From contig NZ_QAJN01000001.1 in the NCBI RefSeq assembly GCF_003852425.1, positions 248,001 to 312,000 of the forward strand: a stretch of DNA of 64,000 nucleotides. Reading direction: 5' to 3'. Source of the stretch: Paucibacter sp. KBW04. Lineage in GTDB: Bacteria > Pseudomonadota > Gammaproteobacteria > Burkholderiales > Burkholderiaceae_C. The translations under genes and the position numbers were made by a program. Positions 1 through 64,000 of the stretch are shown in pieces. The notes beneath the pieces are model-generated. The model made no database searches and was not told the DNA's origin. It was given only the letters and a program-made list of their open reading frames with translations. The number at the start of each line of letters is the position of its first letter. Positions within the stretch are counted from its first letter, which is position 1.

Positions 1-1163
1 TGATTCCCTCGGGCATCATGCGCGACGGCGTGGCCTGCTATATCGGCAACGGCGTGGTGGTCGATCCGACCCATCTGTTGAGCGAGATCGAGCGCCTGGA
101 AAAAGCCGGTGTGGAAGTGCGTTCGCGCCTTTTCATCAGCGAGTCCTGCCCGCTGATCCTGCCCTTCCATGTGGAAGTGGACAAGGCGCGTGAAGCCCTG
201 CGTGAAAGCAGCGGCAGCGGCAAGATCGGCACCACCGGCAAGGGCATCGGCCCCGCCTACGAAGACAAGGTGGCGCGCCGTGCCCTGCGCGTGCAGGACC
301 TGAAGCACCCCGAGCGTTTCGCCAAGAAGCTGCGCGAGTTGCTGGATCTGCACAACTTCGCACTGTCGGGTTATCTGAATTCCAAGGCGCTGGAGTTCCA
401 GCCCATCTTCGACCAAGCCATGAAGATGGCCGAGTTGATCAAGCCCATGATGGCCGACGTCGGCTACATGATTCACAAGGCTCATTTGGCCGGTGCCAAT
501 ATCTTGTTCGAGGGCGCGCAAGGCACGCTGCTGGACATCGACCACGGCACCTATCCTTACGTGACCTCCAGCAACTGCGTGGCCGGCAATGCCGCCGCCG
601 GCGCTGGCGTGGGCCCGCAAATGCTGCACTACATGCTGGGCATCACCAAGGCCTACACGACCCGCGTGGGTTCGGGCCCCTTCCCGACCGAGCTGGAGTG
701 GGAAAAGGAAGGCACGGTGGGCTATCACCTGTCTACCGTGGGCCAGGAGAAGGGCACCGTCACCGGTCGCGCCCGTCGTTGTGGCTGGTTCGATGCCGCG
801 GCTTTGAAGCGTTCGGTCATCATCAACGGCATCACCGGCCTGTGCATCACCAAGCTGGACGTGCTGGACGGCCTGACCGAGATCAAGATGTGCGTGGGTT
901 ACGAGCTGAATGGCCGTCACTTCGACATCTTGCCTTTGGATGGCGACGAGATCGCGGCCTGCCAGCCCATCTACGAAACCTTTCCCGGCTGGACCGAGAC
1001 CACCTTCGGCGTGACTGCCTGGGACAAGCTGCCCGAGAACGCACGTCGCTATCTGGAGCGCATCAAGGAAGTCATCGGCGCGCCGATAGACATGGTCTCC
1101 ACCGGCCCCGACCGCGAGCACACCATCGTGCTGCGCCATCCCTACCAGGGCAGCAAGGCCTGA
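1..1163 (+). CDS. purA: Adenylosuccinate synthetase, 5'-truncated by window edge
   Basis: Condenses IMP with aspartate using GTP, the first committed step from IMP to AMP, in the cytoplasm. The reading frame is already open at base 3 (I-P-S-G-I-M-R-D-G), so the ATG at 18 is internal and the N-terminal P-loop part lies outside the window. Visible family blocks are [50 protein letters not shown], the [10 protein letters not shown] loop and the C-terminal [10 protein letters not shown]. About 386 residues are present, so only a short N-terminal piece is missing. A phosphoribosyltransferase gene follows 54 bp downstream on the same strand, which makes a small purine operon likely. Confidence 0.97.
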
Positions 1164-1217
1164 GCCTCTGAGGCAAAGGTCGGCTGGCTTTTTCATACCA
1201 AACAGGAGTTCTTCACT

Positions 1218-1739
1218 ATGTTGACCGACGACGGCAAGCATTTGTACGTGTCTTGGGACGAGTACCACATGCTCACTGAACGCCTGGCGCTGAAGATTCA
1301 TGCTTCGGGCTGGGAATTCGATCAGATTCTCTGCCTGGCGCGTGGTGGCATGCGACCCGGCGACGTGCTGTCGCGCGTTTTTGACAAGCCGCTGGGCATC
1401 ATGTCCACCAGCTCTTATCGCGCCGAGGCCGGCACCATCCAGGGCCGCCTGGACATCGCCAAATACATCACCATGCCCAAGGGCGAGTTGGCCGGCCGCG
1501 TGCTGCTGGTTGACGATCTGGCCGATTCGGGTGTGACTCTGAAGGCCGTGGTCGAGCGTCTGCGCGGCATGCCCTCGATCTCCGAGCTGCGCTCGGCCGT
1601 GATCTGGACCAAGGGCGTCTCCAGCTACACGCCGGACTATTATGTCGAGATGCTGGACACCAGCCCCTGGATCCACCAGCCCTTCGAGGAATACGACGAT
1701 ATGCGGCCGGACGCCCTGGCCAAGAAGTTCGTCGTTTGA
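1218..1739 (+). CDS. Phosphoribosyltransferase (xanthine/hypoxanthine PRTase-like)
   Basis: A 173-residue type I phosphoribosyltransferase. The PRPP-binding loop VLLVDDLADSGVT sits at residues 95-107, and LARGGMRPGD at about 40-49 is the conserved pyrophosphate-loop region. Its size and layout match the gpt-like purine salvage enzymes that often follow purA in Burkholderiales. A good ribosome-binding site (AGGAG at about 1204) precedes the ATG. The base is probably xanthine, guanine or hypoxanthine, inferred from the neighbour and the family. The exact specificity cannot be read, so no gene symbol is given. Confidence 0.85.
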   Translation: MLTDDGKHLYVSWDEYHMLTERLALKIHASGWEFDQILCLARGGMRPGDVLSRVFDKPLGIMSTSSYRAEAGTIQGRLDIAKYITMPKGELAGRVLLVDDLADSGVTLKAVVERLRGMPSISELRSAVIWTKGVSSYTPDYYVEMLDTSPWIHQPFEEYDDMRPDALAKKFVV

Positions 1740-1803
1740 TTCGTACGCGCAAAGGCCAGCCTGACTTGATGCCAGTGCAAGCACTTGCCGAATGAATCGC
1801 CAC

Positions 1804-1840
1804 AAGCCGACCGCATGCCAATGCCGTCGGCTTTGTTTTT
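1804..1840 (+). terminator. Rho-independent terminator after purA-PRTase
   Basis: The inverted repeat AAGCCGAC (1804-1811) / GTCGGCTT (1826-1833) is followed by a T-rich run (TGTTTTT). It lies 65 bp after the phosphoribosyltransferase stop. Confidence 0.75.
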
Positions 1841-1985
1841 GCCCGCCGATTTGTTGCGCTCGCCCGCCGCCCAGAAAAAAATATTTTCACCAGGGCTCGC
1901 ATTTGCTCAGCGGCGCGCTGGCCACAAAGCAAAATGCCTGCATGTCAGTGAACAAGCAGGCACGAAAAATCGATTCGGCAATGAC

Positions 1986-2015
1986 AAAGGCCGATATCTT
2001 TCGATATCGGCCTTT
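1986..2015 (-). terminator. Terminator of tRNA-Leu
   Basis: A perfect 13-bp stem (1986-1998 with 2003-2015) that reads with a GAAA tetraloop on the minus strand. It ends in TTT about 10 nt past the tRNA 3' end. The T-run is short, but the position directly behind the tRNA supports a terminator role. Confidence 0.7.
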
Positions 2016-2023
2016 GAAAAATT

Positions 2024-2108
<85 letters not shown>

Positions 2109-2170
2109 AAGGTTCAAAACAAGCTCTTTCGAATTTGTTTTGACGTTTCAGGAAAGAGAAGGATTCTATC

Positions 2171-4513
2171 ATCAAAAACTTTAAGAACGCAAGCGAGTCG
2201 CCGCAAACAGGTCCTGCGCTGCTCAGCGAGGTCGATGGCACCCTGCAAGGTCATCGTGACGGCCACGGTTTTCTGCTGCCCGATGCGGGCGCGCAAGACA
2301 TTTATCTGGCGCCGCAGGAGATGAATGCCGTCATGCACGGCGACCGCTTGCGCGTGCGAATCACGCGTTATGACAAGCGTGGCCGACCCGAAGGACGGGT
2401 GCTGGAAATTCTGGAGCGCAAGAAAAAGCCCATCATCGGGCGCCTGCTGCTGGAGTCCGGCATCTGGTTGGTCGCGCCGGAAGACAAGCGCATGGGCCAA
2501 GACATCTTGATCCCCAAGAACGGTACCTCCAATGCGACCGCCGGCCAAGTCGTCGCGGTGGAATTGATCGAACCGCCTTCGCTGTACTCGCAGCCCGTGG
2601 GACGTGTGGTCGAGGTCTTGGGTGAGATCGATGACCCCGGCATGGAGATCGAAATCGCGGTGCGCAAATACGATGTGCCCCATCGTTTCAGTGCCGAGAC
2701 TCTGGCCCAGGCTGCCAAGCTGCCCGAGAAGCTGCGCGCGGTGGACTTGAAAGGGCGCATCGATCTGCGCGATGTGGCCTTGGTCACCATCGACGGTGAA
2801 GATGCCCGCGATTTTGACGATGCGGTCTATTGCGAACCGCACAAGCAGGGCCGAGGCAAGACCGCCTTCAATGGCTGGCGCTTGCTGGTCGCGATTGCCG
2901 ATGTGAGCCACTACGTCAAGCCCGGCGACCCGCTGGATGCCGATGCTTACGAGCGCGCAACCTCGGTCTACTTCCCGCGCCGGGTGATCCCGATGCTGCC
3001 GGAGAAGCTGTCCAACGGGCTTTGTTCTCTGAACCCCTACGAAGACCGACTGTCCATGGTCTGCGATATGTTGGTGAGCGAGACCGGTGAGGTGCAGGCC
3101 TACCAGTTCTATCCGGCGGTGATCTGTTCGCACGCCCGCTTTACCTACAACGAGGTGGCGGCGATTTTGGGCAATACCCATGGGCCCGAGGCCGCCAAGC
3201 GCCGCGAGCTGGTGCCGCATCTGCTGCATCTGCACGAGGTTTACCGCGCCTTGCTGGCCGAGCGCGGCCGCCGCGGTGCCATCGACTTCGACACCACCGA
3301 GACGCAAATCGTCTGCGATGACAATGGCCGCATTGAGAAGATTATCCCGCGCACCCGTAACGAGGCGCACAAGCTGATCGAGGAAGCCATGCTGGCCGCC
3401 AATGTCTGCGCCGCCGACTTCATTGCCGACGCCAAACATGGCTCGCTGTTCCGTGTGCACGAGGGGCCCACACCCGAGAAGCGCGTGGCCTTGCAAGCCT
3501 ATCTGCGCGCCCTGGGTCTGGGCCTGGCGATCAGCGACAACCCCAAGCCCAAGGAGTTCCAGGCCATCGCCGCGGCGACCAAGGAGCGCGTCGACGCGAC
3601 GCAGATCCATGCCATGCTCTTGCGCTCCATGCAGCAGGCGGTCTACACCTCCGCCAACGCGGGGCATTTTGGCCTGTCCTACGAGGCTTACACCCACTTC
3701 ACCAGCCCGATCCGGCGTTACCCAGACCTCTTGGTGCACCGTGTGATCAAGGCCTTGTTGAGCAACAAGCGCTATCACCTGGATGCCGGCAAGATGGCCG
3801 TGCCCATGCCGGCCAAGCGACCCGGTCGCGCTCAACCCATAGACCCTGCCAAGGCCAGCACCGAGCTGGAGCGCTGGGAGGTCGTCGGTGCCCACTGCAG
3901 CGCCAACGAGCGCCGCGCCGACGAAGCCTCGCGTGACGTCGAGGCCTGGCTCAAGTGCCGATACATGCGCGAGCATCTGGGCGAGGAGTTTGCCGGCACC
4001 GTCAGTGCGGTCACCAGCTTCGGCCTGTTTGTGCAACTCGACGCGCTGTTCGTCGAAGGCTTGATTCACATCACCGAATTGGGTGGCGAGTACTTCAAGT
4101 TCGACGAGGTGCGCCAAGAGCTGCGCGGCGAGCGCACCGGCATTCGCTATGCCACCGGCGCCAAGGTGCAGGTGCAGGTCAGCCGGGTCGATCTGGATGC
4201 CCGCAAGATCGATTTCCGCCTGGTGCAGGACAGCGAAGAGGCCAAGCTGATCGCTCGTGCCCAGCGGGACAAGGCCGGGTTGCCGCCGACGAATCGCGCC
4301 GCGATGACGGCCGTCGAGGCTCTGGAGGAGGTGCGCCGCAATGACCGCGAGGTGAAGAAGAGTGCGGGCAAGAAGTCGGGCAAGCCGGCTCGGCGTGGCG
4401 CCAAGCCGGCGGGTGCTGCATCGGCCGCACCGGCGGCGCATCCGGTCAAGGCGGCACGGCAGGCCGCGCGGGGCAAGACGGCGTCCAAATCGGCCGCGGG
4501 CAAGAAGCGCTGA
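2171..4513 (+). CDS. rnr: Ribonuclease R (start codon uncertain)
   Basis: 3'-5' exoribonuclease of the RNB family that degrades structured RNA. The RNB catalytic block DGEDARDFDDAVY (from about 2800) holds the metal-binding aspartates. An S1 domain starts near 3985 (GEEFAGTVSAVTSFGLFVQL) and a Lys/Ala-rich tail ends the protein. The first ATG in frame is 2321, but the 5' in-frame residues (GTLQGHRDGHGFLLPDAGAQ, 2237-2296) match the conserved first cold-shock domain, so translation must begin earlier. Between the in-frame stop at 2141 and 2321 there is no ATG, GTG or TTG. ATC at 2171, 7 nt after AAGGA (2159-2163), is the best-placed candidate, and CTG at 2219 is another. The gene is divergent from tRNA-Leu. 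Confidence 0.9.
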   Translation: MKNFKNASESPQTGPALLSEVDGTLQGHRDGHGFLLPDAGAQDIYLAPQEMNAVMHGDRLRVRITRYDKRGRPEGRVLEILERKKKPIIGRLLLESGIWLVAPEDKRMGQDILIPKNGTSNATAGQVVAVELIEPPSLYSQPVGRVVEVLGEIDDPGMEIEIAVRKYDVPHRFSAETLAQAAKLPEKLRAVDLKGRIDLRDVALVTIDGEDARDFDDAVYCEPHKQGRGKTAFNGWRLLVAIADVSHYVKPGDPLDADAYERATSVYFPRRVIPMLPEKLSNGLCSLNPYEDRLSMVCDMLVSETGEVQAYQFYPAVICSHARFTYNEVAAILGNTHGPEAAKRRELVPHLLHLHEVYRALLAERGRRGAIDFDTTETQIVCDDNGRIEKIIPRTRNEAHKLIEEAMLAANVCAADFIADAKHGSLFRVHEGPTPEKRVALQAYLRALGLGLAISDNPKPKEFQAIAAATKERVDATQIHAMLLRSMQQAVYTSANAGHFGLSYEAYTHFTSPIRRYPDLLVHRVIKALLSNKRYHLDAGKMAVPMPAKRPGRAQPIDPAKASTELERWEVVGAHCSANERRADEASRDVEAWLKCRYMREHLGEEFAGTVSAVTSFGLFVQLDALFVEGLIHITELGGEYFKFDEVRQELRGERTGIRYATGAKVQVQVSRVDLDARKIDFRLVQDSEEAKLIARAQRDKAGLPPTNRAAMTAVEALEEVRRNDREVKKSAGKKSGKPARRGAKPAGAASAAPAAHPVKAARQAARGKTASKSAAGKKR

Positions 4514-4525
4514 AGCTCTTCCTGT

Positions 4526-6046
4526 TTAAGGCAGGCTCAGCGCCTGCCTGAGCTCGTGCATCTGCTCGATCAAATCGGCGGCGCGCAGCGGGCCCGCGCG
4601 CCGTGCGTCAGCAGCGCGCCCATGCCAGTAAACGGCCGCTGCGGCGATGGCTTGTGGGTCTTGTTTGGGGGCTTGGGCCCATAGGCCTGCGAGCCAGCCC
4701 GCCAGAACATCGCCGCTGCCGGCCGTGGCCAAGGCGGCATTGCCGCTGCTATTGATCAGCAACTCGTCGCTGCGCGCCGCGGCGACCAAGCTGCCCGAAC
4801 CCTTCAGCACCGCATAACAGTCAAAGCGATCGGCCAGGGCCTGGGCTGCGCTCAGTCTATCGGCCTGGACCTCGGTCGTGCTGATGTTCAGCAGGCGTGC
4901 GGCTTCGAGCGGATGGGGCGTTAGCAGTGTGGGCAGACCGCGCGCCGCGCGTTGGCGCAAGGCCTCTTGCAGTGTGGGGCTCAGGCTGAGGCTGTTGAGC
5001 GCGTCGGCGTCCAGCAGCAGGCGCTCGCTGTGCTGCAGCAAGGCGGCCAGCTCTGGGGCGATGGCGCTGCCGCCGCCGCAGCCGGCCACCACGGTCAGGC
5101 TTTGCCAGCCCTCGCTGCTTTGCAGGCGCTGCGGTGGCATGAGCATCAGCTCAGGGCGTTGGGCATCGGCGTCCTCGGTGAGGGCCGTGGAGGTGTTGAG
5201 AAAGGTCAGAAAAACCCGGCCCGCACCTGCCGCCAATGCGGCGCGGCCGGCCAGGCGGGCCGCGCCGCGCATGCCTGGCGCGCCGCCCATCACCAGCACA
5301 TCACCTTGACTGCCTTTGTGTGCCGTGGCTGGGCCGGGCCGTAGCCAGGCTTGCAGACAGTCCTGGCCCAGCCAATGCGCATCGGCCATCTGGCTGGGTG
5401 TGAGGCCTAAATCATCGAACCAAAGCTCGCCACACAGGGCGCGCCCCTGGCCGGTGAGCAGGCCGGGCTTGAGGTTCAGCAGGCAGAGCGTGTGCTGCGC
5501 CTGCAGCACGGCCGAACCCTTGGCGCAGCCGCTGTCGCCCGAGAGGCCGCTGGGCAGGTCGATGGCCAGCTTCGGCGTGCTGAGTCGGTTCAGCAGGCTG
5601 ATGGCGCCCTCCAGTTCGCTGGAGCCGGGGCCTTGAGTGGCGCCCAAGCCCAGCAAGCCGTCGACGATGAGGCCTAGGTGCTCGGGTGGACTCAATTCTG
5701 CGCGAATCACGACTCCCGCCGCCTGCGCTTCGGCCAAGGCCTGGCGCGCGTCGGCAGGGCCATCGGCTTTGGCGCCGATGAGGCTGACCGTCACTTTTCG
5801 CCCCAGGCCATGCAGCAGGCGGGCGGCGACCAAGCCATCGCCGCCGTTATTGCCGGGCCCGCAAACAATCCAAATCACGCGGCCTGCGTCGGGCTGCAAA
5901 GCCATCGCCAGTTTGGCCACGCTCGCGCCGGCGCGGGCCATCAGTTGCATGGGGGCGCTGGCCTGCAAGGCCTGGGCTTCGATGGCCCGGCTGCTGGCCA
6001 CGCGGTAGAGCGGGAGTGAGTGCGAGGGGGCGCTGAGTTTGATCAC
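4526..6046 (-). CDS. nnr: Bifunctional NAD(P)H-hydrate epimerase / dehydratase
   Basis: Repairs damaged NAD(P)H hydrates. The N-terminal YjeF-N domain (about residues 15-215) epimerises R/S-NAD(P)HX and shows the CGPGNNGGDGLVAARLL block. The C-terminal ribokinase-like domain (about 230-500) performs ADP-dependent dehydration and shows GCGGGSAI, LLLDADALN, TPHPLEAARLL, LKGSGSLVA and the nucleotide-site SSGNAALATAGSGDVLAGWL. At 506 residues it is the usual fused length. It converges on rnr with 12 bp between stops and follows the DadA-like gene after about 35 bp on the same strand, so those two may be co-transcribed. Confidence 0.93.
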   Translation of the reverse strand: MIKLSAPSHSLPLYRVASSRAIEAQALQASAPMQLMARAGASVAKLAMALQPDAGRVIWIVCGPGNNGGDGLVAARLLHGLGRKVTVSLIGAKADGPADARQALAEAQAAGVVIRAELSPPEHLGLIVDGLLGLGATQGPGSSELEGAISLLNRLSTPKLAIDLPSGLSGDSGCAKGSAVLQAQHTLCLLNLKPGLLTGQGRALCGELWFDDLGLTPSQMADAHWLGQDCLQAWLRPGPATAHKGSQGDVLVMGGAPGMRGAARLAGRAALAAGAGRVFLTFLNTSTALTEDADAQRPELMLMPPQRLQSSEGWQSLTVVAGCGGGSAIAPELAALLQHSERLLLDADALNSLSLSPTLQEALRQRAARGLPTLLTPHPLEAARLLNISTTEVQADRLSAAQALADRFDCYAVLKGSGSLVAAARSDELLINSSGNAALATAGSGDVLAGWLAGLWAQAPKQDPQAIAAAAVYWHGRAADARRAGPLRAADLIEQMHELRQALSLP

Positions 6047-6081
6047 GGCGGACCTTGGCTGGGGCGAGTTTGCCTCGCAGC

Positions 6082-7410
6082 TTAGCCCAGGCGGGAGATC
6101 TCCAGTCCGCTGATGTCGGGGATGTCGCTGCCCGCTTGCTGGCCGCCGATCTGGCTGCGCAGCACAGCGGCGGCGCCGCAGGCCAGGGTCCAGCCGGCCA
6201 GGGCCGAGGACTCTTGCGCCAGGTTCAGCCAGATGCCTGTGCGCCCGCTGTCACCCAGCACAGGCAGTTCATCGGCCAGATGGACCTGGCTGCCGGTCCA
6301 TTGCAAGACCTGGCCGGACTGCATGGAGCCGGGGAACCAGTCGTTCAAGACCTTGTGCAGCAGGGCGGTGGTGGGAGCTTTGATTTGACCTTGGCCGTCC
6401 TCGATCTCGCCGCTGAACTTGCCGCTCAGGCTCAGGCGCACTCGCTGGCCCAGGCGGCTGATGCTGACGCCGCTTTGCTGGTCCAGCAGGGCGGCTTGCG
6501 GGCCGAGGTGCGGGTGGGCCTCCAGCTGTCGCAACGGTGCGGTGATGGAGCAGGCGTGCAGCCGTGTTGTCGCCAACTTCAGGCCCAGGGATGCTAATAG
6601 CTCGGACGCGCCGGTGCCGGCGCAAACCACGATGGCATCGAAGCTGTCTTGCTGAGGGCCGGGTGTCGCGGGTCGGGTATCACCGGCTTCGCGCTTGTCC
6701 ATGCTTTCGCCAGGGCGTGAGGCAGGGCCGGCTTGTTCGATGGGCGGCGTGTACTCATGCACCAGGCTGGCCTGCTTGCCCGGCGTGATGCTGCGCACCG
6801 TTGTGTGGAAGCGAAATTGCGTGCCCAAGCGCTGCGCTTCCAGACGCAGCAGGTGGGCAAACTGGCGGCAGTTGCCGACCTCGGCCTGGGGCAGATGGAC
6901 ACCGGCTTGCAGGGCCTGCTCCGGGTTGAGGCCGGGCTCCAAGGCCAGGCATTGCGCGCTGTCTAGCAGCTGTGGGCGCGCGCCGAACTGCTCCAGCAGA
7001 TCAAGGCCGGGCTGGACCTGCTTGAGCTCGCGCGCCGTCCTCAGCAGCACCAGCTGGCCTTGGCTGCGCTCGTAGTCCAGTTGCAGGGTCCGGCGCAGAG
7101 CTTGCAGGCGCTCCAGGCTGAATTGAGCCAGCTTGAAGAGACGCTGCTGGGTTGCGCTGGCGTCCTTGTCCTTGGCGGCGCGGCGGCGCTTGAGTTGCCA
7201 GCCTATGCCGCGGCCCGCGCTCAGGCTGGGCCAGCCGGCGGCCACCCAGGGCAGGCGCAGGGCAGGGGCGATGATGCCGGCGTTGGCGAAGCTGCCTTCG
7301 GCGGCCACGCTGCCGCAGCGGTCAAACACGGTGACTTGATGACCGTCGGCGGCGAGTTCATATGCGGTGCAGACGCCGGCGATGCCGGCGCCAATGATGG
7401 CGATGCGCAT
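6082..7410 (-). CDS. FAD-dependent oxidoreductase, D-amino-acid dehydrogenase (DadA) type
   Basis: A 442-residue DAO-family flavoprotein. The FAD Rossmann motif IIGAGIAGVCTAYELA is at residues 5-20, followed by the DadA-typical FANAGIIAPA segment. The FAD-binding C-terminus is LADELPVLGDSGRTGIWLN. By family, DadA oxidises D-amino acids to keto acids and passes electrons to the respiratory chain. A stretch at about residues 211-251, rich in P, G, E and D, looks like a non-conserved insertion between FAD-domain segments. A GAGGGG ribosome-binding site lies 6 nt before the ATG. It is divergent from rpsB, where many Burkholderiales carry map. The substrate is not certain, so no symbol is given. 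Confidence 0.8.
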   Translation of the reverse strand: MRIAIIGAGIAGVCTAYELAADGHQVTVFDRCGSVAAEGSFANAGIIAPALRLPWVAAGWPSLSAGRGIGWQLKRRRAAKDKDASATQQRLFKLAQFSLERLQALRRTLQLDYERSQGQLVLLRTARELKQVQPGLDLLEQFGARPQLLDSAQCLALEPGLNPEQALQAGVHLPQAEVGNCRQFAHLLRLEAQRLGTQFRFHTTVRSITPGKQASLVHEYTPPIEQAGPASRPGESMDKREAGDTRPATPGPQQDSFDAIVVCAGTGASELLASLGLKLATTRLHACSITAPLRQLEAHPHLGPQAALLDQQSGVSISRLGQRVRLSLSGKFSGEIEDGQGQIKAPTTALLHKVLNDWFPGSMQSGQVLQWTGSQVHLADELPVLGDSGRTGIWLNLAQESSALAGWTLACGAAAVLRSQIGGQQAGSDIPDISGLEISRLG

Positions 7411-7780
7411 GTTCAGCCCCTCGCCTGCTTGGGCAGCATTGGTGGCCGGTGGCCAGGGCTGCGGCGGGGGCTGGCAGTGGTGCTCTGATCGCGCGGTGAA
7501 TCAGGGCAGGGAAGGGCTCGCAACTGGCCTTCTCGCAGGCGCTCGGCGGCGCCGCTCAGGTCGTGGGGCATAGGTGGTGTATACTCTTTGGGTTTTGCCG
7601 GCGGCTGAAAGCAATATTGCTCAAGCTCAGACTGGTAAATCAATCGCAAACCGGCTATTCGAGAGGTGTTGCTGCTGTTCAGATAAAGCCCGTTGCCTTG
7701 ACTTCAGTTAAGCAGCGAGCGGATGTGTATCGCAGAGCAATTCGAGCCGGATTTTAGACACAACCTTCGGAGTATTTGAA
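7411..7780 (+). other. Intergenic region: rpsB leader and DadA upstream region
   Basis: A 370-bp divergent intergenic region. A TATACT hexamer at 7581-7586 is the best -10 candidate for rpsB and would give a leader of about 190 nt. No convincing -35 is visible at the expected position. Long rpsB leaders can carry S2 autoregulation in other bacteria, but I cannot identify a known S2-binding fold here. The short minus-strand reading frame 7413-7649 has only a TTG start and no ribosome-binding site, so it is not called. Confidence 0.4.
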
Positions 7781-8527
7781 ATGTCCGTCACTATGCGCGA
7801 GATGCTGGAAGCCGGCGTCCACTTTGGTCACCAAACTCGTTTCTGGCACCCCAAGATGGCCCCGTACATCTACGGCCATCGCAACAAGATTCACATCATC
7901 AACCTCGAGAAGACGCTGCCCGCCTTCGAAGAGGCGATGAAGTTCGTCCGCAATCTGTCGTCCAAGCGCGGCACCATCCTGATGGTCGGCACCAAGCGCC
8001 AAGCCCGTGAAGTCGTGGCTCTGGAAGCTCAGCGCGCCGGCATGCCTTATGTCGACCAGCGTTGGTTGGGCGGCATGATGACCAACTTCAAGACGGTCAA
8101 GGCTTCGCTGAAGAACCTGAAGGACATGCAAGCTCAGGTCGACGCTGGCACCCAGCCCGCCATCAAGAAGGAAGCGCTGATGTTCCAGCGCGACCTGGCT
8201 AAGCTGGAAAAAGACATCGGCGGCATCCAAGACATGGCCGGCCTGCCCGACGCCATCTTCGTGATCGACGTGGGCTTCCACAAGATCGCTGTGGCCGAAG
8301 CCAAGAAGCTGGGCATCCCCGTCATTGGCGTGGTTGACACCAACCACTCGCCCGTCGGTATCGACTACGTGATCCCTGGCAACGACGACTCCGCCAAGGC
8401 TGTCGCTCTGTACGCCCGTGCCGTGGCTGACGCCGTGCTGGAAGGCCGTGCCAACGCCGGTAACGACGTGGTGCAAGCGCAAGCTCCCGCTGGCGACGAG
8501 TTCGTGGAAGTCAGCGAAGGCGCCTGA
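7781..8527 (+). CDS. rpsB: 30S ribosomal protein S2
   Basis: Small-subunit ribosomal protein that binds late in 30S assembly and anchors S1. The 248-residue sequence is canonical throughout: [70 protein letters not shown] and [32 protein letters not shown] site precedes the ATG. It heads the conserved rpsB-tsf-pyrH-frr block, with a hairpin terminator or attenuator before tsf. Confidence 0.98.
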
Positions 8528-8543
8528 GTTCTGAACTCCTGCG

Positions 8544-8573
8544 AAAAAGGGGCTGATTCAGCCCCTTTTTTTT
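8544..8573 (+). terminator. Terminator/attenuator between rpsB and tsf
   Basis: AAGGGGCTGA and TCAGCCCCTT form a near-continuous stem (8547-8567) followed by a run of Ts to 8573. It probably stops or reduces readthrough from rpsB into tsf, which is a common way to set S2:EF-Ts ratios. Confidence 0.85.
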
Positions 8574-8641
8574 AAAAAATTGATATCAACGAGTCTTGCT
8601 CCTGTGTTGTAGGCAAGGCTCACCGAAACCGGAGAATCAAG

Positions 8642-9538
8642 ATGGCTGTTATTACCGCAAGCATGGTTGCCGAGCTGCGTGCTCGTACCGACGCTCCCAT
8701 GATGGAGTGCAAGAAGGCGCTGACCGAAGCCGAAGGCGATCTGGGTCGTGCTGAAGAAATCCTGCGCGTCAAGCTGGGCAACAAGGCTGGCAAGGCCGCT
8801 TCGCGCGTGACCGCCGAAGGCGTGGTCGCTACCGCCGTGGTGGGCAATGCCGGCGCGCTGCTGGAAGTGAACTGCGAAACCGACTTCGTGTCCAAGAACG
8901 ATGCCTTCCTGGCTTTCGTGAATGCTGTCGCGGGTCTGATCGCTTCGGACGCACCGGCTGACGTGGCCGCCCTGTCGGCACTGCCCCTGTCGCAAGAAGG
9001 CTTCGGCCCGACTGTGGAAGATGTTCGCAAGGGCCTGATCGGCAAGATCGGCGAGAACATGACCATCCGCCGCTTCCAGCGCTATGCCACCGGCTCCAAG
9101 CTGGCTTCCTACCTGCACGGCACCCGCATCGGCGTGATGGTTGAGTTCGACGGCGACGAAGTCGCTGCCAAGGACGTCGCCATGCACGTGGCCGCCATGA
9201 AGCCCGCCGCTCTGTCTTCGGCCGATGTGCCTGCTGAGCTGGTTGAGAAGGAGCGCAAGATCGCTGCCGAGAAGGCTGCCGAGTCCGGCAAGCCTGCCGA
9301 CATCGTCGCCAAGATGGTTGAAGGCTCGGTGCAGAAGTTCCTGAAGGAAGTCTCGCTGCTGGATCAAGTCTTCGTGAAGGCTGCCGACGGCAAGCAAACC
9401 GTTGCCGCCATGCTGAAGGACAAGGCCACCACCGTGAAGGGCTTCACCCTGTACGTGGTCGGCGAAGGCATTGAGAAGAAGGTGGACGACTTCGCTGCCG
9501 AAGTGGCTGCGCAAGTGGCTGCCGCCAAGGGGGCTTAA
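8642..9538 (+). CDS. tsf: Elongation factor Ts
   Basis: Guanine nucleotide exchange factor that regenerates EF-Tu-GTP. The N-terminal UBA-like module with [20 protein letters not shown] (residues 10-29), the [12 protein letters not shown] motif at about residue 79 and the C-terminal coiled dimer region are all present. Length is 298 residues, normal for the family. It has its own GGAGA ribosome-binding site, 8 nt upstream, and follows the rpsB terminator. Confidence 0.98.
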
Positions 9539-9552
9539 GCCTCTTGTAACAA

Positions 9553-9576
9553 AAAGGGCGCCTCTCGGCGCCCTTT
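9553..9576 (+). terminator. Hairpin terminator after tsf
   Basis: AAAGGGCGCC (9553-9562) and GGCGCCCTTT (9567-9576) form a 10-bp perfect stem with a TCTC loop. The U-tract is only three residues, so termination may be partial. Confidence 0.65.
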
Positions 9577-9715
9577 ACACTTGAGCCCGCACCTATCGGC
9601 CGAATTCACTTCTGGCCGACCTGACCCGCCCCACAAAGGCTGCGATGACGGGGTGCTGGCGCTCAGAGAATTTCCCTGCACACCATTGCTCACCCGCAGC
9701 TCTTAGAGGTCAATC

Positions 9716-10426
9716 ATGCCCGCGCTCAAACGCATTCTGCTCAAACTCTCCGGCGAAGCCCTGATGGGCGACGACGCCTTCGGCATCAATCGCGCCACCA
9801 TCGTGCGCATGGTGCAAGAAATCAGAGAGGTGACCGAACTCGGCGTTGAGGTGGCGGTGGTCATCGGCGGCGGCAATATCTTCCGTGGCGTGGCGGGTGG
9901 CTCCGTCGGCATGGATCGTGCGACGGCCGACTATATGGGCATGCTGGCCACGGTGATGAATTCGCTCGCCCTGGCGGACACCATGCGCCAAGAAGGCATC
10001 ACCGCGCGCGTGATGTCGGCCATCGGCATCGAGCAGGTGGTCGAGCCCTATGTGCGCCCCAAGGCCTTGCAGTATCTGGAAGAGGGCAAGGTCGTCGTCT
10101 TCGCCGCCGGTACCGGCAACCCCTTCTTCACCACCGACACCGCGGCCGCGCTGCGTGGCGCCGAGATCGGTGCCGAGATCGTCTTGAAGGCGACCAAGGT
10201 CGATGGCGTTTACACTGCGGACCCGAAAAAGGATCCGAACGCGACGCGCTACTCGCGCATCACATTCGATGAAGCAATCACCAAGAATCTGCAGGTCCTG
10301 GACGCGACGGCTTTCGCCCTGTGCCGCGACCAGAAGCTGCCGATCCGCGTGTTCAGCATCCTCAAGCCCGGCTCGCTCAAGCGCGTGGTGATGGGTGAGG
10401 ACGAAGGCACGCTGGTTCACGTTTGA
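9716..10426 (+). CDS. pyrH: UMP kinase
   Basis: Phosphorylates UMP to UDP with ATP; the bacterial type is a hexamer of the amino acid kinase fold, regulated by GTP and UTP. The 236-residue protein shows [10 protein letters not shown] at the N-terminus, [28 protein letters not shown] and [20 protein letters not shown], and ends with the usual short tail. GAGGT precedes the ATG. frr follows after about 70 bp. Confidence 0.97.
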
Positions 10427-10494
10427 TTTGATGGAAGATCAAGGCTGGGCATGGGCCCAGCCCAGGATCAGATCAGGAATTTTTGAGAAGCATC

Positions 10495-11055
10495 ATGAGC
10501 ATTGCAGACATCAAGAACAACGCCGAAGTGAAGATGGCCAAGTCGGTCGAGGCGCTTAAGAACGAGTTGCACAAGATCCGCACCGGCCGTGCCCACCCCG
10601 GCATCTTGGATCAGGTGAGCGTGGACTACTACGGCTCCCTGGTGCCCATCTCGCAAGTGGCCAATGTGACCTTGCTGGACGCTCGCACCATCAGCGTGCA
10701 GCCCTGGGAAAAAGGCATGGGCGCCAAGATCGAGAAGGCGATTCGCGAGTCTGATCTGGGCCTGAACCCCGCTTCGCAAGGCGAGTTGATCCGCGTGCCC
10801 ATGCCGCCTTTGAACGAAGAGCGTCGCCGTGACCTGACCAAGGTCGTGCGCAATGCCGGCGAAGACGCCAAGATCGCCGTGCGCAATCTGCGCCGCGAAG
10901 CCAATGAGCAAGCCAAGAAGCTGACCAAGGACAAGCTGATCAGCGAGGACGACGAGCGCCGCAGCCTGGACGAGGCCCAAAAGCTGACCGACCGCACCAT
11001 CGCCGAAATCGACAAGCTGATTGCGGCCAAGGAAGCCGAAATCTTGGCGGTCTGA
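10495..11055 (+). CDS. frr: Ribosome recycling factor
   Basis: Splits post-termination ribosomes together with EF-G. The 186-residue product starting [12 protein letters not shown] matches the usual length of about 185. A TTG in frame at 10483 is rejected as the start because GAGAAG is well placed before ATG 10495. Conserved blocks are [66 protein letters not shown] and the helical C-terminal [13 protein letters not shown]. Confidence 0.97.
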
Positions 11056-11071
11056 GCGGAATAGCCCCCGA

Positions 11072-11800
11072 GTGAGCACCGATCAGAGAACGGTTCCCCG
11101 CCACGTTGCCATCGTCATGGATGGCAATGGGCGCTGGGCCAAAAAGCGTTTCCTGCCCCGTTTCTTTGGCCACAAGCAAGGCGTCGACGCCTTGGTCAAG
11201 GTGGTGCAGGCCTGTATTGATCGCGAGATCGAGTACCTGACGGTGTTCGCCTTCTCGTCCGAAAACTGGAAGCGCCCCTCCGACGAGGTCTCCGGCCTGA
11301 TGGGCTTGGTGCTGGCCGCCGTCTCGCGCTACCTGGCCCGCATGGGCTCCATGGGTGTGCGTATTCGTATCGTGGGTGATCGCGATGCGGTCAGCCCCAA
11401 GTTGCGCAATGCCTGGAACGAGGCCGAAAGCGCCACCGCTCACAACAGCAAGCTGACCCTGTCGGTGGCCTTCAACTACGGTGGCCGTTGGGATGTGGTG
11501 CAGGCCTGCAAGGGCGCGATGCAAGCGGGTGTGCCGCCCGAGGAATTGACCGAGGCACGCTTGTCCGAGTTCATGGCCATGAACTATGCGCCGGACCCGG
11601 ACCTCTTCATCCGCACCGGCGGTGAGGTGCGTATCAGCAACTTCCTGCTCTGGCAGGTGGCGTATACCGAGTTTGTCTTCTCCGACTGCCTCTGGCCCGA
11701 ATTCGGCGACGCGCAGTTGGATGCGGCCATCGAGGCCTTCCGCGAGCGTGATCGGCGCTTTGGCGGTGTTAAAGAAGCACCGGCTGTCATAGCGGGCTAA
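11072..11800 (+). CDS. uppS: Undecaprenyl diphosphate synthase (cis-prenyltransferase)
   Basis: Builds undecaprenyl diphosphate, the lipid carrier for peptidoglycan and O-antigen, from FPP and IPP. The catalytic-aspartate motif HVAIVMDGNGRWAKKR, FAFSSENWKRP, FNYGGRWD and DLFIRTGGEVRISNFLLWQ are all visible. The likely start is GTG 11072 (242 residues), 16 bp after frr; a longer frame from 11021 would overlap frr and add a non-homologous N-terminus. cdsA follows after 28 bp. Confidence 0.96.
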   Translation: MSTDQRTVPRHVAIVMDGNGRWAKKRFLPRFFGHKQGVDALVKVVQACIDREIEYLTVFAFSSENWKRPSDEVSGLMGLVLAAVSRYLARMGSMGVRIRIVGDRDAVSPKLRNAWNEAESATAHNSKLTLSVAFNYGGRWDVVQACKGAMQAGVPPEELTEARLSEFMAMNYAPDPDLFIRTGGEVRISNFLLWQVAYTEFVFSDCLWPEFGDAQLDAAIEAFRERDRRFGGVKEAPAVIAG

Positions 11801-11828
11801 TTGCTCTCCTGGCGAGGTAAGGCTTTTC

Positions 11829-12674
11829 ATGCTGAAACAACGCATCATCACGGCCTTGGTGCTGCTGGCCGTTTTGCTGCCTGCCGTGTTCGTCGCCAAC
11901 CCTTGGCCTTTCGCCCTGCTAACGCTGCTCTTGATCGCAGCGGCCGGTTGGGAATGGGCCAAGCTCAATTCAACGACGGCCTCGCCGCGCTGGCTGCCCG
12001 CAGTGTTCGGTGCAGGCGTGGCCTCGGCCTGCGCCATCACCCTGCTGGGGCACGGCCTGCAAGCCCCGCCCGATTGGTGCTGGTGGCTGGCCGGCGTGGT
12101 CTGGGTGGCCGGTGGCTCCTATGCCTTGCGCGGCGGCCCCAAAGCCTGGCCCCATGCCTCCAGCGGCCTGCGCTTGGCGCTTGGCGCCATCGTCTTGTTT
12201 GCCGCCTGGTTGGCCATGGCCCAAGCCAAGGCCATGGGCACCAACTTCTTGCTCTCCATCTTTTGCCTGGTCTGGATGGCCGATGTGGCCGCCTATTTCG
12301 GCGGGCGTGCATTTGGCCGCCGCAAGCTGGCGCCCTCCATCAGCCCCGGCAAGAGCTGGGAAGGTGTCTGGTCTGGCATGTTGGGCGTGATGCTGCTGGG
12401 CGTGCTTTGGGTCCATGGCTTGGAAGAACATTTCGTGTTCGATTCCCCCTCACTCTTCATGCTGCTCAAGCGCCAAGGCCTGATCGTCAGCCTCTTGGGC
12501 CTGCTCTTCTTGAGCGCCATGAGCGTGGTGGGTGATTTGTTTGAATCCTTGATCAAGCGCGCCGTTGGTGCCAAGGACAGCAGCCAGCTGCTGCCCGGCC
12601 ATGGTGGCGTGCTGGACCGAGTCGATGCCTTGCTGCCGGTGTTCCCGCTGGCCCTGGCCCTGAGTTCGCTGTGA
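11829..12674 (+). CDS. cdsA: Phosphatidate cytidylyltransferase
   Basis: Integral membrane enzyme making CDP-diacylglycerol from phosphatidate and CTP, the branch point of phospholipid synthesis. The 281 residues are mostly hydrophobic with about 7-8 membrane segments. The C-terminal family signature LSAMSVVGDLFESLIKR followed by KDSSQLLPGHGGVLDRVDA is intact. GAGGTAAGG lies upstream of the ATG. It sits in the conserved uppS-cdsA-dxr order. Confidence 0.96.
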   Translation: MLKQRIITALVLLAVLLPAVFVANPWPFALLTLLLIAAAGWEWAKLNSTTASPRWLPAVFGAGVASACAITLLGHGLQAPPDWCWWLAGVVWVAGGSYALRGGPKAWPHASSGLRLALGAIVLFAAWLAMAQAKAMGTNFLLSIFCLVWMADVAAYFGGRAFGRRKLAPSISPGKSWEGVWSGMLGVMLLGVLWVHGLEEHFVFDSPSLFMLLKRQGLIVSLLGLLFLSAMSVVGDLFESLIKRAVGAKDSSQLLPGHGGVLDRVDALLPVFPLALALSSL

Positions 12675-12712
12675 ACTCTTTCTGAATTTCTTGTGTGGCC
12701 CCGCCTGCTCCC

Positions 12713-13942
12713 ATGACCACTACTTCATCCAGCCTCCAGGCCTCGCAAGTTCCCCAACGCCGTCAGCGCATCTGTGTGCTGGGCTCGACCGGCTCGATTG
12801 GCGTCAACACGCTTGACGTGCTGTCCCGCCATCCCGAGCGTTACGAGGTCTTCGCGCTCTCGGCCATGAGCCGAGTCGAAGACCTGCTGGCCCAATGCCT
12901 GCGCTGGCAGCCGCGTTTTGCCGTCATGCCCGCTGCTGAGCCTGCCGCGCGCCTGCGCGTGTTGCTGCGCGAACAGGGCAGCCGCACCGAGGTGCTGGAC
13001 GGCGCCGATAGCCTCTCGCAGATCGCTGCCCACCCGGATGTGGACATGGTGATGGCCGCCATCGTCGGCGCCGCCGGGCTCTCGCCCTGCCTGGCTGCGG
13101 CCAAGGCCGGCAAGCGACTGCTGCTGGCGAATAAGGAGGCCATCGTCGTCGGTGGCGCTTTGTTCATGCAGGCGGTGGAGCAGGGCGCTGCGACCTTGCT
13201 GCCCATCGACAGCGAACACTCCGCCATCTTCCAATGCCTGCCCGAAGACCGCAGCAGCTGGGCCCAGCGCATCGACCACATCGTGCTGACCGCCTCGGGC
13301 GGCCCCTTCCGCCAGCGCGACCCGTCTACCTTGGCCGAGATCACGCCCGAGCAGGCCTGCGCCCACCCCAACTGGGTGATGGGCCGCAAGATTTCGGTGG
13401 ACTCCGCCACCATGATGAACAAGGCCTTGGAGGTGATCGAGGCGCGCTGGTTGTTCAATCTGGCGCCCGAGCAGATCCGGGTGCTGATTCATCCGCAGAG
13501 CATCATTCACTCCATGGTGGTGTGCCGCGATATGTCGGTGCTGGCCCAGCTGGGCACGCCGGATATGCGAGTGCCCATCGCCTACGGCCTGTCCTTCCCG
13601 GAGCGAATTGAGGCCGGGGCCAGCCGATTGGAGCTGGAAAAGCTCGCGGCCCTGAGCTTTGAGGAAGCCGATGAGAAGCGCTTCCCAGGGCTCTTCCTGT
13701 CCTGGCGTGCCCTGCGCGCGGCCGAGGGTTCGACCGCTGTCTTGAATGCGGCCAACGAGGAGGCCGTCGAGGCTTTCTTGAACAAGCGCCTGCGCTTCGA
13801 TCAGATCCACCGTATCAATCTGCAATGCCTGGACGAGCTGCCACCCCAGGCCGGTGAATGCGCCAGTGTGGAAGGCTTGCTGGGCCTGGACGCGCGCGTG
13901 CGCCGCCATGCGCAGGGCCTGATTGCTGGGCTCTCTGCATGA
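12713..13942 (+). CDS. dxr: 1-deoxy-D-xylulose 5-phosphate reductoisomerase
   Basis: Second enzyme of the non-mevalonate (MEP) isoprenoid pathway; reduces and isomerises DXP with NADPH. The N-terminal NADPH motif is VLGSTGSIGVNTLDV. LLANKEAIVVGG, LLPIDSEHSAIFQCL (metal-site region), KISVDSATMMNKALEVIEA and the C-terminal alpha-helical domain follow. Length from ATG 12713 is 409 residues. An upstream GTG at 12695 in the same frame is less likely, though neither start has a strong ribosome-binding site. The stop overlaps the rseP start as ATGA. Confidence 0.96.
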   Translation: MTTTSSSLQASQVPQRRQRICVLGSTGSIGVNTLDVLSRHPERYEVFALSAMSRVEDLLAQCLRWQPRFAVMPAAEPAARLRVLLREQGSRTEVLDGADSLSQIAAHPDVDMVMAAIVGAAGLSPCLAAAKAGKRLLLANKEAIVVGGALFMQAVEQGAATLLPIDSEHSAIFQCLPEDRSSWAQRIDHIVLTASGGPFRQRDPSTLAEITPEQACAHPNWVMGRKISVDSATMMNKALEVIEARWLFNLAPEQIRVLIHPQSIIHSMVVCRDMSVLAQLGTPDMRVPIAYGLSFPERIEAGASRLELEKLAALSFEEADEKRFPGLFLSWRALRAAEGSTAVLNAANEEAVEAFLNKRLRFDQIHRINLQCLDELPPQAGECASVEGLLGLDARVRRHAQGLIAGLSA

Positions 13943-15306
13943 GTACCTTGTTGGCCTTTCTCGTCACGCTGGCCGTGCTCATCGTGGTGCATGAGTATGG
14001 CCATTACCGCGTGGCGCGTGCCTGTGGCGTCAAGGTGCTGCGCTTCTCGGTCGGCTTTGGTCGCGTGCTGTGGCGGCGTCAGGCGCATCCCGACGCGACC
14101 GAATTCACGCTCTGCGCCATTCCCCTGGGTGGCTATGTGCGCATGCTGGACGAGCGCGAAGGGCCTGTGCTGCCGGCCTTGCGCGAGCAGGCCTTCAACA
14201 ACCGCCCCCTGCGTCAACGCGTGGCCATCGTGGCGGCCGGCCCCTTGGCCAATTTGCTGCTGGCGGCCCTGCTGTTCGGGGCGGCCAACTGGACCGGCAT
14301 GTCGGTGCCCAAGGCCGTGCTGGGCGCGCCGGTGGCGGGTTCCTTGGCCGAGCGCGCGGGCATGCAGGCGGGGGACTGGGTGCAAGCCACATCCAAGAAC
14401 GGGCAGGACTGGTTGGACACCGGCTCCCTGCTCGATCTGCATGAACAAGTGGCCGCAGCCCTGGCCCAGGGCGAAAGATTGCACCTGAGTGTGAGCGATG
14501 CTAAGGGCCATGGTCGGCGTGAATTGCTGCTGGATACCGAGAGCTTGAAGGGCGCCGAGATGGACGCCGGTCTGAGCGCCAAGCTGGGCCTGGGTGGCCC
14601 CTTCAGCGAGCCGGTGCTGGGCCGCATCTCTGCCGGAGGTGCCGCCGAGCAGGCAGGGCTGAAGGAAGGCGATCGAGTGTTGGCGGTCAATGAGCTTGCG
14701 GTCCAAGACGCCGCCAGCCTGCGCCAGCTGATCCGTGCCTCCGGCAGTACGGGCGAGGTGCAGGCCCAGCTGTGGCGGGTGCAGCGCGGCGCTGAGACGC
14801 TATCAATCGAGGTACGCCCCAAGCTGGTCAGCGAAGCGGACAAAGAGATCGGCCGCATCGAAGCCCTGGTGGGCGCCGCGCCCGAGATGGTGATGCAGCG
14901 TTACGGCTTTGTTGACGGCTTGTGGCGCGGTTTTGAGCGCACATGGGATGTGTCCTGGATGACGCTCAAGGTCTTCGGTCGCATGCTGATCGGCGAGGCC
15001 TCGCTGAAAAATCTGAGCGGCCCCTTGACCATCGCCGAGTACGCCGGGCAGTCCGCCCGCCTAGGTCTGGCGCACTATCTGGGCTTCCTGGCCTTGGTCA
15101 GTGTGAGCCTCGGGGTGCTGAACCTGCTGCCACTGCCCATGCTCGATGGTGGACACCTGATGTATTATCTTTTCGAGGGTTTGAGCGGCCGCCCCGTCTC
15201 GGAGTGGTGGCAAACGCAGCTGCAGCGCGCAGGTGCGTTGATCCTGATGCTGATGATGGCTTTAGCCCTTTCCAACGACGTGGCCCGCTTGACGGGTCTG
15301 CATTGA
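13939..15306 (+). CDS. rseP: Site-2 intramembrane zinc protease RseP
   Basis: Membrane metalloprotease that cleaves anti-sigma-E and remnant signal peptides. The active-site HEYGH (residues 18-22) lies in the first membrane segment, and the second zinc-site motif NLLPLPMLDGGHL is near the C-terminus. Two PDZ domains lie between (about 100-190 and 200-290), the second with the typical GLKEGDRVLAVNEL. It has 455 residues, the normal length. Its ATG overlaps the dxr stop (ATGA). The next gene, bamA, is itself a sigma-E type outer-membrane assembly gene. Confidence 0.96.
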   Translation: MSTLLAFLVTLAVLIVVHEYGHYRVARACGVKVLRFSVGFGRVLWRRQAHPDATEFTLCAIPLGGYVRMLDEREGPVLPALREQAFNNRPLRQRVAIVAAGPLANLLLAALLFGAANWTGMSVPKAVLGAPVAGSLAERAGMQAGDWVQATSKNGQDWLDTGSLLDLHEQVAAALAQGERLHLSVSDAKGHGRRELLLDTESLKGAEMDAGLSAKLGLGGPFSEPVLGRISAGGAAEQAGLKEGDRVLAVNELAVQDAASLRQLIRASGSTGEVQAQLWRVQRGAETLSIEVRPKLVSEADKEIGRIEALVGAAPEMVMQRYGFVDGLWRGFERTWDVSWMTLKVFGRMLIGEASLKNLSGPLTIAEYAGQSARLGLAHYLGFLALVSVSLGVLNLLPLPMLDGGHLMYYLFEGLSGRPVSEWWQTQLQRAGALILMLMMALALSNDVARLTGLH

Positions 15307-15316
15307 CTCTATCTGC

Positions 15317-17629
15317 ATGTCCTCATCTCAAAGACCGGGAGCGTTTCTGCGCCCCTCAATCCTGACCTTGGCCCTGGTGGCCACACTGCAGTCAGGCGCC
15401 GCCTGGGCCGTGGAACCCTTCATCCTCAAGGACATTCGTGTTGAAGGCTTGAACCGAACCGACCCCGGTACGGTGTTCGCAAGCCTTCCCTTCCGCATCG
15501 GTGACACCTACAACGACGACAAGGGCGCGGCTGCCTTGCGCGCCTTGTTCGCCACCGGTTTGTTCAAGGACGTGCGCATCAATATCGATGGCAACTCGGC
15601 GGTGGTCATCATCGAGGAGCGGCCTATCATCGCCAACGTCAGCTTCGTCGGCCTGAAGGAGTTCGATACCGAGGCCCTGACCAAATCGCTGAAGGACGTG
15701 GGCATTGGCGAGGGCAAGCCTTTCGACAAGGCCTTGGCCGACCGCGCCGAGCAGGAGTTGAAGCGTCAATACCTGACCCGCAGCCTCTACGGCGCCGAGG
15801 TCACGACCACCATCACGCCGCTGGAACGCAACCGTGTCAACGTGAGCTTCTCCGTCACCGAGGGCGACCCAGCCAAGATCGGTGAGGTGCGCATCCTAGG
15901 CAGCAAGGTGTTCTCGGAGAGCACCCTGGTGGGCCTGATGGAGCAGACCACTTCGGGCTGGCTGACCTGGTACACCAAGACCGACCGCTACTCGCGTTCC
16001 AAGCTCAATGCCGACCTGGAAACGCTGCGCTCCTACTACCTGAATCGCGGCTATCTGGAGTTTGCCGTCACCTCCACCCAGGTGACGATTTCGCCCGACA
16101 AGCAAAGTATCAATATCGCCATCACGGTCAGTGAGGGCCAGCCCTACACCGTCACGGCGGTCAAGCTGGAAGGCGACTTCCTGGGTCGCGAAGAAGACTT
16201 CAAGCGTCTGATCCAACTCAAGCCCGGCCAGGCCTATCAGGGCGAGGCGGTGGCTCAGACCACGCGTCTGTTCTCCGATCTTTACGGCACTTTTGGTTAC
16301 GCCTTCGCACGCGTCGACAGCCGGCCCGAGATCGACAAGGCCACCGGCCAGGTGGTGGTAACTTTCACCGCCGAGCCGCAACGCCGCGTCTATGTGCGCC
16401 GCGTCATCATTGGCGGCAATACCCGGACCCGCGATGAAGTGATCCGCCGCGAGTTCCGCCAGTTCGAATCGGCCTGGTATGACGGCCAGCGCATCAAGGC
16501 TTCGAAGGACCGGGTTGAGCGTCTGGGTTATTTCAAGCAAGGCGAAGTGACCATTGACACCCAGGAAGTGCCAGGCGCACAAGACCAGGTGGATGTGATC
16601 CTGACCGTGGTCGAGCGCCCCACCGGCAACATCATGGTGGGTGCGGGCTACTCCAGCCAGCAAAAGCTGTCCTTGACCGGCTCCATCCAGCAGGACAACG
16701 TGTTCGGCTCCGGCCACTCGCTGGGCATCCAGGTCAATACCGCATCCACCGGCCGTGCCTTGGTGGTGAGCGAGACCGATCCCTACTTCACCGTGGACGG
16801 CGTGTCGCGCTCGATCGACGTGTTCTACCGCACGCAAAAGCCCATCAACACCCTGGGCGAGCAGTATGAGTTGATCACCCACGGCGGCACGGTGCGCTTC
16901 GGTGTGCCCTTCTCGGAAATTGACACCGTGTTCTTCGGTCTGGGTTATGCCCAAACCACCATGAGCACCACCGCCGGTCTGCCCAATAGCTATCTGCTGT
17001 ACGGCCGCTTGTTTGGCAAGAACAGCCGGGAGTTCCCCTTCACCATTGGCTGGCAGCGTGACAACCGCGACAGCATCATCTCGCCCACGGCGGGTCGCTA
17101 TCAGCGCGTCAACTTTGAAATTAGCGCCCTGGGTGATGCGCGTTATGCCCGCGCCAATTTGCAGTACCAAGAGTACTTCCCCATCACCAACAAGATCACC
17201 CTGGGCGTGAACAGCGAACTGGGTTGGGGGCAAGGCCTGGGCGGCAGGCCCTATCCCATCTTCAAGAACTTCTACGCCGGTGGCCTGGGTTCGGTGCGGG
17301 TGTTTGAAGCCGGCTCGCTGGGTCCGGTGGACGTGACCGGCTCCTACTCCGGCGGCAATCGCAAGGTGAACGTCAATGCCGAGTTGTACCTGCCCGTGCC
17401 GGGCGGTGGTAATGACAAGACCTTCCGTCTCTTCGGCTTCTGGGATGCCGGCAATGTCTGGGGTCCGGACGAAAAAATCACCGGCGACTCCATCCGTTCC
17501 TCCGCCGGTATCGGCCTCAGCTGGTTGTCCCCCATGGGCCCGCTGCGCTTGAGCTATGGCACGCCATTGCGCAAGAAGCCCACGGATAGAATCGAGAAAT
17601 TCCAATTCCAAATCGGGAATGCATTCTGA
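15317..17629 (+). CDS. bamA: Outer membrane protein assembly factor BamA
   Basis: Core of the BAM complex that folds and inserts outer-membrane beta-barrels. A signal peptide (about residues 1-31, ending SGAAWA) leads to VEPFILKDIRVEGLNRTDPG, the first of five POTRA domains (to about 430). A 16-strand barrel follows and ends in the aromatic C-terminal signature FQFQIGNAF. Length is 770 residues. The conserved loop-6 motif normally VRGF reads V660-R661-V662-F663 here, a glycine-to-valine change in an otherwise typical context (see findings). The stop overlaps the skp start as TGATG. Confidence 0.97.
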   Translation: MSSSQRPGAFLRPSILTLALVATLQSGAAWAVEPFILKDIRVEGLNRTDPGTVFASLPFRIGDTYNDDKGAAALRALFATGLFKDVRINIDGNSAVVIIEERPIIANVSFVGLKEFDTEALTKSLKDVGIGEGKPFDKALADRAEQELKRQYLTRSLYGAEVTTTITPLERNRVNVSFSVTEGDPAKIGEVRILGSKVFSESTLVGLMEQTTSGWLTWYTKTDRYSRSKLNADLETLRSYYLNRGYLEFAVTSTQVTISPDKQSINIAITVSEGQPYTVTAVKLEGDFLGREEDFKRLIQLKPGQAYQGEAVAQTTRLFSDLYGTFGYAFARVDSRPEIDKATGQVVVTFTAEPQRRVYVRRVIIGGNTRTRDEVIRREFRQFESAWYDGQRIKASKDRVERLGYFKQGEVTIDTQEVPGAQDQVDVILTVVERPTGNIMVGAGYSSQQKLSLTGSIQQDNVFGSGHSLGIQVNTASTGRALVVSETDPYFTVDGVSRSIDVFYRTQKPINTLGEQYELITHGGTVRFGVPFSEIDTVFFGLGYAQTTMSTTAGLPNSYLLYGRLFGKNSREFPFTIGWQRDNRDSIISPTAGRYQRVNFEISALGDARYARANLQYQEYFPITNKITLGVNSELGWGQGLGGRPYPIFKNFYAGGLGSVRVFEAGSLGPVDVTGSYSGGNRKVNVNAELYLPVPGGGNDKTFRLFGFWDAGNVWGPDEKITGDSIRSSAGIGLSWLSPMGPLRLSYGTPLRKKPTDRIEKFQFQIGNAF

Positions 17630-18144
17630 TGAAAAGCATGTCATTGAAAGCGGTGGCGCTGTCCGCCATGATGTCGGTCTCCGCCTTGGCGGGTGCGGCT
17701 CAAGCCCAAGAGCTGAAGATCGGTTATGTCAACAGCGAGCGAGTCATTCGCGAAGCCAATCTGGCCAAGGCCGTTGGTCTGAAGCTGGAAGCAGAATTTG
17801 GCAAGCGCGAGAAGGACCTGAAGGATCTGGAATCCAAGCTGCGCGGTGCTGCCGAGAAGCTGGAAAAAGACGCGCCCACGCTGTCGGAATCTGAACGCAG
17901 CCGTCGTCAGCGCGATCTGGTCGAGCAAGACCGCGAACTGCAGCGCAAGCGCCGCGAGTGGCAAGAGGACCTGAGCCAGCGTAAGCAGGAAGAAATGTCG
18001 GTCATCGTGGACCGCGCCAATCGCGTCATCAAGCAGATTTTTGATGCCGAGAAGTACGACCTGATCGTGCAGGACGCCATCATGTCCAGCGCGCGCGTTG
18101 ACATCACCAAGAAGGTGATCGACACGCTCAACGCTCAGAAGTGA
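17629..18144 (+). CDS. skp: Periplasmic OmpH/Skp-type chaperone
   Basis: Periplasmic holdase that carries unfolded outer-membrane proteins to BAM. A signal peptide of about 26 residues ends ALAGAAQAQ. The mature protein begins [13 protein letters not shown], the OmpH beta core, followed by a long charged coiled coil (about residues 55-130) that forms the tentacles, then a return to the core ([19 protein letters not shown]). The 171 residues are normal. It overlaps bamA by one base and lpxD by four. Confidence 0.93.
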
Positions 18145-19232
18145 GCGCGCAGGTGGCCCCAGAGGTTCACCTTGCTGATTTGATCGCCGCCTTGGGCGGC
18201 GATCTTATTGGTGAAGCCCAAACCCGCATCAGCCGCATCGCGCCGCTGGACGAAGCCGATGGGCAAACCATCAGCTTTCTGGCCAATCCGCGTTACCAGG
18301 CTCAGCTGGCGCAGACGAATGCGGCTTGTGTGATCGTCGCACCGGCCTTTGCCGAGGCGGCCGCTAAGCGAGGTGAGAAGGGTGGCGAAAAGGGCGGGGA
18401 AAGGGGCGGGGCGGTCATCGTCACGCCTGACCCTTACCTCTATTTTGCACGTCTGACGCAATGGTGGGCGGCGCGTAGCCGGCCGCTGGGCGCCGCGCGC
18501 ATTCATCCAAGCGCGGTGGTTGACCCCAGCGCCCGGCTCGGCGCGGGTGTGGACGTGGGCCCTTTGGCCGTGATCGAGGCCGAGGCCGAGATCGGTGATG
18601 GCGCCCGCATTGGCGCGCATTGCGTGATAGCGCAGGGCGCTCGCATCGGTGCGGGCACGCGCCTGGCCGCTCGCGTCACCGTGGGCTTTGGCTGCGAGCT
18701 GGGCCAGCGCTGCATCGTGCACAGTGGCGTGGTGATTGGTGCGGACGGCTTTGGCTTCGCGCCCAACTTCAAGTCCGAGCAACCTGGCTGGGAGAAGATC
18801 GAGCAGCTGGGCAATGTGCGCATCGGCAACGATGTGGAGATTGGCGCCAACACCTGCATCGACCGCGGCGCCTTGGCCGACACGGTGCTGGAAGACGGGG
18901 TCAAGCTGGACAATCTGATCCAGATCGCCCACAACGTGCAGATTGGCCGGCATACGGCCATCGCCGGCTGCGCGGCGATTGCTGGCAGCACCAAGATCGG
19001 CGCCTTCTGCACCATCGGTGGCGCGGCCAATGTGGTCGGGCATCTGGTGCTGGCCGACCATGTGCATGTGTCGGCCGCCACCCTGATCAGCCGCTCCATC
19101 AGCCAGCCCGGACAGTACAGCGGCGTCTATCCCTTCGAGGACAATGCCAGCTGGGAAAAGAACGCGGCCACCCTGAGACAATTGCATTCCTTGCGCACCC
19201 GCTTGCGCGATCTTGAAAAAAAGAACACATGA
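18141..19232 (+). CDS. lpxD: UDP-3-O-acylglucosamine N-acyltransferase
   Basis: Third step of lipid A synthesis. The N-terminal uridine-binding domain is followed by a left-handed beta-helix of hexapeptide repeats (from about residue 115). The catalytic histidine lies in [11 protein letters not shown] and the fold ends in a C-terminal helix ([17 protein letters not shown]). The start is GTG 18141, overlapping the skp stop as GTGA. Between the uridine-binding and helix domains there is a low-complexity run [15 protein letters not shown] (about residues 76-90), encoded by a 12-bp tandem repeat. That looks like a local expansion. Length is 363 residues, slightly long for the family. Confidence 0.95.
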
Positions 19233-19675
19233 CCATGGACATCCACGCCATTCTGAAGAAGCTGCCGCATCGCTACCCGATTCTGTTGGTGGATCGCGTG
19301 CTGGAAGTCGAAGCCGGCAAGCGCATCTTGGCGATCAAAAACGTCAGCATCAACGAGCCCTTCTTCCTCGGCCACTTCCCCCATCGCCCGGTCATGCCGG
19401 GTGTGCTGATTCTGGAAGCCATGGCCCAAGCCGCCACGCTGCTGGCCCTGGAAAGCTCGGACATCAAGCTGGATGAAACCACGGTCGTCTACTTCGCCGG
19501 CATCGATAACGCGCGCTTCAAGCGCCCGGTCGAGCCCGGCGATCAGCTGCGCCTGGATGTGACGCTGGAGCGCGCCAAGGCCGGTATCTTCAAATTCAGT
19601 GGCAAGGCCTATGTGGGTGAGCAGCTGGCGGCCGAGGCCGACCTGATCTGCACCATGCGCAAAATCTCCGACTGA
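19229..19675 (+). CDS. fabZ: 3-hydroxyacyl-ACP dehydratase FabZ
   Basis: Dehydrates 3-hydroxyacyl-ACP in fatty acid elongation, sharing the hydroxymyristoyl-ACP substrate with lipid A synthesis. The hot-dog core is clear: [13 protein letters not shown], then the active-site segment [20 protein letters not shown] with catalytic His and Glu, and [18 protein letters not shown]. Length is 148 residues. The ATG overlaps the lpxD stop (ATGA). Another ATG lies two codons later. Confidence 0.96.
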
Positions 19676-19695
19676 GACTGAGCGAGAGATAAGCC

Positions 19696-20481
19696 ATGTC
19701 GTCCCGCATTCATCCCAGCGCCATCATTGACCCGGCGGCGGAGCTGGACTCCACCGTCACGGTAGGCGCCTACAGCTTGATTGGCCCGCATGTGCGCATC
19801 GCGGCCGGTACCACGGTGGGGCCGCATTGCGTGATCGAGGGTCGCACCACGATAGGCGCGGACAACAAGATCTTCCAGTTCAACTCCATCGGCGCCGTCC
19901 CGCAGGACATGAAGTACGCGGGCGAGCCGACCGAGCTGGTGATCGGCGACCGCAACAGCATTCGCGAGTTCTGCACCCTCAATCTGGGCACGGCTCAGGA
20001 CGAGGGCGTGACCCGCATCGGCAGTGACAATCTGCTGATGGCCTATGTGCACATCGCCCACGATGTGCGTTTGGGCAGCCATATCGTGTTGGCCAATAAC
20101 GCCACGCTCGCAGGCCATGTGCATGTGGGCGACTGGGCGACGGTGGGCGGCCTGTCGGGCGTGCATCAGTTCGTCAAGATCGGCGCTCACGCCATGATCG
20201 GCTTTCAAGGCCATGTGGCCCAGGACGTGCCGCCCTTCATGACGGTGGACGGCAATCCGCTGGCGGCCCGTGCCGTCAATGTGGTGGGCCTGCGCCGCCG
20301 TGGCTTCAGTGCCGAGCGCATCGCCGTGATCAAGCAGATCCACAAGCTGCTCTACCGCTCGGCCCTGACGTTTGAACAATCGCAGACCGAAATCGCGGCG
20401 CTGCAAGGTCAAGGGGCCGACGAGGATGTGGCATTGATGTTGAGCTTTTTAGCCGCAGCGACTCGCGGCATCGTGCGCTGA
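19696..20481 (+). CDS. lpxA: UDP-N-acetylglucosamine acyltransferase
   Basis: First step of lipid A synthesis, transferring hydroxyacyl from ACP to UDP-GlcNAc. The 261-residue protein starts directly in hexapeptide repeats ([20 protein letters not shown]). It holds the catalytic-histidine region ([20 protein letters not shown]) and [22 protein letters not shown], and ends with the helical domain ([21 protein letters not shown]). GAGAG precedes the ATG. Standard lpxD-fabZ-lpxA-lpxB order. Confidence 0.97.
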
Positions 20482-20485
20482 AGCC

Positions 20486-21646
20486 ATGACCGACACTCCG
20501 CCTCGTTTTGGCATGGTGGCCGGCGAGGCCTCCGGTGATCTGCTGGCGGGCCTGCTCTTGGCCGGCCTGCGTGAGCGCTGGCCCGAGCTGCAAGCCTGCG
20601 GCATCGGCGGCCCGCGCATGGCGGCCCAAGGTTTTGAGGCTTGGTGGCCGCATGACAAGCTGTCCATCTTTGGCTATGTCGATGCCTTGCTGAACATCCG
20701 CGAGCTGCTGTCCATACGCAAGCAACTGGGCAATCGCCTGATCGCCTTACCGCCCGAGCAGCGGCCCGCAGCCTTCATCGGCATCGACGCGCCCGACTTC
20801 AATTTCGGCCTGGAGCAGCGCCTGCGCGAGGCCGGCATCAAGACCGTGCATTTCGTTTGCCCTTCGATCTGGGCCTGGCGGGCCGAACGGGTGGAGAAGA
20901 TCAAGCGCTCGGCCGACCATGTGCTCTGCCTCTTTCCTTTTGAGCCCGAGATCCTGCGCAAGCACGGCATAGCGGCGAGCTATGTTGGTCACCCGCTGGC
21001 CGATGCGATCCCCTTGCACCCGCCCAAGGCCGAGAGCCGTGCCAGTTTGGGCCTGGCGCACAGCGACACCGTTGTGGCCTTGCTGCCCGGCAGCCGCCGC
21101 AGCGAGATCCGCTACATTGCCGAGCCCTTTTTGCGCGCCGCCGTCTTGATGCAGCAGCAGAGGCCCGAGCTGCGCTTCATCATGCCCATGGCACCGGGCT
21201 TGCGCGCCTTGATCGAGCCCTTGGTGGCTCGCGTAGCACCTGGGTTGAATCTGAGCCTGCTGGACGGCCGCTCCCACGAGGCCCTGGCCGCCTGCGACAT
21301 CACCCTGGTGGCCAGCGGCACGGCGACGCTGGAGGCGGCCTTGTTCAAGCGGCCCATGGTGATTGCCTACCGCATGCACTGGCTCAACTGGTGGCGCATG
21401 AAGGGCCGCAACTACCAGCCCTGGGTGGGTTTGCCCAATGTGCTGGCGCGTGAGTTCCTGGTGCCCGAGCTGATTCAGGATGCCTGCACGCCCGAGGCCT
21501 TGGCCAAGGAGGGCCTGGCCTGGTTGGCGGACGAGAACCGCTATTTCCACGCCCAGGCCCGATTCGAACAACAACATCAAATGTTGCGCTGCAATACCGC
21601 GCAAAAGGCCAGCCATGCCATCGCGCAAGTCATCGGGCGTGCCTGA
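20486..21646 (+). CDS. lpxB: Lipid-A-disaccharide synthase
   Basis: Glycosyltransferase (GT-B fold) joining UDP-diacylglucosamine and lipid X to the tetraacyl disaccharide at the inner membrane. The N-terminus shows [18 protein letters not shown], then [14 protein letters not shown] and [15 protein letters not shown]. The C-terminal half shows [10 protein letters not shown] and [21 protein letters not shown]. The 386-residue length is typical. It starts 4 bp after lpxA, and its 3' end overlaps rnhB by 32 bp. Confidence 0.96.
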
Positions 21647-22244
21647 GCAATTGGGCCTGTCCTGGGCCGGTCCCGGCCTCTTGGCGGGGGTGGATGAAGC
21701 GGGGCGTGGCCCCTTGGCCGGGCCGGTGGTCGCGGCCGCCGTCATCCTGGACGATGCCGCCCCCATCCTCGGTCTGCGTGACTCCAAAATCCTCAGCGAG
21801 AAAAAGCGCGAGGCCTTGTTTGACGAGATCCGCGCCAAGGCCTTGTGCTGCTGCATCGCCGAAGCCAGTGTGGAAGAGATCGACCGCTTGAACATTCTGC
21901 AGGCCACGATGTTGGCCATGCGCCGTGCGGTGGAAGGCCTGCGCCTCAAGCCTTCTTTTGTGCAGGTGGATGGCAATCGTCTGCCTGTGCTCAAAGTGCC
22001 GGCCGAGGCCATCGTCAAGGGCGACGCCAAGGTGCAAGCCATCTCGGCCGCCTCCATCCTGGCCAAAGTGCACCGCGATCGCCAATGCCTGGCCATGCAT
22101 GAGGCTCATCCGGCCTATGGCTTCGCCACCCACAAGGGCTACCCCACGGCCGAGCATCTGGCCGCCCTGCGCGAGCATGGCGCCACGCCTTTTCATCGAC
22201 GTACATTCGGTCCGGTCCGAGCAGTTTTGGAGTTGGCTTCGTGA
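21615..22244 (+). CDS. rnhB: Ribonuclease HII
   Basis: Cleaves the RNA strand of RNA-DNA hybrids, including single ribonucleotides in DNA. The active-site block is [20 protein letters not shown] (Asp-Glu pair), followed by [35 protein letters not shown] and the C-terminal [14 protein letters not shown]. The chosen start ATG 21615 gives 209 residues and overlaps lpxB by 32 bp; GTG 21639 is a shorter alternative. The stop overlaps the next start as GTGA. Confidence 0.94.
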
Positions 22245-23020
22245 GCGAAAAAATCTTGCACATCACGTCGCGTGACAACCCCGCCCTGCAACGCCTGCGC
22301 AAGCTCAGCCAGGACGGCGGCGCTTATCGCAAGCTGGGTGGCGTTTGGCTGGAGGGCGACCATCTGGCCCGCGCCTGTCTGCAGCGTGGCCATGCGGTGA
22401 CCTTGGCGGTGCTGACGGAGGAGGGCGCTCAGAACCCCGCTCTGCGCGACTTGGCCGATGCCGCCCCGCGCCAGCTGATCGTGCCCGCGGCCCTGTTCAA
22501 AGGCATCAGCGGCCTGGAGTCGCCGGCGCAAATCGGGTTCGAAATTCCGTTTGAAGCAGGGCAAGACCTGACCCCGGGCCTCGACAGCGTGGTGCTGGAC
22601 CGCCTGCAAGACGCCGGCAATGTGGGCACGATTTTGCGCAATGCCGCAGCCTTTGGCTTCAAGCAGGTGCTGGCCTTGAAGGGCACGGCGGCGCTGTGGT
22701 CACCCAAGGTTTTGCGTGCCGGCATGGGCGCGCACTTCGGCCTGCACCTGATCGAGGGCCTCAGCCCGGCCGATCTGGACGCGCTGCAAGTACCGCTGAT
22801 TGCGACCAGCTCTTACGCCGAGTCACAAATCCATCAGCTCACCCTGCCCAAGCCCTGCGCCTGGGTGATGGGCCACGAGGGCCAGGGCGTGCAAGCCGAC
22901 TTGATGCAACGCTGCGCCCTGACCGTGGGCATCCCGCAGCCGGGCGGTGAGGAGTCGCTCAATGTGGGCAGCGCCGCGGCCATCTGCTTGTACGAAAGTG
23001 CCCGCCAACGCTTGGTTTAA
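22241..23020 (+). CDS. TrmH/SpoU-family RNA 2'-O-methyltransferase
   Basis: A 259-residue SPOUT methyltransferase using S-adenosylmethionine. An N-terminal L30e-like substrate-binding domain ([23 protein letters not shown]) leads to the catalytic knot: [21 protein letters not shown] (motif 1, about residues 119-139), [10 protein letters not shown] (motif 2) and [15 protein letters not shown] (motif 3). This matches the rlmB/tsnR-like subgroup. The target nucleotide cannot be assigned from sequence alone. The GTG start overlaps rnhB by 4 bp. It ends the long plus-strand block and converges on the reductase gene. Confidence 0.88.
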
Positions 23021-24036
23021 CTGATGCGCTGCGACATGAATCGCTCGTGATGCAAGAGCGACTCCTGCGCGCCCAGGGCTCGCACCGCGCTCAAGCAGTC
23101 TTCGGTGAACTCGGTGCTGCCGGCCACGAATACGCTGTGCGCCGAGAGATCGGGGAAGAGTTGGGGCAGCAGGCCGGGGAGCCGGCCGTGCAAGATCCCC
23201 GGCTTCTCCTCACCGGTCAGCGTCAGCTTCCAGCTGAAATTGCGATGCATGCGTGACCAGTAAACCAAGCGGCCCTTGGCATAAAAGTCTTCTTCGCTGC
23301 GGGCCGAGAACAGCAGGGTGACCGGCTTGCGGTAGCCCCGCTTCAAGGCCGCCTCGGTGAGCGAGAGCAAGGGCGCCAGGCCCGAGCCCGCCGCCAGGCA
23401 CAGGACAGGCGTGTCGGCCTTGGGGTCGCCGATAAAGTTGCCGTAGGGCCCGGACAAGCTCAGCCCATCGCCGATGCCCACTTCTTCGTGCAGCCAGTTG
23501 CTGGTTTGGCCGCCGTCGACGCGGGTCACCTGCAAGACCAGGCTGCCGTCCTGGCGCGGCGCATTGGCCAAGGAGTAATGCCTGGGCGTGGCGCCGGGTT
23601 TAGGCGCCGTGATGGCCACGTACTGGCCGGGCCAAAAGCGCAGCGGTGCGCCCAGGGGCAGCAGCTGAAACTCGCAGATGCGCGGTGTGCGCTGGATCTT
23701 TTCCACCACCACATAAGGCATGCCTTCGCGGGGCGGGAAGAGCTTGGGTGAGGCATCGGCCGAGCCCCATTCGATCACCAGGCGCTCGGACAAAGGCTTG
23801 GCCATGCACATCAGGCCGAAGCCCTGTTTGCGCTCCTCCTGCGACAAGGCCATGTCCATCACAAAGCCTTGATCGAACTGGCCTTCCAGCACGCGCACCT
23901 TGCACTCGCCGCAAGCACCGGCGCGGCAGTTATTGGGCAGGGCGTAGCCGCCCCGCTCCAAGCTCATCAACACCGTGTCGCCATCGGCCACGGGAATGTT
24001 CTGGCCCGAAGGCGAGAGGGTGATGACTTTGCTCAT
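23017..24036 (-). CDS. 2Fe-2S/FAD oxidoreductase, electron donor to di-iron protein
   Basis: A 339-residue NAD(P)H reductase of the BenC/MmoC/PaaE-like architecture. An N-terminal plant-type ferredoxin domain has cysteines 37, 42, 45 and 77 (pattern CX4CX2C with a fourth Cys 31 residues on). A FAD-binding barrel follows with RHYSLANAP, then an NAD-binding domain with CLAAGSGLAPLLS and a C-terminal VFVAGSTEF. Such proteins feed electrons to aromatic-ring oxygenases. It starts 14 bp after the ferritin-like di-iron gene, with a GAGGG ribosome-binding site, so the two very likely form an operon and a two-component oxygenase. The stop overlaps the end of the trmH-like gene on the opposite strand. 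Confidence 0.88.
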   Translation of the reverse strand: MSKVITLSPSGQNIPVADGDTVLMSLERGGYALPNNCRAGACGECKVRVLEGQFDQGFVMDMALSQEERKQGFGLMCMAKPLSERLVIEWGSADASPKLFPPREGMPYVVVEKIQRTPRICEFQLLPLGAPLRFWPGQYVAITAPKPGATPRHYSLANAPRQDGSLVLQVTRVDGGQTSNWLHEEVGIGDGLSLSGPYGNFIGDPKADTPVLCLAAGSGLAPLLSLTEAALKRGYRKPVTLLFSARSEEDFYAKGRLVYWSRMHRNFSWKLTLTGEEKPGILHGRLPGLLPQLFPDLSAHSVFVAGSTEFTEDCLSAVRALGAQESLLHHERFMSQRIS

Positions 24037-24050
24037 AAGAAAGCCCTCGC

Positions 24051-25076
24051 TCAGAACACCGGGATGATGTCTTTCATGTCCACATCGCGCACCTCTTCAC
24101 CCGAGATGCCCACCTCCGGGATGGCAGGGAAGGGGATGCCGTATTTGTCCAGCACGCCCTTGAGATTGAGCATGGCATTGCGCCAGTTCTCCTTCTTGGC
24201 CTCGTACTCGGGGATGTAGAAGCCAGCGTTGCGGGCCACGGTCTCGATCTCGCGCTGGTTGGGGATGAAGTCCGGGCCTATGTCCCAGAAGTCTTCCGGC
24301 GGCTCGAACAGCACGCCCGAGAGGAAGAGGAAGCCAGCGCGGATCTGCTTGGTGATCAAGGATTTGTCCGACAGATCCATCTTGGGATAGTCGCGCTCCA
24401 TCAAGGCCATGCAGATGGCCATATGCCGACCTTCGTCGCGGCCCACCTTGCGGAAGCCTTCCTGGAACACCGGCTCGGTACACTTGGCCGCCATCTGGTG
24501 AAAGATGGTGGCCGCCGCGATCTCGCCCATCAAGAAGGAGCTGAACAGCACGGCCAGACTGTACTTGGGCACGGCGTTCTTATAGCCCGTCCAGTAGCGG
24601 CCGCCGTTGTGATACAGCCAGTGCGCGTTCTTCCAGGCCTTGCGGCCGATCTCGGTCTTGGGCTCGTAGGTGAGCGGGTCCGGGTGCTCCAGCAGCTTGG
24701 TGATGGCCAGGCCACAGAGTTGTTCGTGGTTTTGCTCGTCGCGCGTCACCGAGAAGAAGCAGCGGCGTACCGCGTCTTCTTCGTGGGCCTCGTAAGTCTT
24801 GATGAAGGCGGCGGCAAACACCGGCGGGGCCGAGGCGTCAAAGACCGAGAGCAGAGTCCACCAGTAGGCCATGGCCTCGCGTTCTTCCCAGCTGTAGCGC
24901 GAGGCGTCGAAAGTGTCCCAGGGCAGTTTCTTGGGGTCCCAGTACTCGCGCTGCGAGGCATCCCAAACCTCCTCCAGCTTGGCCGTCTCGCTGCGCCAGC
25001 TTAAAGGGTAGACATTGGGCTGCACCGTGGCGGGGGGCAGTTCCATGGTGTGGGCGATCCGTTCGTGGTGTGACAT
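24051..25076 (-). CDS. Ferritin-like (RNR R2-like) di-iron protein, probable oxygenase
   Basis: A 341-residue soluble helical protein. Numbered from ATG 25076, it has two carboxylate-histidine iron motifs: E114-Q-N-H117 (in TRDEQNHEQ) and E215-G-R-H218 (in GRDEGRHMA). Glu 185 (LMGEIAAATIF) lies between them, and a first-helix Glu is at about 96-100. This is the di-iron carboxylate layout of R2, AurF and related oxygenases. It does not look like a true class I R2 (no partner nrdA) or like PaaA or BoxB. TTG 25088 in frame is rejected because GGAG lies ideally before ATG 25076. The neighbouring reductase and PaaX-type regulator suggest oxidation of an aromatic or related organic compound; the substrate is unknown. 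Confidence 0.75.
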   Translation of the reverse strand: MSHHERIAHTMELPPATVQPNVYPLSWRSETAKLEEVWDASQREYWDPKKLPWDTFDASRYSWEEREAMAYWWTLLSVFDASAPPVFAAAFIKTYEAHEEDAVRRCFFSVTRDEQNHEQLCGLAITKLLEHPDPLTYEPKTEIGRKAWKNAHWLYHNGGRYWTGYKNAVPKYSLAVLFSSFLMGEIAAATIFHQMAAKCTEPVFQEGFRKVGRDEGRHMAICMALMERDYPKMDLSDKSLITKQIRAGFLFLSGVLFEPPEDFWDIGPDFIPNQREIETVARNAGFYIPEYEAKKENWRNAMLNLKGVLDKYGIPFPAIPEVGISGEEVRDVDMKDIIPVF

Positions 25077-25123
25077 GGCCGTCTCCAAATATTGTTGAGA
25101 TCAGGCCGGGCTGTGTGTAGACC

Positions 25124-25176
25124 TGATACGACAAATGGTAATTACTGCCAAGTCTGTATCATATTGACCTGGGTCA
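25124..25176. promoter_or_regulatory. Candidate operator region of the di-iron operon
   Basis: Two inverted repeats lie upstream of the di-iron gene. TGATACGAC (25124-25132) and GTCTGTATCA (25152-25161) have arms TGATAC/GTATCA about 32 bp apart, roughly three helical turns. Next to it is the 12-bp palindrome TGACCTGGGTCA (25165-25176). The first resembles the TGATTC-type half-sites described for PaaX in Escherichia coli, and a PaaX-family gene is adjacent. Binding is inferred. Confidence 0.5.
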
Positions 25177-25227
25177 GAACTCGCGTTCCTGCCTGCTAGG
25201 GCTTTTCCCGGGGCCTCGGGCTGGGGC

Positions 25228-26172
25228 TTAGAGCAGACCGCCGAAGCGCTGGAAGACGTAAGGCGTCAGCGGCGGCACAAAGCCGGATTCGGCCTTGAGC
25301 TGGGCCAGCACATGGGCGTCCGCCGCCAGGTGCAGGCGCCGATACAGCTCGGCAGACAAGGCATAGGCCTGGGTGCCCGGCCAGCTTGGCGGCAGCAGGG
25401 CGGTGGGCAAATGCGGGTCGCGCAGCTGCACCCGGCGGAAGGAGTGAATCAGCAGGGTACGGGCCAGCAAGGCCGGGCCGGCTGGAATGGGCTGGCCGAG
25501 AGCCAGGGCTTGCTCCAGGCTGCTCAGCAAGGGGCTGAAACGTTGGATGAACTGCTCATAGTCGCTCGCCAACTGATCCAGGGGCCAGGCCTGGGTGGCG
25601 AACTCCTGCAGGGATCGACCCCGCAAGGGCGCGATCTCTTTGGCGGATAGAACGAAGACTTGATCGCGCAGGCCCAGACGGTGCAGCATGCTGGCCAGGG
25701 CATCGCGGCGCGGCGCTGGGTGGCCCAGCACACCCGGGCCCAGGGCCACAAAGCCCTCCCAGGCCAGCTCGCGCCGCAGCTGCAGGCGCGCCGGAGCGGC
25801 CTCGACACCCGCCTGCATGACGAGCAAGGTCCACTGACCGTCCCAGCCCTCGGGCGTGGCCGAGTAGATGCGGCTGTGAGCCTGCTCGAAACGGCTGAAG
25901 CCCTCGGGGGTGAGCTGGTATTCGCTGCGCCGGCCCTGGCGATTCGCGCGCAACCAGCCATCTTGCGTCAGCCGGAACACGCTGGTGCGCACCAGGCGCT
26001 CGTTCAGGCCCAGGGGCTCGGCCAGGCGTATCAGGCTTTTGAGCCAGAAATGCCCGCCATAGGGCGCGATGGAGTCGCCCAGCAAGGTGACGATCAGGGA
26101 CTGGGCATTGAGCCGCTCGCTGGCCAAGGCCTGGTCAATCCAGTCGCGGAGCAGAGGTGTGGCGGGGCTCAA
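25228..26172 (-). CDS. PaaX-family transcriptional regulator
   Basis: PaaX-type repressor, known in phenylacetate catabolism to sense phenylacetyl-CoA. The N-terminal winged helix is TLLGDSIAPYGGHFWLKSLIRL followed by NERLVRTSVFRLTQDGWL. The central block is EGWDGQWTLLVMQ, and the C-terminus LIHSFRRVQLRDPHLPTALLP ends with the family tail YVFQRFGGLL. No ATG is available near the conserved start; TTG 26172 gives 314 residues, close to the family length. A longer frame to 26454 would run inside the transporter gene and has no homologous sequence. It lies between the EamA gene (59 bp upstream) and the di-iron operon (151 bp downstream), so it probably controls the latter. No phenylacetate catabolic genes are in the window. 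Confidence 0.85.
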   Translation of the reverse strand: MSPATPLLRDWIDQALASERLNAQSLIVTLLGDSIAPYGGHFWLKSLIRLAEPLGLNERLVRTSVFRLTQDGWLRANRQGRRSEYQLTPEGFSRFEQAHSRIYSATPEGWDGQWTLLVMQAGVEAAPARLQLRRELAWEGFVALGPGVLGHPAPRRDALASMLHRLGLRDQVFVLSAKEIAPLRGRSLQEFATQAWPLDQLASDYEQFIQRFSPLLSSLEQALALGQPIPAGPALLARTLLIHSFRRVQLRDPHLPTALLPPSWPGTQAYALSAELYRRLHLAADAHVLAQLKAESGFVPPLTPYVFQRFGGLL

Positions 26173-26231
26173 GATAGAGGCGTCGGTGGCAAGAAATGGG
26201 GGGCCTGGAGCATAGCGAAAGCGCAGGTGAA

Positions 26232-27107
26232 TCAGAGCGTCAAGCCGATCACGCCCGCCGCGATGCAGGCCGCGCCGGCCAAACGCCAGCCGCGCTCGCC
26301 TTCCTTCAGCAAGGTCCCGCCCAGCAAAGCTGCGAACAGCATCGAAACCTCGCGCGTGGGTGCCACCCGAGACAGCGGCGCCAGCTGCATGGCATAGAGC
26401 ACCAAGATGTAAGCCAGCGGGCTGCACACCGCCACCAGCAGGACGTAGCGCCACTGCAGACGCAGAGCGCCTGCAAAACCCTCAGGGTCGCGCCACAGCG
26501 CGGGCAACATAAAGGGCACGCGCAGCAGATTGCTGAAATAGTCCAGCAGCAGGGGCGAGATCAGCAAGACCTTGATGGCATAGCCGTCCACCACGGTGTA
26601 GCCCGCGATCAGGACGCCTATGAGGCCGCCCCATAGCAGGCCTAACTTTCTGCGCCGCTGGGCCTCGCCCACGCTGCGCCGCCACAGCCCCGGCCCAGCA
26701 GCAATCAGCACAATGCCCAGCACCACGGCCAGCAGGCCCAGGCTGCCGCGCAGGCCTAGATGCTCGTCCAGCAAGAGCAGGGCCGCGATGGCCGACATGG
26801 CCGGTGCACTGCCGCGCGCGATGGGGTAGACCACGCTCAGATCGGCCACCCGGTAGCCGGTCAACAAGGCGTTGAAATAGAGCAGGTGCAGGATGGCCGT
26901 GGCCAGCAAAACGGCCCAGATCTTGGCGTCGAAGGCGGCGACGACATCCCAGCCCACCACCCAGACCACCGGCAGCCAGATCACGCTGACCGTGAGCGCC
27001 GAGGCCAGAGCGAAGTGATGGTTGCCGCCGGCCTTTTTGGCCGCGAAGTTCCAAAAAGCATGCAGCAGCGCGGCGGCCAGCACAAGGGCTAGAGCGTTGG
27101 CGGGCAC
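26232..27107 (-). CDS. EamA/DMT-family membrane transporter
   Basis: A 291-residue, ten-helix drug/metabolite transporter made of two EamA repeats. The first repeat ends near PIARGSAPAMSAIAALLLLDEHLG, a typical EamA helix-4 segment, and the second has APLSRVAPTREVSMLFAALLGGTLLKEGE. It probably exports or imports a small metabolite; the substrate is unknown. The GTG start lies one base after the ppsR stop, so the two are likely co-transcribed. It precedes the PaaX-type regulator on the same strand. Confidence 0.82.
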   Translation of the reverse strand: MPANALALVLAAALLHAFWNFAAKKAGGNHHFALASALTVSVIWLPVVWVVGWDVVAAFDAKIWAVLLATAILHLLYFNALLTGYRVADLSVVYPIARGSAPAMSAIAALLLLDEHLGLRGSLGLLAVVLGIVLIAAGPGLWRRSVGEAQRRRKLGLLWGGLIGVLIAGYTVVDGYAIKVLLISPLLLDYFSNLLRVPFMLPALWRDPEGFAGALRLQWRYVLLVAVCSPLAYILVLYAMQLAPLSRVAPTREVSMLFAALLGGTLLKEGERGWRLAGAACIAAGVIGLTL

Positions 27108-27108
27108 C

Positions 27109-27930
27109 TCAGTAGATCAAACGGTCCGGCCGCAGGTCGCGCAGAATGGTGGTGGCGATCTCTTCGATGGATTTGTGAGTGGAGGACAGCCAGGCGATGC
27201 CGTCCTTCTTCATCATGGCCTCGGCCTCGTTGACCTCGTAGCGGCAGTTGAGCAGATCGGCGTATTTGCTACCTGGGCGGCGCTCGTTGCGGATCTGGCT
27301 GAGGCGCTCGGGGTCAATCGTCAGTCCAAAGCATTTGCGCTTGTGGGCTACCAGCATGGAGGGCAGGCGACCGCGCTCAAAGTCCTCGGGGATCAGCGGG
27401 TAGTTGGCGGCCTTGATGCCGTGTTGCATGGCCAGGTAGAGCGAGGTGGGCGTCTTGCCGCTGCGCGACACGCCGACCAGGATCACATCGGCCACATCCA
27501 GATTCTTGGCCGATTGGCCGTCGTCGTGGGCCAGGGAAAAATTGATGGCCTCGATGCGGTCGTGGTACTCCTGGCTGCGCGCCACATCGGAAAAACGGCC
27601 GACCCGGTGGTTGGACTTGGTCTCGAACTCCTCTTCCAAGGGCTCGATAAAAGTGCCGAACATGTCCAGCACCCGGGCCTGGCAATGATCGCGCACGATC
27701 TTCAGCACCTCGCGGTCTACCAGGGTGGCAAAGACGATGGCCCGCATGCCCTCGCGCACGCTGGTCTCGTTGATCTCGCGCACGACGGTATAGGCTTTCT
27801 CCGGCGTGTCGATGAAGGGGCGGCGCACATGGCGGGGCTTGATGGGGAACTGGGCCAGGATGGAATTGCCGAAGGTTTCGGCGGTGATGCCGGTGCCGTC
27901 GGAGACAAAGTACACGGTGCGATTGGGCAT
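27109..27930 (-). CDS. ppsR: PEP synthase regulatory protein (kinase/pyrophosphorylase)
   Basis: DUF299-family bifunctional enzyme. It inactivates PEP synthase by ADP-dependent phosphorylation of a threonine next to its catalytic histidine and reactivates it by Pi-dependent dephosphorylation. The 273 residues show the N-terminal TVYFVSDGTGITAETFGNSIL and the P-loop-like GVSRSGKTPTSLYLAMQHG at about residues 153-171. It is divergent from its target gene ppsA, separated by 317 bp, the standard arrangement in proteobacteria. Confidence 0.95.
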   Translation of the reverse strand: MPNRTVYFVSDGTGITAETFGNSILAQFPIKPRHVRRPFIDTPEKAYTVVREINETSVREGMRAIVFATLVDREVLKIVRDHCQARVLDMFGTFIEPLEEEFETKSNHRVGRFSDVARSQEYHDRIEAINFSLAHDDGQSAKNLDVADVILVGVSRSGKTPTSLYLAMQHGIKAANYPLIPEDFERGRLPSMLVAHKRKCFGLTIDPERLSQIRNERRPGSKYADLLNCRYEVNEAEAMMKKDGIAWLSSTHKSIEEIATTILRDLRPDRLIY

Positions 27931-28247
27931 GGTGGGGCGTCCTTAGTTCAGGCAGATCATAGGTTCACTTCGACCTGAGGCCGCCGCAAACCCGGGCGTA
28001 TCAGCTGTGGCCACCGCTGAAAAGATTTCAAACAATCTGCCAAAAATCTCAAAGACCCGTCGCAAAGCTTGCCCGTAGAATCAGCGGCATTCATCCCCTT
28101 CAGCCGCATGAACGCCTCCACCCCACAATCAAAATCAAGAATTGGTGTGAGTGACTTTGTCTGCCTCAGTCTGATGGATGACGCCCCTGGCCTCTTGGCT
28201 GGCGTCATTGCGGGAGCACCGATTTTTTTACATCCCGGAGCTTTCCC
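27931..28247. other. Divergent ppsR-ppsA intergenic region
   Basis: This 317-bp region must hold both promoters. I see no convincing -35/-10 pair. One clear hairpin lies in the ppsA leader: ATGACGCC (28178-28185) with GGCGTCAT (28201-28208), and an inner GCC/GGC stem closed by TCTT. A minus-strand frame at 27957-28208 lacks homology and is not called. A GGAG ribosome-binding site precedes ppsA. Confidence 0.45.
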
Positions 28248-30656
28248 ATGTCACAACGCTATGAGCCGACCGCCCTGGTCGTTCCCTTTGAGAATCTGAG
28301 AATGACGGATGTCGAGGTGGTCGGCGGTAAGAACGCCAGCCTCGGCGAAATGATTTCCCAACTCGCAGCCTCCGGCGTGCGTGTGCCCGGTGGTTTCGCC
28401 ACCACGGCCCATGCCTTCCGCGAGTTCCTCAAGCATGAAGGGCTGGACAAACGCATCGAAGCGCGTCTGGCCACCCTCAATACCGACGATGTGCGCGCCC
28501 TGGCCGAAGCCGGTGCGGAAATCCGCGGCTGGTTGGAGGCGCAGCCCTTTCCGGCCGATCTGGAAGCGCAGATCCGTAGCTCCTTCGCCCAGCTGACGGC
28601 CGACAACCCCGGCGTGTCTTTTGCCGTGCGTTCCTCCGCCACCGCCGAAGACCTGCCCGACGCATCGTTTGCCGGCCAGCAGGAGACCTTCCTGAACGTG
28701 GTGGGCATCGAGGAAGTGCTGCACAAGATGAAGGAGGTGTTTGCCTCCCTCTACAACGACCGCGCCATCAGCTACCGTGTGCACAAGGGCTTCGCCCACG
28801 CCGATGTGGCTTTGAGCGCCGGTGTGCAGCGCATGGTGCGCTCCGACCTGGGCTCGGCCGGTGTGATGTTCACCATCGACACCGAGAGCGGCTTCAAGGA
28901 CGTGGTCTTCATCACCTCCAGCTATGGCCTGGGTGAGACCGTGGTGCAGGGTGCCGTCAACCCCGACGAGTTCTACGTGCACAAGCCCGCCCTGGCGCGC
29001 GGCAAACTGCCCATCATCCGCCGTAACCTCGGATCCAAGCTGATCAGCATGGAATTCGCCACGCCGGAAGAAAAGGCCGTGAGCGGCAAGTTGGTCAAGA
29101 CGGTGGACACCGCGCCCGAAATGCGCAACCGCTACTCGCTCAATGATGCCGAGGTGATTGAGCTGGCCAAGTACGCCATGATCATCGAGAAGCATTACGA
29201 GCGCCCCATGGACATCGAGTGGGGCCGTGACGGCGTCGATGGCCGCATCTACATCTTGCAAGCTCGTCCGGAAACGGTGAAGAGCCAGGCCGAAGGCCAG
29301 GTCGAGCACAGCTACAAGCTCAAAGGCCATAGCGCTATCCTGGCCGAAGGCCGCGCCATCGGTCAGAAGATCGGCACTGGCCCGGTGCGTCTGGTGGAGA
29401 GCATTGCCGAGATGGACCGCGTCCAGCCCGGCGACATCCTGGTCACCGACATGACCGACCCCAACTGGGAGCCGGTGATGAAGCGGGCCTCCGCCATCGT
29501 CACCAACCGCGGCGGCCGCACCTGCCATGCCGCCATCATTGCGCGCGAGCTGGGCATCCCGGCAGTGGTGGGCTGCGGTGACGCGACCGAGAAGCTCAAG
29601 GACGGCCAGCTGGTCACCGTGGCTTGCTCGGAAGGCGATACCGGTTATATCTACGACGGTCTGCTGGAAACCGAGGTCAGCGAGGTGCATCGCGGCGAGC
29701 TGCCTTACTGCCCGGTCAAGATCATGATGAATGTGGGCAATCCGCAGCTGGCGTTCAACTTCGCGCAAATGCCTAGCGCAGGCGTGGGTCTGGCCCGGCT
29801 TGAGTTCATCATCAACAACAATATCGGCGTCCACCCCAAGGCCATCCTGGACTATCCGAATATTGATGCCGACCTGAAAAAGGCCGTCGAGTCCGTCGCC
29901 CGTGGTCACGCCTCGCCGCGCGCTTTCTACGTGGACAAGCTGGTGGAAGGCATTGCCACCATCGCCGCCGCTTTCTTCCCGCGCCCGGTGATCGTGCGTC
30001 TGTCGGACTTCAAGAGCAATGAGTACCGCAAGCTGATCGGTGGCTCGCGCTATGAGCCCGATGAAGAAAACCCCATGCTGGGTTTCCGGGGTGCCTCGCG
30101 CTACATCAGCGGCGAGTTCTCAGACGCCTTCGCGATGGAATGCGAGGCCTTGAAGCGCGCCCGGGTCGAGATGGGCCTGACCAATATCGAGATCATGGTG
30201 CCTTTCGTGCGTACCGTTCGCCAGGCCGAGCGTGTGGTGGGCATGTTGGCCGAGCGCGGCTTGAAGCGTGCGGCCGCCGGGGGCACGGATGGCTTGCGCG
30301 TCATCATGATGTGCGAGGTGCCCAGCAACGCCATCCTGGCCGACCAGTTCCTGGAACATTTCGACGGCATGTCGATTGGTTCCAATGACCTGACTCAGCT
30401 GACCCTGGGCCTGGACCGTGACTCGGGCCTGGAGCAATTGGCCGGTGACTTCGATGAGCGTGATCCCGCCGTCAAGGCCATGATCTCGCGTGCCATCAGC
30501 GCCTGCCGCTCCACCGGCAAGTACATCGGCATCTGCGGCCAAGGCCCCAGCGACCATCCCGACTTCGCCGATTGGTTGGCGGAGGAAGGCATTGTGTCCA
30601 TCTCCCTGAATCCTGACTCGGTGATCGAGACTTGGCAGCGTCTGGCCAAGCGTTAA
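28248..30656 (+). CDS. ppsA: Phosphoenolpyruvate synthase
   Basis: Converts pyruvate, ATP and water to PEP, AMP and Pi for gluconeogenesis. The 802-residue protein has the N-terminal ATP-grasp domain ([33 protein letters not shown] split across 28615-28680). The swivelling histidine domain carries the phosphohistidine in [21 protein letters not shown]. The C-terminal PEP/pyruvate TIM barrel has [10 protein letters not shown] and the catalytic-cysteine loop [12 protein letters not shown]. The threonine before the histidine (T-C-H) is the expected ppsR target. A terminator follows 20 bp after the stop. Confidence 0.97.
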
Positions 30657-30675
30657 GCTGAACTAGCGATCTGTG

Positions 30676-30699
30676 ACGGCCTCTGCGGAGGCCGTTTTT
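30676..30699 (+). terminator. Rho-independent terminator after ppsA
   Basis: ACGGCCTC (30676-30683), loop TGCG, GAGGCCGT (30688-30695), then TTTT. It is a strong GC stem with a U-tract 20 bp after the ppsA stop. Confidence 0.88.
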
Positions 30700-30793
30700 C
30701 ATGGCGAGCCTGACTGCAAGGCGGGCGAGCGATGAGCAAAGGGCGGGTTCTTCGCTATCGACAGGGCGGGCTTGTGGCTCGCATGATGGCAGC

Positions 30794-30848
30794 CTGTTTT
30801 GCGTCTGTTTTGCGTCTGTTTTGCGTCTGTTTCGCACCTGTTTCCGTC
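30794..30848 (+). repeat. 11-bp tandem repeat, five units
   Basis: Three identical copies of CTGTTTTGCGT (30794-30826) are followed by two degenerate copies (CTGTTTCGCAC and CTGTTTCCGTC, to 30848). They lie between the ppsA terminator and the symporter start. The 11-bp period is close to one DNA helical turn. Confidence 0.85.
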
Positions 30849-30877
30849 TTGCCCGGGCTCGCTCTGGGTCTTTGTCC

Positions 30878-32995
30878 GTGACTTCTCAGCCCTCTGCTTC
30901 CGCCACGCCCATTCCCGCTCCGGCTCGCCAAGACGATGGCTTGGCCCTACGCCTGCGGCGCATCTATCTTTGGTACACCCTGGGTTTCATCCTGTTCGTG
31001 CTGGCGCTGGCCTTGTTCGAACAGCTGGGCATGCCCAAGACCTGGATAGGTTTTTGTTTTTTGGCCGCCACCGTGGGTGTGTACGCCTGCATCGGCCTGC
31101 TGAGCCGCACGACCGACGCCGACGAGTATTACGTGGCCGGCCGTCGCGTGCCCGCCATCTACAACGGCATGGCCGCCGGGGCGGACTGGATGAGTGCCGC
31201 CTCCTTCATCGGCCTGGCGGGTACCTTGTACCTGTCTGGCTACGCCGGCCTGGCCTTTGTGCTGGGCTGGACGGGAGGCTTTTGCCTGGTGGCCTTGTTG
31301 CTGGCGCCTTATCTGCGGCGCTTTGGGCAATACACCATCCCTGACTTTTTGGGCGCGCGCTATGGCGGCCATGCGCCGCGCTTGATCGGTGCGGCGGCGG
31401 CCATCCTGGTTTCTTTTATCTACGTTGTGGCGCAGATTTATGCGGTGGGCCTGATCACCTCGCGGCTGACCGGCCTGACCTTCGAGATCGGCGTATTTGT
31501 TGGCTTGGGCGGCGTGTTGGTTTGCTCATTTCTAGGCGGCATGCGGGCCGTCACCTGGACCCAGGTGGCGCAATACATCGTCTTGGTGATCGCTTATCTG
31601 GTGCCGGTGGTATGGCTGTGTGCCAAGCAAACCGGCGTGCCCCTGCCGCAGTTGGTTTACGGCTATCAGCTGCAGAAGCTGACCGTGCGCGAGCAAGAGT
31701 TGGTCAAGGATCCGGCCGAGCTGCAGGTGCGACAGCTTTTTGCTCAAAAGGCCGAGGCCTTCGACAAGAAACTGCAGGATGTACCGACGGCCTTGGCCCA
31801 GGATCGCCTGCAAGCTTCCCGCCAGGTGGCCGAGCTCAAGGCCCATGACGCGCCCTTGGCCGAGGTGCAGGCCGCCGAAAAGCGCCAGGCCGCCTTGCCC
31901 CGCACACCGGCCGACGCGCAGGAGCAATGGGAGCGGGGGCGGGTGATGAATGAGACCCGTGCCCAGCCCTTGGTCGGCATGCCGCCGCAGGCACAAATTT
32001 TTTCGGGCGATCCGGCGGGCACGCCGGCGCAGCGTCAGCAGTTCGAGGAGTCCCGCCGCAATTTCCTGGCCCTGATGTTTTGCCTGATGGTGGGAACGGC
32101 TGGCCTGCCGCATCTGCTGACCCGCTACTACACCACGCCTTCTGTGGCGGAGGCGCGCAAATCGGTGGGCTGGTCGCTGTTCTTCATCGCCTTGCTTTAC
32201 TTCACCGCGCCTGCCCTGGCGGTGATGGTCAAGTACGAGGTCTTCACCCAGTTGGTGGGCAGCTCTTTCGCCCAGCTGCCGGCTTGGATCGCGCAGTGGA
32301 GCCGGGTGGACCCCAGCCTGCTCTCGGTGGCCGACATCAACGGTGACGGCATCTTGCAGCTGGGCGAGATGCGCATCAGCAGCGACATCATCATGCTGAT
32401 GACGCCCGAGTTGGCGGGCCTGCCTTTTGTGGTTTCGGGCATGGTGGCGGCGGGGGGCTTGGCCGCAGCCCTGTCCACCGCCGATGGTTTGCTGCTGACC
32501 ATCTCGGCCGCCTTGTCCAATGATCTTTACTACCGCAGCCTCAATCCAGCGGCCGCGATGACGCGCCGGGTCACTCTGTCCAAGGCCTTGTTGCTGGTGA
32601 CGGCCTTGGCGGCAGCGGCGGTGGCGGCGCAGCGGCCGGCGGATATCCTGGCCTTGGTGGCGGCGGCGTTTTCGGTCGCGGCTGCGGCCTTTTTCCCGGC
32701 CCTGGTGCTGGGTATTTTCTGGCGCCGCGCCAACGGGCGGGGGGCCGTGGCCGGCATGATGGTGGGCCTGGCGGTGACGTGCTACTACATGGCCGTGGCT
32801 ACGCCTGGGCTGCGGGCGGCCCTGGGCCTGCAGGGGCCGGCCGAGCTGTGGTGGGGCATACAGCCCATCTCGGCGGGCTTGTTCGGCGTGCCGGCAGGCT
32901 TCGTCACGGTCTGGCTGGTCAGCCTGGTGACGGCCCCACCTGAGAGTGCACAGCTGCAATTGCTGGAGAAGCTGCGCAGCCCGCCTGAGGCCTGA
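30878..32995 (+). CDS. Sodium:solute symporter (SSS family) with large soluble insert
   Basis: Membrane Na+/solute symporter of the ActP/VC_2705-like branch. LSRTTDADEYYVAGRRVPAI at about residues 69-88, followed by NGMAAGADWMSAASFIGLAG and GRFGQYTIPDFLGAR-like segments, is typical of the family; substrates are usually short organic acids such as acetate. Unusual parts are an insert of roughly 130 residues, charged and probably helical (about 262-391, nt 31660-32050), and an EF-hand-like loop DINGDGILQLGE at residues 486-497. The start GTG 30878 (705 residues) places the conserved region right after a short tail. ATG 30701 in frame would add 59 residues translated through the tandem repeat and is less likely. 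Confidence 0.85.
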   Translation: MTSQPSASATPIPAPARQDDGLALRLRRIYLWYTLGFILFVLALALFEQLGMPKTWIGFCFLAATVGVYACIGLLSRTTDADEYYVAGRRVPAIYNGMAAGADWMSAASFIGLAGTLYLSGYAGLAFVLGWTGGFCLVALLLAPYLRRFGQYTIPDFLGARYGGHAPRLIGAAAAILVSFIYVVAQIYAVGLITSRLTGLTFEIGVFVGLGGVLVCSFLGGMRAVTWTQVAQYIVLVIAYLVPVVWLCAKQTGVPLPQLVYGYQLQKLTVREQELVKDPAELQVRQLFAQKAEAFDKKLQDVPTALAQDRLQASRQVAELKAHDAPLAEVQAAEKRQAALPRTPADAQEQWERGRVMNETRAQPLVGMPPQAQIFSGDPAGTPAQRQQFEESRRNFLALMFCLMVGTAGLPHLLTRYYTTPSVAEARKSVGWSLFFIALLYFTAPALAVMVKYEVFTQLVGSSFAQLPAWIAQWSRVDPSLLSVADINGDGILQLGEMRISSDIIMLMTPELAGLPFVVSGMVAAGGLAAALSTADGLLLTISAALSNDLYYRSLNPAAAMTRRVTLSKALLLVTALAAAAVAAQRPADILALVAAAFSVAAAAFFPALVLGIFWRRANGRGAVAGMMVGLAVTCYYMAVATPGLRAALGLQGPAELWWGIQPISAGLFGVPAGFVTVWLVSLVTAPPESAQLQLLEKLRSPPEA

Positions 32996-33032
32996 GCTGT
33001 CGTTCCAGCTAGGTCATTTTCAAAAAATAGCT

Positions 33033-33038
33033 TAGAAT
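33033..33038 (+). promoter_or_regulatory. Candidate -10 box for rpsF operon
   Basis: TAGAAT preceded by an A/T-rich stretch, about 125 bp before rpsF. No strong -35 is visible, so this is a weak call. Confidence 0.3.
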
Positions 33039-33164
33039 CCTGGGTTCCCCCTTGCCGTGACTACGTGAATCGACGCTGTAGCACGGCTTCCTCAGGGCAG
33101 CCGGAAATAAAAAGTCGCGAAATATCTCGACACCGGGCGACCTGGAATCCACAAGGAGTATTCA

Positions 33165-33527
33165 ATGCGTCACTATGAAATCGTTCTGCTGATCCATCCG
33201 GATCAAAGCGAACAAGTTCCGGCCATGCTGGAGCGTTACAAGAGCCTGATCACCACTGGTGGTGGTGCCGTGCATCGCGTCGAAGATTGGGGCCGCCGTC
33301 AAATGGCTTACCTGATCCAGAAGCTGGCCAAGGCTCACTATCTGTGCGTCAACATCGAGTGCAGCGTTGAGACGCTGCAAGAGCTCGAAACCGGCTTCCG
33401 TTTCAACGACGCCGTGTTGCGTCACCTGACCGTTGTCAAGGCCAAGGCCGAGACCACCCCGTCGGTGATGATGAAGACCGTGGAACGCGAAGACGCTCGC
33501 AAGGCGCCTCAAGTCGCGACGGCCTAA
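33165..33527 (+). CDS. rpsF: 30S ribosomal protein S6
   Basis: Small-subunit protein pairing with S18 on the 30S platform. [44 protein letters not shown] and [11 protein letters not shown] are canonical; length is 120 residues. AAGGAG lies 8 nt before the ATG. It heads rpsF-priB-rpsR-rplI, the standard proteobacterial order. Confidence 0.97.
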
Positions 33528-33612
33528 TCAGGCCAAGCCAAGTGTTTGAAGTGAAGCTTGTTCTCAGCTCTGCTTCGCTGCGCAAATTTGCTGTGACATC
33601 GGTGACGTTCAT

Positions 33613-33897
33613 TTGAACCAACTGGTTTTGCAAGCGCAGCTGCTGGAGTTGGGGCTTGTTCGATATACACCAGCCGGTTTGATGGCCTTGGACTGCTGCT
33701 TGAAGCATGAGTCCCAGGTTCAGGAAGCTGGCAAACCTCGCAAAGTCTCTATGGAGCTCAAGGCGGTGGTGATCGGTGAATTGGGCAAGCGTCTGCAAGC
33801 TTTGGGTGTCGGTGGTCATGCTCTGTTCAAGGGCTTCCTCACCACCCAACGAAACGGCAAAGGTGTGATCTTCCACATCACCGCCCTTGAGACTTGA
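33613..33897 (+). CDS. priB: Primosomal replication protein N (PriB)
   Basis: Single-OB-fold single-strand DNA-binding protein that helps PriA restart stalled replication forks. The 94 residues begin NQLVLQAQLLELGLVRYTPAGLMALDC, matching PriB family starts, and contain a short basic region and GFLTTQRNGKGVIFHITALE. The start is TTG 33613, with GGTGA 7 nt upstream; no ATG or GTG is in frame nearby. Its place between rpsF and rpsR is diagnostic. The TTG start may keep its level below that of the ribosomal proteins. Confidence 0.92.
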   Translation: MNQLVLQAQLLELGLVRYTPAGLMALDCCLKHESQVQEAGKPRKVSMELKAVVIGELGKRLQALGVGGHALFKGFLTTQRNGKGVIFHITALET

Positions 33898-33978
33898 TGG
33901 CCTTAGGCCGCCAAACTCAGCGTCACAGAATCAAACACGGAATTGTTCGAATCCGGATTAAATTAAAGAGGTCACAAA

Positions 33979-34269
33979 ATGGCACCACCACGTGGCAAGG
34001 GTCGCTTCTCCAAGGACAAGAAGCCCAAGCGCAATACCCAATCTCTGTTGTTCCGTCGTAAGCGTTTCTGCCGCTTCACCGTCACCGGTGTTGAGCAGAT
34101 CGACTACAAGGACATCGACACCCTGCGCGATTTCATCGGCGAAAACGGCAAGATCACGCCCGCACGTCTGACCGGCACGCGCGCTTTCTTCCAGCGTCAA
34201 CTGACTGTGGCCATCAAGCGTGCGCGTTTCCTCGCCATGCTGCCCTACAGCGACCAGCACAAGGTTTGA
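33979..34269 (+). CDS. rpsR: 30S ribosomal protein S18
   Basis: Small-subunit protein and partner of S6. The 96-residue sequence includes [41 protein letters not shown] and the basic C-terminus [30 protein letters not shown] precedes the ATG. rplI follows after 13 bp. Confidence 0.97.
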
Positions 34270-34282
34270 GGAGTAGCCCAAC

Positions 34283-34735
34283 ATGCAAATTATTCTGCTT
34301 GAAAAAGTGGCAAACCTCGGCAACCTGGGCGATGTCGTCACGGTTAAGAACGGTTATGCACGCAACTTCCTGATCCCCACCCGTCAAGCACGTCGTGCCA
34401 CGGAATCGGCCATCAAGGAATTCGAAGCCAAGCGCGCTGAGCTGGAAAAGGCTGCTGCTGAGAAGCTGGCAGCGGCTCAAGCCTTGGGCGAAAGCCTGAA
34501 CGGCAAGACCGTGCAAATCAGCCAAAAGGCTGGCGTGGACGGCCGTCTGTTCGGCTCGGTCACCAATGCTGACATCGCTGACGCACTGACCAAGCTGGGC
34601 TTTGCTATCGCCAAGTCGCAAGTGCGCCTGCCCCTGGGTCCTCTGAAGGCCGTGGGCGAGTTCTCTGTGAACGTGGCTCCCCACACCGATGTGGTTGTGG
34701 AGATCAGCGTCCAAGTGGTTCGCGAAGCCGAGTAA
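34283..34735 (+). CDS. rplI: 50S ribosomal protein L9
   Basis: Large-subunit protein with an N-terminal rRNA-binding domain ([30 protein letters not shown]), a long connecting helix (about residues 40-75) and a C-terminal domain. Length 150 is normal. GAGGAG lies before the ATG. A terminator follows. Confidence 0.97.
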
Positions 34736-34795
34736 TTCGTGCTCAAAATCGGGCGCAACCGCGCCCCTTAGCCGCCCTGTTTCGGGGTAGCATAG

Positions 34796-34828
34796 AAAAG
34801 CCGACGCTGATGAAGCCGTCGGCTTTTT
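34796..34828 (+). terminator. Terminator after rpsF-rplI operon
   Basis: AAAAGCCGAC (34796-34805) pairs with GTCGGCTTTT (34818-34827). It lies 60 bp after rplI and ends in a T-run. Confidence 0.85.
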
Positions 34829-34962
34829 GCTTTTCATTGCTTCTGCTCTCCCAGCCTTGTCCCTGCTAGTGTGGTGTTCCATACAGTGTGAAACACCACA
34901 CCAGGTCCGGAGCCTTTTTCGCAGGCTGCCTCAGCCTCCAATCGCTGTTTCCGAGTTCATTG

Positions 34963-36411
34963 ATGAGCGCAACTTTTTCATCTCCCTCCCTGCCGACTCC
35001 TCCCGGCTCCGCCAATGGTGGCGAGCGCCGTGACGATGATGTCTCGCGCCTGCGCGTGCCGCCGCATTCCATCGAGGCCGAGCAAAGCGTTTTGGGCGGC
35101 CTGCTGATCGACAACTCGGCTTGGGACCGGGCGGGCGATTTGTTGACCGAGTCCGACTTTTACCGCTTCGAACACAAGCAAATCTTCACCGCCACCGGCA
35201 AGCTGATCAACGCAGGCAAGCCGGCCGACGTAGTGACGGTGTTCGAGGAGCTGACCTCCATCGGCAAGGCCGAGGACTGTGGCGGCCTGGCCTACCTGAA
35301 TGCCTTGGCGCAGAGCGTGCCCAGTGCCGCCAATTTGCGTCGTTATGCCGAAATCGTGCGCGAGCGCGCCATCCTGCGCAAGCTGGTCACCGCCAGCGAT
35401 GAGATCGCCACCGCGGCCATGGCGCCGCAAGGCCGGGCGGTCACGCAAATCCTGGACGAGGCCGAGGGCAAGATCTTCCGCATCGGTGAAGAAGGTTCAC
35501 GCAGCCGCCAAGGTTTCCAGAGCATGGACAACCTCGTCGTTGCGCTGATCGACCGCGTCAACGAACTGGCCGAAAACGGCGCCGAGGACGTGACCGGCGT
35601 GCGCACCGGCTTCTTCGATCTGGATCGCCAGACCGCCGGCCTGCAGCCCGGCGATTTGATCGTGCTGGCGGCGCGTCCTTCCATGGGCAAGACGGCGTTT
35701 GCGGTGAATATCGCCGAGAACGTGGCCATCAACGAGGGCCTGCCGGTCGTCATCTACTCCATGGAAATGGGCGCGGCCCAGCTGGCCCTGCGTATGGTGG
35801 GTTCCATCGGCCGCATCGACCAAGGCCATCTGCGCACCGGCCGTCTGGCTGACGACGAGTGGGGGCGCCTGTCCGAGGCCGTCGACAAGCTGGGCAAGGC
35901 CAGCATCTTCATCGACGAGAGCCCCGGCCTCTCGCCTAGCGAGGTGCGCGCACGCGCGCGCCGCCAGGCCCGTATCTGCGGCCAGCTCGGCCTGATCGTG
36001 ATCGACTATTTGCAGCTGATGAGCGGCAACGGCGGCAACGAGGAAAACCGAGCCACCGTCATCGGTGAAATCTCGCGGGGCTTGAAAGCCCTGGCCAAGG
36101 AGTTGCAATGCCCGGTGATTGCGCTCTCGCAGCTGAATCGCTCGGTAGAAACACGGCCCGACAAGCGCCCCATGATGTCCGACTTGCGCGAGTCCGGCGC
36201 TATTGAGCAGGATGCCGACATCATCATGTTCATCTACCGCGACGAGTACTACACCAAGGAAGAGTGCAAGGAGCCGGGCGTGGCGGAAATCATCATCGCC
36301 AAGCAACGTAACGGCCCGGTGGGCACGGTCAAGCTCTTCTTCCAGCGCATGCACACCAAGTTCGAGAACCTGGCGCCCGACTACGTCAGCCCGGCCAGCG
36401 CCGAGTATTAA
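34963..36411 (+). CDS. dnaB: Replicative DNA helicase DnaB
   Basis: Hexameric 5'-3' helicase that unwinds DNA at the replication fork and binds DnaG. The N-terminal domain (about residues 24-130) starts RVPPHSIEAEQSVLGGLLID. The RecA-like C-terminal domain has Walker A ARPSMGKTAFAVN, VIYSMEMGAAQLALR, Walker B LIVIDYLQLM, and LSQLNRSVETRPDKRPMMSDLRESGAIEQDAD. ATG 34963 gives 482 residues, normal for the family. The longer in-frame start at 34888 adds a non-conserved tail. No intein is present. Confidence 0.96.
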   Translation: MSATFSSPSLPTPPGSANGGERRDDDVSRLRVPPHSIEAEQSVLGGLLIDNSAWDRAGDLLTESDFYRFEHKQIFTATGKLINAGKPADVVTVFEELTSIGKAEDCGGLAYLNALAQSVPSAANLRRYAEIVRERAILRKLVTASDEIATAAMAPQGRAVTQILDEAEGKIFRIGEEGSRSRQGFQSMDNLVVALIDRVNELAENGAEDVTGVRTGFFDLDRQTAGLQPGDLIVLAARPSMGKTAFAVNIAENVAINEGLPVVIYSMEMGAAQLALRMVGSIGRIDQGHLRTGRLADDEWGRLSEAVDKLGKASIFIDESPGLSPSEVRARARRQARICGQLGLIVIDYLQLMSGNGGNEENRATVIGEISRGLKALAKELQCPVIALSQLNRSVETRPDKRPMMSDLRESGAIEQDADIIMFIYRDEYYTKEECKEPGVAEIIIAKQRNGPVGTVKLFFQRMHTKFENLAPDYVSPASAEY

Positions 36412-36444
36412 AGAAAGAAGGCACAAGCCTGGCGCAAAGAGAAA

Positions 36445-36464
36445 TACTGTATGAAAATACAGTA
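36445..36464 (+). promoter_or_regulatory. LexA (SOS) box overlapping the start codon
   Basis: TACTGTATGAAAATACAGTA is a 20-bp near-perfect palindrome, CTG-N10-CAG, matching the Escherichia coli-type LexA consensus with almost no deviation. Its last base is the A of the ATG at 36464. LexA bound here would block transcription of the radical SAM gene directly at its start. Confidence 0.88.
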
Positions 36465-37609
36465 TGTCTACTAAATCCCGTACTCCCGCCGTCGTCGCCA
36501 GGCCCTCTCAGCTGGTGCCTGCTGAGGCACTCAAGGGCCGAGGCACGGCCTGGGCGATTGCCCACCGCTTCGAGCGCGATCAGCGCGAGGCTTTTGACGA
36601 TGGTTGGGGTACGCTGGAGCAGTCGGTGGACGAACAGGTCCTGCCGCCTCGCACCCAGATCATTGAGGAGCAGGCGGGCCGCATCCTCAGCCGCAATCAG
36701 TCGCCCGACATTCCCTTCGATCTTTCCATCAACCCTTATCGGGGCTGCGAGCATGGCTGCGTTTACTGCTTTGCGCGCCCCACTCACAGCTATCTCAATC
36801 TCTCGCCGGGGCTGGACTTCGAGACCCGCATCGTCGCCAAGATGAATGCCGCCGAGCGCCTGTGCACCGAGTTGAGCAAGCCCAGCTACCGCCCGCAGCT
36901 GCTCTGCCTGGGTGCCGCCACCGATGCCTATCAGCCCATCGAGCGCAAGCTGCGCATCACCCGTGGCTTGATCGAGTTGCTGCACGATTGCCGCCACCCG
37001 GTCTCCATCGTCACCAAGTCGGCTGGCATCTTGCGTGACCTCGATCTTCTGGGGCCCATGGGTCGCGCTGGACTGGCCTCGGTCTATGTTTCCATCACCA
37101 CCTTGGACGCTGGCCTGGCCCGTGTTCTGGAGCCCCGGGCGGCCTCGCCGCAAAGCCGCTTGAAGGCCTTGCAGGCCTTGGCCGAGGCCGGCGTGCCTGT
37201 GGGGGTCAGCGTCTCGCCTTTGATCCCCTTTCTCAACGAGCCCGAGTTGGAGCAGGTGCTGGAAGCCGCCGCCGAAATGGGGGCGCGCAGCGCCTTCAGC
37301 ATTGCCCTGCGTCTGCCTTGGGAGGTGAACCCCTTGTTTCAGGACTGGTTGCAGCAGCATGTGCCGGACCGCGCCGCGCGCATCATGGCGCGTGTGCAAG
37401 AGATGCGGGGTGGGCGAGACAACGACGCACGCTTCGGCAGCCGCATGACAGGGGAGGGCTTGTGGGCGGACCTGGTGCGCCAGCGCCTGCGCAAAGCCTG
37501 CGCGCGCTTGGGGCTGAACCGGGAGCGGTTGACCCTGGACCTCAGCCAATTCCAGCCGCCCCAAGGTGGGGGCGAGGCGCCTGCCAAGGCGCAGGGAGAG
37601 CTGTTCTAG
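36464..37609 (+). CDS. Radical SAM protein, PA0069/Rv2578c-like, LexA-controlled
   Basis: A 381-residue radical SAM enzyme related to the spore-photoproduct-lyase-like COG1533 group. Cysteines 95, 99 and 102 in RGCEHGCVYCFAR bind the 4Fe-4S cluster (CX3CX2C). The motifs LCLGAATDAYQPIERKLRITR and VSITTLDAGLARVLEPRAASP are typical of the family. The substrate is unknown; a LexA box points to a DNA-damage role. The start ATG overlaps the box and has no Shine-Dalgarno sequence before it, so the transcript may be leaderless or nearly so. It follows dnaB by 52 bp but is separated from it by the LexA site. Confidence 0.9.
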   Translation: MSTKSRTPAVVARPSQLVPAEALKGRGTAWAIAHRFERDQREAFDDGWGTLEQSVDEQVLPPRTQIIEEQAGRILSRNQSPDIPFDLSINPYRGCEHGCVYCFARPTHSYLNLSPGLDFETRIVAKMNAAERLCTELSKPSYRPQLLCLGAATDAYQPIERKLRITRGLIELLHDCRHPVSIVTKSAGILRDLDLLGPMGRAGLASVYVSITTLDAGLARVLEPRAASPQSRLKALQALAEAGVPVGVSVSPLIPFLNEPELEQVLEAAAEMGARSAFSIALRLPWEVNPLFQDWLQQHVPDRAARIMARVQEMRGGRDNDARFGSRMTGEGLWADLVRQRLRKACARLGLNRERLTLDLSQFQPPQGGGEAPAKAQGELF

Positions 37610-38004
37610 GCCCGGGCTTCGTTTGCGGCGCCAAGCCGGTGAAGGCCTGGGTGCAGCGGGTGAGGGGCCAGTCGTTGTAGCCGAGCATCTGAGTGCAGGC
37701 CTTGACGCTTAGATGGCGCAACTGGCTGGTCAAGGCGGCCAACAAGCCTATGTGCTGCGGCATAAGCGCCTGCCATTGCGGACGCAACCAGGCCTGGACG
37801 AGTCGCCAGCGTCGGGAGTCGTTGTCGGTCGACCGAATACTCGCGGCCAAGCCCTTCCAGTTCCGCACCAAGGCATGCCGGAAAGCGGTTGATCTCAGTC
37901 GCGGGATCTTGGCTGGATTCATGGCGGGTATCCCGCACAAATCCGGCTCGCAGGCAATCGCACAGATCGGCATCGGGGGCGAGCAGGCGGGCAATGTTTG
38001 GCAT
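37606..38004 (-). CDS. Unrecognised reading frame(s) after nuoB, possibly frame-disrupted
   Basis: The 425 bp between the radical SAM gene and nuoB holds two overlapping minus-strand frames and no recognised protein. One runs from ATG 38004 to 37606 (132 residues, beginning MPNIARLLAPDADLCDCLRA). The other runs from ATG 37922 to 37542 (126 residues, with RRWRLVQAWLRPQWQALMPQ). The first looks protein-like in its early half, the second in its middle, which would fit one small gene broken by a frameshift. The second overlaps the end of the radical SAM gene. Neither has a good ribosome-binding site. It could also be non-coding. Confidence 0.3.
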   Translation of the reverse strand: MPNIARLLAPDADLCDCLRAGFVRDTRHESSQDPATEINRFPACLGAELEGLGREYSVDRQRLPTLATRPGLVASAMAGAYAAAHRLVGRLDQPVAPSKRQGLHSDARLQRLAPHPLHPGLHRLGAANEARA

Positions 38005-38034
38005 CAGAAAATTATCTGGCGGTTCGTGAAGGCC

Positions 38035-38541
38035 TCAGCGCAAGAGGGTGGGGCGCTCCTGAGCCTCGCGAATCTTGCGCTGCAGCTGCAAGATGCCGTA
38101 GAGCAAAGCCTCCGCCGTAGGCGGGCAGCCGGGGACGTAGACGTCCACCGGCACGATGCGATCACAGCCTCGCACCACCGAATAACTGTAATGGTAGTAG
38201 CCGCCGCCGTTGGCGCAGGAGCCCATGGAGATCACATAGCGCGGTTCGGCCATCTGGTCGTAGACGCGGCGCAGGGCGCGGGCCATTTTGTTGGTCAAGG
38301 TGCCGGAGATGATGATCAGGTCCGACTGCCGCGGGCTAGGGCGCGGGATCATGCTGAAGCGCTCCATATCGTAGCGAGCGGCCGCCGCGTGGATCATCTC
38401 CACCGCGCAGCAGGCCAGACCAAAGGTCATGTACCAGAGGCTATTGCTTTGCGCCGCATGCAGCAGGTCTTCCAGCTTGCTCAGCACAAAGCCATCGCGT
38501 TCAAGTGAGTAGGTGTTGTTGGGGCTGTCCATGGCCCGCAT
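38035..38541 (-). CDS. nuoB: NADH-quinone oxidoreductase subunit B paralogue, stand-alone
   Basis: The NuoB/PSST subunit of complex I carries cluster N2, the last iron-sulfur centre before quinone. The 168-residue protein keeps all four ligand cysteines (C44, C45, C109, C139) in [33 protein letters not shown] and [14 protein letters not shown]. No other nuo gene is nearby, so this is outside the usual nuoA-N operon. Many Burkholderiales carry a second, isolated nuoB, so it is probably an extra paralogue; that cannot be proved from this window. ATG 38541 has a G-rich upstream element; ATG 38532 is a close alternative. Confidence 0.9.
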
Positions 38542-38619
38542 GGTGCCCCGGGCTGCGGCGGCTCGTCTTGAACAACTCCGACATCGCCGCAGCGATACGC
38601 GCCAGCCCCTGGCCTCGCT

Positions 38620-40239
38620 TCAGGTCCGCAAGGCCAGTCCGCCGGCGGCGCGGCTGCGGCTGGTGGTCATGCCCAGCGGCAGGACATAGTGTTTCTGCAA
38701 CTCGACGATTTGATCGGCCAGGGCCTGGGCGTCCTCGATTTTTTCGGCATGGCGCTTGAGCACCAGGCTGGCCATATCGATCAGCTTGGCATTGCGAGTT
38801 TCTTCGCCCTGCTGGATCAACAGGGCCACGCCGATGCGGGCCGAGCCTCGCATGCTGTGGCGCATGGCGGTTTCGGCGATTTCGAAAATACGCGTGTGGC
38901 AGGTCTGGAACTCCTGAGCCACGGCCTCATTGCCCTCGGTCATGGCGACCAGCAACTCGGTGCTGGCCTTGGAGGTGCAAAAGCGCAGGCCCAGGCGCTG
39001 CATCAGAGGCGGCATCTCGTCCAGTTGCACATCTTGCGCGGCCAGGCGCATCCACACGCCCACGAGCAAGGTGGCGGCTTCCAGATTGAAGTCTTCCTGA
39101 TCGATCTCGGCCGAGAGCTGGCGGGCCAGCTCCAGCGCTGCCCCGATCTTGCGATCCTGCAGGGCGCGTAAGGCCTGGAAGACCACGGCGAATCGCTGCA
39201 AACGCTGATCCTTGGGCTTGCGCTCCAGTTCTTGGACGAGGGCGTCTTGCGCGTACTTCAAGCCCTTGCTGTCACGAGCATCAAAGCGCATCAGGCCCAC
39301 CAACATCAAGCTAAGCATGTCGAAAAGCTTGGAGCGCAGGCCCTGGGCCATGGTGCGTTCCAGCATCTTCAGTGCCTCGGCGCGTTCGCCCGCGTAAAAA
39401 GCCAGGCTGCCGCAGCTTTGCTGGCGCAGCAGGCAGCCGGGGGTTAGCGAGGCGGCCATGCGGTAGGTCTTGAGCGCGCCAGCGATCTCACCTTGCTCCA
39501 TCTGCACCCGGCCCATCACATCGTAGGAGTCGGCGTAGTCGGGGATCTCGCCGATCAGCGTTTCCAGCGTACGGCGTGCGGCGATGACATTGCCCGAAAT
39601 CAGCTCGGTGCGTGCCACACCCAGGCGCGCCCAAGGCACGGTGCGGGCCTCGACGATGGCGTCGTAGAGCTTGCGGGCATCGGTATAGCGGTTCAGACGC
39701 AGGAGCAACTCGGCGCCGATGCGGGCGGCGTAAAGCCAGAACTCCGCCTTGGCGGCAAAGCGTTTGAGGCAATGGCCGGCGGCGGTTTCGAAGTCTTGCT
39801 TCTCAATCGCTTCGAAGATGTCTTTGAGCACCCGCTTGCGATGGCGTGCATGCGTCAGTCGCTCCGACAGGGAGGCGCTGGTATAGGGCTTGATCAGATA
39901 GGCGTCGAGTGCGGCCTCGGCCGCCTCGGCCACTTTGGCGTAGGTGGCCTCGCCGGTGACCATCACAAAGACGGTGGAGTAGGGCAGCAGCTGCTCGCGG
40001 CGCAACTCGTCCAGCAAGTCCTGGCCGGACATCTCGGTGCCTTCGAAGTGGTAGTCGCACAGCACGATGTCATAGGCCTTGTGCTCCAGAATCATGCGCG
40101 CATCGTGGATGCGTGTGGCCTGGCGCACGGTGCCCACGCCCAGATCCCGCAGCTGCGCGGACATCAGGCTGCGCGAGGTGGAGTTGCTGTCGATGATCAG
40201 GGCGCTGGCGTCCTGGATGCTGCTGTCCATCACGGCCAT
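38620..40239 (-). CDS. Response regulator with receiver domain and TPR-rich C-terminus
   Basis: A 539-residue protein. The N-terminal CheY-like receiver (about residues 11-130) has the acidic pair region at D17, phosphoacceptor D62 (IVLCDYHFEG), T95 and K117 (LIKPY). The rest is helical repeats of tetratricopeptide type, for example AARIGAELLLRLNRYTDARKLYDAIVEA and DVMGRVQMEQGEIAGALKTYRMAASLTPG. There is no DNA-binding or enzymatic output domain, so the output is probably protein-protein contact. No cognate kinase is adjacent. Similar REC-TPR proteins occur widely in Beta- and Gammaproteobacteria with unclear function. Confidence 0.82.
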   Translation of the reverse strand: MAVMDSSIQDASALIIDSNSTSRSLMSAQLRDLGVGTVRQATRIHDARMILEHKAYDIVLCDYHFEGTEMSGQDLLDELRREQLLPYSTVFVMVTGEATYAKVAEAAEAALDAYLIKPYTSASLSERLTHARHRKRVLKDIFEAIEKQDFETAAGHCLKRFAAKAEFWLYAARIGAELLLRLNRYTDARKLYDAIVEARTVPWARLGVARTELISGNVIAARRTLETLIGEIPDYADSYDVMGRVQMEQGEIAGALKTYRMAASLTPGCLLRQQSCGSLAFYAGERAEALKMLERTMAQGLRSKLFDMLSLMLVGLMRFDARDSKGLKYAQDALVQELERKPKDQRLQRFAVVFQALRALQDRKIGAALELARQLSAEIDQEDFNLEAATLLVGVWMRLAAQDVQLDEMPPLMQRLGLRFCTSKASTELLVAMTEGNEAVAQEFQTCHTRIFEIAETAMRHSMRGSARIGVALLIQQGEETRNAKLIDMASLVLKRHAEKIEDAQALADQIVELQKHYVLPLGMTTSRSRAAGGLALRT

Positions 40240-40441
40240 CTAGCACCTCCACCGTTCAAGCGGCGGCGGTCCTCGACCCTGGCTTGAGTCAGGGCGGATT
40301 CGCGGGTGGGGCGGAGGCAATGCAAAGAGGACTTCACAAAGTCATTATCGGCCGCATGTCCTGAGCGCTTGAGCTTGTGTAGCCGGGCTTAACGTGCGAA
40401 ATGCGCGCAAAAACAGGGGTAGTTGTGAGTCAAGGCTGGCA
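40240..40441. other. Intergenic stretch upstream of the REC-TPR gene
   Basis: About 200 bp with no recognisable gene. It presumably holds the promoter of the minus-strand REC-TPR gene. It borders the decayed glyoxalase-fold remnant that starts at 40442. Confidence 0.4.
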
Positions 40442-40552
40442 ATGCCCAGGGATTGGCGGCAGAGCGCCATCCGGCGCTATGAATACACCGGCAAGCGCTT
40501 CACTTTTTTTGCCGACCCCGACGGTCTGCCGCTGGCGCTGTACGAGGCTTGA
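40442..40552 (+). pseudogene. C-terminal remnant of a YaeR/GloA2-type VOC protein
   Basis: A 36-codon frame ending at TGA 40552 encodes AIRRYEYTGKRFTFFADPDG and LPLALYEA. From memory this matches the C-terminal end of Escherichia coli YaeR (IRVDPYTQKRFTFFNDPDG..LPLELYEQ), a vicinal-oxygen-chelate protein of about 129 residues. The rest of the domain, including the N-terminal metal ligands, is absent upstream. The piece is too short to fold, so it is a gene remnant, now lying between the dnaJ terminator and the REC-TPR gene. Confidence 0.7.
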
Positions 40553-40570
40553 GTTTCGCCTGCCGTTTAA

Positions 40571-40607
40571 ATAAAGAAACGCCCGGACTCTTGCGAGTGC
40601 GGGCGTT
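40571..40607 (-). terminator. Terminator after dnaJ
   Basis: On the minus strand AACGCCCG (40600-40607) pairs with CGGGCGTT (40578-40585). An inner ACTC/GAGT stem and a T-rich tail (TTTCTTTATTT) follow. It is 22 bp past the dnaJ stop. Confidence 0.8.
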
Positions 40608-40628
40608 GGCTTGTGGCTGGCCTAGACC

Positions 40629-41774
40629 TTACTTGAAGATGTCCTTGACCCGGTCGGTCCAGCTCTTGGCATTGGGCGAGTGGCGCTCGCCGCCGTCGCG
40701 GAAGCTCTTGTCCAGCTCCTTCATCAGCTTGCGCTGATGCTCGGTCAGCTTGACCGGTGTCTCCACGCTGATGTGGCAGTAGAGGTCACCGGGGTAGCTG
40801 GAGCGCACGCCCTTGATGCCCTTGCCGCGCAGGCGGAAGGTCTTGCCGTGCTGTGTGCCTTCGGGCAGCTCGATCTCGGCTTTGCCGCCCAGGGTCGGCA
40901 CCTCGATGCTGCCACCCAGGGTCGCCGTGGTCAGGCCCACCGGCATGGTGCAGTGCAGGTCGTCGCCGTCGCGCTCGAAGATATCGTGCTGCTTGATGCG
41001 GATCTCGATATAGAGGTCGCCCGCCGGGCCGCCGTTGACACCGGGCTCACCATTGCCGGCCGAGCGGATGCGCATGCCTTCATTGATGCCGGCCGGGATC
41101 TTGACTTCCAGCGTCTTGCTCTTCTTCACCTTGCCCTGGCCGTTACAGGCCGTGCAGGGGTCGGGAATGATCTTGCCCGTGCCGTGGCAGTGCGGGCAGG
41201 TCTGTTGCACCGAGAAGAAGCCCTGGCGCATATGCACCGTGCCCGAGCCATTGCAAGAACCGCAGCTCTTGGCGCTGGTGCCGGGCTTGGCGCCGGAGCC
41301 ACCGCAGGTCTCGCAACCTTCCCAGCTGGGGATGCGGATCTGCGACTCTTTGCCGCGCGCCGCTTCTTCCAGCGTGATCTCCATGGCGTAGCTGAGGTCG
41401 TTGCCGCGGTAGACCTGCTGGCCGCCGCCGCGGCGACCGCCACCCGCGCCACCGTTGAAGATGTCGCCAAAGATGTCGCCAAAGGCCTCGGCGAAGCCGC
41501 CAAATCCTTCCGCACCCGGGCCACCACGGCCGCCCATATTGGGATCCACGCCGGCATGGCCATACTGATCGTAGGCCGCGCGCTTTTGCGCGTCGGAGAG
41601 CATCTCGTAAGCCTCTTTGACTTCCTTGAATTGCTCTTCGGCCTTTTTCGCACCCTCGCCCTGATTGCGGTCGGGGTGGTATTTCATGGCCATCTTGCGA
41701 TAGGCCTTCTTGATTTCGTCCTCGGTCGCCGTTTTGGCGACACCGAGGGCTTCGTAATAGTCACGCTTTGCCAT
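40629..41774 (-). CDS. dnaJ: Chaperone protein DnaJ
   Basis: Hsp40 co-chaperone that delivers substrates to DnaK and stimulates its ATPase. The J domain (residues 1-70) has the HPD motif (KYHPDRNQ). A Gly/Phe-rich linker follows, then four zinc-finger repeats: [24 protein letters not shown] and CTACNGQG. The C-terminal substrate domain follows. Length 381 is normal. It lies 130 bp after dnaK on the same strand, behind an intercistronic hairpin, and ends at a terminator. Confidence 0.97.
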
Positions 41775-41861
41775 GGGCGGGGTCCGTGCGTATCAAACAA
41801 CAGCGCCGCGCCTAGCCGTTGGGGTATCAAACCCCTGGGAGCTGCGGCGCGGCGGCGGGAT

Positions 41862-41896
41862 TCAAGGGCCGGGACTTTGCAGTCCCGGTGCCTTGA
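41862..41896 (-). other. Intercistronic hairpin between dnaK and dnaJ
   Basis: CAAGG and CCGGGACT (41863-41876) pair with AGTCCCGG and CCTTG (41881-41895), with a 4-nt loop. It lies just past the dnaK stop with no T-run. It may protect the dnaK message or reduce readthrough into dnaJ. Confidence 0.6.
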
Positions 41897-41904
41897 GCTC
41901 GGTC

Positions 41905-43866
41905 TTACTTCGAGTCTTTGACTTCCTTGAACTCGGCATCGACGACGTTGTCATCGGCCGGCTTGGCGGAAGCCTGTTGAGCACCTTGGGCGTGCTCGGC
42001 ACCACCGGCGCCAGCGGCTGCCGCAGCGGCGGCTTCAGCGCCTTGGCCTTCGGCGTAGATCTTCTCGCCCAGCTTCTGGCTGGCCGTCATCAGGGCTTCG
42101 GTCTTGGCTTCGATATCGGCCTTGTCGTCGCCCTTGATGGCTTCTTCCAAGGTCTTGATCGCGGCTTCGATCTTTTCCTTTTCGGCGGCTTCCAGCTTGT
42201 CGCCATGTTCGGTCAGCGACTTCTTCACGCTGTGCACCATGCCGTCGGCCTGGTTCTTGGCTTGCACCAACTCGACCTTGAGCTTGTCGTCGGCCGCATT
42301 GGCTTCGGCGTCCTTGACCATCTTTTCGATCTCGGCCTCAGACAGGCCGGAGTTGGCCTTGATGGTGATCTTGTTTTCCTTGCCGGTGCCCTTGTCCTTG
42401 GCGCCCACATGCAAGATGCCGTTGGCATCGATGTCGAAGGAGACTTCGATCTGGGGCGTGCCGCGCGGTGCCGGCGGGATGCCTTCCAGATTGAACTCGC
42501 CCAGGCTCTTGTTGCCAGTGGCCATCTCACGCTCGCCTTGGTAGACCTTGATGGTCACGGCCGGCTGGTTGTCGTCGGCGGTCGAGAACACCTGGCTGAA
42601 CTTGGTCGGGATGGTGGTGTTCTTCTTGATCATCTTGGTCATCACGCCGCCCAGGGTTTCGATACCCAGGGACAGGGGGGTGACGTCCAGCAGCAGTACG
42701 TCCTTGCGGTCGCCGCCCAGCACCTGACCTTGAATCGCAGCGCCCACGGCCACGGCTTCGTCCGGGTTCACGTCACGGCGCGGTTCCTTGCCGAAGAACT
42801 CCTTGACCTTCTCCTGCACCTTGGGCATGCGGGTCATACCGCCGACCAGGATCACATCATCGATGGCGCTGACCGACACGCCAGCGTCCTTGATGGCGGT
42901 GCGGCAGGGCGCAATGGTGCGCTCGATCAACTCGTCCACCAGGGCTTCCAGCTTGGCGCGGGTCAGCTTGACGTTCAAGTGCTTGGGGCCCGAAGCGTCA
43001 GCGGTGATGTAGGGCAGGTTGACATCGGTCTGCGAGGAGTTCGACAGCTCGATCTTGGCCTTTTCGGCGGCTTCCTTCAGGCGCTGCAGGGCCAGTACAT
43101 CCTTGGTCAGGTCGACGCCTTGTTCCTTCTTGAACTCGCTGACGATGTAGTCGATGACGCGCTGGTCAAAGTCTTCGCCGCCCAGGAAGGTGTCGCCGTT
43201 GGTGGACAGCACTTCGAATTGCATTTCGCCGTCCACATCGGCGATTTCGATGATGGAGACGTCGAAGGTGCCGCCGCCCAAGTCATAGACGGCGATCTTG
43301 CGGTCACCCTTGCCGTGCTTGTCCAGGCCGAAGGCCAGGGCAGCGGCGGTGGGCTCGTTGATGATGCGCTTGACGTCCAGACCGGCGATGCGGCCAGCGT
43401 CCTTGGTCGCCTGACGCTGGGCGTCGTTGAAGTAAGCGGGCACCGTGATCACGGCCTCGCTGACTTCTTCGCCGAGGTAGTCTTCGGCGGTCTTCTTCAT
43501 CTTGCGCAGGATCTCGGCCGAGACTTGCGGAGGCGCCAGCTTCTTGCCGCGCACGTCCACCCAGGCGTCACCGTTGTCGGCGGCCGTGATGGTGTAGGGC
43601 ATCAGGTCGATGTCCTTCTGCACTTCCTTCTCGCCGAACTTGCGGCCGATCAGGCGCTTGACGGCGTAGATCGTGTTCTTAGGGTTGGTGACGGCCTGGC
43701 GCTTGGCCGAGGCACCGACCAGGATCTCGCCATCTTCTTGATAAGCAATGATGGACGGCGTGGTGCGAGCGCCTTCGGCGTTCTCGATCACACGCGTCGT
43801 GTTGCCTTCCATGACGGCCACGCACGAGTTCGTGGTGCCCAAGTCAATGCCGATGATCTTTCCCAT
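41905..43866 (-). CDS. dnaK: Chaperone protein DnaK (Hsp70)
   Basis: ATP-dependent Hsp70 chaperone. The nucleotide-binding domain begins [21 protein letters not shown] and has [17 protein letters not shown] and [16 protein letters not shown]. The interdomain linker precedes [20 protein letters not shown] of the peptide-binding domain. The C-terminus is Ala/Gly-rich and ends [13 protein letters not shown] (typical EEVD-like bacterial tail). It has 653 residues. GGAGAACG precedes the ATG. It follows grpE by 195 bp, with a possible weaker sigma-32 site in between. Confidence 0.98.
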
Positions 43867-43955
43867 GTTTCGTTCTCCTGATAACTGCTGTGTTCGGCGC
43901 GGTCGGCGGGGGCCGCCGGCGGCGCTGTCTTGTTGAGTTGAAGCTGATGCTTCTA

Positions 43956-43983
43956 AGCTGTGGATAAGTCCTGCCCTTTCAAG
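43956..43983 (-). promoter_or_regulatory. Possible sigma-32 promoter before dnaK
   Basis: On the minus strand CTTGAAA (43977-43983) is followed 13 bp later by CCACAGCT (43956-43963). The -35 is perfect, but the -10 is a poor match to CCCCATNT, so this is only a candidate. Confidence 0.4.
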
Positions 43984-44061
43984 GGGCTGGGCTTGCGCAT
44001 TGCTGCGAAATTTTTAACGTTTGAAACAGGCAATCGCGGTGGGCTGCGCTGTCTCTTGCGA

Positions 44062-44607
44062 TCAACGCGGGGCCGACACGGTCACCAGGGCCGGGCGCAG
44101 CACGCGTTCATTGATCAGATAACCTTTTTGCAACACGGCCACCACGGTGCCCGGGTCTTGCTCGGCCGGCACGACCGAGATGGCCTGGTGCTGATGCGGG
44201 TCGAACTTGGCGCCGGCGGCGGGGTTGATCTCCAGCACCTTGTTGCGCTCCAGGGCCGAGGCCAGCTGGCGCTTGGTGGCGTGCACGCCTTCCAGCACGG
44301 TCTCGACCTTGGCTTCGGGCATGGCGATGGCGGCTTCCATGCTGTCCATCACCGGCAGCAGGGCTTCGGCGAAAGACTCCACGGCGAATTTGCGCGCCTT
44401 GGACATCTCTTCTTCCGAACGGCGGCGGATGTTCTCCACCTCGGCCTTGGCGCGCAGATAGGCGTCGGACATCTCGGCCAGACGCGCTTCCACCTCGGCC
44501 AGCTTGGCTTCCGGACCGGCGTTCGCGCCTTGTTCTTGGCTCAGATCGGCGGCCTTGTTCAAGGCTTCACCGGCGGGGTCTTGAGGGTTTGTTTGAGCGT
44601 TGTTCAT
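44062..44607 (-). CDS. grpE: Nucleotide exchange factor GrpE
   Basis: Releases ADP from DnaK and acts as a thermosensor. The 181-residue protein from ATG 44607 has an acidic, disordered N-terminus, a long dimeric helix ([28 protein letters not shown]) and the C-terminal beta-wing with [13 protein letters not shown] and [22 protein letters not shown] longer in-frame start at 44646 would run through the heat-shock promoter and is rejected. It comes first in grpE-dnaK-dnaJ. Confidence 0.96.
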
Positions 44608-44633
44608 GGTGCAGTAAAGAAGCAGTGGCGGGC

Positions 44634-44661
44634 ATATGGGTGCCATGCCCTGCGTTTCAAG
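44634..44661 (-). promoter_or_regulatory. Sigma-32 heat-shock promoter of grpE
   Basis: On the minus strand CTTGAAA (44655-44661) and CCCATAT (44634-44640) are separated by 14 bp, close to the sigma-32 consensus (CTTGAAA, 11-16 bp, CCCCATNT). It lies about 27 bp upstream of the grpE ATG. Confidence 0.85.
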
Positions 44662-44753
44662 AGGGTATTTTGGAAGCTTTCACTCGGAAAACCCGAAGCT
44701 GAGATTGTCGCTCAGGCGGGCGAGGCCGCTTTCAGCCCCTGATCGGCTTCAAA

Positions 44754-45206
44754 TCAGGCCTCATCGCTGGCGCTCCAGCGATCCCAATCGGCCAGGCGGC
44801 GGCGGTCTTGTTTGGTGGGGCGGCCTTGGGTGATGGACTGGGCCGGTTCGGGCGCCAGTCGGCGCTGCTCGATGGCGCGCTCGCGGACGGCCTGGCTCTC
44901 TGGCGTCTCTTCGTACAGCGCCTGGGCCTGCGGGGCGGGTCCGCGGATGTGGCTGAGTCCGCGCACCCAGACCTCACGGCTGTGCTCGCCCTGGCGCAGC
45001 CTCACGAGGTCACCGATCTTCATCTCGCGTGAGGCCTTGGCCACCTGGCCATTGATCTGCACCCGGCCATGCCCGATTTCCTCGGCCGCCAGGGCGCGCG
45101 TCTTGAAAAAGCGCGCGGCCCACAGCCATTTGTCCAGGCGCAGGCCGCTTGCAGCCCCGCCTTGGCCCTTGCCGGCCGACTTGCTCTTGTCGTTTTGCGA
45201 ACTCAT
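44754..45206 (-). CDS. hslR: Heat shock protein 15, S4 domain (Hsp15)
   Basis: RNA-binding protein that, in Escherichia coli, binds free 50S subunits carrying a stalled nascent chain. The S4 domain is at about residues 22-80 (LRLDKWLWAARFFKTRALAAEEI, then HGRVQINGQVAKASREMKIGD) and the C-terminus is long and charged. Length 150 is typical. Its ATG overlaps the histidine kinase stop (ATGA), so it is translationally coupled to the kinase gene, while the heat-shock genes grpE and dnaK follow downstream on the same strand. Confidence 0.9.
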   Translation of the reverse strand: MSSQNDKSKSAGKGQGGAASGLRLDKWLWAARFFKTRALAAEEIGHGRVQINGQVAKASREMKIGDLVRLRQGEHSREVWVRGLSHIRGPAPQAQALYEETPESQAVRERAIEQRRLAPEPAQSITQGRPTKQDRRRLADWDRWSASDEA

Positions 45207-46681
45207 GGGGCTAGATTGTCCGCCAAGGGTAGACGCACGACCGCGTCCAGGCCAAGCACCCGGGCCGCGGCTGGGTGCTTGGCGCCGTTGGCGGACTTGG
45301 CCAGGCGATTCTCCAAGCTGATGCTGCCGCCCATGGACTGCACGATCTCGCGGCAGATGGCCAGGCCCAGGCCGGCGCCATCGGTGCCGCCGGCATTGCC
45401 GCCGCTGGCAAAAGGCTGCATCAGGCGCGGCCTCAGGCTGGCGGGGATGCCGCCGCCGCTGTCGGCGATGGCCAGCTGCGCCATGCCGTCCAGCGGGCGC
45501 AGGCGCACGCTCAGGCGGCCTTGCTTGGGGCTGTGTTTGAGGGCGTTGTGCAGCAGATTGCGCACCAGTTCACGCAGCGCCCAGGCGTGGCCCAGCACGG
45601 TGCAGGGCTGGGTGTCGAGCTCAAAGTCCAGGCCGGCCTCGGCGATCAGCGGCGCCAAATCCAGCGCCACCTCGCGCACCGTCAGCGCCAGATCCAGGGC
45701 CGGTGGGTCGCCTTGCTGGCGCAGCTGCTCCACCTTGGCCAGGGCCAGCATCTGGTTGGCCAATTGGGTGGCGCCGTCAATCGTCAGGCCGATCTCGTCC
45801 AGGGCCTGGGCCAGGGGCAGGTCGCCGCGCTGGGCCGATTGCACCTGCACCTTGAGCACCGCCAGCGGGGTACGCAGCTGGTGGGAGGCGTCGCGCACAA
45901 AGCGTTTCTGGTGGCTGAGCAGGCTGGCCTGGCGGTCCCAGGCCTCGTTGATGGCGGCGATCAGGGGCATCAGCTCCACCGGCGTCTGCGGCGCGTGGAT
46001 GGGGCGCAAATCATCGCCTTCGCGCGCGGTGATGGCGCGGCTCAGCTCGCGCACCGGCCGGGTGGCGCGCTGCACCACCAGCCAGACCACGGCGGCAATC
46101 ACCGCCAGCAAGGCGGCCTGGCGCCACAGCGTGGCAATCAGCACCTGGCGGGCCAGGGTGCGGCGCAGCTCCAGGGTCTCGGCCACTTGGATGGTGGCCA
46201 AGCCCATGCCGGCCTCGTCGGACACGGGTTGCAAGAGCACGGCGATGCGCACCGGCTCGCCCTGGTAGTGGTCGTCGTAGAAATCCACCAGGGCCGCATA
46301 AGGCCCGCGATCGGGCAGCTCGCCCTTCCAGGCCGGCAGGTCGTCAAAGCCCGAAACCAGCTCGCCCTGGAAGCCGGTCACCTTGTAAAACATGCGGCTG
46401 CGGTTGTCGGCCTCAAAGGCTTCCAAAGCAGAGTAGGGCACGGTGGCCTGGAGCCGCGGCGTGCCGCTGGCGGCCGAGACCTCCAGCAACTCGCCGATGG
46501 CCTTGGCCGAGGCCAGCAAGGTGCGGTCGTAGGCGGTGTCGATGGCGCCCAGGGCATCGTGGTAGAGCCGGTTGGCGTTGATCACCACCAGCAAGCCCAC
46601 CGGCAGCAAGATGCCCAGCAGCAGGCGGTTGCGCATGGACAAGCTGCCCGTGCGCCGACGCAGGCGGCTCAAAACTTCCAT
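45203..46681 (-). CDS. Sensor histidine kinase, TctE-like
   Basis: A 492-residue membrane kinase. A signal/TM segment (about residues 16-36) is followed by a periplasmic domain of about 150 residues, a second TM (about 185-205), HAMP, then dimerisation helices with phosphoacceptor RDASHQLRTPLAVLK (H-box). The ATPase domain has ELVRNLLHNALKHSP (N box), ADSGGGIP and GAGLGLAICREI (G boxes). TctE-type kinases sense tricarboxylates. Its regulator lies 4 bp upstream and the porin-tctCBA operon is divergent, supporting citrate or tricarboxylate sensing. The assignment is by context. Confidence 0.88.
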   Translation of the reverse strand: MEVLSRLRRRTGSLSMRNRLLLGILLPVGLLVVINANRLYHDALGAIDTAYDRTLLASAKAIGELLEVSAASGTPRLQATVPYSALEAFEADNRSRMFYKVTGFQGELVSGFDDLPAWKGELPDRGPYAALVDFYDDHYQGEPVRIAVLLQPVSDEAGMGLATIQVAETLELRRTLARQVLIATLWRQAALLAVIAAVVWLVVQRATRPVRELSRAITAREGDDLRPIHAPQTPVELMPLIAAINEAWDRQASLLSHQKRFVRDASHQLRTPLAVLKVQVQSAQRGDLPLAQALDEIGLTIDGATQLANQMLALAKVEQLRQQGDPPALDLALTVREVALDLAPLIAEAGLDFELDTQPCTVLGHAWALRELVRNLLHNALKHSPKQGRLSVRLRPLDGMAQLAIADSGGGIPASLRPRLMQPFASGGNAGGTDGAGLGLAICREIVQSMGGSISLENRLAKSANGAKHPAAARVLGLDAVVRLPLADNLAP

Positions 46682-46685
46682 CGCA

Positions 46686-47387
46686 TCAGCTCTCGGCTTT
46701 GAGCAAATAGCCCAGGCCGCGCAGGGTCACGATGCGCGCGTTGGTGGCGGCTAACTTCTTGCGCAAGCGGTAGGCGACCACCTCGATGGCATCGGGCTGG
46801 ACCTCGTCGGCATCGCCAAACACCAGGCTGCTCAGGCGCTCCTTGCTGAGCGCTTGGCCGGGTCTTGCCAACAGGGCGCGTAAGAGCGCCGCCTCGCGCG
46901 GCGGCAGCTCCAGTGGCAGGCCCATGTGATAGACGGCGTCGCTGAGCGTGTCGGCACGCAGGCCGCAGAAGCTGGCGCCGTCGCCGCTGCTCTCGCCGCT
47001 GCCCAGGCCGGCCTGAGCGCCAGAGCCCTGGCGGCGGCGGGCTAGGGCGCGCACCCGCGCTTCCAGCTCATCCAGGTCGAAGGGCTTGGGCAGATAGTCG
47101 TCGGCCCCGATATTGAGGCCCAGGATGCGGTCGCCCACGGTGCCGCGGGCGGTCAGGATGATGACGGGCGTGCCGAGTTTTTCGGCTCTTGCGTCGGACA
47201 GCAACTCCAGGCCATCGCGGCCGGGCAGGGAGAGGTCGAGCAGCACCACATCGGGCTTGCACTCGCGCCAGCGCGCCAGGGCCTGGGCGCCGTCGCCGCA
47301 GCAGGTCACGCGGATGCCGCGGCGCTCGAAGGAGCGTTGCAGGGTGGCCTGCATCGCCGCATTGTCTTCAATCAGCAGCAAATTCAT
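46686..47387 (-). CDS. Response regulator, OmpR/TctD type
   Basis: A 233-residue regulator: receiver domain (MNLLLIEDNAAMQATLQRSFE, phosphoacceptor Asp in DVVLLDLSLPGRDG, KPF near residue 101) and a C-terminal winged helix (LELPPREAALLRALLARPGQALSKERLSSLVFG). It is paired with the kinase gene that follows after 4 bp and is divergent from the porin-tctCBA operon across a 263-bp gap that should hold its binding sites. In Pseudomonas and Salmonella TctD activates the tctCBA system. Confidence 0.88.
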   Translation of the reverse strand: MNLLLIEDNAAMQATLQRSFERRGIRVTCCGDGAQALARWRECKPDVVLLDLSLPGRDGLELLSDARAEKLGTPVIILTARGTVGDRILGLNIGADDYLPKPFDLDELEARVRALARRRQGSGAQAGLGSGESSGDGASFCGLRADTLSDAVYHMGLPLELPPREAALLRALLARPGQALSKERLSSLVFGDADEVQPDAIEVVAYRLRKKLAATNARIVTLRGLGYLLKAES

Positions 47388-47650
47388 GCCGGCACGATAC
47401 CAGTGTCAAAGGGGCGCCGGGTCGCCTCAAGCCGCCTTTCCCGCTTGAGGGTGGTGCAGACCGCCCCGGGGCGCTCATCAATAGCCATCGACCTTGTACG
47501 GCGCTTCTACAGGTTTTCCCCAGGGTGGTGGACAGCGATTTGACAGCCTCGCTACGCACCATTCGGGCTCGTCAAGTGCCGCCTTGGTGCAGCGAAGAGG
47601 GCTGTGCTGGTGCTCGACGTTCACAACAACATTTCACGGAGAACCCATTG

Positions 47651-48691
47651 ATGAGCAAGAACAAATCCCTGTTGGCCCGCCCCGCTACGACCACTTTGCT
47701 CGCGGCATTGCTGCTGGGCCTGGGCGGCGTGGCGCAGGCGCAGTCCAGCGTCACCGTCTTCGGTGTTCTTGATCTGGGCGTGCAATACCTGAAGAACGGC
47801 GACAAGTCGCTGACCCAGCAAAGCATCGACGGCCTGCAGACCAGCCGCATCGGCTTTCGCGGTGTTGAGGACCTGGGCCAGGGCCTGCAAGCTAAATTCC
47901 ATCTGGAAGGTGCGATCGGCCCCGACACCGGTGCGGGTGGCGACTGGCGTCGTCGTGCCACGGTGAGCCTGGACAGTGACGCATTGGGCGAACTGCGACT
48001 GGGCCGTGACTACACCCCCTCGTTCTGGAACATCAGCCGTTTCAACGTTTTTGGCACCAACGGCGTGGCCGGTGCCAACAATATGATCTACGGCTTTGAC
48101 GGCAAGTCCTCGACGGCCAAGACCGTGGTCCGCTCGGACAATACCGTGGGCTACCACCTGCCGGACAATCTGGGCGGCGTCTACGGTCAGTTCATGGTGG
48201 CGCCGGGCGAAGGCTCGACCGGCAAGCTGCTGGGTCTGCGCCTGGGTTATGCGTCGGGCCCCTTCGATACCGCCGCCGCTTACTCGCAGACCGACAACAA
48301 CGCCGCTGGTGACAAGTTCAAGGTCTACAACCTGGGCGCCAGCTACAAGGTTGGTGACGCGCAGTTGATGGCGCTGTACCACGTCAGCGAGCAGACCGTG
48401 CGCAAGCAAAGCAACTGGGTGCTGGGCGGCACTTACAAGATCGGCGCCGGCCTTGTGCGCGCCAGTTTTGTGCAGTCCAAGAACACCCATTCGGTCACCG
48501 GAAATGACTACACCGGCAATCTGATCGCCCTGGGTTATCGCCACAATCTGTCCAAGCGCACGGCGCTCTACACCACCGTGTCGCGCGTCACCAATAGCGA
48601 CAAGGGCGTGTTCCTGATTCAAGGCGGCTCCGACGTCTTGCCGGGCCAGAGCTCGGGCGGTGTCGAGGCGGGCATCTACCACGCCTTCTGA
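47651..48691 (+). CDS. Outer-membrane general porin
   Basis: A 346-residue Gram-negative porin of the Burkholderiales type. A signal peptide (ends LGGVAQAQ) is followed by SSVTVFGVLDLGVQYL, SRIGFRGVEDLGQGLQAKFHLEG, RRATVSLDSDALGELRLGRDYTPSFW and the terminal aromatic signature AGIYHAF. Such proteins are trimeric 16-strand barrels. It is first in a cluster with tctCBA, the place occupied by the porin OpdH in Pseudomonas, so it probably admits the tricarboxylate substrate. GGAGA precedes the ATG by 9 nt. Confidence 0.92.
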   Translation: MSKNKSLLARPATTTLLAALLLGLGGVAQAQSSVTVFGVLDLGVQYLKNGDKSLTQQSIDGLQTSRIGFRGVEDLGQGLQAKFHLEGAIGPDTGAGGDWRRRATVSLDSDALGELRLGRDYTPSFWNISRFNVFGTNGVAGANNMIYGFDGKSSTAKTVVRSDNTVGYHLPDNLGGVYGQFMVAPGEGSTGKLLGLRLGYASGPFDTAAAYSQTDNNAAGDKFKVYNLGASYKVGDAQLMALYHVSEQTVRKQSNWVLGGTYKIGAGLVRASFVQSKNTHSVTGNDYTGNLIALGYRHNLSKRTALYTTVSRVTNSDKGVFLIQGGSDVLPGQSSGGVEAGIYHAF

Positions 48692-48699
48692 CCCCCTGT

Positions 48700-48722
48700 G
48701 AGGCCCGCATCTGTCGGGCCTC
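48700..48722 (+). other. Hairpin between porin and tctC
   Basis: GAGGCCCG (48700-48707) and CGGGCCTC (48715-48722) form an 8-bp stem without a T-run, just after the porin stop. It could stabilise or partly terminate the porin message, allowing more porin than transporter. Confidence 0.55.
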
Positions 48723-48815
48723 CAAGCGAGGGCGAGGTCCTATAGTGGCCGATTCGGCATAGAGGCCTTGCCTTCATCACCTCCATCCATCTCAAGCAGT
48801 CAACGGGAGACATTG

Positions 48816-49778
48816 ATGCGTCGCGATACTTTTCTGAAATCCCTGCTGGCACTGGGCGCTGCAGGCAGCCTGCCTTTGGCGGCCCGCGCTTCCGGCCTCA
48901 ATCTGAAGATGATGTTGCCCGCCAACCCGGGCGGCGGCTGGGACACCACCGGCCGTGCCTTGGGCAAGGCCATCCAGGATGCCGGTTTGGCCGCCACGGT
49001 CAATTACGACAACAAGGGTGGCGCGGCCGGCGCCATCGGCCTGGCGCAATTCGTCAATGCCAGCAAGGGTGACCCGAATGCCTTGATGGTGATGGGTGCG
49101 GTGATGTTGGGTGGTTTGATAACCGGCCGTCCGCCGGTGTCGCTGGACAAGGCCACGCCCATCGCGCGCCTGACCAGCGAATACAACGTTTTCGTGCTGC
49201 CCGCCAACTCCCCCTTCAAGACCATGCAAGAGGTGGTCGACCAATTGAAGAAGGACCCGGGCAGCGTCAAGTGGGGCGGCGGCTCGCGCGGCTCCACCGA
49301 GCATATCGCCGCGGCCATGCTGGCCCGCGCCGTGGGCGTGGACCCCAGCCGCATCAACTACGTCGCTTTCCGGGGCGGCGGTGAGGCCACGGCCGCCATC
49401 CTGGGCGGCAACGTCACCATTGGCGGCAGCGGCTATAGCGAGTTCGCACCCTATATCGCCAGCGGCAAGATGCGCGCCCTGGCCATCACGGCCGACACCC
49501 GTCTGCCCGGCGTCAATGTGCCCACGCTCAAGCAGCTGGGCATCGATGTGGTGATCGGCAACTGGCGCGGCGTCTACGGCGCCCCCGGCATCACCCCGGC
49601 CCAGCGCAAGGCCCTGACCGATCTGGTCGTCGCCGCCACCAAGAGCCGCGCCTGGACCGAAGCCCTGGCCAAGAACAACTGGACCAGTGCCGTGCTGACC
49701 GGCCCGGCCTTTGACAAATTCGTCGACGACGAGTTCGCCAGCCTGCGCGCTGTGATGGTCAAGAGCGGGATGATCTGA
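48816..49778 (+). CDS. tctC: Tripartite tricarboxylate transporter, periplasmic binding protein
   Basis: Bug/TctC-family solute-binding protein that captures the tricarboxylate in the periplasm. The signal peptide is MRRDTFLKSLLALGAAGSLP and onward to about residue 26. LKMMLPANPGGGWDTTGRAL, IARLTSEYNVFVLPANSPF, VKWGGGSRGSTEHIAA and GVYGAPGITPAQRKALTD are typical. The start ATG 48816 has GGGAGA 6 nt upstream (320 residues); an earlier in-frame start at 48768 adds a non-signal tail and is rejected. Confidence 0.92.
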   Translation: MRRDTFLKSLLALGAAGSLPLAARASGLNLKMMLPANPGGGWDTTGRALGKAIQDAGLAATVNYDNKGGAAGAIGLAQFVNASKGDPNALMVMGAVMLGGLITGRPPVSLDKATPIARLTSEYNVFVLPANSPFKTMQEVVDQLKKDPGSVKWGGGSRGSTEHIAAAMLARAVGVDPSRINYVAFRGGGEATAAILGGNVTIGGSGYSEFAPYIASGKMRALAITADTRLPGVNVPTLKQLGIDVVIGNWRGVYGAPGITPAQRKALTDLVVAATKSRAWTEALAKNNWTSAVLTGPAFDKFVDDEFASLRAVMVKSGMI

Positions 49779-49813
49779 AGTTGATAGGCCCCCGGCCCAG
49801 CGGGTACGCTGGT

Positions 49814-49860
49814 CCGCCCCCCCGCGGGGGCGGCGATGCTTGGCGGATTGACCGCCAAGC
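49814..49860 (+). repeat. Two adjacent perfect hairpins between tctC and tctB
   Basis: CCGCCCCC (49814-49821) / GGGGGCGG (49826-49833) with a 4-nt loop is followed after 4 bp by GCTTGGCGG (49838-49846) / CCGCCAAGC (49852-49860) with a 5-nt loop. Both stems are perfect. They lie in a 183-bp gap inside the transporter operon. Confidence 0.7.
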
Positions 49861-49961
49861 GTCTCGCCAAGGCGGGCCGGCTTGGGGCGGCCCGGCGCTC
49901 GGCCCGAAATACCCTGGCCGTTGGGGCCGACGATGGAATGAACGCGAAATGGAATTTTGAG

Positions 49962-50498
49962 ATGGCTGATGAGCAACAAGCGGACGAAGCCGGTTCGCAG
50001 CGCGACCCGCGCTGGCAAATGGGCGTCAGCCTGGGTGTGCTGGCCCTGGCCTTGGGCCTGGGCTTGGGGGCGCGGACGATTTCCGACTTCGCCGGTTACG
50101 GCGGTGTGGCGCCAAACTTTCTGCCCTGGGTGGTGGCCGGCTTGCTAGGTGTTTGCTCACTCTTCCTTTTGAAAGAGGCCGCGCAAGGCGGCTTCCGTGA
50201 AATGGGCGATGCCGACGGCGCTCCGCGCGGCCATTGGGCCGGTTTTGTGTGGGTCTCGGCCGGCTTGTTGCTGAATGCCTGGCTGATCACCAGCCTGGGC
50301 TTCATCCTCAGCTGTGCGCTTTGTTATGTGCTGGCCATTCGTGGCTTCCGTTCCGCGGAAGACCGCCTGGACCTGCGCCCCCGCATCTGGCTGCAAGACG
50401 CGCTGGTGGGCATGGCGATTTCGGCGCCAGTGTTCTGGGGCTTTACTCAATTGCTGGCCATTAATTTGCCTGGCCTCAGCAATACGGGATGGATTTGA
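49962..50498 (+). CDS. tctB: Tripartite tricarboxylate transporter, small membrane subunit
   Basis: TctB-family protein with four hydrophobic segments (for example WQMGVSLGVLALALGLGLGA and WAGFVWVSAGLLLNAWLI), 178 residues from ATG 49962. GGAA lies about 8 nt upstream of this ATG; ATG 49938 is another possible start and 49836 an unlikely longer one. Its 3' end overlaps tctA by 10 bp, implying coupled translation of the two membrane subunits. Confidence 0.88.
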   Translation: MADEQQADEAGSQRDPRWQMGVSLGVLALALGLGLGARTISDFAGYGGVAPNFLPWVVAGLLGVCSLFLLKEAAQGGFREMGDADGAPRGHWAGFVWVSAGLLLNAWLITSLGFILSCALCYVLAIRGFRSAEDRLDLRPRIWLQDALVGMAISAPVFWGFTQLLAINLPGLSNTGWI

Positions 50499-51994
50499 TG
50501 TTGGACGTTTGGAACCAGTTGTTGCAGGGTTTCGCCACGGCGGGCACGCCGGTCAATCTGATGTGGGCCCTGGTGGGCTGCACCATTGGCACGGCGGTGG
50601 GCGTGCTGCCGGGCATAGGCCCGGCCACGGCCGTGGCCATGCTCTTGCCCATCACGCTGAAGGTGGACCCGACCGCCTCGATGATCTTCTTCGCCGGCAT
50701 TTACTACGGTGCCATGTACGGCGGCTCCACCACCTCCATCTTGCTCAACACCCCCGGCGAGGCCGGCTCCATGGTGACGGCGCTGGAGGGCAACAAAATG
50801 GCCAAGAGCGGCCGCGCAGGCGCAGCGTTAGCGACGGCGGCCATCGGTTCTTTTGTGGCCGGCACCATCGCCACCGTGCTGGTGACGCTGTTCGCGCCCC
50901 TGGTGGCCGAACATGCGGTCAAGCTGGGCCCGCCCGAATACTTTTTGCTGATGCTCTTGGCCTTCATCACCGTCAGCGCGGTGCTGGGTCAAAGCATGGT
51001 GCGTGGCCTGACGGCGCTGGGCATTGGCCTGGCCCTGGGCCTGATCGGCATTGACCAGATCTCCGGCACGGCCCGCTACACCGGCGATGTGCCGGAGCTG
51101 ATGGACGGCGTCGAGGTGGTACTGATCGCCGTGGGCTTGTTCGCGGTGGCCGAGGCGCTCTACGCCGTGCTCTACCAGGGCAAGGAGGTGGAGACGCACA
51201 ACCGCATGAGCTCGGTGCATATGAGCAAGAGCGAGTGGCGACGTTCCTGGCCCTCTTGGCTGCGCGGCACCTTCATCGGCTTCCCCTTCGGCTGCATCCC
51301 GGCCGGGGGCAGCGAGATCCCGACCTTCTTGAGCTATGCCACCGAGAAGAAGCTGGCCAAGGACAAGCAAGCCTTTGGCACTACCGGCGCGATCGAAGGT
51401 GTGGCGGGGCCCGAGGCAGCCAATAACGCGGCCATCACCGCCACCCTGATCCCGCTGCTGACCCTGGGCATCCCGACCAGCAATACCGCGGCCATCCTGT
51501 TGGGCGCTTTTCAGAACTACGGCATCCAGCCCGGCCCGCAGCTGTTCGATACCAACGGTGCGCTGGTCTGGGCCTTGATCGCCTCGCTCTATATCGGCAA
51601 CGTCATGCTGTTGGTGCTCAACCTGCCGCTGGTGGGCCTGTGGGTCAAGCTGTTGAAGGTGCCCAAGGCGCCGCTGTATGCCGGCATCCTGATCTTTGCC
51701 ACCGTGGGTGTTTACGGCATGCGCCAGAGCGCGTTTGACCTCTTCTTGCTCTACGCCATCGGCGTGCTGGGCGTGGTGATGCGGCGTTATCGCTTCCCGA
51801 CCGCACCGGTGGTGGTGGGCATGATTCTGGGTCCCTTGGCCGAGGCGCAGCTGCGCAATGCCCTGTCCATCGGCGAAGGCCACTGGGGGGTGTTCGTGGA
51901 TCGACCCATGTCGGTCTTCTTGCTGGTGGTGCTGGGGGCGCTGATCGTGTTGCCGCGCCTGGCAGCCTGGCGCAAGCGGGCGCGCAGCGCCTGA
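50489..51994 (+). CDS. tctA: Tripartite tricarboxylate transporter, large membrane subunit
   Basis: The 501-residue TctA channel subunit with about 11-12 membrane helices. Family signatures are [92 protein letters not shown] and a second GIPTSN-type repeat. It works with TctB and TctC using an ion gradient. It overlaps tctB by 10 bp and is followed by a terminator. Confidence 0.94.
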
Positions 51995-52018
51995 GCGGCC
52001 TGCCGCTGACTTAAAAAG

Positions 52019-52047
52019 AAAAGCCGCTCGGCCAGAGCGGCTTTTTT
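52019..52047. terminator. Bidirectional terminator between tctA and hemH
   Basis: AAAGCCGCTC (52020-52029) and GAGCGGCTTT (52035-52044) form a stem with A-rich and T-rich flanks on both sides. It lies between the convergent genes tctA and hemH and can work on both strands. Confidence 0.85.
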
Positions 52048-52062
52048 GTTGGCGGGCAGGAC

Positions 52063-53154
52063 TCAGTCCTTGGCGCCCAGGGCCAGGGCGCGTTCGCGCT
52101 GGCGCTGCAAGCCGCCAGCGTCCGGCGCTTCTTGCGTGGGCCAGCCTTGCAGATGGCGCTCGGCCAGGGCGCTTAGAGCGCGCATGCCGGCCGGGTCGTC
52201 ATTGAGGCAGGGGATGTAGTCGAACTTCTGGCCGCCGGCTTGCAAGAACGCGTCGCGGGCCTCCAGACTGATTTCTTCCAAGGTCTCCAGGCAATCGGCG
52301 CTGAAGCCGGGGCAGATCACCGCGACATGGCGCAGGCCTTCGGCCGCCAGCTTCTTGAGTGTGGGCTCGGTATAGGGCTCCAACCATTTGGCCTTGCCGA
52401 AGCGGCTTTGGAAGGTCACCACATACTCCGTCTTGCTCAGCCCCAGGCTCTCGGCCAGCAGGCGGCCGGTCTTCAGGCATTCGCAGTGGTAGGGGTCGCC
52501 CAGCTCCAGGGTACGGGCCGGCATGCCGTGGAAGCTCATCACTAGCTTTTCTGGCCGGCCGTGTGCGGCCCAGTGGCGGCGCACGCTGTCGGCCAGGGCG
52601 GCGATGTAGAGCGGGTCGTCGTGGTAGCGGTTGACAAAGCGCAGTTCGGGCAGGTGGCGGGTCTTGAGCGCCCAATTCGCGACATCGTCCACCACGCTGG
52701 CGGTGGTGGCGCCCGAGTACTGCGGATAGGCCGGCAAGACCAGCACCCGGGTCACGCCCTCGGCGCGCAGGGCGCTCAAGGTGCTGGCGATGGAGGGTTG
52801 GCCGTAGCGCATGGCATAGCGCACGCTGATTTTGTGGCCGCGCTCGCCCAAATGGCCTTGCAGGAGCTTGGCCTGCTTTTCGGTCCAGACCTTGAGGGGC
52901 GAGCCCTCGCTGGTCCAGATGCTGGCGTACTTGGCCGCCGACTTGGCCGGCCGCACCCGCAGGATGATGCCGTGCAGAATCGCCTTCCAGACGATGCGGG
53001 GGATCTCCACCACCCGCGGGTCACTCAGGAACTGAGCCAGGTAGCGACGCAGGGCCGGCGCGGTCGGTGCATCGGGCGTGCCCAGATTGCAATACAGCAC
53101 GGCCGTTTTGGGCGTGCTGCCGTGGCTGAAGGGGGCTTCGGGTTGGGTGCTCAT
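52063..53154 (-). CDS. hemH: Ferrochelatase
   Basis: Inserts Fe2+ into protoporphyrin IX, the last step of heme synthesis. The 363-residue protein has NLGTPDAPTAPALRRYLAQFLSDPRVVEIPR, VLPAYPQYSGATTASVVDDV, the catalytic-histidine segment SFHGMPARTLELGDPYHCEC, TFQSRFGKAKWLEPYTEPTL and ICPGFSADCLETLEEI. Soluble or peripheral, as usual for proteobacteria. It converges on tctA. Confidence 0.95.
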   Translation of the reverse strand: MSTQPEAPFSHGSTPKTAVLYCNLGTPDAPTAPALRRYLAQFLSDPRVVEIPRIVWKAILHGIILRVRPAKSAAKYASIWTSEGSPLKVWTEKQAKLLQGHLGERGHKISVRYAMRYGQPSIASTLSALRAEGVTRVLVLPAYPQYSGATTASVVDDVANWALKTRHLPELRFVNRYHDDPLYIAALADSVRRHWAAHGRPEKLVMSFHGMPARTLELGDPYHCECLKTGRLLAESLGLSKTEYVVTFQSRFGKAKWLEPYTEPTLKKLAAEGLRHVAVICPGFSADCLETLEEISLEARDAFLQAGGQKFDYIPCLNDDPAGMRALSALAERHLQGWPTQEAPDAGGLQRQRERALALGAKD

Positions 53155-53195
53155 CCAGCCATTGTCGCAAGCCCGCGGCTTGCTCGCCGCAAGAT

Positions 53196-54164
53196 TCAGC
53201 GGCGTCCTCGGCTTTGACTCAGGCTGAGCGGCTCGGTGTCGGCAAAGTGCAGCACTTCAAAGCGCACGACGGGGGAGGTCGCATCGATGGGCGGGCTGCC
53301 CAGGCCGATCACGCCACTGCCGTGCAGCGTGCAGCTGCCACGCTTGAGGCTGACGATTTCGCCATCTGCCCCGAAGCGCACAAAGGTGCCGTTGTAGCTG
53401 AGGTCGGTGATGGAGAAGCTGCCGCCATGCCAGTCGATGCGGGCGTGCGAGCGCGAGACCCGACCGTCGGTAATGCAGTAGGTGGCCTGCACGCTGCGGC
53501 CCAGCACGATGGGCATGCTGTCGATGTCAAACACCCGGTCCAGATCCATCCACTGCAGCCGTATGCCGTCGGGCTCGACGGCGTGGACGACCTCGCCGAA
53601 TTGGGTCGCGGCCATATCGCCGCCTTGAGTGGGTTGGTCCAGCACATGGACGTGAACCGGTTCGCTGCGGCCGCGTACCGCGATGCGGTCCAGGCTGCGA
53701 AAACGCGCTTTTTGCATGCTGGGCAGGCCCAGCAAGACCTCGACGGTGATCAGGGTTTCGTTGTCGCCGGCATGGTCCAGCAAGCGGGCTGCAACGTTGA
53801 CGGCATCGCCAAAGCAGTCGCCATTCATTTCCACCACTTCGCCGCGCGCCAGGGCGACTTGCATGCGCAGGGCGCGCAGGCTGGGTGAGCCGCCCTGTAG
53901 CTTGCCGCGTGCGACGACGCGCTCCAGCAATTCGTGCATGCGGATGGCGGAGCGCACACCGTCTCGGGGGGTCTCAAACACGGCCATCAGGCCATCGCCC
54001 AGGGTCTTGATCAGCTTGCCATGGCATTCGCCAACGGCCTGGCCGATCATGCTGACCGTCTGCGTCACCAGAGCCGTGGCCTCGGCATTGCCCAGGGATT
54101 CGAAAATCGCAGTGCTGCCGCGCAAGTCGGCAAACAAAACAGTGCGTTCCCGGATCTGGGGCAT
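53196..54164 (-). CDS. Class III adenylate cyclase fused to FHA domain
   Basis: A 322-residue cytoplasmic fusion. In the N-terminal cyclase domain (about residues 5-180) all catalytic positions appear present: metal Asp 13 (FADLRGST) and Asp 57, adenine-specifying Lys 53 (KTLGDG) and Asp 116, and Asn 123/Arg 127 (VNVAARL) for the transition state. The C-terminal FHA domain (about 210-290) has GRS, GRVSRSHARI and DLSYNGTFV, the phosphothreonine-binding residues. So cAMP synthesis may be controlled by binding a phosphorylated partner. It lies 41 bp upstream of hemH on the same strand. No kinase is adjacent. Confidence 0.88.
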   Translation of the reverse strand: MPQIRERTVLFADLRGSTAIFESLGNAEATALVTQTVSMIGQAVGECHGKLIKTLGDGLMAVFETPRDGVRSAIRMHELLERVVARGKLQGGSPSLRALRMQVALARGEVVEMNGDCFGDAVNVAARLLDHAGDNETLITVEVLLGLPSMQKARFRSLDRIAVRGRSEPVHVHVLDQPTQGGDMAATQFGEVVHAVEPDGIRLQWMDLDRVFDIDSMPIVLGRSVQATYCITDGRVSRSHARIDWHGGSFSITDLSYNGTFVRFGADGEIVSLKRGSCTLHGSGVIGLGSPPIDATSPVVRFEVLHFADTEPLSLSQSRGRR

Positions 54165-54260
54165 GGGTTGAGGTGGCGCGGTGCGCTAGATGAATCGTTG
54201 TGAAGAAATTTCCCGCAGTTTAGTCGAGCAATTCACGCTTTGTTACCGGGAATTGGCCAT

Positions 54261-54290
54261 AAAAAAGGGGCTGGATTGCTCCAGCCCCTT
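54261..54290 (-). terminator. Terminator downstream of rpoD
   Basis: An 11-bp stem (AAGGGGCTGGA 54265-54275 with TCCAGCCCCTT 54280-54290), 4-nt loop, and a T-run (TTTTTT) on the minus strand. It is 109 bp past the rpoD stop. The rest of the 54165-54399 gap shows no gene. Confidence 0.85.
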
Positions 54291-54399
54291 GGGGTCAATT
54301 CAGGCTTCAAGCGTCAACTTGTGCCTGCGGCGCAAATTCCGTATGGCCCGCATAGCGGGACATGCCGCCTTGCGGCGGCTACGCATCTGCCCGACTTGA

Positions 54400-56634
<2,235 letters not shown>

Positions 56635-57018
56635 GCAAATCCTCGGGTGGATGGGGCGGGCGGGGCCAGGGATTGGAAATACTGGGATTCTTGCAAAAAT
56701 ATTTTTGCAAAAACCTGATTGAACAATGCAGTAGCCACCTGGGGGCGTTTACTGCGCTTTTCAAGGCGAAGCTCGACCCAGGTGGCTTTCATGCGCCAGG
56801 GCCAACTTTGATACTCAAAGATAGGCCATGACGTGGCGCGTGCAAATTAGCGTGTACCTTTGACTGTCGGCAGCGCTTGGCGGATACAGGTGGCCTTGAT
56901 ACCGCTATGGGTGCCCAGTTTCGCTGGGTGGCCGGGTCCGGCAAATCGCTGCGGTCACTTTTGCCGCGCGCGAAAAGCGTGGATTATCAGGGAAACGCCG
57001 CCCCCGGTCAAAACCGAT
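56635..57018. other. rpoD leader/dnaG-rpoD intergenic region
   Basis: A 384-bp gap. It holds an 11-bp perfect inverted repeat (AGCCACCTGGG 56733-56743 with CCCAGGTGGCT 56777-56787) overlapping a candidate sigma-32 promoter. A smaller hairpin (GCCCAG/CTGGGT, about 56910-56930) is also present. No reading frame of note. Confidence 0.5.
56737..56765 (-). promoter_or_regulatory. Candidate sigma-32 promoter upstream of rpoD
   Basis: On the minus strand CTTGAAA (56759-56765) is followed, after 14 bp, by CCCCAGGT (56737-56744), one mismatch from CCCCATNT. It is about 100 bp upstream of rpoD. In Escherichia coli rpoD also has a heat-shock promoter. Confidence 0.55.
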
Positions 57019-58992
57019 TCAGCCCGGACTGTTGCTGACAGCCTCCAAAGCCCGAATCTGCTCCAGCACCTGCTTGAAGCGCTCGAAGGCAGCACCCTGC
57101 GGGTTGGAGGCCGCCAGGCGTTGAGACTCCGCCTTGAGCTGCAGCAGGCGCAAGGCCTTGATCACGGCCTGGAAGTCCTCAAACTCTGGCTCGGGTTCGC
57201 TGTGCAGGTCCTTGGTGAGGTGGCGGGCTCGGTCCAGCCACTCCTCTTCGGCTAAGGCTGCTTCAAGGGTGGACCAGGGCCCGGGGCCGTGATTGACCAG
57301 ATGGCGTTCCAGCCAGGCCATCACCTCGCCATGGATGCCAGGCAGCTCATGCAAAAGCAGCTGATCGTCTGGGTTCAGCTGGGCCCACCAGGCGCTGTTG
57401 AGCAGGAGCATGCGCACCGCGTGGTCGGCCTTGGCAGCGGGTTGGTGGCGCGGCGTGCCCAGGGTTTCGTCCTCGGGCTCGCCACGGCGCTTCCAGTTGC
57501 CACTGGGCTTCCAGTCCTTTTTCCACTCCTTCTTCTTCCAGGTTTTGGGTGGATTGCTGGCGGATGATTCTTCAGGGTGGGCCGGGGGCTCGCCAAGGTC
57601 GGCGGCACCGTAATCGATGTAGGGTTCATGGCCGTCAAAGGGCTCAAAAGCCTCGCGCGCTGGGCCGCCGCGTGCGGCGGGTGCAGGGGCGCCCACCTGC
57701 CAGAGCGACATCAGCTCCTGATCGGGCAGTTGGGTGCGCCGGGCCAGATCGCCCAGCAGCTGGCGTTTGAGCAGGCCGGTGGGCAGGGCTTGCCACAAGG
57801 GTTTGGCGTTGGCCAACATGCGGGCCCGGCCTTCGGCGCTGCCGAGATCGCAGCCCTCGGCGGCGGATTCCATCAGCTGGCGTGAGAGCGGCACCGCCTC
57901 GCTGACATAGCGCTCAAAGGCTTCGGCGCCAAACTCGCGCACATAGCTGTCCGGGTCGTGTTCGGCCGGCAGGAAGAGGAATTTGACCGAGCGCACATCG
58001 GTGGCATGGGGCAGGGCGGCCTCCAGGGCCCGACCGGCGGCGCGGCGGCCGGCGGCGTCGCCGTCAAAGCTGAACACCACTGACTCGGTGAAACGGAATA
58101 GCTTTTGCACATGCTCGGCCGTGCAGGCCGTGCCCAGGGTGGCGACGGCATTGTTGAAGCCGCTTTGCGCCAGGGCCACCACATCCATATAGCCTTCCAC
58201 CACCAGGGCGTAGCCGCGCTGGCGCAGGCCGACGCGGGCTTCGAACAGGCCGTAGAGTTCGCGCCCCTTACTGAAGACTGGGGTCTCGGGGGAGTTGAGG
58301 TATTTGGGCTCGCCCTTGTCCAGCACCCGGCCGCCGAAGCCAATCGTCTCGCCCTGCACATTGCGGATCGGAAACATGATGCGGTCGCGGAAGCGGTCGT
58401 AGCGTTTTTGCTCCTCACCGTCTTCGCCCGACACGATCACCATGCCCGATTCGACCAGCAGTGGATCGTCGTAGGAGGGGAAGGCGCTGGCCAGGGTGCG
58501 CCAGCCCTCGGGCGAGTAGCCCAGGGCGAAGTGAGCGGCGATCTGGCCGGTCAGGCCGCGCTTCTTGAGGTAGTCAATGGCGCGCGGAGATTTCTTCAGC
58601 TGCAGACGGTAGTGGGCGCTGGCCTTGAGCAGCACATCGGTCAGCGTGGCCTGGCGCTTCTTTTGCTGAGCGGCGCGCTCGCGGTCTTCGGCCGAGCGTT
58701 CGTCCTCGGGCACGGTCATGCCAACTTGCTGGGCCAGGTCTTGCACCGCTTCGACAAAGCCCAGGCCGCTGTACTCCATCAAAAAGCCCAGGGCATTGCC
58801 ATGCACACCGCAGCCGAAGCAGTGGTAGGTCTGGCGCGTGGGGCTGACGATGAAGCTGGGGGACTTCTCGCCGTGGAAGGGGCACAAGCCCTTGTGGTTG
58901 ATGCCGGCCTTCTTGAGCTCGACATGGCGGCCCACGACTTCGACGATGTCGACGCGGGAGATTAAATCTTGGATAAAGCCGGGTGGGATCAC
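57019..58992 (-). CDS. dnaG: DNA primase
   Basis: Makes RNA primers at the fork. The CHC2 zinc-binding domain has CPFHGEKSPSFIVSP and HCFGCGVHG at about residues 37-65. The TOPRIM catalytic core has VVEGYMDVVALAQSG and FSFDGDAAGRRAAGRA. The C-terminal helicase-binding domain follows a linker that is basic and Pro/Trp-rich (KTWKKKEWKKDWKPSGNWKR). Length 657 is normal to slightly long. It lies only 10 bp downstream of the GGDEF-EAL gene; rpsU or gatB, which usually precede dnaG, are not here. Confidence 0.96.
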   Translation of the reverse strand: MIPPGFIQDLISRVDIVEVVGRHVELKKAGINHKGLCPFHGEKSPSFIVSPTRQTYHCFGCGVHGNALGFLMEYSGLGFVEAVQDLAQQVGMTVPEDERSAEDRERAAQQKKRQATLTDVLLKASAHYRLQLKKSPRAIDYLKKRGLTGQIAAHFALGYSPEGWRTLASAFPSYDDPLLVESGMVIVSGEDGEEQKRYDRFRDRIMFPIRNVQGETIGFGGRVLDKGEPKYLNSPETPVFSKGRELYGLFEARVGLRQRGYALVVEGYMDVVALAQSGFNNAVATLGTACTAEHVQKLFRFTESVVFSFDGDAAGRRAAGRALEAALPHATDVRSVKFLFLPAEHDPDSYVREFGAEAFERYVSEAVPLSRQLMESAAEGCDLGSAEGRARMLANAKPLWQALPTGLLKRQLLGDLARRTQLPDQELMSLWQVGAPAPAARGGPAREAFEPFDGHEPYIDYGAADLGEPPAHPEESSASNPPKTWKKKEWKKDWKPSGNWKRRGEPEDETLGTPRHQPAAKADHAVRMLLLNSAWWAQLNPDDQLLLHELPGIHGEVMAWLERHLVNHGPGPWSTLEAALAEEEWLDRARHLTKDLHSEPEPEFEDFQAVIKALRLLQLKAESQRLAASNPQGAAFERFKQVLEQIRALEAVSNSPG

Positions 58993-59002
58993 CCCGGGGA
59001 GT

Positions 59003-62000
59003 CTAAGTCAGGTCGGCAGCGCTGCCGCCAATCTGGGTGCGCCACTCGGTGTGAGCAAAGCCTTGCACCCAGCTCGGCACCTCGGCCGCGGGCATGGCGG
59101 GCGCGATGCCATTGCCCTGGCCCAGCTTGCAGCCCATGCGCAGCAAGGCCTGGGCATGGGCGCTCGATTCGACGCCTTCGGCCACCACGCTGCAGCCAAA
59201 GGTGCGGGCCAGGCCGATGACGCCTTCCACCAAGGCGCTGTCCTGCGGGTCGATCAGCATGTTTTGCACAAAGGATCGATCGATTTTGAGCGCATCGACC
59301 GGCAAGCGCTTCAGATAGGTGAGGGTGGAGTAGCCGGTGCCGAAGTCGTCCAGCGCAAAGCTCACGCCAAAAGTACGGCAGCGCTGGATCAGGGCATGGG
59401 TGGCGTCAACATCGGCCAGGGCAGCCGACTCCAGCACCTCCAGGCAGAGGTGGCGAGCGACGGGTTCGGGGTGGCGGCGGATCAGCTCCAGCAGGCGCTG
59501 AGAAAAATCAGGCATCTGCAGCTGGCGTGCCGTCACATTGACGCTGACCTGCAGCGGCAGGCCCTCCTGCAGCCAAAGGGCACATTGCTTCAGCGCTTGC
59601 TCGATCACCCAGTCTCCGACTTGCACCGCCAGGCCGGTGGATTCGATCAAGGGCAAAAAGTGCAGGGGCGAGAGCAGGCCGCGGTCCGGGTGTTGCCAGC
59701 GCAGCAAGGCTTCCATGCCCAGCACCTCGCCGCTCTGCATATCGATCTTGGGTTGGTAGAAGAGTTGCAGCTCGCCGGCATCCAGGGCCTGTTGCACCCG
59801 GGCCAAGGCGATCAGGCTGGCCTCATCGCGCAGGCGCTTGGCGGTGTCAAACAGCTGGAAAGCGTTGCGGCCGCTGTGCTTGACGCGGTAGAGCGCATGG
59901 CCGGCGTGGCGCATCAAGGTCTCGGCATCGGAGTTGTCCTGCGGGTAGACGGTGGCGCCAATGCTGGCGGTGATGCTGAGCACCAAGGCTTCCGCGCCGC
60001 TCTCGGCGGAGGATTCCAGGCGATAAGGCATGGAGAGCACCTTGAGCAGGCGTTCCAGGGCCAGATGGGTTTCTTCTTGGCTGCTGCTGCGCAGGAGCAG
60101 GGCAAACTCATCACCGCTCAGGCGTGCGACGGTGTCGGCCCATTGAGGGGCGCTGCGCAGTGCGTTCTTCAGGCGCAGCGCCACTTGCCGCAGCAAGGCG
60201 TCCGCCACATCGCTGCCGCGCTGGCTGTTGATGCGTTTGAACTGGTCCAGGTCGACGCGGCAGATGCTGAGGCGAAAGCCCTCCCGTTCGGCTTGCTGCA
60301 AGCCTGCGTTCAGGCGGCGCATGAACTCCTCCTGATTGGGCAGATGGGTCAAGGCGTCAAAGCGAGACTGGCGCTCCAGCAGTTCCTGTTGCAGCAAAGT
60401 GGTAGTGAGGTCGGTGACGGTCACCACCCGGTAGCGCAGCGGGCCCTCGGGTTCGGGGATGGTGGAGACGGTCAGCTGCAGTTGGCAGGGGCTGCCGTCA
60501 GCGCGTTCGGTCTGCACCCGGCATTGCCAAAAGCCTTGGCTGGCCAGGCCCGCCTGCATTTGCGCCGGGTCCAGGCCGGAGCGGCGCAAGGTGGCCGCGC
60601 TGAGCGGGGCGGCGGTCTGGCCGATCAAGGCCTCGCGGCTCGCGCCCAGCATCTCGCAGTAGCTGGGGTTGACGTCCAGCACCTGGTTGTCCAGATCGGT
60701 CAGCATCAAGCCCTCATGCATATGCTGGAACAGGCTGATGCTCATGCGTTGCCGCTCTTCCGCCGTGTGGCGCCAGGAGACGTCGGCCAGTGTGCACTGC
60801 AGATAGAGCGCCCGGCCCGGCCGGCCGCCATGAAAGCTGCGCTCCTGCACCAGGGCGCGCAGCTCGAAATGCCGCCATTCCTTGCCCCTGACCAGCAGGC
60901 GAACCGTCTCGCGACAGCTGTCCTTGCCCACGGCGGGCAGCAGGCCTTCCAGAGCCTGTCGCACCCGCTCGCGGTCCAGTGGGTGGGAGGCCTCCAGCCA
61001 TTGGCCGATGGGCGCATGGGCGCTTGCGAGCGGACCCAACTCGCGCAGCCACAGCGGCGAAGCGCTGACCAGGCTCGCGCCCTGCGGGCTTAAGCGCCAT
61101 TCGGCCTGGGCCAGATCGGCATTGGCCAAGACGCGCTGCCAGTCTTGCTGGCGTTCATTCAGCTGCGCCTTCAAGGTGCCGGCTAGCAAAGGGATGGCGC
61201 TCAAGCTGGCCAGATAGCCCCAGAGCAGCAAGAGGCCGTCCGCCCCCACGGCCAGAGGCCCCAAGCCCTGGGCGCTGGCCAGCAAGACCATGGCACTGAA
61301 GGCCAAGGCGCTCAAGCTGGGCAAGGCGCGGCCCTGGCCCAAGCTCATGGCCGAGAGCAGCAGATGGGGAAGGAACACCCATGCAGCCGCGCCGGGCGAG
61401 TTGCCCTTTGGCACGGCGAAAAAAGCGGCGGCGCTGGCCAGCAAGGCCAGGCTCAGCAGCAGCTGTAGCGGCAGCTCCACCCGGTGCGCGCGCGCAATCC
61501 CTTGCTGTTCGGGGGCTTTGTGTTGCCAGAGCTCGCGTGCCGCCAGCCAGGCGGGAACCAGGCTCAGCACGCTGAACGCGTGGCTGGCGCTGCCCAAGGC
61601 CCAGGCCCGGCCGGGCGCTTGATCCGCTGGGCTGAGCAGCAGAGGCAAAAGGCCGCTGAGGGCCGGGCCTAGCGCCAGGGCTGCGGCGCAGAACAGCAGC
61701 AGATCGCGGCGGCGAGCCAGCTTGGGTTGGAAGTCCCAGCGCCGCAACCACAAGGCGGCGGCGGCCGGCCCCGCCAGTTCAAGCACTCTTTGCGCCGCCC
61801 AGGTCCAGCTGGGTTTGAGTGGGCCGAACGAGGGGGAGGGGTCTTGGGCCAATAGCGTTAGCAGCAGAGCAGAAACACCTAGCAGCAGGCCGGGGAGTGC
61901 GCGTTGGCCGCGCCAGAAAAAGGCCAGCAAGGCAAGCGCGGCCGGCGGCCAGATCAGGGGGGCTGCGCTCGCCGATGAAAAACTGGCCAGGCCTAGCCAG

Positions 62001-62161
62001 GCGCAAAGCAGATAGGCCAGGGCCAGCAAAGGCGTCTGCGCGAACTCCAGCAGCCAAGGCCGGGCGACCGGCTTGCTTGGGTTCGCGGGGGCGACGGCGA
62101 TGTTGTCCAAATCATCCACGAATAATTGCTGCGGCGCAGGGCTGCAAAAAGGGGTGAGCAT
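59003..62161 (-). CDS. Membrane sensor with PAS, GGDEF and EAL domains
   Basis: A 1052-residue c-di-GMP signalling protein. About eight membrane helices (residues about 40-330, MASE1-like hydrophobic sensor) are followed by PAS-like regions (about 350-600), a GGDEF domain and an EAL domain. The GGDEF site reads RLSGDEFAL (SGDEF), a variant that can remain active. The EAL domain keeps GMEALLRW, SVNVTARQL, LDDFGTGYS, LKIDRSF and VVAEGVE, so phosphodiesterase activity is likely. The last motif reads GQGNGIAPAM rather than GQGYGIARPM. ATG 62161 is chosen; a TTG at 62203 would add 14 residues. Confidence 0.88.
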   Translation of the reverse strand: MLTPFCSPAPQQLFVDDLDNIAVAPANPSKPVARPWLLEFAQTPLLALAYLLCAWLGLASFSSASAAPLIWPPAALALLAFFWRGQRALPGLLLGVSALLLTLLAQDPSPSFGPLKPSWTWAAQRVLELAGPAAAALWLRRWDFQPKLARRRDLLLFCAAALALGPALSGLLPLLLSPADQAPGRAWALGSASHAFSVLSLVPAWLAARELWQHKAPEQQGIARAHRVELPLQLLLSLALLASAAAFFAVPKGNSPGAAAWVFLPHLLLSAMSLGQGRALPSLSALAFSAMVLLASAQGLGPLAVGADGLLLLWGYLASLSAIPLLAGTLKAQLNERQQDWQRVLANADLAQAEWRLSPQGASLVSASPLWLRELGPLASAHAPIGQWLEASHPLDRERVRQALEGLLPAVGKDSCRETVRLLVRGKEWRHFELRALVQERSFHGGRPGRALYLQCTLADVSWRHTAEERQRMSISLFQHMHEGLMLTDLDNQVLDVNPSYCEMLGASREALIGQTAAPLSAATLRRSGLDPAQMQAGLASQGFWQCRVQTERADGSPCQLQLTVSTIPEPEGPLRYRVVTVTDLTTTLLQQELLERQSRFDALTHLPNQEEFMRRLNAGLQQAEREGFRLSICRVDLDQFKRINSQRGSDVADALLRQVALRLKNALRSAPQWADTVARLSGDEFALLLRSSSQEETHLALERLLKVLSMPYRLESSAESGAEALVLSITASIGATVYPQDNSDAETLMRHAGHALYRVKHSGRNAFQLFDTAKRLRDEASLIALARVQQALDAGELQLFYQPKIDMQSGEVLGMEALLRWQHPDRGLLSPLHFLPLIESTGLAVQVGDWVIEQALKQCALWLQEGLPLQVSVNVTARQLQMPDFSQRLLELIRRHPEPVARHLCLEVLESAALADVDATHALIQRCRTFGVSFALDDFGTGYSTLTYLKRLPVDALKIDRSFVQNMLIDPQDSALVEGVIGLARTFGCSVVAEGVESSAHAQALLRMGCKLGQGNGIAPAMPAAEVPSWVQGFAHTEWRTQIGGSAADLT

Positions 62162-62427
62162 TGGCTTGTCAAAGGTCCAGCGCGAGGTTTCAGGACCAGA
62201 CAATCAGCGCGAAACCGCCTCGTGAATACTGTCAAAAGCTTGGACCAGGGGGGAATCCTAGCAGTTGCTAGTACGCACTTTAGGGTGTTTGCCCCCTCGA
62301 TTCGAGTGGGCGGGAAAACCTTGGTGCAGTGCGGCAAAAGACTTGTGAAAGGCGCTGCTCAAATCCCTGCGCGCTGGCCTGGTTTGAACTTCGGCCCAGC
62401 CTCGATTTGTGCCGAGCTTTCGTGGGC

Positions 62428-62457
62428 AAAAAAAAGGCCACCACAGTGGGTGACCTT
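62428..62457 (-). terminator. Terminator after the H-NS family gene
   Basis: On the minus strand AAGGTCACCC pairs imperfectly with GTGGCCTT and a run of Ts follows. It is about 46 bp past the stop. The remaining 62204-62427 stretch holds no gene I can recognise. Confidence 0.65.
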
Positions 62458-62502
62458 GATTTGATTTGCGCAGTGATTAATTCACCGGCGCTGACCGCGT
62501 AC

Positions 62503-62799
62503 TCAGACGTGGAAGTCGGCCAGATTGGCGCCGGCGGCGATAGCGGCCTTCAACCATTTAGGTTGCAGACCGCGGCCGCTCCAAGTTTCACCAGTGGCTT
62601 GGTTGCGGTACTTCACGGCAACCTTGGAAACCTTGGCGGCCTTAGGCGTGCGGGTGCTCAGATCTGCAGCCGTCAAACCATAGTCCGACATCAGGGACTT
62701 GACCTTCGCAATGGCCTCGGCGCGCTCGCGCTCCTTGGTTTGCGAAATTTGTTCATCAAGCGCGGCCCGTTGGGCCAAAAGGTCTTTGAGAGAAGACAT
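62503..62799 (-). CDS. H-NS family histone-like nucleoid protein
   Basis: A 98-residue protein of the short Burkholderiales/Bordetella BpH3-like H-NS type. An N-terminal coiled-coil oligomerisation region (LKDLLAQRAALDEQISQTKERERAEAIAKV) is followed by a linker and a C-terminal DNA-binding domain, YRNQATGETWSGRGLQPKWL, the AT-hook-like loop that binds AT-rich DNA. ATG 62799 has GAGG 8 nt upstream; TTG 62805 is rejected. Such proteins silence horizontally acquired DNA. Confidence 0.9.
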   Translation of the reverse strand: MSSLKDLLAQRAALDEQISQTKERERAEAIAKVKSLMSDYGLTAADLSTRTPKAAKVSKVAVKYRNQATGETWSGRGLQPKWLKAAIAAGANLADFHV

Positions 62800-62942
62800 A
62801 TGCAAATCCTCGCGAAATAGGGGTGAGGCAAAACCTGGACGGGCCCATTATAGGCATGGGAGAAAAGAAACATCCAGACCCGGAGTTTTACCGGGCCTTC
62901 ATTTGTTGTCTTTTTGTGTGTGTTTGCATATGCCGGAAGTCA

Positions 62943-62980
62943 GGGGCGGGCGGGTATCTCCCAGGTAGATACTGCCGCCC
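62943..62980. other. GC-rich hairpin downstream of the iron-binding protein gene
   Basis: GGGCGG and GTATCT (62954-62959) pair with AGATAC (62967-62972) and CCGCCC (62975-62980). There is no T-run. It lies just past the stop of the minus-strand iron-binding protein and may end or stabilise its message. Confidence 0.5.
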
Positions 62981-62994
62981 CCGCCACTTTCAAA

Positions 62995-64000
62995 TCACTT
63001 GTAGCCGACCCGGTCGAGCAGCTGCTGCACCTTGGGCAGATTCGGGCCAATCGCGGCCACCGGAATGGTTTCGCTCTTGAAGTTACCCAGTGCTGCCAGG
63101 GCCGGATTGGCGGGGCGCAAGCCAGCCACGGCGGGCCATTCGTTATTGCCGTTGGCGAAATAGCCTTGCGCCTCGTCGCTGCTCAAATATTCAAGGAATT
63201 TGATCGCGTTTTCGCGATTCTTGGCATGCTTGGCCACGGCGCCGCCGGCGATATTGATGTGGGTGCCCCAGCTTTGTTGATTAGGGAAAACCACGGCGAT
63301 TTTCTCTACCGCCGCGCGGTCGTCCGGCTTGTCCGAACGCATCATCCGAGCCAAATAGTAAGTGTTGGTGATGGCGACGCCGCATTCACCGCTGGCCACG
63401 GCCTTGATTTGATCGGTATCGCCACCCTTGGGGGCGCGGGCCATATTGCTGACCACACCTTTGAGCCAAGTTTCGGTGGCGGCTGCGCCCAGATGCTCAT
63501 ACACCGAGCCAAATAGCGAGAGGTTGTAGGGGTGCGAACCCGAGCGGGTGCAAACCCGGCCCTTATTCTTGGGGTCACCCAAATCCTCGTAGTTCAGCAC
63601 ATCTTGTTTCTTGACGTTCAATTTGTTGTAAACGATCACGCGGGCGCGTGTCGACAGGCCAAACCAAGCCGTGCCCTTGTCGCTGGCCTTGGCGCGCAAA
63701 TGGGCGGGGATTCTTTGTTCCAGCACGGTGGATTTGACGGGCAGGAATAGATCGTCTTCTTCAGCCTGCCAAAGGCGTGCGGCATCCACCAGCAAAACCA
63801 CGTCGGCCGGGCTGGCCCCGCCTTCGCTTTTCAGGCGAGCCAGCAGGCCGGCATCGTCGGTATCCACCCGGTTGATTCGAATACCGGTGGCCTTGGTGAA
63901 ATTGGCGTAGAGCGCTTCGTCGGTTTGATAGTGACGGGCCGAATAGAGATTCAGGACTTTGTCCTGGGCCGTGACGGCTGTAGCCAGCGCGCTCAAAACA
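62995..64000 (-). CDS. Fe(3+) ABC transporter substrate-binding protein, 5'-truncated by window edge
   Basis: Periplasmic ferric-iron-binding protein of the FbpA/AfuA/IdiA family. A signal peptide tail (LSALATAVTAQ) is followed by DKVLNLYSARHYQTDEALYANF, typical for the family. TAWFGLSTRARVIVYN, CTRSGSHPYNLSLFGS and the paired tyrosines of VAITNTYYLARMM near residue 218 (iron ligands) follow. The gene starts beyond base 64000, since the first residues of the signal peptide are missing. It would work with an inner-membrane permease and ATPase outside the window. It ends at 62995. Confidence 0.93.
   Translation of the reverse strand, partial: VLSALATAVTAQDKVLNLYSARHYQTDEALYANFTKATGIRINRVDTDDAGLLARLKSEGGASPADVVLLVDAARLWQAEEDDLFLPVKSTVLEQRIPAHLRAKASDKGTAWFGLSTRARVIVYNKLNVKKQDVLNYEDLGDPKNKGRVCTRSGSHPYNLSLFGSVYEHLGAAATETWLKGVVSNMARAPKGGDTDQIKAVASGECGVAITNTYYLARMMRSDKPDDRAAVEKIAVVFPNQQSWGTHINIAGGAVAKHAKNRENAIKFLEYLSSDEAQGYFANGNNEWPAVAGLRPANPALAALGNFKSETIPVAAIGPNLPKVQQLLDRVGYK

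Follow-up and report, generated by a model that had tools for sequence, protein, structure and literature searches.

A two-component di-iron oxygenase family as a likely non-homologous replacement for phenylacetyl-CoA epoxidase

Introduction

A gene pair in the genome of Paucibacter sp. KBW04, encoding a ferritin-like di-iron protein and a reductase, probably makes up a compact oxygenase of the aerobic phenylacetyl-CoA pathway, built from two proteins, that replaces PaaABC(D)E in several lineages and is a second enzyme in others; we put the probability of this reading at about two in three. On balance, we also favor the view that the pair represents an undescribed two-component di-iron oxygenase family that stands in for phenylacetyl-CoA epoxidase without being homologous to it. 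PaaABC(D)E is regarded as the hallmark enzyme of aerobic phenylacetate degradation. In a 2026 survey that applied a filter for co-location with PaaABCDE, PaaA and PaaC were put forward as robust markers for detecting the pathway in genomes (PMC13186573).

Results

Organization of the locus

The analyzed window, a stretch of 64,000 nucleotides, contains the following features:

23017..24036, minus strand: reductase, 339 amino acids, with Fer2, FAD and NAD domains over the Pfam cut-offs
24051..25076, minus strand: di-iron ferritin-like protein, 341 amino acids, ATG at 25076
25124..25161, no strand assigned: candidate PaaX-type operator, TGATAC-N26-GTATCA, a perfect inverted repeat
25228..26172, minus strand: PaaX, of the repressor family responsive to phenylacetyl-CoA, 314 amino acids
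26232..27107, minus strand: EamA gene, neighbor of PaaX

A gap of 14 bp separates the di-iron gene from the reductase gene downstream, and one of 151 bp from the PaaX gene upstream; the open reading frames, sizes, strands and spacings given for these three genes in a first-pass annotation were all reproduced on the window. The assignment of the upstream gene to the PaaX family was confirmed by the TIGR02277 equivalog model (271.7 bits against a cut-off of 264.55) and by three Pfam PaaX domains that also passed their cut-offs. The same annotation had stated that no other catabolic gene is present, which is correct for the neighborhood but not for the genome: a full paa operon, including the host's own PaaA (G000:C1:360882-361751), is located approximately 88 kb away, beyond the window. 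The proposed link between the EamA transporter and the pair was not borne out, and EamA was discarded as a part of the system: in tblastn against the loci collected up to that stage, the genome of the window was the only one with a hit, and in Roseateles oligotrophus (L014) PaaX and the gene called on its upstream side are just 4 bp apart. Genes of the loci were called with a codon-model caller, which recovered nearly all annotated genes of locus L005.

The di-iron protein falls outside known sequence families

The two ExxH motifs (E114/H117 and E215/H218) and E185 noticed earlier in the 341-residue protein are present and invariant in 97/97 distinct homologues, as are D80, E96, E99, E100 and C121. 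From this conservation and the spacing of the residues, D80, E114, H117, E185, E215 and H218 are the likely iron ligands. R2 proteins have the ligand pattern Asp, ExxH, Glu, ExxH, and their radical Tyr lies four residues past the first His ligand; Cys121 occupies this position in 97/97 homologues. The likely ligands of the di-iron protein share this order with those of R2 and R2-like oxidases.

When the di-iron protein was compared with Pfam and NCBIfam, no family reached its cut-off; the matches at E<=10 comprised three Pfam and two NCBIfam families, all under cut-off, and neither MiaE nor any other Pfam-A or NCBIfam profile scored above it. At the level of sequence profiles, the earlier statement that the protein does not match PaaA, BoxB or class I R2 is supported, and PaaA, BoxB and R2 were rejected as family names. 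PaaA (TIGR02156) had no match listed at E<=10 and gave 0.2% in a profile comparison with four PaaA; BoxB (TIGR03225) was absent from the NCBIfam matches at E<=10 and gave 0.45% against one BoxB; and for R2 (PF00268) the window protein had no listed match at E<=10, with 0.1% in the profile comparison. Among the relatives, PF00268 weakly matched 28/59 members at E<=1 (best E 2.9e-5), and one relative from a genome search scored 23.8 bits against a cut-off of 33.6. The AurF-type profile (PF11583) gave weak matches in all 59 members scanned (best E 5.8e-6), which were under the cut-off of 29.6 bits in the four members with scores listed. The window protein scored 16.8 bits, and relatives from Variovorax and Nonomuraea 25.3 and 25.4 bits, respectively. 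AurF was likewise rejected as a family name; the third His of the AurF/DnfA site would stand at position 211, four residues ahead of the final Glu ligand, where 97/97 homologues have Ile or Val. A literature search, from whose coverage preprints and most subscription papers are excluded, retrieved no description of the di-iron enzyme.

The reductase partner is conserved and the paa gene context recurrent

The reductase has the domain order Fer2-FAD_binding_6-NAD_binding_1, and its relatives of solved structure include the reductases of toluene 4-monooxygenase and benzoate dioxygenase. A survey of conserved linkage had been proposed, and it revealed that in 88/89 loci the di-iron gene is followed directly by a reductase gene, with PaaX in 30/89, supporting the description of the pair as an uncharacterized two-component di-iron oxygenase that neighbors a regulator of the PaaX family. 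At least 2 types of core paa genes were present in 25 loci, and 47 loci contained either these or PaaX; in the other 42 of the 89, neither PaaX nor 2 core paa genes were seen. PaaK, the di-iron gene, the reductase gene and PaaA were contiguous in 6 loci.

We also analyzed 17 carriers of the pair that lack PaaA. In 14 of them core paa genes adjoin the pair, in agreement with the genomic place expected of a phenylacetyl-CoA epoxidase, from PaaK to PaaG/PaaZ in the absence of PaaABCE; the 3 other loci (L053, L058 and L059) had no core paa enzyme. PaaZ works after the epoxide step, and 2 of the PaaA-less loci encode a full-length PaaZ (967 and 992 bits against a cut-off of 562.8). Where a PaaA-less cluster has PaaN_2 in place of PaaZ, no oxepin-CoA hydrolase was found at cut-off among the proteins tested. 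PaaC was missing from 17/17 PaaA-less carriers and present in 4/4 PaaA-positive controls.

Among 399 Burkholderiales genomes, 11 were strong carriers of the pair, and PaaG was present in all 11 versus 72/388 of the others. PaaA was missing from 7 of the 11 strong carriers; the search for PaaA was limited to E<=1e-60 in seven PaaA-less genomes. The PaaA-less label switches at least 4 times on the gene tree. PaaA is also present in 42/54 carriers, which shows that its replacement is not the rule and excludes the idea that the pair always replaces it. Moreover, 19 genomes contained PaaG but lacked both PaaA and the pair, so PaaG in the absence of PaaA is not sufficient proof of an epoxidase. BoxB was found in 1/19 carrier genomes.

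Putative operators of the PaaX or PaaR type precede the pair in part of the loci

The operator candidate lies 47 bp before the start codon of the di-iron gene. TGATAC-N26-GTATCA has the same build as the PaaX-type operator TGATTC-N27-GAATCA, with one base changed per half-site, and occurs once in the window (no site in 100 shuffles) and twice in the 5.6-Mb genome. Among 76 non-redundant upstream regions, PaaX-type operators occurred in 21 and PaaR-type operators in 19, versus means of 0.2 and 0.17, respectively, after shuffling; no region had both. The PaaX-type site was detected in 9/20 upstream regions whose locus contains PaaX versus 12/56 of those whose locus does not and is not tightly coupled to a local PaaX gene. 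PaaX and PaaR respond to phenylacetyl-CoA (PMC9493321). That the pair belongs to the phenylacetyl-CoA regulon is well supported. The substrate had been left open in the first-pass annotation; neighborhoods, co-occurrence and operators now point to phenylacetyl-CoA.

Discussion

The pair would probably catalyze the O2- and NADH-dependent oxygenation of the phenylacetyl-CoA ring, with a 1,2-epoxide as the presumed product. NADH would reduce the FAD of the reductase, whose [2Fe-2S] cluster would relay the electrons to the di-iron site; once reduced, this site would activate O2 and oxygenate the ring of phenylacetyl-CoA. The most likely product, the 1,2-epoxide, would then be converted to oxepin-CoA by PaaG. 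In several lineages the pair would act in place of PaaABC(D)E, and in others, including this Roseateles relative, as a second enzyme alongside PaaABCDE. PaaX may sit on 25124-25161 and be released when phenylacetyl-CoA appears.

The proposed enzyme resembles PaaABC(D)E in its putative reaction, CoA-thioester substrate, di-iron site and NAD(P)H-linked reductase with flavin and [2Fe-2S] cluster, as well as in its place in the gene cluster and its predicted control by PaaX or PaaR. However, it has a single oxygenase chain where PaaABC is a complex, this chain has no sequence similarity to PaaA, no PaaB, PaaC or PaaD partner adjoins the pair in PaaA-less carriers, and the Fer2 part, which is last in PaaE, comes first in the reductase. 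With BoxAB, the benzoyl-CoA 2,3-epoxidase, the pair would share a single di-iron oxygenase chain and a separate reductase acting on an aryl-CoA, but the di-iron protein is shorter than the BoxB model (341 versus 471 residues) and not detectably similar to the one BoxB compared, and the reductase is unlike BoxA (18 bits against 459).

We consider it unlikely that the pair is an oxygenase for a related, hydroxylated or otherwise substituted arylacetyl-CoA, or a producer of hydroxyphenylacetyl-CoA, that works beside PaaABCE without replacing it. Such a role would fit the retention of PaaA in most carriers, the 6 loci with both enzymes in one gene run, and the Variovorax relatives (51-53% identical), which are found in the cluster of a parallel CoA pathway that also encodes MaoC, thiolase, an AMP-binding ligase and indolepyruvate ferredoxin oxidoreductase. 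It does not account for the 14 PaaA-less carriers with adjoining paa genes, in which there is no PaaA or PaaC to supply the substrate of PaaG, and the operators are of types whose regulators answer to phenylacetyl-CoA.

It is very improbable that the protein functions outside the pathway, as an AurF/DnfA-like di-iron N-oxygenase or hydroxylamine oxidase or as a ferritin of stress response or repair whose association with paa genes is incidental. The weak AurF matches across all scanned members are consistent with the ferritin-like fold of AurF, CmlI and DnfA, and DnfA likewise has a reductase-like partner with FNR and 2Fe-2S domains, DnfB, as described in a study that also gives the ligands of these enzymes (PMC9478400). 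Against this, the third His is replaced in all 97 homologues, and different lineages repeatedly show the link with paa genes and operators.

If the pair is indeed a phenylacetyl-CoA oxygenase, one oxygenase chain and one reductase would do the job thought to require the PaaABC(D)E complex. This would be a new way for bacteria to carry out a central step in degrading aromatic compounds, and a simple two-protein system for oxygenating the ring of aryl-CoAs would join BoxAB. The pair would offer a compact catalyst. Surveys based on the PaaA and PaaC markers would undercount the pathway, as genomes scored as lacking it would have it. Cells like this one would run two unrelated epoxidases under two repressors that answer to the same inducer.

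Conserved features of the di-iron protein and its reductase

We examined the proposal that the di-iron protein and reductase encoded in the window, and homologous pairs elsewhere (the pair), act as a two-protein phenylacetyl-CoA ring oxygenase, standing in for PaaABC(D)E in some bacteria. The genes concerned are:

25228-26172, minus strand, PaaX, over the Pfam and TIGR02277 cut-offs
24051-25076, minus strand, di-iron protein (341 aa), separated from PaaX by a 151-bp gap
23017-24036, minus strand, reductase (339 aa), 14 bp past the di-iron gene, with Fer2, FAD and NAD domains over the Pfam cut-offs

The di-iron protein scored over the cut-off of no Pfam or NCBIfam family, the best Pfam matches being rubrerythrin (17.7 bits, cut-off 22.8) and AurF (16.8 bits, cut-off 29.6). 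Nothing convincing was found among PDB sequences with the single sequence (best E 0.053) or a 59-member profile (best E 0.013), the top match of both being a designed helix bundle. The two ExxH motifs (E114/H117 and E215/H218) and E185 noted in the first-pass annotation were borne out and are conserved without exception across the 97 distinct homologues, as are D80, E96, E99, E100 and C121, the last at the position of the radical tyrosine in R2. The predicted ligand set was assigned by conservation and spacing. Against four PaaA proteins, profile comparison returned 0.2%; the values for six R2 proteins and one BoxB were 0.1% and 0.45%. Because the profiles were shallow, distant ferritin-fold kinship may exist. 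Identity with AurF/DnfA was rejected because their third His is replaced by Ile or Val in 97/97 homologues. The available portions of the literature consulted (including PMC9007349, PMC13186573, PMC9765128, PMC2653477, PMC6515984, PMC9493321 and PMC9478400) contained no description of the di-iron/reductase enzyme.

Carriers of the pair with and without PaaA

Scanning GTDB contigs matched at least 592 stretches, at least 528 of them encoding a relative. The best 80 of these at least 528 loci were retained and, because they are 77-97% identical, neighbourhood counts apply to close relatives. Genomes with the pair (carriers) include Roseateles, Ideonella, Azohydromonas, Azospirillum, Azoarcus, Pseudothauera, Comamonas, Paraburkholderia, Marinospirillum and Accumulibacter. 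In even draws, each counting the window's own genome, carriers were sparse: 4 of 99 near relatives, 2 of 299 genomes in the phylum and 11 of 399 Burkholderiales (omitting six weaker partial matches, E 6e-9 to 8e-4). Five plasmid records encode relatives (50-78% identity). A one-contig 3.6-Mb genome from another order of the class also has the pair, with no labelled paa gene within the 20 kb fetched around it.

PaaA was sought in 54 carriers, of which 50 came from the 80 contig loci (isolates first) and four were sampled genomes: 42 had it over the cut-off, two had weak PaaA-like matches only, and 10 had none at E ≤ 0.001. Among the 399 Burkholderiales genomes, 83 encode PaaG (E ≤ 1e-95) and 67 PaaA (E ≤ 1e-60). 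PaaG occurs in every one of the 11 carriers, exceeding the family cut-off in 10 and falling slightly under it in the own genome; four also have PaaA and seven lack it, although at E ≤ 1e-60 the exclusion of a weakly PaaA-like protein is less strict in these seven. Fisher tests gave p = 2e-8 for carriers versus PaaG and 0.03 for absence of PaaA among PaaG genomes, with counts that are not independent because the seven PaaA-less carriers represent three genera, four of them in one. PaaC was absent at E ≤ 0.001 from 17/17 PaaA-less carriers and present in 4/4 PaaA-positive controls; its profile, which also caught PaaA in all four controls, matched nothing in the seven order-survey carriers. A tree built from 61 labelled proteins, with outgroups on very long branches and MAGs from contig loci of no stated completeness, requires six changes of the PaaA-less label, at least four forced by well-supported branches.

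Phenylacetate genes around the pair

Gene calling around the pair used a codon model; the genes were then clustered, and each took the NCBIfam label of its cluster representative. Among 89 loci, three of which repeat the own genome and one other and many of which end at contig ends, the reductase is immediately downstream of the di-iron gene in 88, the exception being Nonomuraea. PaaX is present in 30 loci, two or more types of core paa gene in 25 (including two Variovorax loci whose ligase is merely annotated AMP-binding in sister records), either in 47 and neither in 42. Six loci (L062, L063, L075, L079, L081 and L086, from Comamonas, Marinospirillum and MAGs) have the order PaaK, di-iron, reductase, PaaA, and the pair of Vitreoscilla filiformis comes after paaABCDE, pcaF and paaZ.

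In 14 of the 17 PaaA-less carriers, core paa genes adjoin the pair. A PaaI-PaaH-PaaG-PaaN block divergent from it is common to G042, G217, G268, G298, G390, G426, G435 and G499, followed by PaaK, PcaF and LivK in seven; the 11.8-kb contig of G268 does not show them. Profile scores in G499 and G042, respectively, were over cut-off for PaaK (704 and 719), PaaG (383 and 373), PcaF (728 and 721) and PaaX (272 and 280); PaaH reached 678 bits (over) and 656 bits (slightly under the cut-off of 669), and PaaN_2 904 bits in G499. PcaF-PaaK-PaaG-PaaN is divergent from the pair in three Accumulibacter loci (L031, L032 and L050), and in L052 this set lies some kb downstream. Two loci binned as Polyangiaceae (L018 and L023) have PcaF, the pair, TetR, PaaZ (967 and 992 bits, cut-off 562.8), PaaK and PaaG, with PaaI also in L023. 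Of the remainder, Liv genes occur in L059, together with PaaX, and in L053, and L058 has none of these. No oxepin-CoA hydrolase scored over cut-off among the tested proteins of PaaA-less clusters having PaaN and not PaaZ; for other bacteria, the available text of PMC9007349 proposes an alternative crotonase-type hydrolase.

Several loci show further peculiarities. The pair in L018 and in L023 showed 86-87% identity in the GTDB scan and groups with Roseateles on the tree, which may reflect either horizontal transfer or misbinning of these MAGs. Variovorax L006, L007 and L008 (match from 10001 on) encode a relative 51-53% identical, with its reductase, in a parallel cluster for a CoA pathway that also contains MaoC, enoyl-CoA hydratase, thiolase, an AMP-binding ligase, a branched-chain-type ABC transporter, an FAD-linked oxidase and indolepyruvate ferredoxin oxidoreductase. 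Genes like the last lie near PaaX-di-iron-reductase in L015 (4674-9827) and L054 (16005-19595); such enzymes can convert phenylpyruvate to phenylacetyl-CoA (PMC9765128, available part). An EamA gene (window 26232-27107) lies between PaaX and the next gene solely in the own genome among the loci searched by tblastn, and Roseateles oligotrophus (L014) has no room for it at the corresponding place, which looks like a recent insertion in the former or a loss in the latter.

Candidate operators upstream of the pair

The available part of PMC9493321 gives the E. coli PaaX site as TGATTC-N27-GAATCA, the Burkholderia PaaR site as ACCGACCGGTCGGTT, and phenylacetyl-CoA as the signal for both systems. 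In 76 non-redundant upstream regions (from 113), the PaaX-type candidate TGATAC-N24-30-GTATCA (≤1 mismatch) occurred in 21 (mononucleotide shuffles: mean 0.2, maximum 2), a count not independent of the search since this half-site was derived from the same regions. The published PaaR motif (≤2 mismatches) occurred in 19 (shuffles: mean 0.17, maximum 1). Forty regions had one type and none had both. The PaaX-type site is loosely tied to a local PaaX gene, being found in 9/20 regions with PaaX in the locus versus 12/56 without, some loci being short. The window has a single perfect PaaX-type candidate, 47 bp ahead of the di-iron start codon. The 5.6-Mb own genome contains two such sites, and the reversed control none; the other (G000:C11:43592-43628, L145) lies between two ORFs without evident phenylacetate link.

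Proposed role of the pair

In reductase-fed di-iron oxygenases, NADH, FAD and [2Fe-2S] supply electrons to the di-iron site. In the pair, electrons would pass from NADH through FAD and [2Fe-2S] to the di-iron site, which once reduced would activate O2 and target the ring of phenylacetyl-CoA. A 1,2-epoxide product is favoured because PaaG, and PaaZ in two loci, accompany the pair. We consider it somewhat probable (about 0.6) that the pair belongs to a new family of two-component di-iron oxygenases acting as a non-homologous replacement for phenylacetyl-CoA epoxidase. The two PaaZ matches (L018 and L023) support replacement; the loose PaaX tie and the PaaA threshold of E ≤ 1e-60 weaken it.

The replacement argument is limited by 19 of the 399 Burkholderiales genomes, which encode PaaG but lack PaaA as well as the pair. 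In eight examined, PaaK is close to PaaG in G281, G068 and G235, and PaaG lies elsewhere in five. G281 has no standard PaaA, and between PaaN and PaaG-PaaI-PaaK it encodes a 255-aa weak PaaA-like protein (L126:8895-9662, 61 bits, cut-off 280), possibly another reduced phenylacetyl-CoA oxygenase; other minimal solutions may therefore exist. A 2026 survey noted paa configurations without epoxidase, Cupriavidus among them (PMC13186573, available part).

The own genome also has a paa operon (G-I-K-A-B-C-D-E-TetR-LivK-Z, PaaZ 989 bits) with a perfect PaaR-type site instead of a PaaX-type one. Because the pair has a PaaX-type site and this operon a PaaR-type site, the cell seems, judging from these predicted operators, to have two oxygenases for a single pathway, each under its own repressor, and both repressors would respond to the same inducer.
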